A DNA stretch of 44,242 nt, from contig NZ_JADWYU010000147.1 in the NCBI RefSeq assembly GCF_016786325.1, positions 1-44,242 of the forward strand, in the 5' to 3' direction. Position numbers and translations under genes: made by a program. Each line of letters begins with the position of its first letter. Position 1 is the stretch's first letter. Source of the DNA: Frankia nepalensis. GTDB taxonomy: Bacteria; Actinomycetota; Actinomycetes; Frankiales; Frankiaceae. Below the pieces are notes generated by a model. It ran no database searches. It had not been told where the DNA came from and was given only the letters and a program-made list of their open reading frames with translations. Below, piece by piece: positions 1 to 44,242 of the stretch.

Positions 1-55
1 ACCGGGTCCTACGTCTTCGACATCAGTCGAACCTCCTCAACGAGTACCACTGTTC

Positions 56-958
56 TCATGCGACCTCGTGTCGCACGATCCGGTTGAGCCACGATGAGCC
101 GACGGGGGTGAAGTGGAAGTGGACGTGCGGGTTGTCCTTCAGCCAGTTCTCGACGTCGGGGGTGGTGTGGGTGGACAGGTTGTCGAGCACGACGTGGACC
201 GGCCGGCCGGCGTGCGGGGCGACGGCCTTCTTCACGAACGCCAGGAACGCGGCGCCGTCGCGGACCGGGCGGCACTCGCCGTACACCTGCCCGGTGGCGG
301 TGTTCAGGGCGGCGAACAGGTTCGTCGTGCCGTTGCGGACGTAGTCGTGGGTGCGCTTCTCGGTGGCCCCGAAGCTGATCGGCAGCAGCGGCTGGGTGCG
401 GTCCAACGCCTGCACCTGGGTCTTCTCGTCGACGCGGAGCACGACCGCGGCGGCGGGCGGGTCGAGGTAGAGCCCGACGATATCGGCGACCCTGTCGGCG
501 AACTCCGGGTCGGAGCTGAGCTTGAACGTGCCCTGGCGGTGGGGCTGGAGCCGCTCGGCGCGCCACACCTTCGCCACGTAGTGCCAGGACACCGGCACGC
601 CTGCGGTCCGGGTGACGTAGCGGGCCAGTTCCCGGCTCGACCAGTGCGACAGCCCGGTCTCCGCCGGCGGCGTCGTCCGGGTGAGCGCGACGATCCGCGC
701 CCGCACCGACGGGGGCATCTGCTCACGCCCGGCACCGCGCGGCCGGTCGACCAGGCCGGCCACCCCGTCGGTCTCGTAGCGACCCAGCCACAGGTCCACC
801 GTCGGCCGCGACACCCCAGCCAGTTCCACGATCCGCGCCTTGGTCAGCCCGTCGGCGTGCCACAGCACGATCCGCGCCCGGGTCGCCACGTTCGCCGCCA
901 CGTCCCGGCTGTTGACCAGCGCCGCCAGTTCGGACCTCTGCTCACCGTCCAACTCCAC
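56..958 (-). pseudogene. IS630-type transposase, C-terminus lost
   Basis: This 300-residue reading frame starts at a GTG and matches IS630/Tc1-like transposases. It has an N-terminal helix-turn-helix region (about residues 20-75) and then the DDE domain. The first catalytic Asp lies in RVDEKTQVQALDR and the second in VVLDNLSTH. After the conserved SSWLN the frame runs into RIVRHEVA and stops. Family members continue there with the segment carrying the third acidic residue (usually near VE-WF). The catalytic triad is therefore incomplete and the enzyme should be dead. The break falls near position 90. The right end of the element abuts a fragment of a repeat protein, consistent with insertion into that gene. 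I could not identify the terminal inverted repeats. Confidence 0.85.
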
Positions 959-991
959 AAGATCATTCTAATGGAAGATCGAAGGATGTAA

Positions 992-1354
992 AGGAAACAG
1001 AATCACGAGACACTAGCCACCGACGCCGAGAGGCTCGCCCGCCGGATCACCAAACCGGACGCCCGGGTCCGGGTACTGACCGACGTGGCTGGAGCGCTCG
1101 CCCGGGCAGGTGAGCTTGCCCGCGCCGAGCAGCTCACCCGCGGCATCGCCAACCCTGGCATCCAAGCCCGGGTGCTGGTCGACGTGGCCGGGATGCTCGC
1201 CCAAGCCGACCATTTTAAATCGGCCGTTCGATTTCTTGCGCTAGCCCTCGGCGTCGGAGCCTGGATAAGGCTACCTCTCGCCGCCATTGCAAATTTGAGC
1301 CCCGACGTAATACGCACGATTGCGGATGCGACTGCCAGCGGATGGGAAAATTGA
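992..1354 (+). pseudogene. C-terminal fragment of an Ala/Leu-rich helical repeat protein
   Basis: An open frame without its own start begins just after an in-frame TAA at 989-991. It shows two and a half copies of a repeat of about 34 residues built on the pattern LA-R-I-(P)DA--R--L-DVAGALA-AG. Compare VLTDVAGALARAGELARAEQ with VLVDVAGMLAQAD. Repeats of this kind occur in large TPR-like proteins of Frankia and Streptomyces, often linked to NACHT or CHAT modules. The last 45 residues diverge and look like a natural C-terminus. The 5' end is missing directly beside the IS630 remnant, so truncation by that element is likely. Function is unknown. Confidence 0.6.
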
Positions 1355-1694
1355 AGCGATGATCTGCGCGTTTGCGCGCAAGCGAGCCGCCAGGGCAGAG
1401 CCTTGTCTAGTGCGGTGACCACGAGCGCGTGCGCAGGTTCGGATTAGGCGGCGTGTGGTCGTGGTCGAAGCAGCGGCCGCGCGTGCGCACCCTCCGCCCC
1501 ATGGCGCCAGTAACCATGGGACGGAAGGCCACCCATGTATACCCCCCGAGCCCCAAAGACCAAGCCCGCGCGCCCGTGCCATCGGACCTGCGCTTGAAGG
1601 AGCGGTTCAACTAACCCGGCCGACGCGAACCATCACCCCACAGACGCCCTACCTGCATTTTCGCGAGCTATGCGTATATGCAGTGTCGGTGGGC
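1355..1694. other. No recognisable gene
   Basis: Short open frames occur on both strands, but none has family-like sequence, a ribosome binding site or consistent codon bias. I see nothing convincing here. Confidence 0.5.
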
Positions 1695-1724
1695 CTAGAA
1701 CTCGATCATCGGGTCGAGTTCTAG
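1695..1724. repeat. Perfect 11-bp inverted repeat, 8-nt loop
   Basis: The arms CTAGAACTCGA (1695-1705) and TCGAGTTCTAG (1714-1724) are exact reverse complements around TCATCGGG. There is no T-run on either side, so a classical terminator is not supported. The right arm overlaps the TAG stop (1721-1723) of the minus-strand PepSY remnant, so it could still mark that gene's 3' end. An operator or a recombination end is equally possible. Confidence 0.6.
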
Positions 1725-2158
1725 CCTGATACCGCGGGTCGGCGAGCCTGTCTCACGGACTGCCAGCGTGCCCGAGCACGGGTGAGCCTGGCCGCTGCGA
1801 GATCGAGGGCGAGGAAGGCGCAGAGGCCGAGGCCAAGCAGCGGCAGTGCCCAGCCGACGGCGACGGTCACGACGAGGCCCGCGACCGACATCCGCCGGGG
1901 CAGGTGGCGCCAGCCGCCGCGGGCGGGCGGCGTACCCAGCGGTCGGGCTCGGCCAGCGCGGGTCGGGCAGCGCTGTCACCACATCCGGTAGCCCTATACG
2001 AGGACACAGAGCAGGCCGATCGCGAGGACCGCGAGCAGGATTTGGTTGGCCAGGCCGAACAGCGTGCCCATGTGGGCGTTGATGCCCAGCTGGTCAGTTT
2101 GGCGGGCACCGGCCGTCGGCGCAGTCGACCCGGCCGGTGATCTTCTGGCCGGGTCGGG
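1721..2158 (-). pseudogene. PepSY-associated TM protein, C-terminal piece
   Basis: Read on the minus strand with one frame correction, this encodes the end of a PepSY_TM (iron-reductase-like) membrane protein. The sequence runs GQKITGRVD, then INAHMGTLFGLANQILLAVL, then a hydrophobic helix, GYRM and a final membrane segment (VTVAVGWALPLLGLGLC). A one-base loss before GINAHMG shifts the frame. Two expected Trp codons are stops (TAG before GYRM, TGA before QR), so the gene is dead. The residues that should precede it are found on the plus strand at about 2394-2550, which indicates a local inversion. Confidence 0.65.
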
Positions 2159-2232
2159 TCACGTCCGGCTCGGCGGGCGGGTCGAGGAAACGGACCAGCC
2201 GAAAGACTGGATACCGCGCCTCGGCCCGACCC

Positions 2233-2286
2233 AACACCTATGTCAAGATCGCAGACCTGTGGCGATAGCTGTACCGCGCCGTCGAT
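2233..2286 (+). pseudogene. Short IS6-family transposase remnant (tentative)
   Basis: Eighteen codons read NTYVKIADLWR, a TAG, then LYRAVD. This closely follows the IS6 DDE-domain signature TYVKVAGRW-YLYRAVD, with the Tyr codon replaced by TAG. The better preserved copy at 18.6 kb shows KVAGRWTYLYRAID. The match is short and the flanks do not extend it, so the call is tentative. An IS6 scar here would fit the adjacent inversion. Confidence 0.4.
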
Positions 2287-2393
2287 GCTCTGGACTGCCG
2301 CGCCACCGGACTGTCCACCGAGGTCGAGCGGGCGCAGACGCCGGCCGGTTCGGGTTATCACACCACGACGGGACGGGCGAGGCCCCTGCCGCC

Positions 2394-2550
2394 GCCGACC
2401 TCACCTCGATCGACCGGGTGGCCGCGACCACATGCGCCGCCGGCTTGGACGGACCGCTCGAGGTCGGCCTGCCCGCCAAGGCCACGGCGTGGACGGTCAG
2501 GCAGACGGACAACCAGTGGCTGATGCGTTTCGACGCGGTCACGGTGGACC
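2394..2550 (+). pseudogene. PepSY domain piece, inverted relative to its C-terminus
   Basis: The plus-strand frame reads IDRVAATTCAAGLDGPLEVG, then WTVRQTDNQW and RFDAVTVD. This is the second PepSY domain of PepSY_TM proteins, and it ends where the minus-strand piece at 1721-2158 should begin (after VTVD, followed in the family by a DP-TG stretch). The frame then runs into unrelated sequence at about 2550. The two pieces point away from each other, as expected if about 400 bp was inverted. Confidence 0.55.
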
Positions 2551-2960
2551 GTTCCCGGGCATCCGGCTCTCTGAACCGCGAAGCCGTCCAGAAGGCTTTG
2601 CCCCAGCGGTACCGCGTCGCCGGGCGTACGCCTGAGGTCGTAGATGTGCGGGAAAGATCAGACCACGGTCTCATGCGCGCCGTGTAGTGGTCAGTGTTAA
2701 TGGTGACTGTCACGAGAGGCGTGGAGGCGGCGGCGTTGCGGTCGCCGGTGGATTGAGGACTTGCACGGACGCGAGTCGCGTGGTCGAGGAAGGCTTGGGC
2801 ATCCACCGGCGAGGTTCGCCTACGCAGGACATCCTCCAGGAGGTCTTCTAGCCATAGGTAGGAGTCATCGACCGGAGAGGTCTGGCCTCACATTTCTCGC
2901 CTCTCTCACTACGGACGGCTGTTTGCGTGCCTCGACAGCCAGAGGAGACGGAGGCTGTCG
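2551..2960. other. No recognisable gene
   Basis: Open frames cross this stretch on both strands but I recognise no family. The last 15 bases hold the GGAGG-type ribosome binding site of the next gene. Confidence 0.5.
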
Positions 2961-4112
2961 ATGTCCTTTCAGGAAGCGGATAAGTTTTCGACGCCGCGGG
3001 TCAGGGACGACTGGGAAGGAAACTCGGCGACCTATGGCGCGCGCGCAGATCCACGACCAGGTCCGGTAAAGGGCATCCCGGGCAGCGGGCCGTCGGTATC
3101 CAGGACCCGCATCGATCTCGGACCGGACGCGATCGGCGCCATGCCTGCCTCGCCGACGAACATCACGAACAGCGGCGGGAGGCGCCGGCGGCCGGGCCGT
3201 GGCCGGACGGCGGGCGTTGTGGTCCTCTGCATCCTTGGCGGTCTTCTCTGCGTGACGTCTCTTGTGGCTCGGTGGGTGGCTGGCGAGGTCCTCGATACCA
3301 ACGCCTACCTCAGGACTGTCGGGCCGTTGGCGGACGACCCGGCGATTCAGGATGCGGTCGCGTCCCAAGTGGCCAAGGCGGTCGGCAGACAGCTCGAGCA
3401 GCGGACCAGCGCGCAGGATCCTCGCTCGATCACCGGCCTGGTAGCCGAAGCGGTCGCTGGAGGAGCCGAAGGGATCACGCACCGGGTCGTGCTCGACTTC
3501 GTTCGCAGCGAGGCGTTCAGAAACGTATGGATTGACATCAACAGAGTCGCGCACGCCAACCTAGTAGCGGTGCTCGAGGATCGTCCTGGAAACCTGATCG
3601 CGGTGGACGAGGATGGTCTTCTGACCCTCGATCTCGGCCCGGTGGTCGCCGCCGTCGCGCAGAAGCTGGCCGTCTTCGGACTCCCCGAAGACCATCTTGG
3701 CTCGCTGTCGATTCCGGTCCGGCTGACCGAGATCAGTGGAATCAGCCGAGCTAGGCTGGCTGCCGACTGGCTCGCGCGCGCGGCGTTCTGGCTTCCGTTG
3801 CTCACGCTGGTGACGCTGGCCGGGGCTGTCCTAAGTGCCGTACACCGCCAACGGATGATGATCATCGTTGGGGTGGGTGTCGCCGCCGTGATGACGGTCT
3901 TCTCACTGTTCCTGAACGTCGGACGGTCAGCGCTGTTGGGTCGGATGGCGGACGGTGATCTGCACCGGGCCGCGGCGGCCGTCGTCGACCAGCTAACCGG
4001 GTCCCTGCGCGGCGAGATGTGGAGCACAACCTTCGCGGGGCTGGCTGTCGCCATGCTCGGGGCCATCCTGCTCGCCGCGCGCGCCAGGCGCGTTCGGCGG
4101 CCCTCGTGGTAA
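2961..4112 (+). CDS. Membrane protein with large external loop, function unknown
   Basis: This 383-residue protein matches a widespread but uncharacterised actinobacterial membrane family. A hydrophilic N-terminus of about 70 residues precedes a first membrane helix (about 75-97, VVVLCILGGLLCV). Then comes a loop of about 170 residues opening with VLDTNAYLRTVGPLADDPAI, the recognisable family motif. Three closely packed helices (about 272-292, 297-320, 357-377) and a basic tail end it. The loop is probably outside the cell. The ATG at 2961 has a good GGAGG eight bases upstream. Codon bias over the first 60 codons is weak, so the internal ATG at 3141 (MPASPTNI) is a real alternative. The gene stands alone, 225 bases before the ABC operon on the same strand. 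Confidence 0.7.
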   Translation: MSFQEADKFSTPRVRDDWEGNSATYGARADPRPGPVKGIPGSGPSVSRTRIDLGPDAIGAMPASPTNITNSGGRRRRPGRGRTAGVVVLCILGGLLCVTSLVARWVAGEVLDTNAYLRTVGPLADDPAIQDAVASQVAKAVGRQLEQRTSAQDPRSITGLVAEAVAGGAEGITHRVVLDFVRSEAFRNVWIDINRVAHANLVAVLEDRPGNLIAVDEDGLLTLDLGPVVAAVAQKLAVFGLPEDHLGSLSIPVRLTEISGISRARLAADWLARAAFWLPLLTLVTLAGAVLSAVHRQRMMIIVGVGVAAVMTVFSLFLNVGRSALLGRMADGDLHRAAAAVVDQLTGSLRGEMWSTTFAGLAVAMLGAILLAARARRVRRPSW

Positions 4113-4337
4113 GGCCGCCGCCGCGGATACGCCAGGGACTCCCGCCGATCGCCCGTAAATCTGGCGGTCAGGAGCGTGTGCCTCGCGCGGCCCGGAGTAC
4201 TCCCGTGGTTGTAGCAGGTACGACCTGCGGCGTAGCGCGCCGATCTTGAAGTTCGCCCTCAGGGCTGTCGGCACCGGGGCTCTGGATTCCTAGCGTGATA
4301 ACCGTCCACGAAGCACCGACGACGAGATGAGGATTTG

Positions 4338-5306
4338 ATGATCGAGGCGCGCGGGCTGACCAAGCGCTATGGGGAGAAGGTTGCCGTCGAGGACCTGAGC
4401 TTCACCGCCCGGCCGGGGGTGGTGACCGGCTTTCTCGGCCCGAACGGCGCCGGGAAGTCGACCACGATGCGGATGATCCTGGGGCTCGACCGGCCGACCC
4501 GCGGCGAGGTGCGGGTCAACGGGCTCCGATACCAGGACATGACCGACCCGCTGTGCCAGGTCGGCGCCCTGCTGGAGGCGCGGGCGGTGCACACCGGCCG
4601 CAGCGCCCGCAACCATCTGCTCGCCCTGGCGCAGACCCACGGGATCTCCGCCCGACGGGTGGACGAGGTGATCGGGCTCGCCGGCCTGACCGACGTGGCC
4701 GGCAGGCGAGTCGGCGGGTTCTCGCTGGGGATGGGCCAGCGGCTGGGCATCGCCTCGGCGCTGCTCGGCGACCCGGCCACGATCATCCTGGACGAGCCGG
4801 TCAACGGGCTCGACCCGGAGGGCATCCGGTGGATCAGGAACCTGCTCTCCCAGCTCGCCACCGAAGGGCGGACCGTGTTCCTGTCCTCCCATCTGATGAG
4901 CGAGATGGCCCTGGTCGCGACACACCTGGTGGTGGTCGGCCGGGGACGGCTGATCGCCCAGACCTCGGTGGCGGACTTCATCGCCGCCGCGTCCCCGAAC
5001 ACCGTACGTGTGCGGTCGCCGCAGGCGATCCCGCTGCGCGAGGCGCTCGCGGGGCACGGAGTAACCATCACGGCCACCGGCGAGGACACCCTCGAGATCA
5101 CCGGGCGGACCAACGAGGAGATCGGGGAGGCGGCGCGGGCCTGCGGCATCGCCCTGTACGAGCTGACCCGCCACCAGGTGTCGCTGGAGGACGCATTCAT
5201 GGATTTGACGCGCGACGCGGTCGAGTACCACGCGACGAACGCGCCGGCGCCGGCCGGCGCGTCGGCTGGCCGGCGGTCCGCGGCACACGCGGGGGTGGCG
5301 GCATGA
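4338..5306 (+). CDS. ABC transporter ATP-binding protein
   Basis: This 322-residue ATPase of an ABC-2 type exporter (DrrA/CcmA-like) hydrolyses ATP on the inner face of the membrane to drive export. Walker A is GPNGAGKS at residues 34-41. The signature loop is the variant FSLGMGQ common in this subfamily, followed by Walker B IILDEP and the D-loop NGLDPEG. A C-terminal region of about 100 residues fits the regulatory extension of the group. The ATG at 4338 follows an ATGAGGA motif; a TTG one codon earlier is less likely. The stop overlaps the next start as ATGA, so the permease is translationally coupled. The substrate cannot be read from the sequence. Confidence 0.93.
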   Translation: MIEARGLTKRYGEKVAVEDLSFTARPGVVTGFLGPNGAGKSTTMRMILGLDRPTRGEVRVNGLRYQDMTDPLCQVGALLEARAVHTGRSARNHLLALAQTHGISARRVDEVIGLAGLTDVAGRRVGGFSLGMGQRLGIASALLGDPATIILDEPVNGLDPEGIRWIRNLLSQLATEGRTVFLSSHLMSEMALVATHLVVVGRGRLIAQTSVADFIAAASPNTVRVRSPQAIPLREALAGHGVTITATGEDTLEITGRTNEEIGEAARACGIALYELTRHQVSLEDAFMDLTRDAVEYHATNAPAPAGASAGRRSAAHAGVAA

Positions 5307-6199
5307 CCCGGATCGCGACCGCCGACGGAACCGCGCCCTCCGTTCCGAGCCAGGGCCGTCGAAGCCGGGCCCACGGCCCGGCGGGCGCAGGCCGCCCTTC
5401 TTCGGTCCGCGCGCGTCGCCGGATCGGGGTGACGGGGCGGCGGGTGGCACGCTCGGAATGGACGAAGATCATCTCCTTGCGGTCCACGGTCTGGACGTTG
5501 CTCGCCGCCTTCGTGATGACGGTCGGCCTCGCCGTCGTGTTCGCCGTGACGCTGGCCGGCCGGTGGGATGACATGTCACCGGCCGACCGCGCCGACCACG
5601 ACCTGACCTCGCTCACCCTCCTCGGGGTCAACCTCGCCCAGCTCGCGATCGGCGTGCTGGGCGTGCTGGTGGTCAGCGGCGAGTACTCCACCGGGATGAT
5701 CCGGGCGACGCTGAGCGCGGTGCCGCGCCGGCTGCCGGTGCTGTGGGCGAAGTCGGCCGTGTTCGGCCTGCTCGCGTTCGCCCTGATGCTGGTCACGGCG
5801 CTGGTGGCGTTCCTGGTGGGACAGGCGATCCTGTCGACCAAGGGCATCGACCTGTCTCTCGCCGACCCCGGGGCGTTCCGTGGGGTCGTCGGCGCCGCGT
5901 TCTACGTCACCGCCATCGGCCTGCTCGGCCTCGGCCTCGGCGCGCTGCTGCGCAGCACGCCCGGAGCGATCGCAGGCCTGTTCGGGCTGGTCCTGGTGAT
6001 ACCGATGGTCGTCTCGTTCCTGCCGGACAGCCTGGACGGCCTGGAGCGTTATCTGCCTTCCATGGCCGGCAACGCGGTCATGCGGGCACTTCCGGACCCG
6101 GATGTGCTCTCGCCGGGTGGCGGGTTCCTGACTCTCCTGCTGTACGTGGCCGTCACGCTCGCCGCCGCCGCGGTTGGCCTGCGCCGTCGAGACGCCTGA
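5303..6199 (+). CDS. ABC-2 type transporter permease
   Basis: This 298-residue integral membrane partner of the preceding ATPase overlaps it by four bases (ATGA). A basic, Arg-rich N-terminus of about 55 residues comes first. The coupling segment VARSEWTKIISLRSTVWTLL follows, typical of ABC-2 permeases. Six hydrophobic stretches can be seen, including VWTLLAAFVMTVGLAVVF, LLAFALMLVTALVAFLV and a final LLLYVAVTLAAAAVGL. The motif VSGEYSTGMIRATLSAVPRR is highly characteristic of the family. Together the two genes should make a small-molecule or lipid exporter. A two-component system starts 128 bases downstream on the same strand and probably senses the same stress. Confidence 0.9.
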   Translation: MTRIATADGTAPSVPSQGRRSRAHGPAGAGRPSSVRARRRIGVTGRRVARSEWTKIISLRSTVWTLLAAFVMTVGLAVVFAVTLAGRWDDMSPADRADHDLTSLTLLGVNLAQLAIGVLGVLVVSGEYSTGMIRATLSAVPRRLPVLWAKSAVFGLLAFALMLVTALVAFLVGQAILSTKGIDLSLADPGAFRGVVGAAFYVTAIGLLGLGLGALLRSTPGAIAGLFGLVLVIPMVVSFLPDSLDGLERYLPSMAGNAVMRALPDPDVLSPGGGFLTLLLYVAVTLAAAAVGLRRRDA

Positions 6200-6326
6200 G
6201 GCGTGAGCCTTGCCGCACCCTCGCCACCGCCCGGCCGGATCATTCCAGCCGGGCAAGGGCTTCGCGGGCCTGGCCGGGTCTCGGACCAGTCGCTGGGCGT
6301 CCGGTACCCGTCGCACCGAGGGCACG

Positions 6327-7706
6327 ATGGAAGACATGGCAGTTCCCACCGCCGTCCCACCATGGACTCGCGGCCGGTACGCGGGTGCCGGACCGGATCA
6401 GAACCCAGCCGCGACGGCCGCCCGCCCGCCCGCCCCGCCCGGATCGCGCAGGGCGCGATCCCAGCCAGGCTCCGCGGTACCGCGGGACCAGCCTGGCATT
6501 GTCTTCGGGCGGCTTCGGTCGACCGTGGTCGGGCGGCTGCTGAGCGCTCATCCGACCGCGCTGGACACGGGTCTGGCCCTGCTGCTCATCGCGTTCTCCC
6601 TGCCGGGTCTGGTGACCCGGGCGGCCGGGCTAGGCGCCACGGCCATGACGGTGGTGATGTTCGCTCCGTTGGCGTTGCGGCGGCGGTCGCCGGCAGGGGT
6701 CTTCGCGGTCATTGCCGTGCTCGCCCTCGCGCAGTGGCTGCTCGACCTGCCATGCGAGGGCGCGTTGGCCCTGCTGGTGGCTTTCTACACGGTCGCCGCG
6801 CGATGCTCCCGACGAACGATCCTGGCGGCGGCCGGCGTGCTCGCCGTAGGCGTGGTGCTCGCGACGCTCAGGTGGGCGACCGACCCGCAGACGTCGACGC
6901 TCGGCGCCGCGACGCTAATGATCACCTTGGTGACCCTCGCCGGCGTGCTCGGCCTCAACGTCGGGACGCGGCGGGCCTACGTCGCCGCTCTCCTGGACCG
7001 GGCCGCCCGGCTAGAGCGGGAGCGGGACCAGCAGGCCCAGCTCGCGACCGCCGCGGAGCGCGCCCGGATCGCCCGCGAGATGCACGATGTCATCGCGCAC
7101 AACCTGGCGGTGATGGTCGCGTTGGCGGACGGGGCGACGTTCGCGGTGGACCACTCACCTTCCGAGGCGTCGGAGGCGATCGGAGCGGTGTCCGCGGCGG
7201 GCCGGGAGGCGCTGGCCGAGATGCGCAGGTTGCTGGGGGTGCTTCGTGACGACCGGTCAACCGGGGCCACGGCCCCACAGCCTGGCATCACACAGATCGA
7301 TGGCCTTATCGCGCAGGTGCGTCGCACCGGGCTTCCCGTGAGCTTCCAGATCGAGGGCGCGCTGCGTGCCTTCGCGCCCGGTGTCCAGCTCACCGTCTTC
7401 CGCCTGGTGCAGGAGGCGCTCACCAACACGCTCAAGCACGGGGGACCAGCGGCGACTGCCGCGGTACGGCTGGCCTTCGACGACACCGGCGTGGATGTCG
7501 TCGTCGACGACACCGGACGCGGCGCCGCCATCCCGGCGACCGGCCCCCGCGGAGGTGGACAGGGACTCGTCGGCATGCGCGAGCGCGCCGCGGTCCACGG
7601 CGGCACGGTGACAGCCGGGCCGTGCCAGGGCGGCGGCTGGCGTGTGACCGCCCGGGTCAACGGCCAGCTGGCCCAGCAGCCCGTCGAGGAACGTGAAGCA
7701 TCGTGA
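6327..7706 (+). CDS. NarL-type sensor histidine kinase
   Basis: From the ATG at 6327 this is a 459-residue membrane kinase with four or five hydrophobic segments between about residues 80 and 220. A short coiled stretch (RLERERDQQAQL) leads to the HisKA_3 dimerisation box RIAREMHDVIAHN, with the phospho-acceptor His at about 253. The HATPase_c domain shows the N box QEALTNTLKHG, the G1 box VVDDTGRGA and GGGQGLVGMRERA. It autophosphorylates and passes phosphate to the regulator encoded 100 bases downstream. The frame is open back to a TTG at 6210, but the stretch before 6327 is low-complexity and lacks a ribosome binding site. The position after an ABC-2 exporter is a common actinobacterial arrangement. 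Confidence 0.9.
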   Translation: MEDMAVPTAVPPWTRGRYAGAGPDQNPAATAARPPAPPGSRRARSQPGSAVPRDQPGIVFGRLRSTVVGRLLSAHPTALDTGLALLLIAFSLPGLVTRAAGLGATAMTVVMFAPLALRRRSPAGVFAVIAVLALAQWLLDLPCEGALALLVAFYTVAARCSRRTILAAAGVLAVGVVLATLRWATDPQTSTLGAATLMITLVTLAGVLGLNVGTRRAYVAALLDRAARLERERDQQAQLATAAERARIAREMHDVIAHNLAVMVALADGATFAVDHSPSEASEAIGAVSAAGREALAEMRRLLGVLRDDRSTGATAPQPGITQIDGLIAQVRRTGLPVSFQIEGALRAFAPGVQLTVFRLVQEALTNTLKHGGPAATAAVRLAFDDTGVDVVVDDTGRGAAIPATGPRGGGQGLVGMRERAAVHGGTVTAGPCQGGGWRVTARVNGQLAQQPVEEREAS

Positions 7707-7805
7707 ACGGATCCGACCGCCCGCGTGAGCAGGGCCAGGAGCTGGCCATGTGTGCGCGGTCGCTGGTGACCGCCTCGAAACAGGCAGAAGGATGATCACA
7801 GAACG

Positions 7806-8540
7806 ATGAGCATCAGGGTCCTGCTGGTGGATGATCAGCCACTGCTGCGGATGGGCTTCCGACTGGTGCTACAGGCCCAGGACGATGTCGTCGTCGTCGG
7901 CGAGGCGGGCGACGGCGAGGAGGCGATCGACCTCGCCGTGCGTACCGGACCAGACGTCGTCCTGATGGACATCCGCATGCCAGGCATCGACGGCATCGAA
8001 GCGACCCGGCGGATTGTCTCCTCCCGGCCGGCCTCCCGGGTGTTGATCCTCACGACGTTCGACCTGGACGAATACACCTACGCCGCCCTGCGGGCCGGGG
8101 CCAGCGGGTTCCTGCTCAAGGACGTTCCGCCCGCCGACCTGCTGTCGGCGATCCGGGCCGTCGCCACGGGCGATGCCGTGGTGGCGCCCAGCGTCACTCG
8201 GCGGCTGCTCGACGCCTTCGCGCACCGTCTGCCAGGGCCGGAGGACCATTCCGGCAGCGGCGACGGAGCGCGGGCCGCCGGTGGCGGGCGGCAGGCCGAC
8301 GAGCGACTCGGCCGACTCACCGAGCGGGAGCGCGACGTGTTGGCGCAGGTCGCCAGTGGACGGTCGAACTCCGAGATCGCGGCCCGTCTCGTCCTGGCCG
8401 AAGCCACCGTGAAGACCCACGTCGGCCGGATCCTGTCCAAGCTGGAACTGCGGGACCGGGTGCAGGCGGTGGTGTTCGCCTACGAGACCGGGATCGTCCA
8501 GCCCGCTTCCGCCCCGCCTCGCCAACTTCCCACGGTGTAG
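7806..8540 (+). CDS. NarL/FixJ-family response regulator
   Basis: This 244-residue cytoplasmic transcription factor is the partner of the kinase just upstream. The receiver domain (about 1-120) has the acidic pair D9-D10, the phosphorylation site D55 in VVLMDIRMPG, the switch Thr in LILTTFD and the conserved Lys in GFLLKDVPP. A Gly/Ser-rich linker (about 150-170) joins it to a GerE/LuxR helix-turn-helix: LTERERDVLAQVASGRSNSE, then ATVKTHVGRILSKLELRDRV. On phosphorylation it should bind promoter DNA, most likely that of the exporter genes upstream. It starts at ATG 7806 after a weak purine-rich stretch. Confidence 0.93.
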   Translation: MSIRVLLVDDQPLLRMGFRLVLQAQDDVVVVGEAGDGEEAIDLAVRTGPDVVLMDIRMPGIDGIEATRRIVSSRPASRVLILTTFDLDEYTYAALRAGASGFLLKDVPPADLLSAIRAVATGDAVVAPSVTRRLLDAFAHRLPGPEDHSGSGDGARAAGGGRQADERLGRLTERERDVLAQVASGRSNSEIAARLVLAEATVKTHVGRILSKLELRDRVQAVVFAYETGIVQPASAPPRQLPTV

Positions 8541-8767
8541 CGCCCGCTCTGAGCCGTGGGCGCGTGGCGGCGAGCTCGGCCGTTCGCGCCGCGCTGGCCA
8601 AGGAGATCCAGGATCGGGTTGGCCGTGTCGACTGCGAGGCCCAACCCGCGTCCCTCACCTTCACCACGACAGCAGGACGATCGGCAGCGACGGTAGGACT
8701 TCAGGAAGCCTGAAACGCCTTCAACACACGACCTCGACCAGGAAGGACACAGGGAGACTCTGTCCCC

Positions 8768-9274
8768 GTGGGGATCGCCTGCCAGCAGGCCCTCAGCAGC
8801 TGCGCGGAAATCGAGGGCTATTTAATAGTGGCGCCCGCTGTCGACCTGTCGGTGGTCGCCCTTCTGTTGGGTAGCCGGCAACTCGCTGTGAACGGCGGGC
8901 CGGTGGAGGTATTGCGCTCCGCGCGGCGGCTGCTTCTCTTCGCGAGCGTTATCTGGAGCTGTTGTAGTGCCGTGTGCCACGTCCATCACGAATGGCTGAG
9001 TCCGATGAGATTCCGTCGTAGACATTATTATCTCAACCTCGTGCAGCACGTGCGCGAAGAAGCCGAGGAAGCGGCGAGGTTCCCGTCGCCGATCCGCCGT
9101 CGCCTCTGGACCGAGATGAGGCATCACCAGCGTCGCGGCAAACCGGACTGGCAGCCCGGCGGTCGCCTGCTGCCGATCGTCGACCGCCAACAGTCACGCG
9201 CCGGCTGGCGCTATCGGACGGGCCCGCGGCGACTCAAGCCCGCGGCCACCTCCCGATGGAGCAAGCCGCGATGA
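8768..9274 (+). CDS. Doubtful hypothetical protein
   Basis: This GTG-started frame of 168 codons lies in an otherwise empty stretch of 900 bases between the response regulator and the giant kinase gene. A mildly hydrophobic first half (LIVAPAVDLSVVALLLGSRQ and LLLFASVIWSCC) is followed by a very basic second half. Third-position GC is lower than in the neighbouring genes and no ribosome binding site stands out. I recognise no family. It may be a degraded membrane protein or a chance frame. The flanks 8541-8767 and 9275-9441 show no gene. Confidence 0.25.
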   Translation: MGIACQQALSSCAEIEGYLIVAPAVDLSVVALLLGSRQLAVNGGPVEVLRSARRLLLFASVIWSCCSAVCHVHHEWLSPMRFRRRHYYLNLVQHVREEAEEAARFPSPIRRRLWTEMRHHQRRGKPDWQPGGRLLPIVDRQQSRAGWRYRTGPRRLKPAATSRWSKPR

Positions 9275-9441
9275 AGCATGCGCCCGCGGCACGATCACCG
9301 TGGTAGTCCCACTTGCCCTGCTTCGCGAATTCTGACGCACGGGCCCGCACTCACCGCCCGAGTTGCGGGGTCGTGATCGGGGGAAGGCTGGTGGGTGAGC
9401 AGGATGTGACCGCGCACGATTGGTAGATGGGTTTTTGATCG

Positions 9442-12400
9442 ATGGCAACGAGCCAGGATCCGCCAGAGGCGGAGCGGGTGGAGCTACTTCACGAGTCGGA
9501 GCGGGTCCGGATCACTCGGTTGGTGTTCCCGTTCGGAAGCGTGATCAAAAAGGAGCCGCTGGGGCCTGACGCCCAGCGGCGGCTGCGGCATGAGGTCGAG
9601 ACCCTCGAACGGCTGTCCGGTGTCGACGGGATCGTGCAGGTGGCGGCCGGGATGCCGCGGTCGGTGTCAGCCGGGTCGATCCTGCTGGTCGATGTCCATG
9701 GCACCGCCGTGCCCGAGCTGTCCATGCCATTGGAACCGGCCGCGCTCGCCGATCTGGCACGATCGCTCGCCATCGCCGTGGCGGCGATGCATCACCGGGG
9801 CGTGGTGCACCGGGACATCAATCCAGCGAACATCGTGGTCAGTAGGGACGAGGAAGAGCCCTACCTGATCGACTTCGCGCTGGCTACGACCTGCACGGTG
9901 GTCGAGCCAGGGTTCGTCCACCCCAGCGCGATCGTCGGGACGTTGCCGTACCTGGCGCCGGAGCAGACTGGCCGGACCGGCCGTGTGGTCGACCAGCGCG
10001 CCGACCTGTACGCGGTTGGGGCAACGCTCTACGAGCTGGCCACCGGCGCACCGCCGTTCGGGGTGGATGATCCACTGCGGATCATCCACGACCATCTCAC
10101 GCGGGTACCGACACCTCCGGCGACCGTTAATCCAAAGCTGCCAGCCGACCTGTCAGAGATCATCATGCTCCTACTGGCGAAGGAGCCGGACGATCGCTAT
10201 CAGAGCGCCGACGGATTGGCTCGTGATCTTTCTTTGGTGTGTCGGGGTGTCGCCATGGGGCGTCCCGGCGCGCATGATGTTCCGGCGCGGCCGCTGACGC
10301 CGTCCCGGCTTGCGGGGCGAGACAATGAGATCGGCGACCTGGCCGTGGCCTTCACAGAGGCGATGGCGGGCCGCTGCCGCGGGGTCCTCGTGGGCGGCGC
10401 GCCGGGGGTGGGCAAGACGTCGCTCATCAACGAGCTGCGGCCGATCGCGGCCGGCCGCGACGGCTGGTTCGTGTCAGGCAAGTTCGACCAGTATCGCGTT
10501 GACCAGGAGTACGACGCAGTTCGTCAGGCGCTTCGGGCGTTGGGCCGGCTGTTACTCGCCGAGTCGGAGGACGACCTGGCCGAGCTGCGGGACCGGATGC
10601 TCCGCGAACTGGGACCCAACGCCGGGCTGGTAAGCGCCGTTATTCCGGAGCTGGCGGTGCTGCTAAAGGTCCCCCCGGAGCTTGGGGATCCGACGACCGC
10701 GCAGGCGCGGGCCCAGCGTGCCGGATTCGGGATACTGCGCGCGGTCGCCTCCCCAAAACGGCCGGTGGTGTTCTTCGTCGACGACCTGCAATGGGCTGGA
10801 CGGACCCCGCTGGGCTTCGTTGACCTGCTCGTCGCCAGCGAGGACAAAATCGAGGGGCTGCTGCCGGTGGGCGCGTACCGGGAGTGTGACGTCGACGCCA
10901 CCCATCCGCTGGCGCCGATGCTCGCCCGCTGGCGGCGACAGCAGGGGGGTCCTCGTCACCTGCGGTTGGGCAACCTGTCACTGGAAGGTCAGACGGGCAT
11001 GGTGACCGATCTGTTGCGCCTGGCCCCGGAACCCGCCACCGAGCTGGCGCGGCTGATCGCGCCCTCCACCGGAGGGAATCCATACGACACGGTGGAGCTG
11101 CTCAACGCGCTGCGCCACGAGCACGTGCTGGTCCGCGGCGACCGCGGCTGGCGATGGGATATATCAATCTTGCGCGACCGCCTCGAGCACGTGGACGTGA
11201 CCGAACTGCTGGCCGCGCACGTGGCCACGTTGCCATCCGCTACCCGAGAGGTGCTCGCGGTCATGGCGTGCCTGGCGGGCCGGGTGGAACTGGACGTCCT
11301 CGAGGCCGCGACCGGGCTGGCGGTGGGCGAGATCGAGCGGCGGCTCGGCCCCGCGTTCGCGGACGGCCTACTGGTGCTGGAGTCCGACGGCCAGCTCGGC
11401 GTGCGCTTTCACCACGACCGGATACGGGAGTCCGTCCTGGGCGGGCTGCCGGCGCCGGTGCTGTGCGCCAGGCGATTGCGTCTCGCTCGCCGTCTCGCCA
11501 AGCGAGACGAGTTCGTCACCGTCACCGCAGAGCAGTACCTGCCTGTCATCGGCGCCGTGCATGACCCCGCGGAGCGGCAGCTGATCGCAGGGCTCTTCCG
11601 GCGCGCGGCCGACGAGGCGGGAGTGCTCAGCAACTTCCCGCTGATCGAGAGATTCCTGACCGCGGCCGTGACGGTCATCGAGCCGACCGACACCAGCCAG
11701 TTGATCGCGGTGCACATCGGCCGACACGCCGCCTTGTACAGCCTGGGCCGTCTGGAGGAGGCCGACGAGGTCTACGAGATCATCTGCGGGCTGTGTACCC
11801 GCCCGAGGCAGCACACGTCCGCCACCGTGGCACAGGTCAGAAGCCTCACCAACCGAGGCCGCTACGAGGAGGCGCTGCGACTCGGCCTCGGCCACCTGCG
11901 CCAGCTAGGCCTCGCTGTCCCGGACCGGGCCCACCTCGACACGGAGATCGACCGCGGGCTGGAGGCGGTCTATCGGTGGATCGACGCGACCAGCGAAACC
12001 GACGATCTTCGCCGGCCGGGGGGCTCCGACCGATCGACACTTGACGCTTTCCGGGTCGTCGACTCGCTCATCGCCCCGGCGCACTTCGCTGATCGGGCGA
12101 TGATGGCCTGGCTGATCTTGCAGGCGCTTCAGGTGTGGGCACGGCACGGCCCGGACGCCACCCTGCTCGGCCCGGCGGGCTCCGCAGCGTTTGTCGCCGT
12201 CGCTCGTAGGCAGGACTATCGGACCGGACATCGGATCATGCGGCGTCTCGTCGCGGTCGGAGCGGCGCGCGGCTTCGAGCCGGAGATCTGGCAGGCGGAG
12301 TTCCTGTACCTGATCGGGACCGGCCACTGGTTCGACCCGCTTGAGGACAACGTATCCGAGGCACGTCGCACGCTGGAGCATCTCATCCAGAGCGGCAACC

Positions 12401-14328
12401 TGCAGAGCGCGTGCTGGGCACATTACGTTCTGACGACCAACCTGCTGGACTGCGCGCCGTCGCTGGGCGTCTTCGTCGGCCAGCTCGATGCCGCGCTGGC
12501 GTTCGCCACGCGGACCAGCAACGGTCCCGCCGAGGAGGCACTGTGGCCATGGCGCCAGCTGGCCCAGGTGATGCGCGGCGAGCTGGTCAGGTCGGCGGCC
12601 GACGAGGCGGCCGCACTGAGCGTCCTGTCCGCGAACCCACTTGCCGCTGTTCACCTGCATCTCTGCCTGGCCCTGGCCGCGCTGATCTTCGATCAACCAG
12701 CCGAGCTTGCTCGGCATACGGAAGCCGTCCTGCCGTTGTTGCCGGTCATCGAAGCCAGCTACGACGCGGGGAGGGCGCGGCTTCTGCGCGCCATGAAACT
12801 GGCCTGGCAGATCCGCGCCACCGCGCAGCCGGACCAGCGACCGGCGTTGGTGGCCGCGCTGGACGAGCAGGTCGCCTGGCTGGCCGCGCGCGCGGCCGAC
12901 GCGCCGGACAACTTCCTGCACCTGTTGCGCCTGGTGGAAGCGGAACGGGCCTGGGCAGTCGGCGACTTCCTGGAGGCGGAGTACTCGTTTGACGCGGCAC
13001 AATGCGAGGCCTCCGTCCGGGAGCGCCCATGGCACCTGGCGCTGATCCTCGAACGCGCCGCCCAGTTCCACTTCTCGCGCGGCATGGTGGCGGCTGGAAG
13101 CACCCTGCTCGCGGCCGCCCGCCGCCAGTATCTGGACTGGGGCGCGACCGCGAAGGTCAGCCAGCTCGACTGGGCCCATCCGACGCTACGTCCCGATCCC
13201 GCCGGCGAGGGGCCGGCGCAACCACCGGCGGTTCCTGCTGCCCGCCGCTCCACCATCACCACCGGCTCCATCGACCTGCTCGGCATCGTCGCCGCCTCCC
13301 AGGCCCTCAGCTCCGAGACGAGCATCGAGGGCCTACGGACCCGGGTCGCGGGCATCCTCTCGGCGATGACCGGAGCCACCAGCGTCCATCTGCTGCTTCT
13401 CGACGAAGAGCGGCAGGACTGGTTCGTGCCGGGCAGCGACGCAGGCACCGCCTCCCCCACGGAGTCCGGCCGGCGGCGCCTGCTGCCACTCTCGATCATC
13501 CGGTACGCCGAACGGACTCATGAACCACTCGTCATTCCCGACGCCACCCGTGACGACCGGTTCGCGCGCGACCCTTACTGCCTTGACCTGGACCGATGCT
13601 CGGTGCTGGCGATGCCCGTCCTCATCCGGGGCAGGCTGCGCGCGATGCTGCTACTGGAGAACCGGATGATCCGCGGCGCGTTCACCACCGAACGCCTCGA
13701 AGGAATCACGCTCATCGCTGGACAGCTCGCTGTCTCTCTCGACAACGCCCAGCTCTATTCCTCCCTGGAACGCAGGGTTGCCGAACGGACACAGCAGCTC
13801 GCTGCGGCGAACCTGCGGCTCGAACAACTCTCGGTCACCGACCAGCTCACCGGATTGGCCAACCGACGCCGGCTCGACGAGGTCCTCAGCGCCGAATGGC
13901 AACGGGCTATCCGCCAGGGCACACCCATCGCCGTCGCGATGATCGACATCGACCAGTTCAAGCTCTACAACGACCACTTCGGACACACCACCGGCGACCG
14001 TTGCCTCCAACGCGTCGCCGCCTGCCTGGCCGGCAATATTCGCGCAACCGACCTCGTCGCCCGTTTCGGCGGTGAGGAGTTCGCCACCGTGATGCCGGGC
14101 ACCGACTTCGACGCCGCCGCTCGGCTGGCCCGGCGCCTGTGCGCCGCCGTCGCGGAACTCGCCGAACCGCACCCGTTGGCTGCAATCCCCATCGTCACCG
14201 TGAGCGTTGGCTTCAGCGCGATTACCCCCATGCCCGGCGACGACCTGGCCCCCTGCATTGAGCTCGCTGACAGGGCGCTCTACCGGGCTAAGCAGGGTGG
14301 ACGCAACCGAGTGGAATCTGCACAGTAA
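9442..14328 (+). CDS. Ser/Thr kinase-like / AAA ATPase / GAF / GGDEF fusion protein
   Basis: This 1,628-residue signalling protein has four modules. A protein-kinase-like domain (about 20-275) has the catalytic loop HRDINPANIV (123-132), DFA (144-146) in place of DFG, and the activation end YLAPEQTGRTGR. An AAA_16 ATPase (about 289-640) has Walker A GAPGVGKTS (319-327) and Walker B VVFFVDDLQWA. A long helical TPR-like middle (about 640-1260) leads to a GAF domain (about 1275-1420) and a short coiled coil. The GGDEF domain (about 1455-1625) has the active signature GGEEF at 1543-1547. An RxxD inhibitory site (RATD) lies five residues before it. The C-terminus should make cyclic di-GMP with product feedback. 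The kinase-ATPase-GAF layout resembles known large sensor kinases, but a diguanylate cyclase replaces the usual histidine kinase output. No membrane helix is visible. It has no operon partner. Confidence 0.9.
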   Translation: MATSQDPPEAERVELLHESERVRITRLVFPFGSVIKKEPLGPDAQRRLRHEVETLERLSGVDGIVQVAAGMPRSVSAGSILLVDVHGTAVPELSMPLEPAALADLARSLAIAVAAMHHRGVVHRDINPANIVVSRDEEEPYLIDFALATTCTVVEPGFVHPSAIVGTLPYLAPEQTGRTGRVVDQRADLYAVGATLYELATGAPPFGVDDPLRIIHDHLTRVPTPPATVNPKLPADLSEIIMLLLAKEPDDRYQSADGLARDLSLVCRGVAMGRPGAHDVPARPLTPSRLAGRDNEIGDLAVAFTEAMAGRCRGVLVGGAPGVGKTSLINELRPIAAGRDGWFVSGKFDQYRVDQEYDAVRQALRALGRLLLAESEDDLAELRDRMLRELGPNAGLVSAVIPELAVLLKVPPELGDPTTAQARAQRAGFGILRAVASPKRPVVFFVDDLQWAGRTPLGFVDLLVASEDKIEGLLPVGAYRECDVDATHPLAPMLARWRRQQGGPRHLRLGNLSLEGQTGMVTDLLRLAPEPATELARLIAPSTGGNPYDTVELLNALRHEHVLVRGDRGWRWDISILRDRLEHVDVTELLAAHVATLPSATREVLAVMACLAGRVELDVLEAATGLAVGEIERRLGPAFADGLLVLESDGQLGVRFHHDRIRESVLGGLPAPVLCARRLRLARRLAKRDEFVTVTAEQYLPVIGAVHDPAERQLIAGLFRRAADEAGVLSNFPLIERFLTAAVTVIEPTDTSQLIAVHIGRHAALYSLGRLEEADEVYEIICGLCTRPRQHTSATVAQVRSLTNRGRYEEALRLGLGHLRQLGLAVPDRAHLDTEIDRGLEAVYRWIDATSETDDLRRPGGSDRSTLDAFRVVDSLIAPAHFADRAMMAWLILQALQVWARHGPDATLLGPAGSAAFVAVARRQDYRTGHRIMRRLVAVGAARGFEPEIWQAEFLYLIGTGHWFDPLEDNVSEARRTLEHLIQSGNLQSACWAHYVLTTNLLDCAPSLGVFVGQLDAALAFATRTSNGPAEEALWPWRQLAQVMRGELVRSAADEAAALSVLSANPLAAVHLHLCLALAALIFDQPAELARHTEAVLPLLPVIEASYDAGRARLLRAMKLAWQIRATAQPDQRPALVAALDEQVAWLAARAADAPDNFLHLLRLVEAERAWAVGDFLEAEYSFDAAQCEASVRERPWHLALILERAAQFHFSRGMVAAGSTLLAAARRQYLDWGATAKVSQLDWAHPTLRPDPAGEGPAQPPAVPAARRSTITTGSIDLLGIVAASQALSSETSIEGLRTRVAGILSAMTGATSVHLLLLDEERQDWFVPGSDAGTASPTESGRRRLLPLSIIRYAERTHEPLVIPDATRDDRFARDPYCLDLDRCSVLAMPVLIRGRLRAMLLLENRMIRGAFTTERLEGITLIAGQLAVSLDNAQLYSSLERRVAERTQQLAAANLRLEQLSVTDQLTGLANRRRLDEVLSAEWQRAIRQGTPIAVAMIDIDQFKLYNDHFGHTTGDRCLQRVAACLAGNIRATDLVARFGGEEFATVMPGTDFDAAARLARRLCAAVAELAEPHPLAAIPIVTVSVGFSAITPMPGDDLAPCIELADRALYRAKQGGRNRVESAQ

Positions 14329-14543
14329 CGTTGCGTCGCCGGGCGCGGGAGCGGCCAAGGCATCGCGCTACTCCTGCCATGCCTGTGGGTGCCCAATATA
14401 CGATCAGGAACGCTGAGGTGAGGATTCGGCCCTTGGGCTGGGTCGGCTGCGGGCGCCAGATCGCGGCGGGTGGTCCGGTCCCCGGCGTGGGCAGCGTTTG
14501 CCTGCCGCGGGTGCTGGTGTCTGGTCCTTATGCCTGGTCGGGT

Positions 14544-14570
14544 AGCCCGGGGGGATCGCACCCCCGGGCT
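14544..14570. repeat. Perfect 10-bp hairpin beside the intron 3' end
   Basis: The arms AGCCCGGGGG (14544-14553) and CCCCCGGGCT (14561-14570) pair exactly around a 7-nt loop. It lies nine bases beyond the predicted 3' end of the group II intron. Some bacterial group II introns choose stem-loops as targets, although those usually lie in the 5' exon. It could also be a terminator for the GGDEF gene that ends at 14328, but no T-run follows. Confidence 0.6.
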
Positions 14571-14578
14571 CCCACAGA

Positions 14579-14633
14579 GTCGGGTAGGCCGCCGGCGAGG
14601 TGCCCTGGTTGGGTCCTTTTCCGTCGGCCCCCG
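14579..14633 (-). ncRNA. Group II intron domain VI (branch-point helix)
   Basis: Two bases after domain V the minus strand folds into a second helix. GGG-GGCC-G-CGG on the 5' side pairs with CCG-C-GGCC-CCC on the 3' side, with one internal mismatch and an unpaired UA on the 3' strand. The bulged A (position 14585) sits seven nucleotides from a plausible 3' end at 14579, as expected for the lariat branch point. The 3' end itself is inferred. Confidence 0.6.
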
Positions 14634-14635
14634 CC

Positions 14636-14669
14636 GAACCCGCCGGGCGGCGTTAACCGCAACGGGCTC
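14636..14669 (-). ncRNA. Group II intron domain V (catalytic hairpin)
   Basis: On the minus strand a 34-nt element begins GAGCCC and ends GGGUUC. It has the catalytic AGC triad at positions 2-4, a lower helix of nine pairs, a two-base bulge (CC) on the 3' strand at positions 24-25, an upper helix and a small loop. Length, triad, bulge position and closing GUUC all match domain V. It begins eight bases after the stop codon of the intron-encoded protein, where it belongs. Confidence 0.8.
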
Positions 14670-14677
14670 TCCAGCGG

Positions 14678-15487
14678 TTATGCCGTGGGTTGCGTGGTGG
14701 GTCGTCCGGCGTGGATGGCTTCGTGGCATGGCCGGCAGGTGACGAGTGTCTTGCGCCGTCGCATGGCCATGAGCCGGACCCAGGCCGGCTTTTCGCGTCG
14801 TCCTGGTTTGTCGAGGTCTGCGAGGTGGCGGATGTGGTGGACTTCCACCTTGTCCGTTGACCCGCAGATCTCGCAGGCTCCCGAGAGGAGCCGGTGGATC
14901 AGCTCGTTGCCGCGGGAGGCGCCCAGGACGGGCTTGTGATCTTCGAGGGTTGCCGTGGGCTGGCGGTGTAGCGGTATGCCGCCGAATCGTGCGACCAGTG
15001 GTTTCCTTCCGTCGCTGCGCGGGACGGTGACCTGGAAGCAGGTGCGTGGTCCGTGGTCTGTCTTCACGGTGGTCTTGTACTTGCGGGCCATCGTGTTGAC
15101 GGTAGACCTGCGCTTGCCTGCCAGGGTCTTGAGCATGGAGGTTTCCATGGTCCAGCGCAGTTTCTGGAGCCGGTGGACGTCTCCGGCGAGTAAATAGTAC
15201 TGGACGACGCCCCGGTACTCTGCCTGGTATTTCGACACGATGGTGTAGTCGGTGTCGTCAAGCATCTGTGGCCGTTGCGCGGGTTTGCCGTGCCGGCAGT
15301 ACTGGGCACATTTGTTTCTGATCACTTCCGGGGGGACGCGTAGCCCGATTGCTCCGTTGACCGACCGGCGACCCCGGGCGATCTTGGTATCGGAGTGCTG
15401 GGCCACGATGTCATAGCCGAGGAACCGCGCACGCCTGGTCTGGGCGTGGGTTATCAGCGTCTTTTCCCTCGACAGTTCCAGAGCCAC
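14678..15487 (-). pseudogene. Group II intron-encoded maturase, 5'-truncated (RT end, X, HNH)
   Basis: These 269 residues are the C-terminal part of an LtrA-like intron protein. They open within the last reverse-transcriptase block (LALELSREKTLITHA-like, then RARFLGYDI). The maturase X domain follows, rich in basic and aromatic residues (YQAEYRGVVQYYLLAG). The HNH endonuclease is at the end, with zinc Cys pairs CEICG and CRPCH and the core VEVHHIRHLADLD. The fingers and palm, including the YADD active site, are missing, so there is no reverse transcriptase activity. Upstream of the GTG at 15487 the frame reads non-RT sequence, which places the junction there. Domain V and VI follow, so only the 3' part of the intron is present. 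Confidence 0.88.
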
Positions 15488-15519
15488 AGGGCCTCCTCGT
15501 CCAGTGACGATGGCAACAA

Positions 15520-15569
15520 CCCCCGGCCTACCCGGGGGCCGTCACCAAGGAGCGGAGGCCCCGCTCCTT
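15520..15569. terminator. Two tandem GC hairpins at the truncated intron junction
   Basis: Hairpin one pairs CCCCCGG (15520-15526) with CCGGGGG (15532-15538). Hairpin two pairs AAGGAGCGG (15547-15555) with CCGCTCCTT (15561-15569) around a 5-nt loop. Both are perfect. They are terminator-like in shape but lack a T-run. They lie 33-82 bases from the 5' break of the intron remnant, on its upstream side, and may have been its original target. Confidence 0.5.
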
Positions 15570-15850
15570 CATCGCATCAACCCCATGATCACCGCATTCG
15601 TGTGACCACCAACTACGGAACTCGGGTGCTCCTCCACTCGATCGACGAGAGCGCCGCCCAATCTGAGTGTAAGCAGATCTTCAGGCTATCAATGGGGCGG
15701 TGAAATTGGAATAGGCGCGGCCCAACCGACCGAGGCCGCCCACCGGGCGGGCGAATCCGGGCGTCGCACTGGGATCAATCATCTCTGTCCGGGCAGCCGG
15801 GTCGACCCGGACTCGCAGGTCGACCCGGCCGGCCCAGGCAGAGCGCCGGC
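15570..15850. other. No recognisable gene
   Basis: This is the gap between the intron hairpins and the 3' end of the minus-strand Asp-box gene. Nothing convincing is seen. Confidence 0.5.
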
Positions 15851-17185
15851 TCAGCGTCCGGGCTTGCGGTAAAGACTAAGTGGAACCCGGCTGAAGATCG
15901 CGTCCAGTTCGGTCAGGTCGTTGTCTCGGCCGTCGGACCAGGTGACGTAGGCGTAGTTGTCGTCCAGGGCGATCCAGGACCAGCGGTCACCGGGAGGTCC
16001 AGCGTGCGCGGCCGGCTCGGTTTCGCGGTTCACCTTCACCGGTGCGCTGAACGATCGTCCGTGATCGAAGGAGACGACGGAGAACGCGTCGACCGCGGAT
16101 GTCCTCCACATCACGCCCAGATAGCCATTCGGGCCGAAGTCCATCCACGGCCGCTGGGCATCTGGGGCGGCGATCACGGCTGGTCCGGTCCAGGTCTTAC
16201 CGGCATTCTTGGTGACGTATACCTCGAGGTTGCCGCCCCTGGGGACCATGACGGCGAATCGCCCGGACTGTGATGGGTCGGCCGATACCCAGGGGATGGG
16301 GTCGGCAGCACCTCGCTGCTGCGGGACCGGCAGGAGCGGTCCGCTTCCTGCCGGGACCGGGGTCCCGTTGCCGCCGGTCACTGGGAGGTCGGTCCAGGTC
16401 TGCCCGTCGTCGCGGCTGACGTGCAGCGTCACTACGCTCTCTTGGCTCGCGGAGACCAGGATTCCGCCGTGGACGGCGAGCTCACGACCTGGGTAGCCGC
16501 AGGCGGGCGGAGCCTGCGGAGACACCACGACACAGGGTTGGGGGCCGGGAATCAGCCTGGGCGAGCCCCAGGTCTGACCGCGGTCCGCGCTGACGGACAC
16601 CGCGCTCGGGTACTGCCATTGGAGGCCGCCCACCGCGTAGACCTTGCCGGTCGCGGTGTCCACGCGTAGCTTCGGCGCGCCGCTGAGCACGAGCGGCGTC
16701 GTCACCGGGCCGGACCACGTCCGGCCGCCGTCGAGCGACCGGGAGACCACGACCCTGTTCGTCTGGTTGGCCGTGGAGTCAGGGCCGACCTGATTGTTGA
16801 GGATGTAGAAGGTTCCCTTGGCATCGACGGCAACGTTCGGTTCGCCGCACTGAGGCCGGTCGCCGAGGGGCCAGGGCACCCGCGTCCAGGTTTGGCCCCG
16901 GTCCTGGGAGTAGGCGAGGAAGCACTCCCCGATGGGATAGAGACCCGGATGCGGCTGGAAGACCGTCGAGGTGAAGACCAGATTCCTGGGGTTCTTCGGG
17001 TTGATGGCGACTGCCGGCTGTCCCTCCTTGAGATCCGGCGTGTTGGTCATGTTGATCTCAAGGATTCTTTCCCGGACTGGTTTCCCTGGCTCCGCCTGGG
17101 CGACAGAGGTGACAGATAAAACAGCCACCGCTGACAGTGCGATTCCGCACACTATCGCCCTGGATCGACCCGATAACAACGTCAT
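15851..17185 (-). CDS. Secreted Asp-box (BNR) beta-propeller protein
   Basis: This 444-residue exported protein has a signal peptide of about 31 residues ending in VAQA. It carries six Asp-box motifs (S-x-D-x-G-x-T-W) at regular spacing: SQDRGQTW, SLDGGRTW, SADRGQTW, SRDDGQTW, TKNAGKTW and SFDHGRSF. This predicts a six-bladed sialidase-like propeller. The early EGQPAVAINPKNPRNLVF segment is typical of exo-alpha-sialidase-like proteins of unknown substrate. I do not see a convincing Arg triad or Tyr-Glu pair of true sialidases, so enzyme activity is open. The ATG at 17185 has GGAAG six bases upstream. The truncated dehydrogenase frame 33 bases upstream on the same strand is probably a decayed neighbour. 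Confidence 0.85.
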   Translation of the reverse strand: MTLLSGRSRAIVCGIALSAVAVLSVTSVAQAEPGKPVRERILEINMTNTPDLKEGQPAVAINPKNPRNLVFTSTVFQPHPGLYPIGECFLAYSQDRGQTWTRVPWPLGDRPQCGEPNVAVDAKGTFYILNNQVGPDSTANQTNRVVVSRSLDGGRTWSGPVTTPLVLSGAPKLRVDTATGKVYAVGGLQWQYPSAVSVSADRGQTWGSPRLIPGPQPCVVVSPQAPPACGYPGRELAVHGGILVSASQESVVTLHVSRDDGQTWTDLPVTGGNGTPVPAGSGPLLPVPQQRGAADPIPWVSADPSQSGRFAVMVPRGGNLEVYVTKNAGKTWTGPAVIAAPDAQRPWMDFGPNGYLGVMWRTSAVDAFSVVSFDHGRSFSAPVKVNRETEPAAHAGPPGDRWSWIALDDNYAYVTWSDGRDNDLTELDAIFSRVPLSLYRKPGR

Positions 17186-17218
17186 GGTCTTCCTTTCTTT
17201 CCGTTCCGCACGGTTCCG

Positions 17219-17623
17219 TCAGCTCTCTGCTGGCGGTCCGAAGAGCTCGGCGAGTCGGCCCCTCGCGCCGCCGAACTCCTGCAGTGGGATGGGGGTCCGT
17301 TCGGAATCTGCTATAAAGAAGAACCGCGAGACCCGGGTGGTCGCGACGGGACACAGCGGCGCGTCCAGGCGGGCCGCGGCCAGGTCTGTCTTCTCGACCC
17401 GGCCGACGATCTCGTGGCCGGCGATGGAGGGGAACGCACCGCCCCACGAGGTGGGGACGTGGCTGCGGAAATGGTCGACGTCGCTGTGGCACAGACCGGT
17501 CGCCTCCACCCGCAGGACCGCCCCGCCGGGCTGCGGGTCCGGCACCGGGAGCTCGCGTAGCTCCCAGGTTTCGTCCCCGTTGAACACGACGGCACGGCTC
17601 ACGGCAGAACCGGTCACAGCCAT
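17219..17623 (-). pseudogene. Zinc alcohol dehydrogenase (MDR), N-terminal remnant
   Basis: From the ATG at 17623 the frame gives 134 residues. About 85 match the GroES-like domain of zinc-dependent alcohol dehydrogenases: AVVFNGDETWELRELPVPDP, then VLRVEATGLCHSDVDHF with the zinc Cys, then PSIAGHEIVGRVE with the zinc His-Glu. Just after this the sequence turns to TDLAAARLDAPLCPVATTRV and stops. Intact family members are about 340 residues long, so the structural zinc loop and the whole Rossmann domain are missing. It is divergent from the IclR remnant. Confidence 0.75.
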
Positions 17624-17679
17624 GTCGCGGACCCCGCCGGATCGCAGGTGCGAGCGGCCTCGACGGCGAGGACGCGCGC

Positions 17680-17804
17680 CATGGCGCCCTTCGAGCGGCT
17701 GCGGGACCGCATCCATCCCGACTGCCTAGACCAGGGCCCTGGGCGAGATCCAGACCGATCCCCGCGTCACCATCGTCGCTGCCCACAACGACACGTCCCG
17801 ATAA
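17680..17804 (+). pseudogene. C-terminal relic of an MBL-fold hydrolase (tentative)
   Basis: The plus strand reads FERLRDRIHPDCLDQ and then, after skipping one extra G, ALGEIQTDPRVTIVAAHNDT and a TAA. This resembles the C-terminus of lactonase-like metallo-beta-lactamase-fold proteins, which end in a similar L-EI--DPRVTVVA-HD. The match is short and requires a frameshift. Confidence 0.35.
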
Positions 17805-17818
17805 AGCGCCATAGAGTA

Positions 17819-17830
17819 TTGCTATAGCAA
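17819..17830. promoter_or_regulatory. Perfect palindrome TTGCTATAGCAA, likely IclR operator
   Basis: A 12-bp perfect dyad lies 22 bases before the ATG of the IclR-type regulator and between it and the divergent dehydrogenase. IclR proteins bind short AT-rich palindromes in just this position. It is a locally AT-rich island in GC-rich DNA. The role is inferred. Confidence 0.5.
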
Positions 17831-17852
17831 AGCTCGTATTGGAGTCAAGCCC

Positions 17853-18329
17853 ATGACCTGGTCGGGGTTCGCTACCGCGCACCCGTCGCGGGGCTTCATG
17901 ATCAGCGAGCTGGTCCAGCACCTCGGAATGAACATCGCCTCGGCGCACGCCACCCTGGCTGTGCTCTGCGACTTCGGGTTCGTCGTACGGGACCCGGTGC
18001 ACCGGACCTATGTCTTGGGCCCGGCCCTCGCGGCGACCGGCTTCGCCGCCCTCGAACAGCACCCGGCCATCGAAACCTCGATCGAGCAGGCCGGCGTGCT
18101 CGCCGCCGAACTCGGTGCGGAGGTGGGGGTCAGCGCCACTGCCGGCAGGGACGTCATCTCGTCGCCCGACGCGGCCCGGAACCACGCGCCGCCAGCATCG
18201 GCTGCCCCGACGACCGCTCGCCGCTACTCGCCGCGATCGGGGCGGTGTTTATGGCCTGGGCCGGCGAAGACACCGTGGCGGCATGGCTCGAACGCGCCGC
18301 GATCACGGGCGCCCTCGCCGACTTCTACC
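17853..18329 (+). pseudogene. IclR-family regulator, frameshifted and cut by IS6
   Basis: The ATG at 17853 follows GGAG by nine bases. The first 110 residues match an IclR regulator: the winged helix-turn-helix (ISELVQHLGMNIASAHATLA, then DFGFVVRDPVHRTYVLGPAL) and the start of the ligand domain (AAELGAEVGVSATAGRDVIS). A shift near 18180-18200 moves the ligand domain into another frame (IGCPDDRSPLLAAIGAVFMA, then WLERAAITGALADFYR). There the IS6 terminal repeat begins at 18330. The regulator is dead. It probably once controlled the divergent dehydrogenase through the palindrome between them. Confidence 0.72.
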
Positions 18330-18790
18330 GGCACTGTTGCGTTCGCTGGGGACGGCGGTCAAGCTGGCCGGTCAGGCATGATCGAGTAGTGCGTCGTCGG
18401 CGTGTACGACCTGTGGTCCCGGCCTCGGAGTTTGCCGGGTTCCGCTTCCCACCCGAGGTGATCGTTCTGGCGGTACGGTGGTACCTGCGGTTCGCCCTGT
18501 CCTACCGCGACGTCGAGGAACTACTAGCCGAACGCGGCCTCGAGGTCGACCACGTCACGATCTACAGGTGGTTGCAGCGGTTCACCCCGTCGCTGATCGA
18601 CGCCGCCCGGCCGAGCCGCCACAGCCCGGGCAGCAGGTGGTTCACCGATGAGACGTGAAGGTCGCCGGTCGCTGGACGTACTTGTACCGAGCAATCGACC
18701 AGTTCGGCCAGGTCATCGACGTGCTCGCCTCGGAGAAGCGGGACCTGGCCGCGGCCCGCCATCTGACCAGGCAACCAGCCGCCACCCGCG
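18330..18790 (+). mobile_element. IS6-family insertion sequence, left end and broken transposase
   Basis: The left terminal repeat GGCACTGTTGCGTTCGC (18330-18346) matches the IS6/IS26-type end. The transposase begins at GTG 18389: FRFPPEVIVLAVRWYLRFAL, then RDVEELLAERGLEVDHVTIY, then WFTDET with the first Asp. A loss of about four bases after DET (near 18656) shifts the frame, and it continues in another frame as KVAGRWTYLYRAIDQFGQVI. The match ends near 18790 without the rest of the DDE domain or a right terminal repeat. The element is immobile. Confidence 0.8.
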
Positions 18791-19414
18791 CCCATCCCCG
18801 ACACCGACGGCTGGGACGCCGTCGTCGACGTCAGCTACCGAAGCATCACCGGAAACACCCACCTCCGAGACTGGGAATACATCCCATGCACCGACGCCGG
18901 CAACCTGTCCGCGGCCCCCGCCCAGCCAGCCGCGTCCCGCAACTCGGACTCGGCGCCGTTCTCGCATTCCTGGTACTCCTCGGCGCCGGCTGCGGGGGAA
19001 CGACACCGCGCGACCCCGAGGCGAACACCGCCAACTGGCCAGCCGACATCACGGACCCCCGCCCCCGGCCGCCGACGGCCCTCAACCGGAGTCCACCCGG
19101 ACACACCCCCGGCGACACGCCTGACTCCGCCTCCCGGCACCGAGGCGTGGCTCGCGTCCTGCGCCGTCGACCACGAGTCCGGCCTCCCCACCGCCGTCGT
19201 CGTCGTCACCAACACCACCCAGACCGCTCAGAGCTACACCATCGAAGTCACCTTCACCAGCACCCGGGACAGGGCCGTCACCGGCATATCCTCCGCGCGA
19301 ACAGGACTACTCCAACCCGGCGCCGAAGCCGACAAGCCGAAAATCGGCTGGTCCCGCGACGACATCATCAGCGGCGTCGAGTGCGCGCTCGGAAGGATCG
19401 ACCGGACGGCCTGA
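18767..19414 (+). pseudogene. Frameshifted lipoprotein-like gene
   Basis: Two overlapping frames have coding-like GC bias. One runs from about 18886 (ATG) to 19100 and contains a lipoprotein-type signal, LGAVLAFLVLLGAGCGGTTP. The other is open from 18767 to the TGA at 19412-19414 and ends in a beta-rich domain: WLASCAVDHESGLPTAVVVV, then TYTIEVTF-like and GLLQPGAEADKPKIGW. The natural reading is the lipoprotein signal first and then a shift near 19100 into the second frame. This suggests a small exported protein with an immunoglobulin-like C-terminal domain. The 5' part of the second frame lacks any start codon and abuts the IS6 fragment. Function is unknown. Confidence 0.4.
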
Positions 19415-19771
19415 GAAGAGGTCTGGCGACGCTCGGGCCCGCGGTCACCCGTCCCCTGTCCGATGCCGCAGGCGCAGCTACCCGGCCGGCGGGGCGCGGA
19501 AATCTGGCGCTGGTGCTGCCGCGCCCACGCCAGCAACTCGTCATCGGACGGCCCACCCGGACCAGTCGAGGCCGGTGCCGGCCGGCGCGGCCGGGGAACC
19601 TCCGACGACGAGGGAGAGGTCGCCGCCACCGCCCTCAACCTGATCAGGTTTGGACGCCTGGTGGACCGGCACGCCGCTCGACCGGCCCGGGCCAGCCACC
19701 TCGCAAGACTCGACTTCGGCGTCGCAGCGTCACCGCGTAGAACAACAGAGTCCTCCAAGCGCGCGAGCCGA
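19415..19771. other. No recognisable gene
   Basis: This stretch lies downstream of two convergent frames. Frames cross it on both strands, but I find no family match or good start signal. Confidence 0.45.
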
Positions 19772-21940
19772 CTATTCGCGCGCCCAGTGGACCGGGCCGC
19801 TCGCGATGATCGAGCCCACCGGCCGGCCGTCCGACCCGTCGGCCTTCATCGACTCGACCGGCCCGCGTGTCGCGAAGAAGCGGTCCACGGCGGCGTCCCT
19901 GACGAACACCACCCGACCGTCGGGCGACCAGGTCGGATGCCAGGCGTGCACACCGGCCAGCTCGCGCAGCCCGGTGCCGTCAGGCGCTATCGCGTAGATC
20001 CCGCCGGCGGCGGTCCCAAACAGGATCGTTGCTCCGTCGGGCGACCACGACGGCTCGACGGGAATCGTGCCGGCACGCGGTGTCCCGGTCAGTACACGCA
20101 CCGATCCGTCGACGGTCGAGACGACGTTCAGCGTTTGCTGGTCCGGGTCACGGAACACGATCTCGCCGCCGTCCGGTGACCAGGACGGTTCGAGCCCGTC
20201 CACGTCGGCCAGCCGGCGCCCGCCCGCGCCGTCGGTGCCCATCAGGTAGAGCCCCCCGGTGTTGTGGAAATAGGCGATCCGCGTGCCGTCCCGTGACCAG
20301 GCCGGATACTCGGCCGCCCGGTCGCTGAGGTTCGTGAGCTGCCGCTGGTCGTTTCCGTCCGGACGGACGGTCACGATCTGCCCGTCCACGGTGGCGTAGG
20401 CGACACGGCTGCCGTCCGGCGCCAGGGCCGGACTGTCGCCAGTGCCGATCTGTCGTTGGTTGCCGTCGGGGTCGACGACGACGATCGGGCTGTCGTTGAT
20501 CGAGCTGTCGCCGTCGTAACGCTTGAACACCAACCAGTCCCGCGGCTGCGCCGGCTGGGTGCGCGCGCCGCCGGACGATTCGGCGGCACCCGGTCCGCTG
20601 CCCGCCGGCCCGCCCGAAGCCGGCTGTTCGACCTCGCCGGCCTGGCTGACCGCATCACTGCTCTGACTGGTCGTGACGGTCGGCTTGGTTCCGTCCCGCC
20701 GACCGAACGGGTCGAGCGCGACGACCACGCCCACCAGCGCCACGACCACCGCGACGGCCGCGGCGACCGGCACCGCCACGCGCCGGTCCCGCGACCCGCC
20801 CCGCGGGCGGCTGACCCGGCCGCGACCGCCAGCGGCGCCGCGGTTCGGTTCGGACCACGGGTTTCCTGGTGCCGGCGGGTACGAGGACGTTGCCGCGGTC
20901 GGGACACCCGCCGGCGGGACCTGGTCGTTCGTGACGACCGCCGTCCCGACGACACCGTCACCGGAACTCCCGGCGAGGCCGTAACCCGCGCCAGGCTGGT
21001 CGTCCGTGCCGCGTTCGGCTTCGGGACGAGCCGTGGTCCACGGGGTCGACGCGGGCGCCACGAGAGCACCCGCGGCAAGGGCGACCGGCGCGACTGGCCG
21101 GGCGGCACCAGCCTGGACCGCCGACCCGCCGACGAGCCGCGGCAACAGCTCGTGGGCGTTCGGCCGGGCCGCCGGATCCTTGCTCATGGCCTGCCTCACC
21201 AGCGGCAGCAACCCGTCGTCCAGGCCGGTGAAGTCCGGCTCGTCGTGCACCACTCGGTAGAGCACCACCGGGGTGGCCGCGTCGCCGAACGGTTTACGGC
21301 CAGTCGCCGCGTAGAGCATCACACCACCCCACGCATAGACATCCGCCGCAGGCGTCAGCTCGAGGCCCAGAGCCTGCTCGGGCGCCATGAACGCGGGCGT
21401 CCCGACGATCCTGCCCAACGTATGCACGGTCGCGGACTCCATCGCGCGAGCGATCCCGAAGTCGATGACCCTGGCCCCGGACGGCGACAGCAGGATGTTG
21501 CCGGGTTTGAGATCACGGTGGATCACGTTGGCGGCGTGGATGGCCGTCAACGCGTTTGCGACCGCGACCGCCAGTCGTTCCAGCTCGGCCGGCGGCAGCG
21601 GGCCATCCTGGCGCACCCGCGCCGCCAGCGTCGGTCCCTCGACATACTCGGTGACCAGGTAGGGCTCCGGACGTTCGATGTCGACGTCGAGCACCTCCGC
21701 GGTGCAGAACCTGGCCACCCGCCGGGCGGCCTGCACCTCGCTCAGGAAACGGGCGCGAAAATCAGGGTCGCGGGCGAACTCCCGCCGGATCACCTTGATC
21801 GCCACGGGCCGGCCCTCGGCCGAGCGGCCGAGGTAGACGCTGCCCATCCCGCCAACACCAAGCCGGCCCGACAGCGTGTACGAACCGACCTCCGTCGGAT
21901 CGCCGTCCTCGAGCGGCTCCACCCCGGCGGCATCCGCCAT
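19772..21940 (-). CDS. Membrane Ser/Thr kinase with PD40 propeller sensor
   Basis: This 722-residue Hanks-type kinase has a complete catalytic core: the G-loop GVGGMGSV (28-35), Lys49 in AIKV, HRDLKPGN (141-148), DFG (160-162) and APE (186-188). A Pro/Gly/Ala-rich linker leads to one membrane helix (about 388-409, VAVPVAAAVAVVVALVGVVV). The external part (about 475-720) carries four or five TolB/PD40-type repeats, marked by P(S/A)WSPDG--I-F and related APDGSRVAYA and TWSPDGRVVF. It should bind an extracellular ligand through the propeller and phosphorylate cytoplasmic Ser/Thr targets. The ATG at 21940 follows GGAGGA. The small gene 62 bases upstream on the same strand is a possible partner. 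Confidence 0.92.
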   Translation of the reverse strand: MADAAGVEPLEDGDPTEVGSYTLSGRLGVGGMGSVYLGRSAEGRPVAIKVIRREFARDPDFRARFLSEVQAARRVARFCTAEVLDVDIERPEPYLVTEYVEGPTLAARVRQDGPLPPAELERLAVAVANALTAIHAANVIHRDLKPGNILLSPSGARVIDFGIARAMESATVHTLGRIVGTPAFMAPEQALGLELTPAADVYAWGGVMLYAATGRKPFGDAATPVVLYRVVHDEPDFTGLDDGLLPLVRQAMSKDPAARPNAHELLPRLVGGSAVQAGAARPVAPVALAAGALVAPASTPWTTARPEAERGTDDQPGAGYGLAGSSGDGVVGTAVVTNDQVPPAGVPTAATSSYPPAPGNPWSEPNRGAAGGRGRVSRPRGGSRDRRVAVPVAAAVAVVVALVGVVVALDPFGRRDGTKPTVTTSQSSDAVSQAGEVEQPASGGPAGSGPGAAESSGGARTQPAQPRDWLVFKRYDGDSSINDSPIVVVDPDGNQRQIGTGDSPALAPDGSRVAYATVDGQIVTVRPDGNDQRQLTNLSDRAAEYPAWSRDGTRIAYFHNTGGLYLMGTDGAGGRRLADVDGLEPSWSPDGGEIVFRDPDQQTLNVVSTVDGSVRVLTGTPRAGTIPVEPSWSPDGATILFGTAAGGIYAIAPDGTGLRELAGVHAWHPTWSPDGRVVFVRDAAVDRFFATRGPVESMKADGSDGRPVGSIIASGPVHWARE

Positions 21941-22002
21941 GACGAGTCCTCCGTCTCACCGGAGCCGCTATGCTCCCTTCTCGTCCAGTATGACCTTCTC
22001 CT

Positions 22003-22422
22003 TCATTCGTCGGCGGCCAGGAGCTGGGCGACCCGGCCGGCCTGCGCCGTGCGCAGCCGGACCTCCACTCGACCGGACCGGGACGGGTTGGTTGTCCCGG
22101 CGTCATAGGCGAAGCACACTCGGCCCGGCCGGTCGACCACCACCTCGATCGTGGCGCGGATCGGATGGGCCAGCGGCACGTCGATGTGTTTGAACCGGCC
22201 GGCCCAGACCACCAGACGTCCGGCCGTGATCGCGATAGCGCCGGAGGCGGCCTCCTTGCTCCACGACGACCACTCGCCCGGTGCCCGGTAACGGCGGCGT
22301 GTGACCGACCCGGTCAATTCCTCCTCCAGCAGGACCAGCCCTTCGGCGGCGAGTTCGGCGCGCAGTCGCTCGGGTAGCCGGCCCGAGCCAATGCCAAGAA
22401 GCATGCGCAGCAACGGGTTCAC
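22003..22422 (-). CDS. Small hypothetical protein, possibly PH-like
   Basis: This 139-residue soluble protein starts at GTG 22422. The first 40 residues are helical and amphipathic (LPERLRAELAAEGLVLLEEE). The rest is beta-rich: AIAITAGRLVVWAGRFKHID, then IEVVVDRPGRVCFAYDAGTT, ending in VEVRLRTAQAGRVAQLLA. The alternation of short strands with a last helix resembles a bacterial PH-like domain, but I cannot name a family. It lies upstream of the PD40 kinase on the same strand and could be co-transcribed. Confidence 0.6.
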   Translation of the reverse strand: MNPLLRMLLGIGSGRLPERLRAELAAEGLVLLEEELTGSVTRRRYRAPGEWSSWSKEAASGAIAITAGRLVVWAGRFKHIDVPLAHPIRATIEVVVDRPGRVCFAYDAGTTNPSRSGRVEVRLRTAQAGRVAQLLAADE

Positions 22423-22839
22423 GGCCGCAGGTTAGCCGCGCGGGTCAACCACCGACACAGGCCGCGTCTGCTGCTGCCTCATAGACGATCCGGCGCTCCG
22501 GAGCGATCCGCGGCCGCGGCACGGCGGCGGTCAGCCCACGCGTGGACGCATCCGTGCCGACCACGAGGTTCCGCCTGTCACCCGTCGGAGCACCGCGGCC
22601 GCGGCTCGGCGCCCTTTCGGCCCCGGCCGCGGTCCCGGGAGCCCGGTGCCTACGTCTCGCGCGATTCTCACCATCAGGGCCTTGCCGCCTTGGCATGCGC
22701 GTCGTTGGCGGACATGAAGGGGCGCCTTCCAGGGTCGCACGGGAGACCATCCCATGGTCTCTGTTCGTAGCTGGAGGATCGGCTGGACATCCGGCGAGGC
22801 CGTCCGCCGAGACCTACTCATCAAGCCCCCGGAAACACC
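22423..22839. other. No recognisable gene
   Basis: Frames are open on both strands, but none shows family motifs or a credible start. Third-position bias is inconsistent. Confidence 0.5.
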
Positions 22840-22847
22840 GTCTACGG
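22840..22847. repeat. Target-site duplication, left copy (GTCTACGG)
   Basis: The octamer directly before the left inverted repeat of the 214-bp element is identical to the octamer after the right repeat. Confidence 0.85.
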
Positions 22848-23061
22848 GGCTCTGGCTCGAATTCGGTGGTGACCGTCTGTTAGCAGGCGCAGTCGACGCG
22901 GCAGGCGGCGAACACGACCGAACCAGATGCCTGGTGATCGTTTCCGAGTCCCTCGACCGCCACGGCGACATCTCCAAACGAGCCGATATCCGACATACGC
23001 GGCACGCACGGGGCTGCGGTGTGCGGTGACTCCGCGTTACCACCGAATTTGAGCCAGAGCC
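22848..23061. mobile_element. 214-bp MITE-like element with 8-bp target duplication
   Basis: The left end GGCTCTGGCTCGAATTCGG (continuing TGGTGAC) and the reverse complement of the right end agree at 24 of the first 26 positions. The two differences are G/A at positions 12 and 24. Both flanks carry the same octamer GTCTACGG (22840-22847 and 23062-23069), a perfect target-site duplication. Element length is 214 bp, too short for a transposase. Ends beginning GGCTCT and 8-bp duplications are typical of the ISL3 family, so this is probably a non-autonomous derivative mobilised by an ISL3-type enzyme elsewhere. The interior has no recognised coding content. Confidence 0.88.
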
Positions 23062-23069
23062 GTCTACGG
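23062..23069. repeat. Target-site duplication, right copy (GTCTACGG)
   Basis: The octamer directly after the right inverted repeat is identical to the left copy. Removing the element and one copy restores a continuous flanking sequence. Confidence 0.85.
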
Positions 23070-23129
23070 AACACTGCCCGCGCAGGCGTATGGCCAGCAG
23101 CCGGGCGGTGTCGGGTCCGGCGTCGGCGC

Positions 23130-23445
23130 TCAGCGCGCGAAGTTGAGACGAAGGCCTGGCCAGGGCCACTGGAGGGAGTAAAGAACTCCCCGTCCGGCCG
23201 AGCAGACGAACGCGGTGTCGCCGTCCAGGCCGCCGAAGCAGATGGCCGCCGAAGCAGATGTTGGTGACATACGTGTCGGGCCCTGGCGTCACGAACTCCC
23301 GCGGCACCTGTCCGTCCGGACTGATCGCGGTTATCCCCGACCTCCGCGGGTTCGCGATGCACACGTTGCCGGCTCCGTCGACCGCCAGGCCGGGGCGCTC
23401 GGACGGTATGTACCATTTCGCTGCCTGGTCCTGGCGGTCAACGAC
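23130..23445 (-). pseudogene. SMP-30/gluconolactonase-like protein, C-terminal remnant
   Basis: On the minus strand the sequence reads KWYIPSERPGLAVDGAGNVC, then IANPRRSGITAISPDGQVPR, then PDTYVTNICFGG. These are typical blades of SMP-30/gluconolactonase propellers. A 16-bp tandem duplication then shifts the frame. Skipping one copy restores GLDGDTAFVCSAGRGVLYSL, the family's closing WPWPGL-LNFAR and a TGA at 23130-23132. About 110 C-terminal codons remain. The 5' two thirds are missing, replaced by the start of the helicase-like gene on the other strand. Confidence 0.78.
23228..23259. repeat. 16-bp perfect tandem duplication
   Basis: GGCCGCCGAAGCAGAT occurs twice in direct succession (23228-23243 and 23244-23259). 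It lies inside the SMP-30 remnant and adds 16 bases, which breaks the reading frame. A slippage or short-homology duplication is the likely cause. Confidence 0.9.
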
Positions 23446-23474
23446 GGTTGAACGGCGGCGAAAGGGGATGCGGG

Positions 23475-25976
23475 GTGGAGCCGCTGGCGGCGTCCGATTC
23501 GCTGGTCGAGGGCGGCTGGCGGGAGCACCTCGACTGGATCCCCGAGGGCCTCACGCCCGACGCCCACCAGGCGGTCGCGTTCGAGCGTCTCTCGACGAAG
23601 TACGAACCGGCGTGCCCGACCGTGCTCATCACCGGCCCGGGCACGACCGACGCGTTCCTCGTCCCGGTCCTCGACCACTGCCGGCTCGCGAGCACCGCCG
23701 GCCAGCCGGGTGTGAAGGCGCTGCTGCTCTGCCCGACGAGCACCCAGGCGACCGGCCAGGCGGGCCGCCTCGACGGATTCCTCCAAGGCCAGGCGCTGGC
23801 CTCCGTCACCGCCGGTCTCTACCTCGGCGGTACCTCGGCGGAGAACTACCGCCGGGTGCTGACGGACCACGCCGCGATTCGCCGCGCCGTCCCTGACGTC
23901 CTGATCACGACCTGCGCGATACTCGACCGGCTGCTGCAGCGCCCCGAGGACGTCCCGCTGTGGCAGTCGAAGAGCCTTGCCTACGCCGTCCTGAACGAGA
24001 TCCACCTCGAGGACGGCGCGCGACGCGCCGACATCGCGATGCTGCTGCGACGCCTCGGTGCCGTCACCGCCGCTGCCCGACCCGGCCGACCGCTGGGGCT
24101 GGTGTGCCCGGTGGTGACGTCGGCGGCATTCGGCGCGGGGACGTTCGGCGCGGGCACGGTCGATGAGGACGCGGCGAACGCGATCCGCGCCCTCGCCGAG
24201 GAGATCTTCGGCGTCCCGTTCGAGCCGGGCGCCGTCGTCGGCGAGAACCGGCTGGCACCGGACGAGGTGCCCGCCGGGCGCGACTCGTCGCTGCCCGGTC
24301 CGGACCCGGTGCCACGTGCCGCGTTCCCGGTCGACCGCGGGAGCACCCCGCCCGCGACGTTCCTGTCGGCGATCGACATCCTGCGCCGCCAGTACGTCGC
24401 GCACCTGGTCGACCTCGCCGCCCGAGGTCGGCTGGCGGGCGCGCGCCCACTGCCCCGCCTCGCCGGGGCGCTGTTCGGAACGGATGGCTGGCTCGCCGAG
24501 TTCACCGCCGCGGCCCTCACGGCCGGGGCGGGCAAGGTGGAGCGGTTCCTCGCCCTGTTCGCGGCCGTCGGGGACGACGGCGGCGAGCTCCACGCCGAAG
24601 GCGGTTCGTTCGTCGGCGAGGACGCGGCCACCGAGCTGCGCGCCTACGCCGTCGCCGGGCTGGCCGAGGCCGTCGCCGCCGCGGAACAGGCGTGGGAGGC
24701 ACGGCCAGGCGGCGACCCCGCCCGCGCGGCGGCCCACGCGACGCTTGTCGACCTGGGCCTGCTGCCGAACTACGCCCTGCCAGGCGCGGCCCTGTCAGCC
24801 GAGTCCCTGTCCGGCGAGGAAGCGACGGCAGCCGCGACGCCCACCGTCGGCGGGGGCTCCGCCCCCACCGACGGGCGCTCGCCGCGCGGCGCGTTCGAGG
24901 GCGATCCGCGGACGCGTCTCCTCGACGGCCTGCGCGCCTGGGTTGCCCGCGCCGACACCCCCGGCACGGTGACCATGGAGGCCGACCTCCCCGACGGGAC
25001 GCGGGTCGCCGAGCTGCGCCTGGCTGGCCCGGCCAGGAGCGTCACCCACTGGCGGATGCGGCTGAGGCCCAGCGTGGCCGCCAGCCGGGCGGGTGTGCAG
25101 CTCACCCGCCTCGGCGGGCCGCCGGTCCAGGTCGTCGTCTACCTGGACGGCTTCGGCCATGACGCACGCGCCGGCCGCCACCAGCTCGCGGACGACGCGG
25201 ACAGGCACAGCGCGCTGCGCGCCCGTGGGGTGTGGGTCTACCAGCTCACCTGGAACGACGTCGAGGAGTGGCGCGCCAGGGCGGCGGGTGTGCCGGCGCC
25301 GCCCCGGCCGCCCTACCAGGGCCCGGCCCAGGAGCAGGCGCAGGTGTACTACCGCGCGGTGACGAGCCCGCCGCGGCCGGCCGACGAGCTGGACCGGCTC
25401 GTCTGGGTCAACCCCGTCGACCAGCTGCTCGCCTTCCTCGCCGACCCCGACCCGAGCCTGTGGCGGGTGCGCGCCCAGGCCGCGCTCGGCGGGCTGCTGC
25501 GGACCCCCGGCGTCGAGCGGGTCCTCGCCGCCGACGGCAGCGGAGCCGCCGCCGCCATCGGCGCGAGTCTGCGTGGCGCGCCGCTGCCCGCCGGAGCCGG
25601 GAAGATCAACGTCATCCGGGCGCGGGACGACGCCGGCTGCCCCGTCACCCTCGTCGTCGACGACCGGGCGGGGCTGGCCGCCCGGGTGTTCTCCGCGTTC
25701 GTCCTCGTCGACGACGGCCCCGAGGCGATCGGCACCGGGTCGGGCTCGGGGCCGGGTGCCGTCGGGGTCGGCCCGGGCACCGCCGACGAGGCGTCGACCC
25801 GCGAGCGGCGCCGGGCCTCCTGGCTGGCCTGGGCGAACCTGATCCAGTTCCTCGCTGACGGCGCCGGCGACGCCGTGGCGCTCACCGTCACCGGCCTCGA
25901 CGGCTTCGACCCGACGCTGCTCGCCGCGGCCGGTCGGCGTCCCGGCCGCGCCGCGGAACCGGCGGACACGCGCTAG
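23475..25976 (+). CDS. Degenerate DEAD/DEAH helicase-like protein with Vsr/PD-(D/E)XK-like C-terminal region
   Basis: From the GTG at 23475 (AAAGGGG seven bases upstream) this is an 833-residue protein; a TTG at 23448 would add nine. The N-terminal half follows the DEAD/DEAH helicase fold: a start like EPLAASDSLV, the motif I region, PGVKALLLCPTS (motif Ia), PDVLITTCAILDRLLQRP (Ib) and a motif II region followed by RRADIAMLLRRL. The ATPase residues are gone: TGTGSGKT is TGPGTTDA (Lys replaced by Asp59) and DEAH is NEIH (174-177). The second RecA domain with motif VI is not apparent. The C-terminal part contains VVVYLDGFGHDA (about 552-563), then LADDADRHSALRARGVWVYQ and LTWNDVEEW, resembling the Vsr/PD-(D/E)XK-like end of DUF1998-type helicases. 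Its function is unknown; defence is an inference from related families. Confidence 0.68.
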   Translation: MEPLAASDSLVEGGWREHLDWIPEGLTPDAHQAVAFERLSTKYEPACPTVLITGPGTTDAFLVPVLDHCRLASTAGQPGVKALLLCPTSTQATGQAGRLDGFLQGQALASVTAGLYLGGTSAENYRRVLTDHAAIRRAVPDVLITTCAILDRLLQRPEDVPLWQSKSLAYAVLNEIHLEDGARRADIAMLLRRLGAVTAAARPGRPLGLVCPVVTSAAFGAGTFGAGTVDEDAANAIRALAEEIFGVPFEPGAVVGENRLAPDEVPAGRDSSLPGPDPVPRAAFPVDRGSTPPATFLSAIDILRRQYVAHLVDLAARGRLAGARPLPRLAGALFGTDGWLAEFTAAALTAGAGKVERFLALFAAVGDDGGELHAEGGSFVGEDAATELRAYAVAGLAEAVAAAEQAWEARPGGDPARAAAHATLVDLGLLPNYALPGAALSAESLSGEEATAAATPTVGGGSAPTDGRSPRGAFEGDPRTRLLDGLRAWVARADTPGTVTMEADLPDGTRVAELRLAGPARSVTHWRMRLRPSVAASRAGVQLTRLGGPPVQVVVYLDGFGHDARAGRHQLADDADRHSALRARGVWVYQLTWNDVEEWRARAAGVPAPPRPPYQGPAQEQAQVYYRAVTSPPRPADELDRLVWVNPVDQLLAFLADPDPSLWRVRAQAALGGLLRTPGVERVLAADGSGAAAAIGASLRGAPLPAGAGKINVIRARDDAGCPVTLVVDDRAGLAARVFSAFVLVDDGPEAIGTGSGSGPGAVGVGPGTADEASTRERRRASWLAWANLIQFLADGAGDAVALTVTGLDGFDPTLLAAAGRRPGRAAEPADTR

Positions 25977-26136
25977 CGCGGTCTCGACCTCGCGGGCGAC
26001 GTCGACCTGATGCCTCGGCGACCGAGGCCGCGGCCACGGCCTTCGGCCGCCGGTCAGCGCCGCCGCCCACCAGGCCCAGCGCACACCGCGCCGCGCCCGT
26101 CTGCGACCGATCCGGCCACACGGCGCCAGACGTGCT

Positions 26137-27183
26137 TCATGCCTGTGTGACGAGCCGGCGACGAAGCTCGGGACGCAGTGACGGGTCCCCGGTCATGTGG
26201 AAGACGCCGGCGATGTCGGTGCCAGGGCGCACCACCTTGTCGATCGCGTCGAGGGTGGCGTCGTCGAGCACGACGTCAACGGCGGCGAGCACGTCGTCGA
26301 GCTGCTCAAGGGTCTTGGGACCGATGATCGTCGAGCTGACGGCCGGATGGCGGTCGACGAACGCGAGCGCCAGATGAGTGAGCGAGAGGCCGGCCGCCGC
26401 CGCGATCTTCGACAGTTCCTCGACCGCGTCGAACCTGACCTCGGAATCCGGATTGCCGGAGATGGTACGGCCCTGGGCGAACACGCTACCGGCGGCGTAC
26501 CGCGAGCTGGCCGGCTCGGCCTGGCCGCGCTGGTACTTGCCGGTGAGCCAGCCCCCGGACAGCGGGCTCCACGGGATCACCCCGATGCCGTGCCGCAGGC
26601 AGGCCGGCAGCACAGCCTGCTCCACCGACCGCGCGAAGATGGAGTACTGCGGCTGCTCGCTGACGAAGCGTTCGCTGTTGCGACGCTGGGCGGCCCACTG
26701 CGCCTCGACGATCCAGTCCGCCGGGAAGGTCGACGAGCCGAGGTATCGCACCTTGCCCTGGTGGACCAGGTCGGTGAGCGCACCGAGAGTTTCCTCGAGA
26801 TCGGTGTCCCAGTCGTGCCGGTGAACCTGGTACAGGTCGATGTAGTCGGTACCGAGCCGGCGCAGGCTGTCCTCGGCCGCCTTCATGATCCATCGCCGGG
26901 ACCCGCCGCGCTGGTTGCGGTCCGCGCCCATCGGGTTGAAGCACTTGGTCGCGATGATCACGTCGTCGCGTCGCGTTTTGACCGCCTGGCCGACGATCTG
27001 TTCACTCTCGCCACGAGAGTAGATGTCAGCGGTGTCGATGAAGTTGATCCCGGCGTCGAGCGCCCGGCCGATCATGCGTTCGCACTCGTCGTGGTCAGGG
27101 TTGCCGATGACCCCGAACATCATCGCGCCCAGGCACTGGCTGCTCACCTCGACGCCGGTTCGACCAAACTTGCGGTACTTCAT
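26137..27183 (-). CDS. Aldo/keto reductase
   Basis: This 348-residue NADPH-dependent oxidoreductase of the AKR superfamily (YghZ/Tas-like branch) is cytoplasmic and reduces aldehydes or ketones to alcohols. The TIM-barrel signatures are clear: the catalytic tetrad is Asp50 (INFIDTADIY), Tyr55, Lys80 (IIATKC) and His121 (LYQVHRHDWD). The cofactor segments are VIPWSPLSGGWLTGKY and SSTIIGPKTLEQLDD. The ATG at 27183 follows AGGGGAG; a GTG two codons earlier is possible. The gene stands alone with remnants on its upstream side. The substrate is unknown. Confidence 0.93.
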   Translation of the reverse strand: MKYRKFGRTGVEVSSQCLGAMMFGVIGNPDHDECERMIGRALDAGINFIDTADIYSRGESEQIVGQAVKTRRDDVIIATKCFNPMGADRNQRGGSRRWIMKAAEDSLRRLGTDYIDLYQVHRHDWDTDLEETLGALTDLVHQGKVRYLGSSTFPADWIVEAQWAAQRRNSERFVSEQPQYSIFARSVEQAVLPACLRHGIGVIPWSPLSGGWLTGKYQRGQAEPASSRYAAGSVFAQGRTISGNPDSEVRFDAVEELSKIAAAAGLSLTHLALAFVDRHPAVSSTIIGPKTLEQLDDVLAAVDVVLDDATLDAIDKVVRPGTDIAGVFHMTGDPSLRPELRRRLVTQA

Positions 27184-27193
27184 ACACACTCCC

Positions 27194-27373
27194 CTAGGTC
27201 AGCGGGCACGCTATCGCGGCGCGCCCAGCGGCCGCCCCCTCCTCCGTTCCCGCGGGCAGGACGAGCCGCAGCCGGACCCGGTCGGCCGCGGGCAGGGCGT
27301 CGGCGAAGCGGCCCAACGCGGCGAGCGCCGCCGCGCGGACCTGCCACCGCGGTCCCGCCAACGGCGTCCCCAG
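27194..27373 (-). pseudogene. HEAT-repeat-like C-terminal fragment (tentative)
   Basis: A minus-strand frame without a start reads PLAGPRWQVRAAALAALGRF, then ADALPAADRVRLRLVLPAGT, and stops at 27194. The piece RWQVRAAALAALGRF is typical of HEAT or PBS-lyase repeats. GC bias supports coding. No further repeats survive upstream. Confidence 0.35.
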
Positions 27374-28078
27374 CCGTCGCCATCACGGCGTTGACCAGCC
27401 CGGACACCGACGTCGCGGAGCGACCGGGGACGTCGATGACGACCACCGAGCCAGCCGGCGGGCACAACAATTCACGTCCCGTTCGCTGACGTGCCACCGG
27501 CGGGCCTTCGCTGGCCGGCGCTGTCGCACCGAGCTGGTCCGGTAGGGCTGGGTCGGACTGGTTGCCTGGCCAGAGCGTCCGCGGGGCGGGGCACAAAAGG
27601 ATCAAGGAAGAGGACTGGCCGGCAACGCGGTGTTCAGGGATGAGCCGCGAGAACGAACTCCCCGGACAGGACGACCGGTGGTGGGGTAATGGTTCGATTC
27701 TCCCCTCCGGCTTGAACCCCACGGCCAGCGCCTCACGAGCTCAATATCAGCACCGCCCTGGGCCACGGAGCCAAACCCGGCGCGAGGATCTTCGGCGCGC
27801 AGGACCAACAGTGCCGTAGCTCGTGGCCTCAGGAAACGCCCCGCGGCACGACGGCCCAACGGCCAACCGCCGGACGGCCTTGGTCGAGTCCCGCACAAGG
27901 ACACGACCCGTGACGGCGAAGAGGCCGCGCTCGCCCGTGGCGGCGCCCGGCCACGCACGTCGAGGTCTTCCCCACGGCCCCGCACGAGCACGTGGCTCGG
28001 ACGGGGAAGCGCGTAACCACCGTCGCCCCTTCCGAGGCATCATCGCAGTTCAAAGTATATATCGATCTTCCAAGACCA
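27374..28078. other. No recognisable gene
   Basis: About 700 bases lack a supported gene. The stretch GGTTCGATTC at 27691-27700 resembles a tRNA T-loop, but no stems form around it. Confidence 0.5.
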
Positions 28079-28153
28079 AGGTCATGCAGAATCTTCGAAG
28101 GCACCAACCAGATCCAGCGCCTGGTCATCAGCCGCCACCTGGCAAAGGCCTGA
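28079..28153 (+). pseudogene. Acyl-CoA dehydrogenase C-terminal relic
   Basis: The last 22 codons read RIFEGTNQIQRLVISRHLAK-A and a TGA at 28151-28153. EGTNQIQR near the C-terminus is a signature of acyl-CoA dehydrogenases. Just upstream KVMQ is in another frame, separated by one extra A, so the family's usual KVMQIFEGTNQ is broken by an insertion. Nothing earlier in the gene is left. Confidence 0.7.
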
Positions 28154-28250
28154 TCAGACCGCGTTCCCGCTGACCACCAGCACAACCCGGCGAACTCGCC
28201 ACCGTTCGGGACGCCGGAATCGGCTATAGCCAGGGACATCTCCTCGCTCC

Positions 28251-28289
28251 GCCCGACAGCCGGCCGGACTTCCTAGGAGCCTGTCGGGC
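28251..28289. repeat. 9-bp inverted repeat
   Basis: GCCCGACAG (28251-28259) and CTGTCGGGC (28281-28289) are exact reverse complements 21 bases apart. GGAGCCTGTCGGGCTGGC around the right arm recurs with two changes at 28577-28594 (GGAGCCTGTCAGACTGGC), in the same orientation. It may be debris from element ends. Confidence 0.5.
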
Positions 28290-28490
28290 TGGCGGTCGCC
28301 GACCTGCAAGGTGAGGTCGCGGGCCTGCCGCGGGACCCGGGCGGCGGTCGGGTGTGCCGTCACTCCAACAGGCCAGACGTGCCGGCGCTCGAGCCCGACG
28401 AGAACAGCGCGTACAGCCTGGCCAGCGTCGACATCGCCGGCGAGCACGGCAGGCAGGCGATGGGCGCCGGCCCAGCACCGCCTCATGTCC
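28290..28490 (-). pseudogene. Integrase-core (rve) transposase fragment
   Basis: The minus strand reads LAGDVDAGQAVRAVLVG, then RRHVWPVGVTAHPTAARVPR, then QARDLTLQVGDR. This aligns with [27 protein letters not shown] and [11 protein letters not shown] of the larger rve transposase remnant at 35.4-36.2 kb. Only the middle of the DDE domain survives, so it is not functional. Confidence 0.6.
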
Positions 28491-28600
28491 CGCGGTTGCC
28501 TTCCTACGTAGGGTGACCACTTCGGCGCCCTGTCTGACGCTCAGATCTCGCGCGGGTAACTCCCTGTAAGTCCCGCGGAGCCTGTCAGACTGGCCACGTG

Positions 28601-29242
28601 ATGGCATCCTCGTCGACCTCCGCCCGTCGCAGTGGGCGCCCGACAAGCGCGGAGGCGGCACGGCTCGACACGGCTCTCAAGGAGGCAGCCCTGCGGCTGT
28701 TTCTGGAGCGAGGATACGAAGCCACCTCGCTGGACGAGATCGCCGCGCTCGCCGGCACGACCAAGCAGTCGCTCTACGCGAGGTTCCGCAGCAAGCAGGA
28801 ACTGTTCGCCACCGTGCTTAGCTGGGCTACGGAACGGCCCGACTGGCCAATCCCTGAACCGGGAGAAGTCAGCCTTCCCGCAAATCTTGAGGCCGCGCTG
28901 CTGGCGGTCGCGGAGTCAGCCGTGCGCAGGGTCCTCGATCCCCGCATGGTCGCCCTCACCCGTTTGGCGATCGCGCAGGCGGATCGGTTCCCCGAGGTCG
29001 CTCGCCGGACATACCGTATGTGGCCACGCCAGAAGGCCGTCGCCAATCTGTTGCGTGAGCACGCTGCTTCCGGGACGATTCAGGTGAACGACGCCGACCT
29101 GGCTGCTGAACATTTTCTCGGGATGGTGGCGGTAACCCCGGCGCGGATGGCGTCCTTCGGGATCCAGCACAGCCCCGAAGAGCAGCGACGTCGCGTGGAG
29201 GACGCCGTCCGGCTGTTCTTGCGAGCCCTGCGGCCCGACTGA
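28601..29242 (+). CDS. TetR/AcrR-family transcriptional regulator
   Basis: This 213-residue one-component repressor has its helix-turn-helix at about residues 24-70: LKEAALRLFLERGYEATSLD, then IAALAGTTKQSLYARFRSKQ and ELFATVLSW. The ligand domain that follows includes RVLDPRMVALTRLAIAQADR and resembles the TetR_C group fused to AcrR-like regulators. The start is ATG 28601 or GTG 28598, with no strong ribosome binding site. It probably represses its own promoter and the short-chain dehydrogenase 209 bases downstream. The effector is unknown. Confidence 0.9.
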   Translation: MASSSTSARRSGRPTSAEAARLDTALKEAALRLFLERGYEATSLDEIAALAGTTKQSLYARFRSKQELFATVLSWATERPDWPIPEPGEVSLPANLEAALLAVAESAVRRVLDPRMVALTRLAIAQADRFPEVARRTYRMWPRQKAVANLLREHAASGTIQVNDADLAAEHFLGMVAVTPARMASFGIQHSPEEQRRRVEDAVRLFLRALRPD

Positions 29243-29451
29243 GCCGGAAGGCACGTCGCTGCACGCGGACCATCATGGGAATATCTATGGACTCCGACGT
29301 GGGAGGGCCGCAGCGAGAGTGCCGCGGTAGCGTCGTGGCGTGACATCGCTTTAACGCCGCGCGAGGAGCCGAATACGCTCCCGTCTTCATTCCGCTCAGC
29401 ACCGTGAGTGACATTCTCGGTGCGTGCTCTATTTCACGAGGAGGGCAATCC

Positions 29452-30339
29452 GTGACGCCGGACGCAGTTACCACGGACGAGGTCCTGAAGGACGTCGACC
29501 TGCGCGGCAAGGTGATGGCCGTCACCGGAGCGTCGGGTGGCCTCGGGCTCGAGACGGCTCGCGCGCTCGCGGCCCGTGGTGCCGAGGTCGTGCTGCTGGT
29601 TCGTGACCCGGCTCGTTGCGGCGAGGCACTCCGTGTGACCGGCCGCTCGGGCCAGTTGATCACGCTCGACCTGGCCACGCTCGAGGGTGTCCGCGCGGGG
29701 GCTGCCCGGTTGCTCGAGCGATGGCCGCGCATCGATGTGCTGGTGAACAACGCCGGCGTCATGGCCACTCCGTTGGGCCGCACCGCTCAGGGGTTCGAGC
29801 TGCAGCTCGGGACCAACCACCTGGGTCATTTCCTGCTGACCGCGCTGGTCGCCCCCCGACTGGCGGCTGACGGCCGCGTGGTGAACGTCGCCTCGCGCGG
29901 CCACCTGGTGTCGGGCATGAACTGGGACGACCCGCACTACCTCGGTCGTCCGTACCGCAAGTGGGAGGCATATGGACAGTCGAAGACCGCGAACATCTTG
30001 TTCACGCTCGGCCTGGCACGTCACGGTTACTCGGCGTACGCCGTGCACCCGGGCATGGTCGCCACAGACTTGTACCGTCACCTCGGCGAGGCCGATCAGG
30101 CGGCGGTACAGAACCGACCCGCCGGGTCCGAGGCGACGGTGAAGTCAATCGCGCAGGGCGCGGCGACCATCGCCTGGGCCGCCACCGTCGAAGGTGTGGC
30201 TTCCGGCAGCTATGTCGCCGACTGCGCGGTCACGATGGCGGCCCCTCACGCGACGGACCCCGAGGCGGTCGAGCGGCTCTGGACGTGGTCGCAGGAACAG
30301 GTGCGGGAACGCTTCCCAGTACGACGCATGGAGAGTTGA
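29452..30339 (+). CDS. Short-chain dehydrogenase/reductase
   Basis: This 295-residue NAD(P)-dependent oxidoreductase is of the classical SDR type, close to retinol- and WW-domain-like reductases. The cofactor motif TGASGGLG is at 25-32, followed by NNAG, the catalytic Ser in VNVASRGH, and Tyr174/Lys178 in YGQSK. VHPGMVATDLYRHLG closes the fold. The GTG at 29452 is chosen because GAGGAGGG lies seven bases upstream; a GTG at 29404 is in frame but lacks such a site. The gene probably pairs with the TetR regulator before it. The substrate is likely an alcohol, aldehyde or ketone. Confidence 0.92.
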   Translation: MTPDAVTTDEVLKDVDLRGKVMAVTGASGGLGLETARALAARGAEVVLLVRDPARCGEALRVTGRSGQLITLDLATLEGVRAGAARLLERWPRIDVLVNNAGVMATPLGRTAQGFELQLGTNHLGHFLLTALVAPRLAADGRVVNVASRGHLVSGMNWDDPHYLGRPYRKWEAYGQSKTANILFTLGLARHGYSAYAVHPGMVATDLYRHLGEADQAAVQNRPAGSEATVKSIAQGAATIAWAATVEGVASGSYVADCAVTMAAPHATDPEAVERLWTWSQEQVRERFPVRRMES

Positions 30340-30539
30340 CCGCCTCGCCTGACGCGCCCGCCGCGGTGGCGGCGCGGCGGGTTCAGGCACCGTCGTCCCC
30401 CCGGGCGGCCCGCGGGTGGCTCGGGGTGGCGGTGCCGGCGGCATGCGCCCGGCGGCGCCCGCTCGACGCCGACGGCGTCACCGACGACCGGGGCGTTGGG
30501 CTCGTCCGAGGAGATCACGCCGGCAGGCTACGTCCGCGC
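30340..30539. other. Gap before the reductase promoter
   Basis: The gap holds no gene I can support on either strand. Confidence 0.5.
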
Positions 30540-30569
30540 TTGACCCAGAATCAACCTCGTCAGTATGAT
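30540..30569 (+). promoter_or_regulatory. Sigma-70-like promoter of the carboxylic acid reductase gene
   Basis: TTGACC (30540-30545) and TATGAT (30564-30569) are separated by 18 bases. Both are close to consensus and stand out in this GC-rich DNA. The -10 box runs into the palindrome GATTAATC (30567-30574), which could be an operator. The leader to the start codon would be about 210 bases. Confidence 0.55.
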
Positions 30570-30604
30570 TAATCTCGTCGCCGCGGCGGAGGAAGTGGAC
30601 CGCT

Positions 30605-30640
30605 GCCGTTGGGATGCGCAGGGCCGTTGGGATGCGCAGG
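30605..30640. repeat. 18-bp tandem direct repeat in the leader
   Basis: GCCGTTGGGATGCGCAGG occurs twice head to tail (30605-30622, 30623-30640), between the promoter and the start codon of the reductase gene. It may be a regulator site or a recent duplication. Confidence 0.85.
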
Positions 30641-30787
30641 AGCGGCTGCCCCGGCAGCGGCCTCCAGCTGAAGGGCGACCGGAGGGTCGTCCGCCACGGC
30701 CGGATACCCATCCCCTGTGGGGCTCGCCGGTTCCAGGGACACCAGTAGCTGTCGAAATCGCAGGTCCAACTGGGGACGAGGAAGACG

Positions 30788-33700
30788 ATGTCAGTGACGG
30801 ATGTGCGGCGTCCGGCCGAACGCCTGGCCGAGATGGCCGAGGCGGACCACGAGCTGCGAGCACTGAGTCCCGATCCGGAGGTCACCGCCGCCGCCCGCCG
30901 CCCGGGCCTGTCCTACCAACAGATCATCGCGACGGTGCTTGACGGTTATGCCGGACGTTCCGCGCTGGGCCAGCGGCGGTACGAGGTCGTCCAGGACGAC
31001 GCAGGACGCGCCCGCCGGGTCCACCAGCCCGGTTTCGACTCGATCACGTATAGCGAGCTTCATCGTCGGATCAAGTACCTCGCCGCGGCGTGGCGAGATG
31101 ATCCGCGATACCGGGTGGAACCCGGCGATTTCGTCTGCATCCTCGGCTTCGCCAGCGCGGACTACGTCACGGTGGACCTGGCGGTCGCCTACCAGCTCGC
31201 GGTGAGCGTGCCCCTGCAGGCCACGCTCGCCACCACCGACCTACGGGGCATCATCGCGGACACCGCGCCGACCGCGGTCGCGGCGGAGATGACCGATCTC
31301 CACCTGGCGGCGACGCTCGCCGGCACGCAGGCCTCCATCCACACGATCATCGCGCTCCGTCACGACGCCCGGATCGACGAGGACCGTGAGCGCCTCGCCG
31401 CCGCCCGGGACGAGCTCGCGAGCAACGGCTCGCGCGCCCGGCTCGTCACGCTCGACGAACTGATCGCCGCCGGCAGGGACCTACCGGCCTGGGAGCCTCC
31501 TCCCCCATCCGCCGCCGGCGCTGACCGGATGGCCCTGCTCATCCACTCCTCAGGCAGCACAGGCACTCCCAAGGGCGTCATCGTCACCGAGCACACGGCG
31601 GCGGCGCAGTGGGACCCGGGTGAGCGGCCCGGTCCCGTCGTCCGGGTGGCCCTCGCCCCGCTGAACCACATGGCAGGCCGCCACATGATCTACTCGGCGT
31701 TCGCGCACGGCGGCAGGGTGAACATCACCGCCAGGAGCGACCTTTCCACCGTCTTCGAGGACATCCGGCTGACCCGCCCGACCGAGGTCTCGGTCTTCCC
31801 GCGAATCCTCGACCTGATCTACCAGCACTTCCTCAGCGAGGTCGTCCGGCGCGTGGCGGAGGGCGCCCACGCCGCCTCGGCGCGCGCCGAGGCGATGCGA
31901 GCCGTGCGCACCGAGTTCCTCGGCGACCGGGTGTGCGCGATCGGCGGCGCCGGCGCGCCCGTGACCCCCCAGGTGCGGCAGTTCATCGAGGAGTGCTTTC
32001 AGGTGCGCCTCGGCGGCGGCTACGGCTCGACCGAGGCAGGCACCATGGCGGTCATGGGACGTGTCCTGCGTCCCCCGGTCACCGACTACCGGCTGCGCGA
32101 CGTTCCCGAGCTCGGCTACTTCCGGACGGACAAGCCCTATCCCCGGGGAGAGTTCTGCGTCAAAAGCGAGCGGGCCACACCCGGCTACTTCAAGCGCCCG
32201 GAGGCGACCGCCGCCCTGTTCGACGCCGACGGGTACTTGTGCACCGGTGACATCGTCGAGGAACGCGGACCGGACCAGATCGAGTGGATCGGCCGCCGCA
32301 ACGACGTGCTGAAGCTGGCCCAGAGCGAGTTCGTGGCCGTCGGCGCGCTGGCGACGACGTTCGAGAACGGCAGCGAACTCATCGACCAGATCTTCGTCTA
32401 CGGCAACTCCGCGCGTTCCTATGTGCTCGCCGTCGTCGTTCCCAATCCAGACGTGATGCGTGACCGGCTCGGCGACAACCCCACGGAGACGTCGGTGCGG
32501 GACCTGATCCGGTCCGAGTTGCGCGACATCGCGGCCAAGGAGGGCCTCCGATCGTTCGAGGTGCCGCGCGACTTCATTGTTGAGCATGAACCGTTCACGC
32601 ACGAGAACGGGCTGCTTTCCAGCGTCCACAAAAGGATGCGTCCCGCCCTCGAGGCCAGGTACCGAGACCGCCTCGAGCAGCTCTACTCCGACCTCGAGCG
32701 CCGACAGACCGAGAACCTCGCCGCCCTCAAGGAACTCGACAGCGCCACCAGCGTCCTGGACAAGGTCGTCAGGGCGCTGGAGGTCGCACTGGGCGTGGAG
32801 GACATCGATCCGGCGGCATCGCTCGGCTTCATCGATCTCGGCGGGGACTCGCTCGGCGCCGCGGCCTTCTCGACGACGCTAGGGGACATCTTCGGCGTCG
32901 AGGTCCCGGTCAACGCGATCCTCAGCCCCACGGGCAACCCTCAGGCCTGGACGCGGCTGATCGAGTCCACTCTCGACCAGTCCAGCGGGCGACTGGCGAC
33001 CTTCGAGCGCGTCCACGGCACCCGCGGCCGACTCCTGCGTGCCGCGGACCTGGACATCTCCGCCTTCCTCGATGCAGACGTCCTCAGGCAGGCACCGAGC
33101 GAACCGCCGCCAGCCACCTCGACCTGTGTGCTGCTCACCGGCGCCACCGGTTTCCTCGGCCGCTTCATGTGTCTCGAGTGGCTCGAACGCCTCGATGCCA
33201 CCGGCGGAAGGCTCATCTGCCTCGTGCGCGCGACCGACGAGGCCGCCGCCTGGGACCGCCTGGCCGCGGGCTTCGGCACGGATCCGGACCTGCGCCAGAG
33301 GTTCGCCGCACTGAGCGAAGGCCGGCTGGAGGTCGTCATCGGCGACGTGGCGGAACCCCGTCTCGGGCTGCCCGCCGCGGCCTTCGACCGTCTCGCGCGC
33401 CAGGTCGACCGCATCGTGCACCCGGGCGCGTTGGTCAACCATGTCCTTCCGTACGAGGCTCTGTTCGGCCCGAACGTCGCCGGCACCGCCGAACTCGTCC
33501 GGCTAGCGCTGACTCACCGGCAGAAGCGGTTCGACTTCGTCTCCTCGGCCGCGACCACCTACCTCCTCGACCGCGGCGTCTCGCGCGACGAGGACGCTCC
33601 GCTTCTCGATGAGATCGATCTGGATCACTACCGCATGGGCTACGGCGCGAGCAAATGGGCCGCGGAGCAGGTCCTGCTCTCCGCGCACCGCGCCGTCGGC

Positions 33701-34333
33701 CTGCCGGTGAACGTCTTCCGCGGCGACATGATGCTCGCGCACCGGACCTACCACGGCCAGATCAACGTGCCCGATGTCTTCACCCGCCTGCTCACCAGCA
33801 TCGTGCTCACCGGCCTTGCCCCAGCCTCCTTCTACCCGCTCGGCGACACCGGCGCGCCCGGGTGCGCGCACTACGACGGCCTCCCGGTCGACTTTGTCGC
33901 CGCGGCCATCGTGGGAATCAGCGCCCAGTCACACGGCGGCTTCCGCAACTACCACGCCCTGAACCACCACTCGGACGACGGGATCTCACTCGACACGTTC
34001 GTCGACTGGATCGTGGACGCAGGCTATCCGGTTGAGCGGGTGCCGGACTACGCCACCTGGTTCGAGCGCTTCGAGACCAAGATCAAGGCCCTGCCGGAGA
34101 CCCAGCGCCAACACTCGTCCCTCACCGTGCTCGGGACGATGAGCCAGCCCCGGCCCGCGGAGCCGATGGTCGCCACAACGCGGTTCCAGGCCGCGGTCCG
34201 CGACCTGCCGGTCGGCCCGGAGATCCCCCACCTGACGCGGGCGTTCATTCACAAATGCCTCGACGACATGACCCGGCTGGGCCTTGTCTCCGCGCCGCCA
34301 GGCACGGCCGGCTCCACGCCAAAGCTACCCTGA
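30788..34333 (+). CDS. car: Carboxylic acid reductase
   Basis: This 1,181-residue three-domain enzyme reduces carboxylic acids to aldehydes with ATP and NADPH. The adenylation domain (about 1-640) has LLIHSSGSTGTPKG (about 251), YGSTEAG and YLCTGDIVE. The carrier domain (about 650-745) has LGGDSLG, with Ser688 for the phosphopantetheine arm. The thioester-reductase domain (about 775-1170) has the NADPH motif LLTGATGFLGRF (about 781), FVSSAATTY and the pair Tyr952/Lys956 in YGASK. Length and order match known bacterial CARs. The ATG at 30788 follows GAGGAAG. A phosphopantetheinyl transferase is needed but none is in the window. The stop overlaps the end of a convergent gene by nine bases. Confidence 0.95.
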   Translation: MSVTDVRRPAERLAEMAEADHELRALSPDPEVTAAARRPGLSYQQIIATVLDGYAGRSALGQRRYEVVQDDAGRARRVHQPGFDSITYSELHRRIKYLAAAWRDDPRYRVEPGDFVCILGFASADYVTVDLAVAYQLAVSVPLQATLATTDLRGIIADTAPTAVAAEMTDLHLAATLAGTQASIHTIIALRHDARIDEDRERLAAARDELASNGSRARLVTLDELIAAGRDLPAWEPPPPSAAGADRMALLIHSSGSTGTPKGVIVTEHTAAAQWDPGERPGPVVRVALAPLNHMAGRHMIYSAFAHGGRVNITARSDLSTVFEDIRLTRPTEVSVFPRILDLIYQHFLSEVVRRVAEGAHAASARAEAMRAVRTEFLGDRVCAIGGAGAPVTPQVRQFIEECFQVRLGGGYGSTEAGTMAVMGRVLRPPVTDYRLRDVPELGYFRTDKPYPRGEFCVKSERATPGYFKRPEATAALFDADGYLCTGDIVEERGPDQIEWIGRRNDVLKLAQSEFVAVGALATTFENGSELIDQIFVYGNSARSYVLAVVVPNPDVMRDRLGDNPTETSVRDLIRSELRDIAAKEGLRSFEVPRDFIVEHEPFTHENGLLSSVHKRMRPALEARYRDRLEQLYSDLERRQTENLAALKELDSATSVLDKVVRALEVALGVEDIDPAASLGFIDLGGDSLGAAAFSTTLGDIFGVEVPVNAILSPTGNPQAWTRLIESTLDQSSGRLATFERVHGTRGRLLRAADLDISAFLDADVLRQAPSEPPPATSTCVLLTGATGFLGRFMCLEWLERLDATGGRLICLVRATDEAAAWDRLAAGFGTDPDLRQRFAALSEGRLEVVIGDVAEPRLGLPAAAFDRLARQVDRIVHPGALVNHVLPYEALFGPNVAGTAELVRLALTHRQKRFDFVSSAATTYLLDRGVSRDEDAPLLDEIDLDHYRMGYGASKWAAEQVLLSAHRAVGLPVNVFRGDMMLAHRTYHGQINVPDVFTRLLTSIVLTGLAPASFYPLGDTGAPGCAHYDGLPVDFVAAAIVGISAQSHGGFRNYHALNHHSDDGISLDTFVDWIVDAGYPVERVPDYATWFERFETKIKALPETQRQHSSLTVLGTMSQPRPAEPMVATTRFQAAVRDLPVGPEIPHLTRAFIHKCLDDMTRLGLVSAPPGTAGSTPKLP

Positions 34334-34618
34334 CCACTCAGCTACCTCTACGGTCGTGAGGTCGGAGACCCGGTCCTCGGCGAAGGCGGCACGCGTCCTG
34401 GCCCGGTCGAACAGGACCTTCTCGTCCGCGATGACGGCGGCGACCAGCTCGGGGCGCTGACGCGCGTCGCGCTGCTCGTCGGTGAACGCCGCCAGGTCGT
34501 CGTACCAGATCTCCGTGACGACGTCGTACTCCGGCTCCAGCGGCTCCCCGCCGGCGACCAGGTCCCCGACGGGCCCCTGGAGAACAAGGTGCGGCCGTCC
34601 GCGCGCGACCGTGGTCAG
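34325..34618 (-). CDS. EthD-like small protein, start unclear
   Basis: This frame has coding-like codon bias and about 97 codons. It contains YDVVTEIWYDDLAAFTDEQR, then VAAVIADEKVLFDRARTRAA. The first part resembles the second half of EthD-domain proteins, small ferredoxin-like alpha/beta dimers found with ring-modifying and cytochrome P450 genes. No ATG, GTG or TTG precedes this region in frame. The first usable codon is a CTG overlapping the stop of the SnoaL-like gene upstream as CTGA. Either CTG is used by translational coupling or the 5' end has been lost. The 3' end overlaps the reductase gene by nine bases. Confidence 0.5.
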   Translation of the reverse strand: MTTVARGRPHLVLQGPVGDLVAGGEPLEPEYDVVTEIWYDDLAAFTDEQRDARQRPELVAAVIADEKVLFDRARTRAAFAEDRVSDLTTVEVAEWSG

Positions 34619-35088
34619 GAGACGTCAGCGACGTCCAGGACGGACATCGGGAGCGTCACGCCCGCGGGCAGCGGGGTGGCGACCTGGGTGAGGACCAGGT
34701 CCAGCCGACGGCGCGCGATGCGCCAGGCGCCGCCGTGGAGCACGAGCCGGTCGCGGTAGACGGCCCCGGCGCGCAGGAGGCGATCCGGCTGGCCCTGGAA
34801 GGTCCACGCTATCTGGCCGTAGCAGGTGGCCCACACCCCGTCGCCGTCGGATCCCACCAGGTGGTTGGTCATCATGTGCTGGGTCCAGGCGCAGGTGTCG
34901 TGGAAGGGAATGAAGAAGTCCAGCCAGCTGTCCATTCCCTGGTACGTCTCGTTCGGGTAGGCCGCGACGACGTCCGGCGTGAACAGGGTCCGGAAATAAT
35001 CCCAGTCGCGCGTGTCGATGGCCCACGCGTAGCCGTTCTGGAGCTGTGCGGACTCGATGGCGGCCCGGTTCAGGTCGATTCCTGTCAT
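34615..35088 (-). CDS. SnoaL-like (NTF2-fold) protein
   Basis: This 157-residue protein has the cone-shaped NTF2/SnoaL fold. Key stretches are [20 protein letters not shown], then [20 protein letters not shown], a Trp-rich middle ([12 protein letters not shown]) and the strand-rich end ([16 protein letters not shown]). Members bind small hydrophobic substrates as cyclases, isomerases, dehydratases or ring-hydroxylating-dioxygenase small subunits. Residue patterns here (DTRDWDYF at the start) are common in SnoaL_4 proteins beside catabolic genes. The ATG at 35088 follows AGGAGAG by five bases and is preferred over longer frames. It overlaps the EthD-like gene and probably shares its transcript. 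Confidence 0.82.
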
Positions 35089-35129
35089 CCGTACTCTCCT
35101 GATCGAAATGGATTTCTCTCGAAAAGTCG

Positions 35130-35365
35130 CTGGCGATACGACTGGCCGTGTTGGCCCCAAGTCGGATCGTACTGCCGCGGCCGCCATCGACCGGCCCGCG
35201 CGAGCAGTCGCCGGGCTCCGTGATCAGGACTCCCGCCGCGCCGGCACGCCGACAACGGCCCGACCGAGCGCAGCGCCGCCGTCCCGCCCGTCTCCCAGGC
35301 CCGGTACCAGCGACTCACCGTCGTCGAGGTCACCCGCAACTTTCGGGCCTGTGGGGCTCCGAAAT
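35130..35365 (-). pseudogene. IS630-type transposase, N-terminal fragment
   Basis: The minus strand carries [20 protein letters not shown], then [18 protein letters not shown]. This is the helix-turn-helix start of an IS630-type transposase (usual form VS--SVHRWYRAW--GG-AAL-S-G). The DDE domain is missing, and the frame joins the end of an unrelated rve transposase. Confidence 0.6.
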
Positions 35366-35422
35366 TCTGTTTCGGCCTGTGAGCTGGCCCTTCGCGGCAC
35401 GCTTGATTGCCTGGGGGTGTGG

Positions 35423-36230
35423 TTAGGCGGCGTTGCGGTACTCGTTGATGAGGCCGCCGAGGATGTTCGTGCGTCGGACGGTGGTCCCCACGGCTGGGGC
35501 GGTCGGGGCTGGCGGGTCGGGTGGGCGCTGGCCGAGTACCCGATGAGGTCGGTGGGAGTTGAAGTGCTCGACGTAGCTGCCGAGTACCGACGTCAGGTGT
35601 CGTTCGGAGACGATCAGTAGCCTGTCGGTGCATTCGCGGCGGGCGGTGCCGATCCAGCGTTCCGCGATTGCGTTCGCCCGGGGTGCCTGTGGTGGTGCGT
35701 ACGACCTCGATGCCGGCGCCAGTGAAGGCGGCGTCGAACGAGGCGGTGAACTTCGCGTCGCGGTCGCGAAGGAGGAAACGGAACCGGTGGCCCGACTCCT
35801 CGAGGTCCATAAGCAGGTTCCGGGCGGCCTGGGTAACCCAGGCCGCGGTCGGATGCCGCGTGACGCCGAGGACGTGGACATGTCGGGTTGCGTGCTCAAC
35901 GACGAAGAACACGTAGATCCGTCGAAGGAGGACCGTGTCGACCGTGAAGGAGTCGCAGGCCAGGATGCTGGAGGCCTGGGCGCGTAGGAACGCGCGCCAG
36001 GAGGTGTCGGCTCTCCGTGGCGCGGGGTCGACGCCGGCTCGGTGCAGGATCCGCCACACGGTGGCCACTCCCACCCGATGGCCCAGCCCGACGAGTTCTC
36101 CGTGGATCCCGCGGTGTTCCCAGGTCGGGTTCTCCCGGGCAGACGTAGGACCAGGTCGCGGATCTCCCGGCGGACCGGTGGCCGCGCGGCGCTCGACCCG
36201 GTCCGGACGATAGCGGACTGGGCGGCCGCG
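35423..36230 (-). pseudogene. rve-type (IS3/IS481-like) transposase with two frameshifts
   Basis: Three frames must be joined to read this transposase. The first gives [11 protein letters not shown]. After a one-base loss near 36140 the second gives [31 protein letters not shown] (first Asp), [17 protein letters not shown] and [11 protein letters not shown] (second Asp). After another shift near 35700 the third gives [20 protein letters not shown] (catalytic Glu) and [13 protein letters not shown]. All three catalytic acids are still coded, so decay is recent. The N-terminal part is missing and no ends are visible. The family (IS3 or IS481 side) is not resolved. Confidence 0.78.
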
Positions 36231-36375
36231 ACCCGCCGGACCGACGCGCGGTTCGACTCGCCCGAGGTCCGTGCCCGCGTCGAGCGCGGTCCCGAGCATC
36301 GGCTCGTGGCCGTGCCGTCCCCGGCCGGTCCCGGCCCGCGGTGACGGCCGGGGGAACCCATGACAGGGCGGTTGT

Positions 36376-38799
36376 CTACCTCGGTGCGGAGGGCAGGGCG
36401 AGCGCGTCCGCGAGTTGGTCGCGTCGCGTCACCCCCAGCTTTCGGTACGCCCGCTGGAGGTGGTTGTCCACCGTGCGTATGGACAGCACCAGCCGGGCGG
36501 CTATATCGCGGCTACTCAGACCGCGAGCCGCCAGCGCGCAGATCTCCCGTTCCCGGCGGCTCAGCGGGACAACCGTGGCGAGGCCGAGCATCGAAGGGGT
36601 GTGGGCGTGCTCGCACCGCTGCGCGAGCGTCGCGGCCCGCGCGACGAGTGCCGCGCGGCGGCGCGGGTCGCACGGGCACCGCTGCGCGTCCGCGGCGGCC
36701 TCCGCCGCGAACAGATACGCCCCGACCGCCTCGAACTCCGTCGCCACCGCGGCGAGCGCCGCCGCGTCACGGCTCGCCGCCGCGCCCGCGTGCCGAGCCG
36801 CCGTGGTGACCAGGGCGCTGCCGGCCGTCTCGCTCAGGCGTTGGAGGCGCGCGGCCACGTCCGCCGGCCGGCCCAGGCGCGCGACGTCGTACAGGGCTTC
36901 GGCCGCCGCTCGGGGATCACCGTCGGCGTCGTCCGCGTCGGCGGCGGCGAGCAGCGACGCGATCGCGCCCGGGGAGTCCCCACGCAGCGCCAGATGCCAG
37001 GCGTGGGCTCGGGCGTTCAGCCCCCGGCCGGCCGGGGCGCCGCCGCGCTCGAGCGCGCGCGACGCCTCGGCCTCGTCACCGAGATAGGCGTGCGCCAGGG
37101 CCAGACCGCTGTGCACGAGCTCGACTGCCGCCTCCAGTTCGCCGACGCGCGCGATCACCGCCGCCTCCCGGAACCAGCGGATGGCGCTGACGGGACGCCC
37201 GGCGGCGAGGTGGCAGCGTCCGAGCAGGTCGGCGCAGGCGACGTGGGCCGCGCTCGCGCGGGCCTCGGCGGCCAGGCGCGGCCCGTGCAGTCCCGCCGCC
37301 ACCGCGTCGCCCACCTGGCCGCGATCCAGCAGGTCGGACACTCTCCGGTGCACGTCCCAGACCGCCTCGACAGCCGGGACCGCGACGGCGTTGGGTGGCG
37401 TTGACGGTTCGGGCGGCGACATCGCGGCTGTCCGCGCGAGATTCGCCTCCGCCGGAGTCGATCCTCGCGAGCTCGACCAGACGGAGGCGGGCGGCGTAGC
37501 CGGCAGGGGCTCGGACCACGCCGAAGGCGCTGGGCGAAGCGACGGCGCGCTGGGCTCCCGGGCGTCGTCCCGGCGCCGGGCGCCGGTCGCGCGCGTGTGC
37601 CGAGCGGTCTCGGCGAGGATGCGCTCGACGGCGGCGCGCGGCATGCGGTCCTGGATCGAGCGCGCGAACACCGGGTGCGCGAGCGTCACCGGCCTACGTC
37701 GGCCGTCCTGGTGCACCTGGACCAGGCCCCGCCGTTCCAGCGACTCCAGGGCCTCCACCGACCCGGCCGCGCCGAGGGCCGCCATGCTGAGCCGGCCCAC
37801 GACCGACAGGCGCTCCAGCAGGTCGACCTCCGCGGGGGTGACGGCCGCGAGCGTGCCCTCCACAAGGCCGTGCAGCCGGGGCGTCGGCGCGGGTTCGCCC
37901 GTCAGCCGCCACACGCCCTCCTCGACGACGAGGCAGCCGCCACGGAGCGCTCCGAGGACGAGCTCCCGCAGGATCAGGGGGTTTCCCAGGCTCGCCTCCC
38001 ACAGGACGGCGCAGGTGTCCGCCGTCGCCGGGCCGCCCATGGTCCGCGCCAGCAGGAGGTCGACGTCGGCGCGCTCCAGGGGCGCGAGGTCGATCCACTC
38101 CGCCCGATCACCCGACCACAGCCGCTCGAGCAGGTCAGGGACCGGCTCCTCACCCCGCCGCAGCGTCGCCGTCAGGAAGACCTCGCCGGCGGCGACCAGC
38201 TCGGAGACGAGGCACACCGAGGCGGAGTCCAGCAGGTTGAAGTCGTCGACGACCAGGATCAGACGCCGCCGTCCGGACACCGCGCGCATCGCCGCCCGGA
38301 CCTCGGCCATGACGGCCACGACGTCGGGCCCCGGACTGGCGCTCGGCCCGCCGACACCCGCCGCGTCCACGCCTGGAGCCACGGTTGGCGGCGGCCCGTC
38401 GCCGGGAGTCGCCGCACCGTGTCGCGCCAGATGGCGCAGCGCCCCGAGCGGGAGGTTCGCCGCCGCGCGGCTCGCGGCCACCCTGAGCACTGGCAGGTTC
38501 TCCCGAGCCGCCCACGTCAGGCACTCGTCGGCAAGCCTGGTCTTGCCCACCCCTTCCGCGGCGCTCGCGCAGAACGCCGCCCGGCCAGGATCCCGCACAG
38601 TCCGCCGGAACGCCGCGAGTTCCCGGTCGCGCCCTGTGAGCGGCCAGCGCCCGGTCGGCCCGCCCGAGGGCGCGGCTGGCGTTCGGACACCGACTCCTGT
38701 GATCGCTACGCCGCCGTGACGCCGAAGCGGCGGCGGAACCCGGTCGTCCGCCGCCGTTCGTGTCGCGGTGGATGACGTCGCCGATGGCCCCGACACCAC
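36376..38799 (-). CDS. LuxR-family LAL regulator with AAA ATPase
   Basis: This is a large ATP-binding LuxR regulator of 807 residues if it starts at GTG 38799, preceded by AGGAGGAGGA. The frame stays open to 39501, but that extension would overlap the divergent gene. The ATPase begins at [13 protein letters not shown], with Walker A EGVGKTR (Lys at about 86; the usual first Gly is Ala) and Walker [11 protein letters not shown] long alanine-rich helical TPR-like region follows. It ends in a GerE helix-turn-helix (about 735-805): [20 protein letters not shown], then [17 protein letters not shown] proteins are usually activators of adjacent pathways. The divergent regulator and the P450 gene are possible targets. 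Confidence 0.88.
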
Positions 38800-39156
38800 A
38801 CTCCTCCTCCTGGGTGCGCCGACGCGAGAGCGGCGCGGCTCGAGGTCCTGGTTCGCCGTGTCCACGTTGACGAGGACGAGCTCGCGGTCGCGGTGCCCGG
38901 CGTGCCGCGCCCGGGACGCTTCGTCCGTGTGTCCGGCGCCCCGGCCGCGATGTGTGCCGAATGTAGGCCAGCTGGGCGCGCGCAAGGTATTCGCTGAACT
39001 ACGTACGCCTCGCCAGTCCGCGTGACGAAACACGCCGCGTCGCGGGCGGCCGCCGACGGGCGGCACTCGGGTCGCGCCGCCCGCCGCGCGAGCCGTGCCA
39101 CTTCGGCCGCGTTGTGCGCACACGGCACCCGTCAATGCGGTATCAGGGGACCACGG
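38800..39156. promoter_or_regulatory. Divergent promoter region between two LuxR-type regulators
   Basis: This gap separates the starts of the LAL regulator (minus) and the GAF-LuxR-zinc-finger gene (plus). It must contain both promoters. I could not assign boxes with confidence. Base composition drops locally near 38975-39000 (AAGGTATTCGCTGAAC). Confidence 0.45.
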
Positions 39157-40322
39157 ATGCGGAAGCGCCGTGGTCCGCTCGCCGACGCGTTCACGGGGTG
39201 TGTCTGGATGCCGCGGGTCCCCGCTCGTGCCTACGACCAGATGCTGCAGTTGGCGGAGGTGGTCTTCGCGGCGCACCAGCCGGAGGACGTCTGGCGGCTC
39301 GTCTGCCAGGAGCTTCAGGTTTCGCTGTTCGGGGCCGACGTCGCCGCTGTGATCGAGATAAACATCGCGGCCCGGGCGGGCACGGTGATCGAGATGCTGC
39401 CCGATCCGGCCGCGCTGACGATGCCCCGCGGCTCGGCGATGCCCGGCGACCTGGTCGCCGACCATCCCTTCAGCCACCATGTGTTCACCACCGGAACACA
39501 CCCGACGATGAGGGTGACCGACCTGGTGTCCTCACGGGAGTGGCGGCGCACCGGTGCCCACGCCTGGATGCGGGAGATGATGGGCGCGGCGAACCACCTC
39601 AACATCCCGCTGGCCGAGATCCCCGGGCGCGTCTCGACCGGGCTGTCGCTCCTGCGAGCCGATCGGGACTTCAGCGACCAGGACCTCGACGTGGCCAACC
39701 GGATCGCGCCGTTGCTCGCGGGTATGAGCCGCCACCTGCATCACCCCGCGCGCGAGCCGCCGAGGAACTGACGATCACGCCACGCGAAGCCGTCGTCCTG
39801 GCAGCACTCGCCGAAGGGCTGACCGCCGGCGCGACCGCGCGTCGGCTGGCGATCTCCGAACGGACCGTCGGCAAGCACCTGGAAAGGCTGTACCGCAAGC
39901 TCGGGGTGACCGACCGGCTCACGGCCGTCCTGCGCGCCCAGCGACTCGGTCTGCTCCCGCCACCCGCGCCGGGCGGCGGTCTCGTCGCCGCCGACGGCCG
40001 CCTCCTCCACCCGGCAGGCAAGGATGTCCCCCCGGCTCCCGGTGGGCAGGCGGACGACGAAGCGCGGCCGGCCGCCGGCGCGCGCGCACCGGCGATGGCG
40101 GAGGGGGCCGCGGCCCCGCCAGGCCGCGGCCTGGCCTGCGCGGAGTGCGGTGACCTCGTCCAGGTGGCAGCGACGGGGCGGCGGCGCCAGTACTGCTCGC
40201 GCGTATGCCAGCAGAGCGCGTACCGCCGCCGCAGGGCTCCTCCACCAATCGTGGTCGCGACGACGCGCGAACACGGCTCCGACCAGCGGCCCTGGAGCCG
40301 CCCACTGGGTGTCGCCGGCTAG
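39157..40322 (+). pseudogene. GAF-like / LuxR / zinc-finger regulator, frameshifted at a CG run
   Basis: From the ATG at 39157 (AGGGGA six bases upstream) the first frame gives 204 residues of a GAF-like sensor: MLQLAEVVFAAHQPEDVWRL, then TGLSLLRADRDFSDQDLDVA. It stops at 39771 just after a CGCGCGCG tract. The other frame, open across that point, continues with a LuxR helix-turn-helix (ELTITPREAVVLAALAEGLT, then RTVGKHLERLYRKLGVTDRL). It ends in a Cys-rich finger (CAECG, then RRRQYCSRVCQQSAYRRRR). Removing one CG from the run restores one protein of about 388 residues. It is therefore broken, phase-variable or a sequencing error. GAF-LuxR regulators are common in actinomycetes; the zinc finger at the end is unusual. 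Confidence 0.75.
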
Positions 40323-40364
40323 ACGACGCTGTCCCCGCGAGCGCCGCGGTGGCGGCGGTCGTCT
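40321..40364 (+). terminator. Possible terminator hairpin
   Basis: AGACGAC (40321-40327) pairs with GTCGTCT (40358-40364) around a very GC-rich loop that can fold further, followed by TTGAG. It begins at the stop codon of the zinc-finger frame. The T-run is short, so support is modest. Confidence 0.35.
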
Positions 40365-40466
40365 TTGAGTAGCCACTGCTCACGACCGGAGGCTCGGGAA
40401 CCCGTTGACTGGCGCGGCACGTGCCGGCCGGTCGGGCCGGAGCTGGTTCCAGACGAAGGGCAGCCG

Positions 40467-41711
40467 ATGACCACCCAGGACACCTGGACCGAGCAGCCGC
40501 GGCACGACCTGAGCACCTTCAACGCGTTCGGGCCGGACATCGCGGATGCCTACTCCTACTTCGAGCAGGCCCGGCGGACCGAGCCGGTGTTCTTCTCCGC
40601 GGCGATGGGATCATGGTGTGTGACCCGCCACGACGACATCAGGGCGGTCACGGCCGATCCGGAGACCTTCTCCTCCGCCGAGCCCGTTCCCCGGCCGACC
40701 ACCCTGCCACCGGAGGCGCAACGCGCGTCCGACTACCTGTGGGAGAACTCGAGCCTGCTGACGCTCGACCCCCCGCGGCACCGGCCGATCCGGCGCGTCG
40801 TGCATGAGGGCATCAGCCCGCGCATGATCTCCGCGCTGGAGCCGGCCATTCGGGAGGTCATCGCCCGGCACGTGGCCGCGCTGCCGGACACGCGGTTCGA
40901 CCTCGTCGGGCAGTTCGCGGATCCCGCCCTACTCGCGGTCCTCATGCGGGTGGTGGGCTTCCCCGAGCAGATCCGTGACGAGCTGCGGACCTGGCTCCAG
41001 GACGCGACCGTGATCCTCGTCGGCCACGCGTTCGTCGACCCCGCGACGCTGTCGCAGGTCGGCGCCCGGCTGATGACGGGCTTCGGGCGCATCGAGGGCA
41101 TCCTCGCCGAGCGTCGATCCGACCCCCGTGACGATCTCCTGACCTTCATGGCCACCCGCGAGGTGGAGGGGACCCGGCTGACCCCGGGCCAGGCCGCGAA
41201 CAACGCCCTCGGTCTCGTCCTCGCCGGCTGGGAGACCACGGCGAACGCGCTGGCGAACATCATCCTGGCGTTGCTGCGCGAGCCCGCCCTCTGGTCGGCG
41301 GTGGCGCGCCGCGAGGTCGCCCTGGACCGTCTGGTCGCCGAAGGGCTCCGTTACGACAGTCCCACCATGGGCGTCGTCCGCATCGCGACTCGTGCCGTGA
41401 CACTCGCCGGGGTCGACATCCGCGCGGGCGAGCGGGTCGTCGTGCTCTTCCCGTCGGGCAACCACGACCCCGAGCATGTCCCGTCCCCGGCGGAGTTCCG
41501 ACTCGACCGTGCCGAGGCGCCGCGTCTGGTCTTCGGCCACGGAATCCACATCTGCGTGGGCGCCCCGCTGGCCAGGCTCATCCTCGGCATCGCCCTCGAG
41601 CTGCTCACCGAGCGCTTCCCGAACGCGCGCCTGGAATCCGATGAGCCGCCCGCGTACAAGCCGATCGCGCTGTCCAGGGGCCCGGCCGCGCTCTGGCTCC
41701 TCGGCGGGTGA
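40467..41711 (+). CDS. Cytochrome P450
   Basis: This 414-residue soluble bacterial P450 performs O2-dependent monooxygenation with electrons from a ferredoxin pair. The haem ligand is Cys363 in FGHGIHICVGAPLARL. The K-helix ExxR is Glu292-Arg295 (EGLR). The I-helix oxygen-activation motif is AGWETTAN (253-260). It carries Trp-Glu where many P450s have Gly/His-Glu/Asp. The sequence LDPPRHRPIRRVV is the C-helix haem-propionate motif. The ATG at 40467 follows GAAGGGC; an in-frame GTG-type extension upstream to 40365 lacks a ribosome site. No ferredoxin gene is adjacent. Its place beside regulators and near a carboxylic acid reductase suggests a role in the same metabolism. Confidence 0.95.
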   Translation: MTTQDTWTEQPRHDLSTFNAFGPDIADAYSYFEQARRTEPVFFSAAMGSWCVTRHDDIRAVTADPETFSSAEPVPRPTTLPPEAQRASDYLWENSSLLTLDPPRHRPIRRVVHEGISPRMISALEPAIREVIARHVAALPDTRFDLVGQFADPALLAVLMRVVGFPEQIRDELRTWLQDATVILVGHAFVDPATLSQVGARLMTGFGRIEGILAERRSDPRDDLLTFMATREVEGTRLTPGQAANNALGLVLAGWETTANALANIILALLREPALWSAVARREVALDRLVAEGLRYDSPTMGVVRIATRAVTLAGVDIRAGERVVVLFPSGNHDPEHVPSPAEFRLDRAEAPRLVFGHGIHICVGAPLARLILGIALELLTERFPNARLESDEPPAYKPIALSRGPAALWLLGG

Positions 41712-41887
41712 CGGCGACCGCCGCGGACCGAACGGGAATGGTGACCCACCGGGGCACGGTGGGCCACCGCTCACACGAATGCGCCACGCCGTCATCACCG
41801 GCCCGATCACGTACCTCGGAACGAGCAGCCGATGGAACCGAGCTGGTGGCGATCGCGCCGATTCTCTGGGCCGCCGGCCGCGACGCC

Positions 41888-42862
41888 TCAGTGGACGCTG
41901 AGGCCGTATTCGTCGTACTCCGCCAGCGCCGAGACGACCGGCGCGTACAGGGTGAAGCTCTTCTTGTTTCCGGGCGCGGAGCAGTCGAGGGTCATCGGCC
42001 CGTTGGAGATAACGCCGACCGCCTGCTCGACGGCGCCCCCGACGTTCGTCCGCAGCGGCCCCCCGCTGTCACCCGGCTGGCCGCAGATGTTGGTCATGAT
42101 CTGTCCCTTCCGGAGGCCGCCGGCGATGCTCGCTGAACTGACGTTCACAGCGGTCACCTTGCCCGCACGGACGCCGCTGACACCACCGTGGTGCGCGACC
42201 GGCAGGCCGAGCAGGACCTGCATCATCGACGGAACGGGCGGCAGCACGCCGGCCACGTCCACGGCGCCGACGGTGCCCGGTTGCGCCACCGCCGGGTTCG
42301 CGTGAGCCATCAGGCCGTAGTCCCGCATGGTGTTCGACTTCACCGGGAGCCCGACGACGGTCGACAACGCCGCGTCGGTGTACGCGGCGGCCCCGGAACT
42401 CGGGTCGACGCAGTGCCCCGCGGTCAGGAAGTACTGGTTCCACGAACCGGTCAGGTTGAATCCCAGCGTGCACCGGCCGGCGGCCAGGTAGACGGGGTCG
42501 CCGCCGGCGACGTAGTCGACCAGGCGGCTGTCCATGCGCTCGACCGTGATGGCCGCCGCGGCGCTTCCCGCCCGCTCCCGGATTCTCGCGACGTCGCCGT
42601 CACCGACCGAGGGGTCGACGACCAGCGTGACGACGGCCCGCGCGTCGTCCACGTACCACACCGTTCCCGGTATTCGGGCGGACTCGATCGCCTCGTTGGC
42701 GGCAGCGAGCTCGCCCGGGCTGTGGCCGGCGGCGGCCACTCCGGCATCACCGCCTCCCACCAACGCGGCGGCCGTCAGCGCGGCCGCGGCTGTCAGACGT
42801 CGTCCCGCCCAGCTGGCACCCAAGGAACTCACCCCTCGTCGCGGCGTTTCTCGGAAGGTCAT
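41888..42862 (-). CDS. Secreted S1-family (streptogrisin-like) serine protease
   Basis: From the ATG at 42862 this is a 324-residue preproprotein. A basic start and an Ala-rich hydrophobic stretch (LTAAAALTAAALVGGGDAGV) form the signal peptide. About 90 residues of pro-region (VTLVVDPSVGDGDVARIRER) resemble the alpha-lytic protease pro-domain. The protease domain begins near YLAAGRCTLGF. The triad is His150 (TAGHC), Asp181 (RDYGLM) and Ser266 (CGQPGDSGGPL). Cys pairs flank His and Ser as in streptogrisins. No clear ribosome binding site is seen; ATG 42934 and GTG 42832 are alternatives. The gene lies 95 bases downstream of the haem-oxygenase-like gene on the same strand. Confidence 0.88.
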   Translation of the reverse strand: MTFRETPRRGVSSLGASWAGRRLTAAAALTAAALVGGGDAGVAAAGHSPGELAAANEAIESARIPGTVWYVDDARAVVTLVVDPSVGDGDVARIRERAGSAAAAITVERMDSRLVDYVAGGDPVYLAAGRCTLGFNLTGSWNQYFLTAGHCVDPSSGAAAYTDAALSTVVGLPVKSNTMRDYGLMAHANPAVAQPGTVGAVDVAGVLPPVPSMMQVLLGLPVAHHGGVSGVRAGKVTAVNVSSASIAGGLRKGQIMTNICGQPGDSGGPLRTNVGGAVEQAVGVISNGPMTLDCSAPGNKKSFTLYAPVVSALAEYDEYGLSVH

Positions 42863-42957
42863 TTCGCGCGACCATGTGAGGATTCGCGCGAACTCACATG
42901 GGCGGTGGCTACTCGATCCGTTCAGTTCGCGCATGACGGCACGGCTTCCGGGACGGC

Positions 42958-43725
42958 TCACCGCGCCGGGTGGCCCACGGGCTCTCGGCCGGGCCGGTGC
43001 GTGGCCCGGGCGGCGTCTCGCACGAGGGCGGCGCGCTCGTCGTAGCGCCCGCCGCCGGCGGCCAGGCACTCCTCGATCTTCTTGTCGATCCGGTCGAAGA
43101 GATCTTCGAAACGCGCGTAGCAGCGGTCCACCGCGCTCCGGCACCGAGCCTCGGCCGACGGGGAGAGCTCGATCGCGTCGAGCATCTCCCGCGTGTCGAG
43201 ATCCCGCAGCTCGTGGTCCTTCTCGACCTCGGAGTGGTTCGTCGCGAAGTATCGGAGCGCACGTTCGACACCGGCACCCTGAAAGTACGGGACAATCCGC
43301 TCCAGAAATATCTCACTGACGGACTCGATGGCGAGTACGACCACGGTGCGCTCGACGTCGTCCTCCGCCAGAATGAGGTCGGAGAGCAGTCCGTAGGTCA
43401 TCTCGCGGGCGGCCCAGTGCTCCTCGCCGAACAGGATGCGCAGGTCCGGCAACGATCCGTCGATCAGCTCCAGATCACGCAGGAACCAGAGGTCGTGACC
43501 GCTGTCCTCACGGACGTGCTGGCGCGCCATGGCCTGGAAACGAGGCTCCGTCATCATCCCGGCGTTCAGTCGCAGCGCGTCCTGGAACCCCATCACCCAG
43601 AACGTCAGCAGAGTGGGGAAGGGAAGGATCTCGGACAGGGGCGCCGGTCGTTCCAGGCGAACGAAGAACGGATGGCCACCAAAGCGCCACTGGTGCTCGA
43701 CAATATAGTCGTGGATCTTCTTCAT
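42958..43725 (-). CDS. Haem-oxygenase-like iron-containing redox enzyme
   Basis: This 255-residue, all-helical protein resembles the iron-containing redox enzyme group of the haem-oxygenase/TenA superfamily. That group includes UndA-like decarboxylases and haem-oxygenase-like diiron oxidases. Possible metal ligands lie in ARQHVREDSGHDLWFLRD (His70, Glu73, His77), AIESVSEIFLERI (Glu134/Glu138) and NHSEVEKDHELRD (His164, Glu168, His171). This spacing over three helices suits a mono- or di-iron centre. The ATG at 43725 follows GAGGAAA, and the upstream gene ends 12 bases before it, so both are in one operon. Related enzymes act on fatty acids or amino acids; the substrate here is unknown. Confidence 0.75.
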   Translation of the reverse strand: MKKIHDYIVEHQWRFGGHPFFVRLERPAPLSEILPFPTLLTFWVMGFQDALRLNAGMMTEPRFQAMARQHVREDSGHDLWFLRDLELIDGSLPDLRILFGEEHWAAREMTYGLLSDLILAEDDVERTVVVLAIESVSEIFLERIVPYFQGAGVERALRYFATNHSEVEKDHELRDLDTREMLDAIELSPSAEARCRSAVDRCYARFEDLFDRIDKKIEECLAAGGGRYDERAALVRDAARATHRPGREPVGHPAR

Positions 43726-43737
43726 CTGCTTTCCTCC

Positions 43738-44242
43738 TCATTTGCCGCACGAGTGGTGAGCGCCTTGCGTCGCGCGCCCGGGGACGGGTAGACGCCGGCC
43801 CCAGTCGGCGAGCCGATCAGAGAGGCCGTGCTCGCCGAGAACCGAGAGGCGCGGCCGGTAGTCGTCGATGAACTCCCGGTACAGCGCCGGAAGGTGCTCC
43901 GCCACCGCCCGCGCCGCCGGTTCGGGTTCGCAGCCCTCGGTCCGCCACCGAATCGCCGAGGCCACCAGCTCGGCGGCGGGCCGGTTCCCGGCGATGTACC
44001 AGTCGGCCGCGGCCTCGTTGCGCCCGACGTGACCCGTCGCCGCCGTGTACAGGAACCGCGCCGGGAAAAGGCAGAACTTGGTCAGGTCCCGGACTCCGCG
44101 ACGAACCAGCGCGCTCGCGTCGGCGAGTTCCGCCCCCCCCGCCCGGCGCCGGGTTAACCCCCGCGGGGGTGATCTCGGCCGGGTCGTCGACGACCCGCGC
44201 GGCGGTACCGAGCCCGGCGTCCTCGACGTCCTCGGCCGGCGC
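43738..44242 (-). CDS. Partial protein, possibly nucleotidyltransferase-like, frameshift at G8
   Basis: The gene runs off the right edge of the window. The final frame reads DLTKFCLFPARFLYTAATGH, then GRNEAAADWYIAGNRPAAEL, and ends RLSVLGEHGLSDRLADWGRR plus a short tail. This is loosely like the helical C-terminal domain of aminoglycoside-adenylyltransferase-type nucleotidyltransferases (DUF4111-like), but I am not sure. Beyond a run of eight G (44133-44140) the coding frame changes to EDVEDAGLGTAARVVDDPAE, which is equally coding-like. One base in the run is therefore lost or extra. Its TGA lies 12 bases before the start of the iron enzyme gene. Confidence 0.45.
   Translation of the reverse strand, partial: RRPRTSRTPGSVPPRGSSTTRPRSPPRGLTRRRAGGAELADASALVRRGVRDLTKFCLFPARFLYTAATGHVGRNEAAADWYIAGNRPAAELVASAIRWRTEGCEPEPAARAVAEHLPALYREFIDDYRPRLSVLGEHGLSDRLADWGRRLPVPGRATQGAHHSCGK

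Follow-up and report, generated by a model that had tools for sequence, protein, structure and literature searches.

ARMADA Type II and its YprA-like helicase ArmC were described by Bell et al. in a 2025 preprint (PMC12458937), which reports that disruption of Walker A (K110A) or Walker B (D234N) in E. coli ArmC abolished defence, and that inactivated nuclease domains occur across members of the YprA defence family. Neither 'truncated' nor 'Frankia' appears in the text of PMC12458937, and our literature search returned no report of a dead or in-frame-deleted phage-defence helicase that was relevant by its title and opening abstract. Within a 44,242-nt stretch of Frankia nepalensis DNA (the window), the ORF at 23475–25976 on the forward strand encodes a predicted protein (hereafter the abridged protein) whose collinear homology to full-length ArmC (pieces 12–287, 292–452 and 462–819) establishes the gene as an internally abridged and, judging from its residues, catalytically dead derivative of the ~2,200–2,430-aa YprA-like helicase ArmC of ARMADA Type II. 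RecA1, the helical block that follows RecA2 and the Vsr-type tail are collinear between the two; unlike ArmC, the 833-aa abridged protein is without RecA2, the Zn-binding region and an operon, and has lost the Walker A/B and nuclease residues, so that the features of a functional ArmC (Walker A/B, two RecA domains, a Zn-binding MZB/DUF1998 region, nuclease residues and the operon) are not found in it. Given this derivation, the gene does not encode a new kind of defence protein, as the original prediction had proposed, but would rather be a dead paralogue of the described ArmC (PMC12458937).

The nearest full-length homologues are members of ArmA-B-C-D-like operons, and one such homologue belongs to the same genome. 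There, another contig (G000:C353) carries an open ArmA-ArmB-ArmC-ArmD operon (that is, SNF2/BrxHII-like, IIG/PglX-like methyltransferase, YprA-like and UvrD/GajB-like genes) that matches published ARMADA II in gene set and order (PMC12458937), the RelE-like part of its ArmD being a weak, sub-threshold ParE_like N-terminal match. Within the genome, ArmB is matched only on this contig and, distantly, on contig C354. The abridged protein is closer to a copy in another genome (G005:C51) than to that of its own genome. Its best PADLOC model was DruE3 (E 1.4e-19), and Druantia DruE has a related DEAD/DEAH N-terminal domain; DruE III, however, carries PLD-type nuclease domains according to PMC13192584 and PMC12458937, whereas the tail of the abridged protein is Vsr-like. 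No PLD domain was found by Pfam in the abridged ORF (E up to 10) or in the relative L026 (E up to 1), and no DruH was among the matches listed in PADLOC scans of the neighbours. We rejected the Druantia label on the basis of the Vsr-like tail and of the intact relative in the same genome, which is placed among ARMADA-type genes.

An open frame with coding-type GC bias had been predicted here, and both hold: the ORF spans 833 codons plus stop from a GTG start, with GC fractions by codon position of 0.79/0.58/0.93 (frame taken from a TTG at 23448). Among 6,550 scored start sites, a set that itself included the start of this ORF and one true family start, the score of the former was reached only by that start and by the true ArmC start of L073. 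A scan for sigma-70-type promoters found none, which counts against retention. Fifteen of the 20 other window ORFs have a Pfam match, mainly to signalling or metabolic families; ArmA (BrxHII-like), ArmB (PglX-like) and ArmD (GajB-like) are absent from these 20 by Pfam and from the nine ORFs around the gene by PADLOC, for which a Ser/Thr kinase, found via kinase models, was the sole match. The survey of the gene neighbourhood proposed with the original prediction recognised neither a methylase nor a nuclease partner adjoining the gene, and the description of an IS-rich island is only loosely right, as the window holds two transposase-type ORFs (59–958 and 18655–19737) and repeat fragments. The abridged gene is an orphan without operon partners that adjoins truncated gene relics, one of which is frameshifted.

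Table 1. Features of the abridged ArmC-like gene (window coordinates)
Feature	Position	Strand	Basis
Shine-Dalgarno-like GAAAGGGG upstream of GTG	23460..23467	+	by eye, weak
ORF, abridged, apparently dead ArmC-like protein, 833 aa plus stop	23475..25976	+	
First 10 codons, family-start-like (M/V)RPTxAAxxL	23475..23504	+	alignment and start-site scoring
In-frame loss of ~42 codons near N-terminus; two nearby gaps, 60 and 66 nt versus L029	23505..23512	+	
RecA1 (DEAD) domain, best fold match MrfA	23517..24242	+	Pfam, predicted structure, VIA
Degenerate motif I, TGPGT--TDA versus TGTGSGKTEA, Gly-Lys deleted	23619..23654	+	alignment
Degenerate motif Ia, LLCPTSTQATGQ versus LLYPMNALATDQ	23724..23759	+	alignment
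Degenerate motif Ib, ITTCAILDR versus ITNYKMLDQ	23904..23930	+	alignment
Degenerate motif II, LNEIH versus LDEFH (Walker B Asp to Asn)	23985..24017	+	alignment
Degenerate motif III, TSAAFG versus TSATLG	24108..24134	+	alignment
Junction of 2,538-nt in-frame loss (inserted domains and entire RecA2)	24338..24346	+	alignment with L029
Retained middle helical block, following RecA2 in relatives	24351..24752	+	
Linker, poorly alignable, at net 1,260-nt (420-codon) loss including Zn-binding MZB region	24791..24913	+	
Vsr-like (PD-(D/E)XK-type) nuclease fold, catalytically degenerate	24906..25283	+	alignment, predicted structure; VIA weak
Nuclease Asp lost, TRPD to SRAG, residue 540	25092..25094	+	alignment
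YLDGFGHDARAGRHQ versus YLDGFRYHATAEHNR, conserved His is Asp563 in abridged protein	25140..25184	+	alignment
Second alpha/beta C-terminal region, retained	25284..25937	+	alignment, predicted structure

The predicted first RecA domain on a helicase plan was confirmed by a DEAD domain (E 1.5e-8), the sole Pfam match of the ORF; relative L026 has DEAD, Helicase_C and MZB, the last likewise absent from the abridged protein. The second RecA domain, previously described as not visible, is in fact missing, with 2,538 bases (846 codons) lost at ~24338/24339 compared with L029. To our knowledge (and also in PMC12458937), a fused Vsr tail has not been described for MrfA (YprA, a DUF1998 helicase), the RecA1 fold of which is shared with the abridged protein (VIA Z 22.2, rmsd 3.6, 273 aligned). 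MrfA differs in having two RecA domains and a Zn domain (PMC12458937). Relative to the nearest homologue, the abridged gene has in-frame losses of 42 codons near the start, 846 codons, 420 codons, shorter pieces and the C-terminus, where the last ~150–170 residues of the relatives are absent after the second alpha/beta region. In the well-aligned parts, all gaps of more than 2 bases versus L029 are multiples of three; versus L026, identical losses are split into pieces that are not each a multiple of three. Out-of-frame aligned DNA amounts to 111 of 2,476 nt versus L029 and 137 of 2,422 nt versus L026, compared with 124 of 6,914 nt for an intact pair. Clusters of 1–2-nt gaps at ~25022–25042 (net 0) and 25531–25539 (net 3) could reflect either noise in the alignment or shifts that compensate each other. 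In simulations, 2.1–5.6 stops were expected in the frame, with a probability of none of 0.003–0.11 depending on the mutation spectrum; as this is not decisive, we dropped the argument that an absence of stops demonstrates selection and regard the stop-free frame as suggestive of retention.

Every retained helicase motif and the nuclease active site have lost residues in the alignment (Table 1). Contrary to the original prediction, Asp59 does not take the place of the motif I Lys; a two-residue deletion (TGTGSGKTEAF to TGPGT--TDAF) instead removes Gly-Lys, so that Asp59 pairs with the Glu after GKT. NEIH does stand at the DEAH position, where relatives show DEFH. Residue-by-residue alignment to the tail of the relatives places a Vsr-type domain in the abridged protein, which bears out the anticipated Vsr/PD-(D/E)XK-like tail as a homologue of the Vsr-type nuclease of the ArmC family. 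Around the tabulated His, YLDGxxYH has become YLDGFGHD, and the second Glu of ESELE is Arg. Which of the changed tail residues are catalytic we infer by analogy with Vsr/PD-(D/E)XK nucleases, and, given the loss of nuclease residues, cleavage is not expected. The original view of a dead helicase scaffold that ends in a nuclease-like region is thus supported. The tail was modelled with pLDDT 87 and pTM 0.88, yet its structural matches were weak: VIA-align ranked I-Bth0305I first (Z 6.2) and FASTKD4 second (Z 5.3), both short of Z 8, the level beneath which the program cautions that a match may reflect a common arrangement, with no Vsr endonuclease entry among the 50 matches listed, and Foldseek gave nothing at E 0.001 or below. 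Taken alone, the Vsr fold label drawn from the model would be weak. FASTKD4, a mitochondrial RNA-binding protein with a Vsr-like cavity, is reported to be without nuclease activity (PMC11879112) and may serve, as an analogy only, as a precedent for a Vsr-like fold that binds without cleavage.

Codon analysis covered 724 of the 833 codons, namely those in trusted alignment blocks for which none of the seven sequences had a gap, the six relatives having been picked for closeness from the full-length set before counting. The branch to the abridged gene has an omega of 0.178 (background 0.099), and omega 1 is rejected (2dlnL 87.6). In the 110 motif codons, for which the SF2 windows correspond to textbook motifs and the nuclease windows were defined with the changed sites already known, omega is 0.687 against a background of 0.030 (2dlnL 40); in the 614 non-motif codons it is 0.134 against 0.112, which does not differ from the background (2dlnL 0.9) and is distinct from 1 (2dlnL 94). 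The SF2 windows alone gave 0.351 versus 0.010, and the remainder of that block 0.137 versus 0.126. The L029 control at the motifs has little power (omega 0.002, yet a value of 1 is likewise compatible with the data; 2dlnL 1.5). A model in which the two site classes share one age of decay as a pseudogene is rejected for the motif windows (2dlnL 53.5), as well as under two conservation splits (12.2 and 10.1) and for the SF2 windows (17.1). Invariant sites have changed at 44 of 87 positions in motif windows versus 36 of 257 elsewhere (amino-acid-stratified odds ratio 4.2, p 6e-8; 22.7 motif changes expected from codon mutability; circular shift p 0.0014, SF2 windows alone 0.007), and the 36 non-motif changes are milder than neutral (P 0.0035; motif changes P 0.07).

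Deep conservation was scored on 77 of 80 listed loci, after removal of three whose ORFs fall short of 2,000 aa, a set that replaced a smaller motif-filtered one. The idea that more deeply conserved sites were spared does not hold overall: the changed fraction is flat, at 28 of 97 sites conserved at 99% or more versus 52 of 247 below, as expected of a loss of constraint, and counts against retention, as does the relaxation of deeply conserved non-motif sites (omega 0.066 versus 0.005). With these caveats, catalytic sites appear released and other sites under purifying selection, which is the pattern of a pseudoenzyme and lends support to the original prediction of selection as a non-ATPase: homologues do carry intact GKT/DEFH at the same positions, but dN/dS is not near the value of 1 named for a decaying ordinary helicase. 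That prediction largely stands (frame, GC bias, NEIH, tail and missing RecA2) apart from Asp59 and, in part, the IS-rich setting.

A second abridged form was not confirmed among genomes of the genus (8), the family (35) or the class (393), with one genome per species; 42 of the class genomes, own included, had a match, and scoring there covered the two best places per genome. Direct scans of genome contigs and viral contigs for close relatives of the abridged protein returned nothing, and an alignment of full-length relatives recovered at least 80 loci from the genome contigs; 29 plasmid records match the abridged protein, none covering 80% of the query. In wider searches, short open frames were seen at G018:C57 (1,057 aa, running from the contig start), at G018:C388 (383 aa) and G013:C192 (193 aa), both N-terminal matches only at 35–37% identity, and at G322:C96 (200 aa).

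On balance, we consider it rather probable that the gene has been retained as a pseudoenzyme. Its most serious competitor, to which we give an appreciable though minority probability, is an ordinary decaying armC pseudogene whose frame is open by chance in a GC-rich genome with rare stops. Such decay would fit the orphan position among relics, the loss of catalytic motifs, the size of the deletions, the raised branch omega, the independence of site change from deep conservation, the indecisive lack of stops, the short off-frame patches in DNA alignments and the failure to confirm a second abridged form at the two best places in each of 393 class genomes; however, the non-motif codons are as constrained as those of intact homologues, a shared age fails under all four site splits, the large losses keep the frame versus L029 and a family-like start is retained. 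It is the combination of constrained non-motif codons, freed motif codons and a poor shared-age fit that favours a pseudoenzyme over simple decay.

A piece of armC captured by a mobile element, and carried or left behind by it as a trans-acting, dominant-negative ARMADA inhibitor to the benefit of the element, appears improbable. The closer relationship to the G005:C51 copy, the transposase-type ORFs and repeats close by and the frequent carriage of ARMADA by satellite phage-like elements (PMC12458937) would agree with it, but Pfam found no phage or plasmid genes in the 20 other window ORFs, viral contigs held no close match and no plasmid record reached 80% query coverage. That the protein still works as a helicase or nuclease, its unusual motifs notwithstanding, is very improbable: although structure prediction gave RecA1 and Vsr-like folds of good confidence, the protein has Asn for the Walker B Asp, lacks the Walker A Lys through deletion, has no RecA2 and has lost the nuclease Asp and His, and single disruptions of Walker A or B sufficed to abolish defence in E. 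coli ArmC (PMC12458937). We rejected this reading on the lost helicase and nuclease residues.

As homology shows, the gene descends from armC, which encodes the ARMADA Type II YprA-like helicase-nuclease; it left or lost its operon, underwent several frame-keeping deletions and lost catalytic residues. If it was retained as a pseudoenzyme, the reduced protein has been kept, as the selection pattern suggests, in a non-catalytic role. The RecA1 scaffold, helical linker and dead Vsr-like fold are predicted still to fold and may bind a partner; binding to DNA intermediates or intact ARMADA subunits would damp or tune the complex encoded elsewhere in the genome. Such a dominant-negative or regulatory paralogue acting on the ARMADA of its own genome is, of the modes of action, the likeliest, but still a tentative proposal, and the fuller version, in which deletions and the release of catalytic motifs turned ArmC into a compact paralogue without enzyme activity that regulates the intact ARMADA of the cell, or into a decoy for phage proteins directed against ARMADA, is rather unlikely. 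The gene may, in short, encode a non-enzymatic helper or brake and not plain genetic debris.

Beyond the dead YprA nucleases already reported, this shortened, constrained-looking protein combines a dead helicase with a dead nuclease. The comparison of motif and non-motif branch omega, together with the shared-age model, offers a worked test of pseudoenzyme versus pseudogene from one sequence. If expressed, the protein would represent a naturally occurring ArmC with a dominant-negative or regulatory effect, through which ARMADA assembly could be approached; and if the paralogue reading is true, an immune brake would have evolved out of the immune effector itself.

The frame at 23475-25976 (+) opens with GTG and runs for 833 codons without a stop, with GC by codon position of the coding type (0.79/0.58/0.93) and ten N-terminal codons that resemble the ArmC family start, a likeness that among 6,550 start sites was reached only by this ORF start and the true ArmC start. 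Pfam finds a DEAD domain as the sole match (E 1.5e-8), and the top PADLOC model is DruE3 (E 1.4e-19). Collinear pieces of the protein match a 2,350-aa open frame with DEAD, Helicase_C and MZB domains on contig C353 of the same genome (G000; 398 contigs), and the highest-scoring pieces overall belong to another genome of the genus (G005:C51; 63% and 65% identity to the window protein). The C353 operon encodes, in order, a Ser/Thr kinase, an SNF2/DrmD-BrxHII-like helicase, a type IIG/PglX-like methyltransferase, a YprA-like helicase and, last, a UvrD/GajB-like helicase whose N-terminus shows a weak ParE-like match below threshold. Without the kinase, the genes and their order are those published for ARMADA Type II (ArmA, BrxHII-like; ArmB, PglX-like; ArmC, YprA-like; ArmD, GajB-like with RelE; PMC12458937). 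The window gene descended from ArmC.

Each of the two ARMADA II operons tested has a Ser/Thr kinase gene immediately before ArmA. The kinase is absent from the four genes published for the system and could be a fifth component specific to this lineage; at G005:C22, a 435-aa ORF (L075:9331-10635) occupies its position. Contig C354 of G000 encodes a second large DEAD helicase, a divergent one (1,799-aa frame, L027:6036-11432), recorded along with an open frame at C354:45756-46217, and a nearby 1,850-aa frame matches ArmB at 38%; helicase and ArmB-like frame probably represent another defence system.

Features around the window gene, matches to ArmC, kinases beside ArmA, and differences from the full-length homologue L029 (G005:C51; frame-blind DNA alignment)
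Feature	Position	Strand	Detail
1,628-aa protein	9442-14328	+	protein kinase, AAA_16 ATPase, GAF and GGDEF diguanylate cyclase domains
Upstream relic	22012-22425		138-residue match to end of 324-residue frame
215-bp repeat, upstream	about 22847-23062		
Frameshifted relic fragment	23133-23391	-	last 81 residues of 276-416-aa frame in three relatives
BLASTP match	window residues 12-287		C353 frame residues 76-348
BLASTP match	window residues 292-452		C353 frame residues 1166-1392
BLASTP match	window residues 462-819		C353 frame residues 1812-2175
Ser/Thr kinase	L073:10199-11470	-	G000:C353, upstream of ArmA
Ser/Thr kinase	L071:6920-8269	+	G005:C51, upstream of ArmA
Loss, 60 nt and 66 nt	near N-terminus		
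Loss, 6 nt	Walker A		removes Gly-Lys
Loss, 2,538 nt	after RecA1		inserted domains and whole RecA2
Loss, 18, 54, 24 and 99 nt	middle block		
Loss, net 1,260 nt	poorly alignable stretch		includes Zn-binding region
Loss, 21 nt and 9 nt	beyond the 1,260-nt loss		
Loss	C-terminal end		
Insertions, 15 nt and 3 nt			
Two clusters of 1-2-nt gaps			sums zero and three

Against L026, a second full-length relative, the same losses split into more pieces, not every one a multiple of three. Strong DNA similarity extends from 23507-23514 to 25932-25956, varying with the relative, and the aligned DNA is out of frame over 111 of 2,476 nt (L029) or 137 of 2,422 nt (L026), largely, by the listed coordinates, within the linker and along the edges of deletions; in the intact pair L026-L029 the figure is 124 of 6,914 nt. 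The catalytic residues have been lost: motif II reads NEIH for DEFH, motifs Ia, Ib and III are degenerate, and in the tail TRPD has become SRAG and YLDGFRYH has become YLDGFGHD. Disruption of Walker A (K110A) or B (D234N) abolished defence by E. coli ArmC (PMC12458937); compared with that protein, the window protein lacks the Walker A Lys and has Asn for the Walker B Asp, a position that, judged from the motif, would be that of D234.

Because the alignment behind the AlphaFold2 models of the whole protein (mean pLDDT 80.7, pTM 0.63) and of residues 466-833 (87.1, 0.88) included relatives, the models show the family fold rather than the folding of this copy. RecA1 resembles MrfA (VIA; Z 22.2, rmsd 3.6, 273 aligned). 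For the tail, the top VIA matches are weak, namely the catalytic domain of I-Bth0305I (Z 6.2, rmsd 3.2, 95 aligned) and then FASTKD4 (Z 5.3), a protein compared with Vsr and I-Bth0305I in PMC11879112; because of these weak values, the Vsr label comes mainly from family homology and the published assignment of a predicted active, C-terminal Vsr-type nuclease to ARMADA YprA homologues (PMC12458937).

Such a gene could be a pseudogene surviving by chance, which we regard as possible but doubtful, or a pseudoenzyme retained for much of its history, which we favour with moderate confidence. The lack of stops is, taken alone, weak evidence. In a branch model (724 codons, window protein and six relatives), omega was 0.178 on the window branch (0.178-0.182 across three topologies) versus 0.099 elsewhere, with both neutrality (omega 1; 2dlnL 87.6) and equality with other branches (11.3) rejected. 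The window protein changed 80 of 344 sites invariant in the relatives, compared with 4-12 of 348-356 in each control taxon, and these changes concentrate in catalytic motif windows (44/87 versus 36/257 elsewhere). The excess persists after stratifying by amino acid, exceeds the 22.7 motif changes expected from codon mutability, and holds when the windows are shifted circularly (p 0.0014, or 0.007 for SF2 windows alone). Motif codons evolved at omega 0.687 against a background of 0.030 (2dlnL 40 against background, 0.6 against 1), and non-motif codons at 0.134 against 0.112. A single pseudogene age for all sites fitted worse than separate ages (2dlnL 53.5; SF2 windows alone, 17.1), and separate fits gave a neutral fraction of the branch of 0.27 at motif sites but 0.008 at all others; the gain was smaller when sites were split by conservation in 77 relatives, among the matches listed, with the window sequence unused (12.2 with the cut-off at 95%, 10.1 with it at 80%). 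Substitutions on the window branch (23475-25973) trend towards GC; at first codon positions fixed in five relatives, A changed in 35% of columns and G or C in about 8%.

Other results speak against retention. The changed fraction is not lower at deeply conserved sites (28/97 at 99% or more, 52/247 below), and deeply conserved non-motif sites are relaxed (omega 0.066 versus 0.005). With L029 as foreground, omega was 0.002 in motifs, a low-powered test (omega 1 not rejected, 2dlnL 1.5), and 0.064 elsewhere. No second abridged form was confirmed among 8 genus genomes (all candidates scored) or 393 class genomes (two places scored per genome), and 35 family genomes yielded fragments only. A match at 1e-25 occurred in 42 of the 393 class genomes, own genome included; at the places scored, the open frames below 2,000 aa were the window ORF, G018:C57 (1,057 aa, running from the start of its contig) and G322:C96 (200 aa). 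An armC-like frame in Streptomyces curacoi (L153) spans just 1,417 aa on a contig that extends beyond it, and may be a further broken or shortened copy.

The neighbourhood, given its upstream relics and repeat, is therefore decaying, although the window gene itself is unbroken. The nearest relic is separated from the ORF start by 83 bp; the repeat, possibly an IS end or non-autonomous element, recurs on four other G000 contigs at 98-100% and on a fifth at 88%. An intact aldo/keto reductase lies downstream on the opposite strand.

Constraint on the gene may have lasted long and then ended recently. Most plausibly, its protein would damp or tune the ARMADA complex that this genome also encodes in intact form, by binding DNA or subunits.
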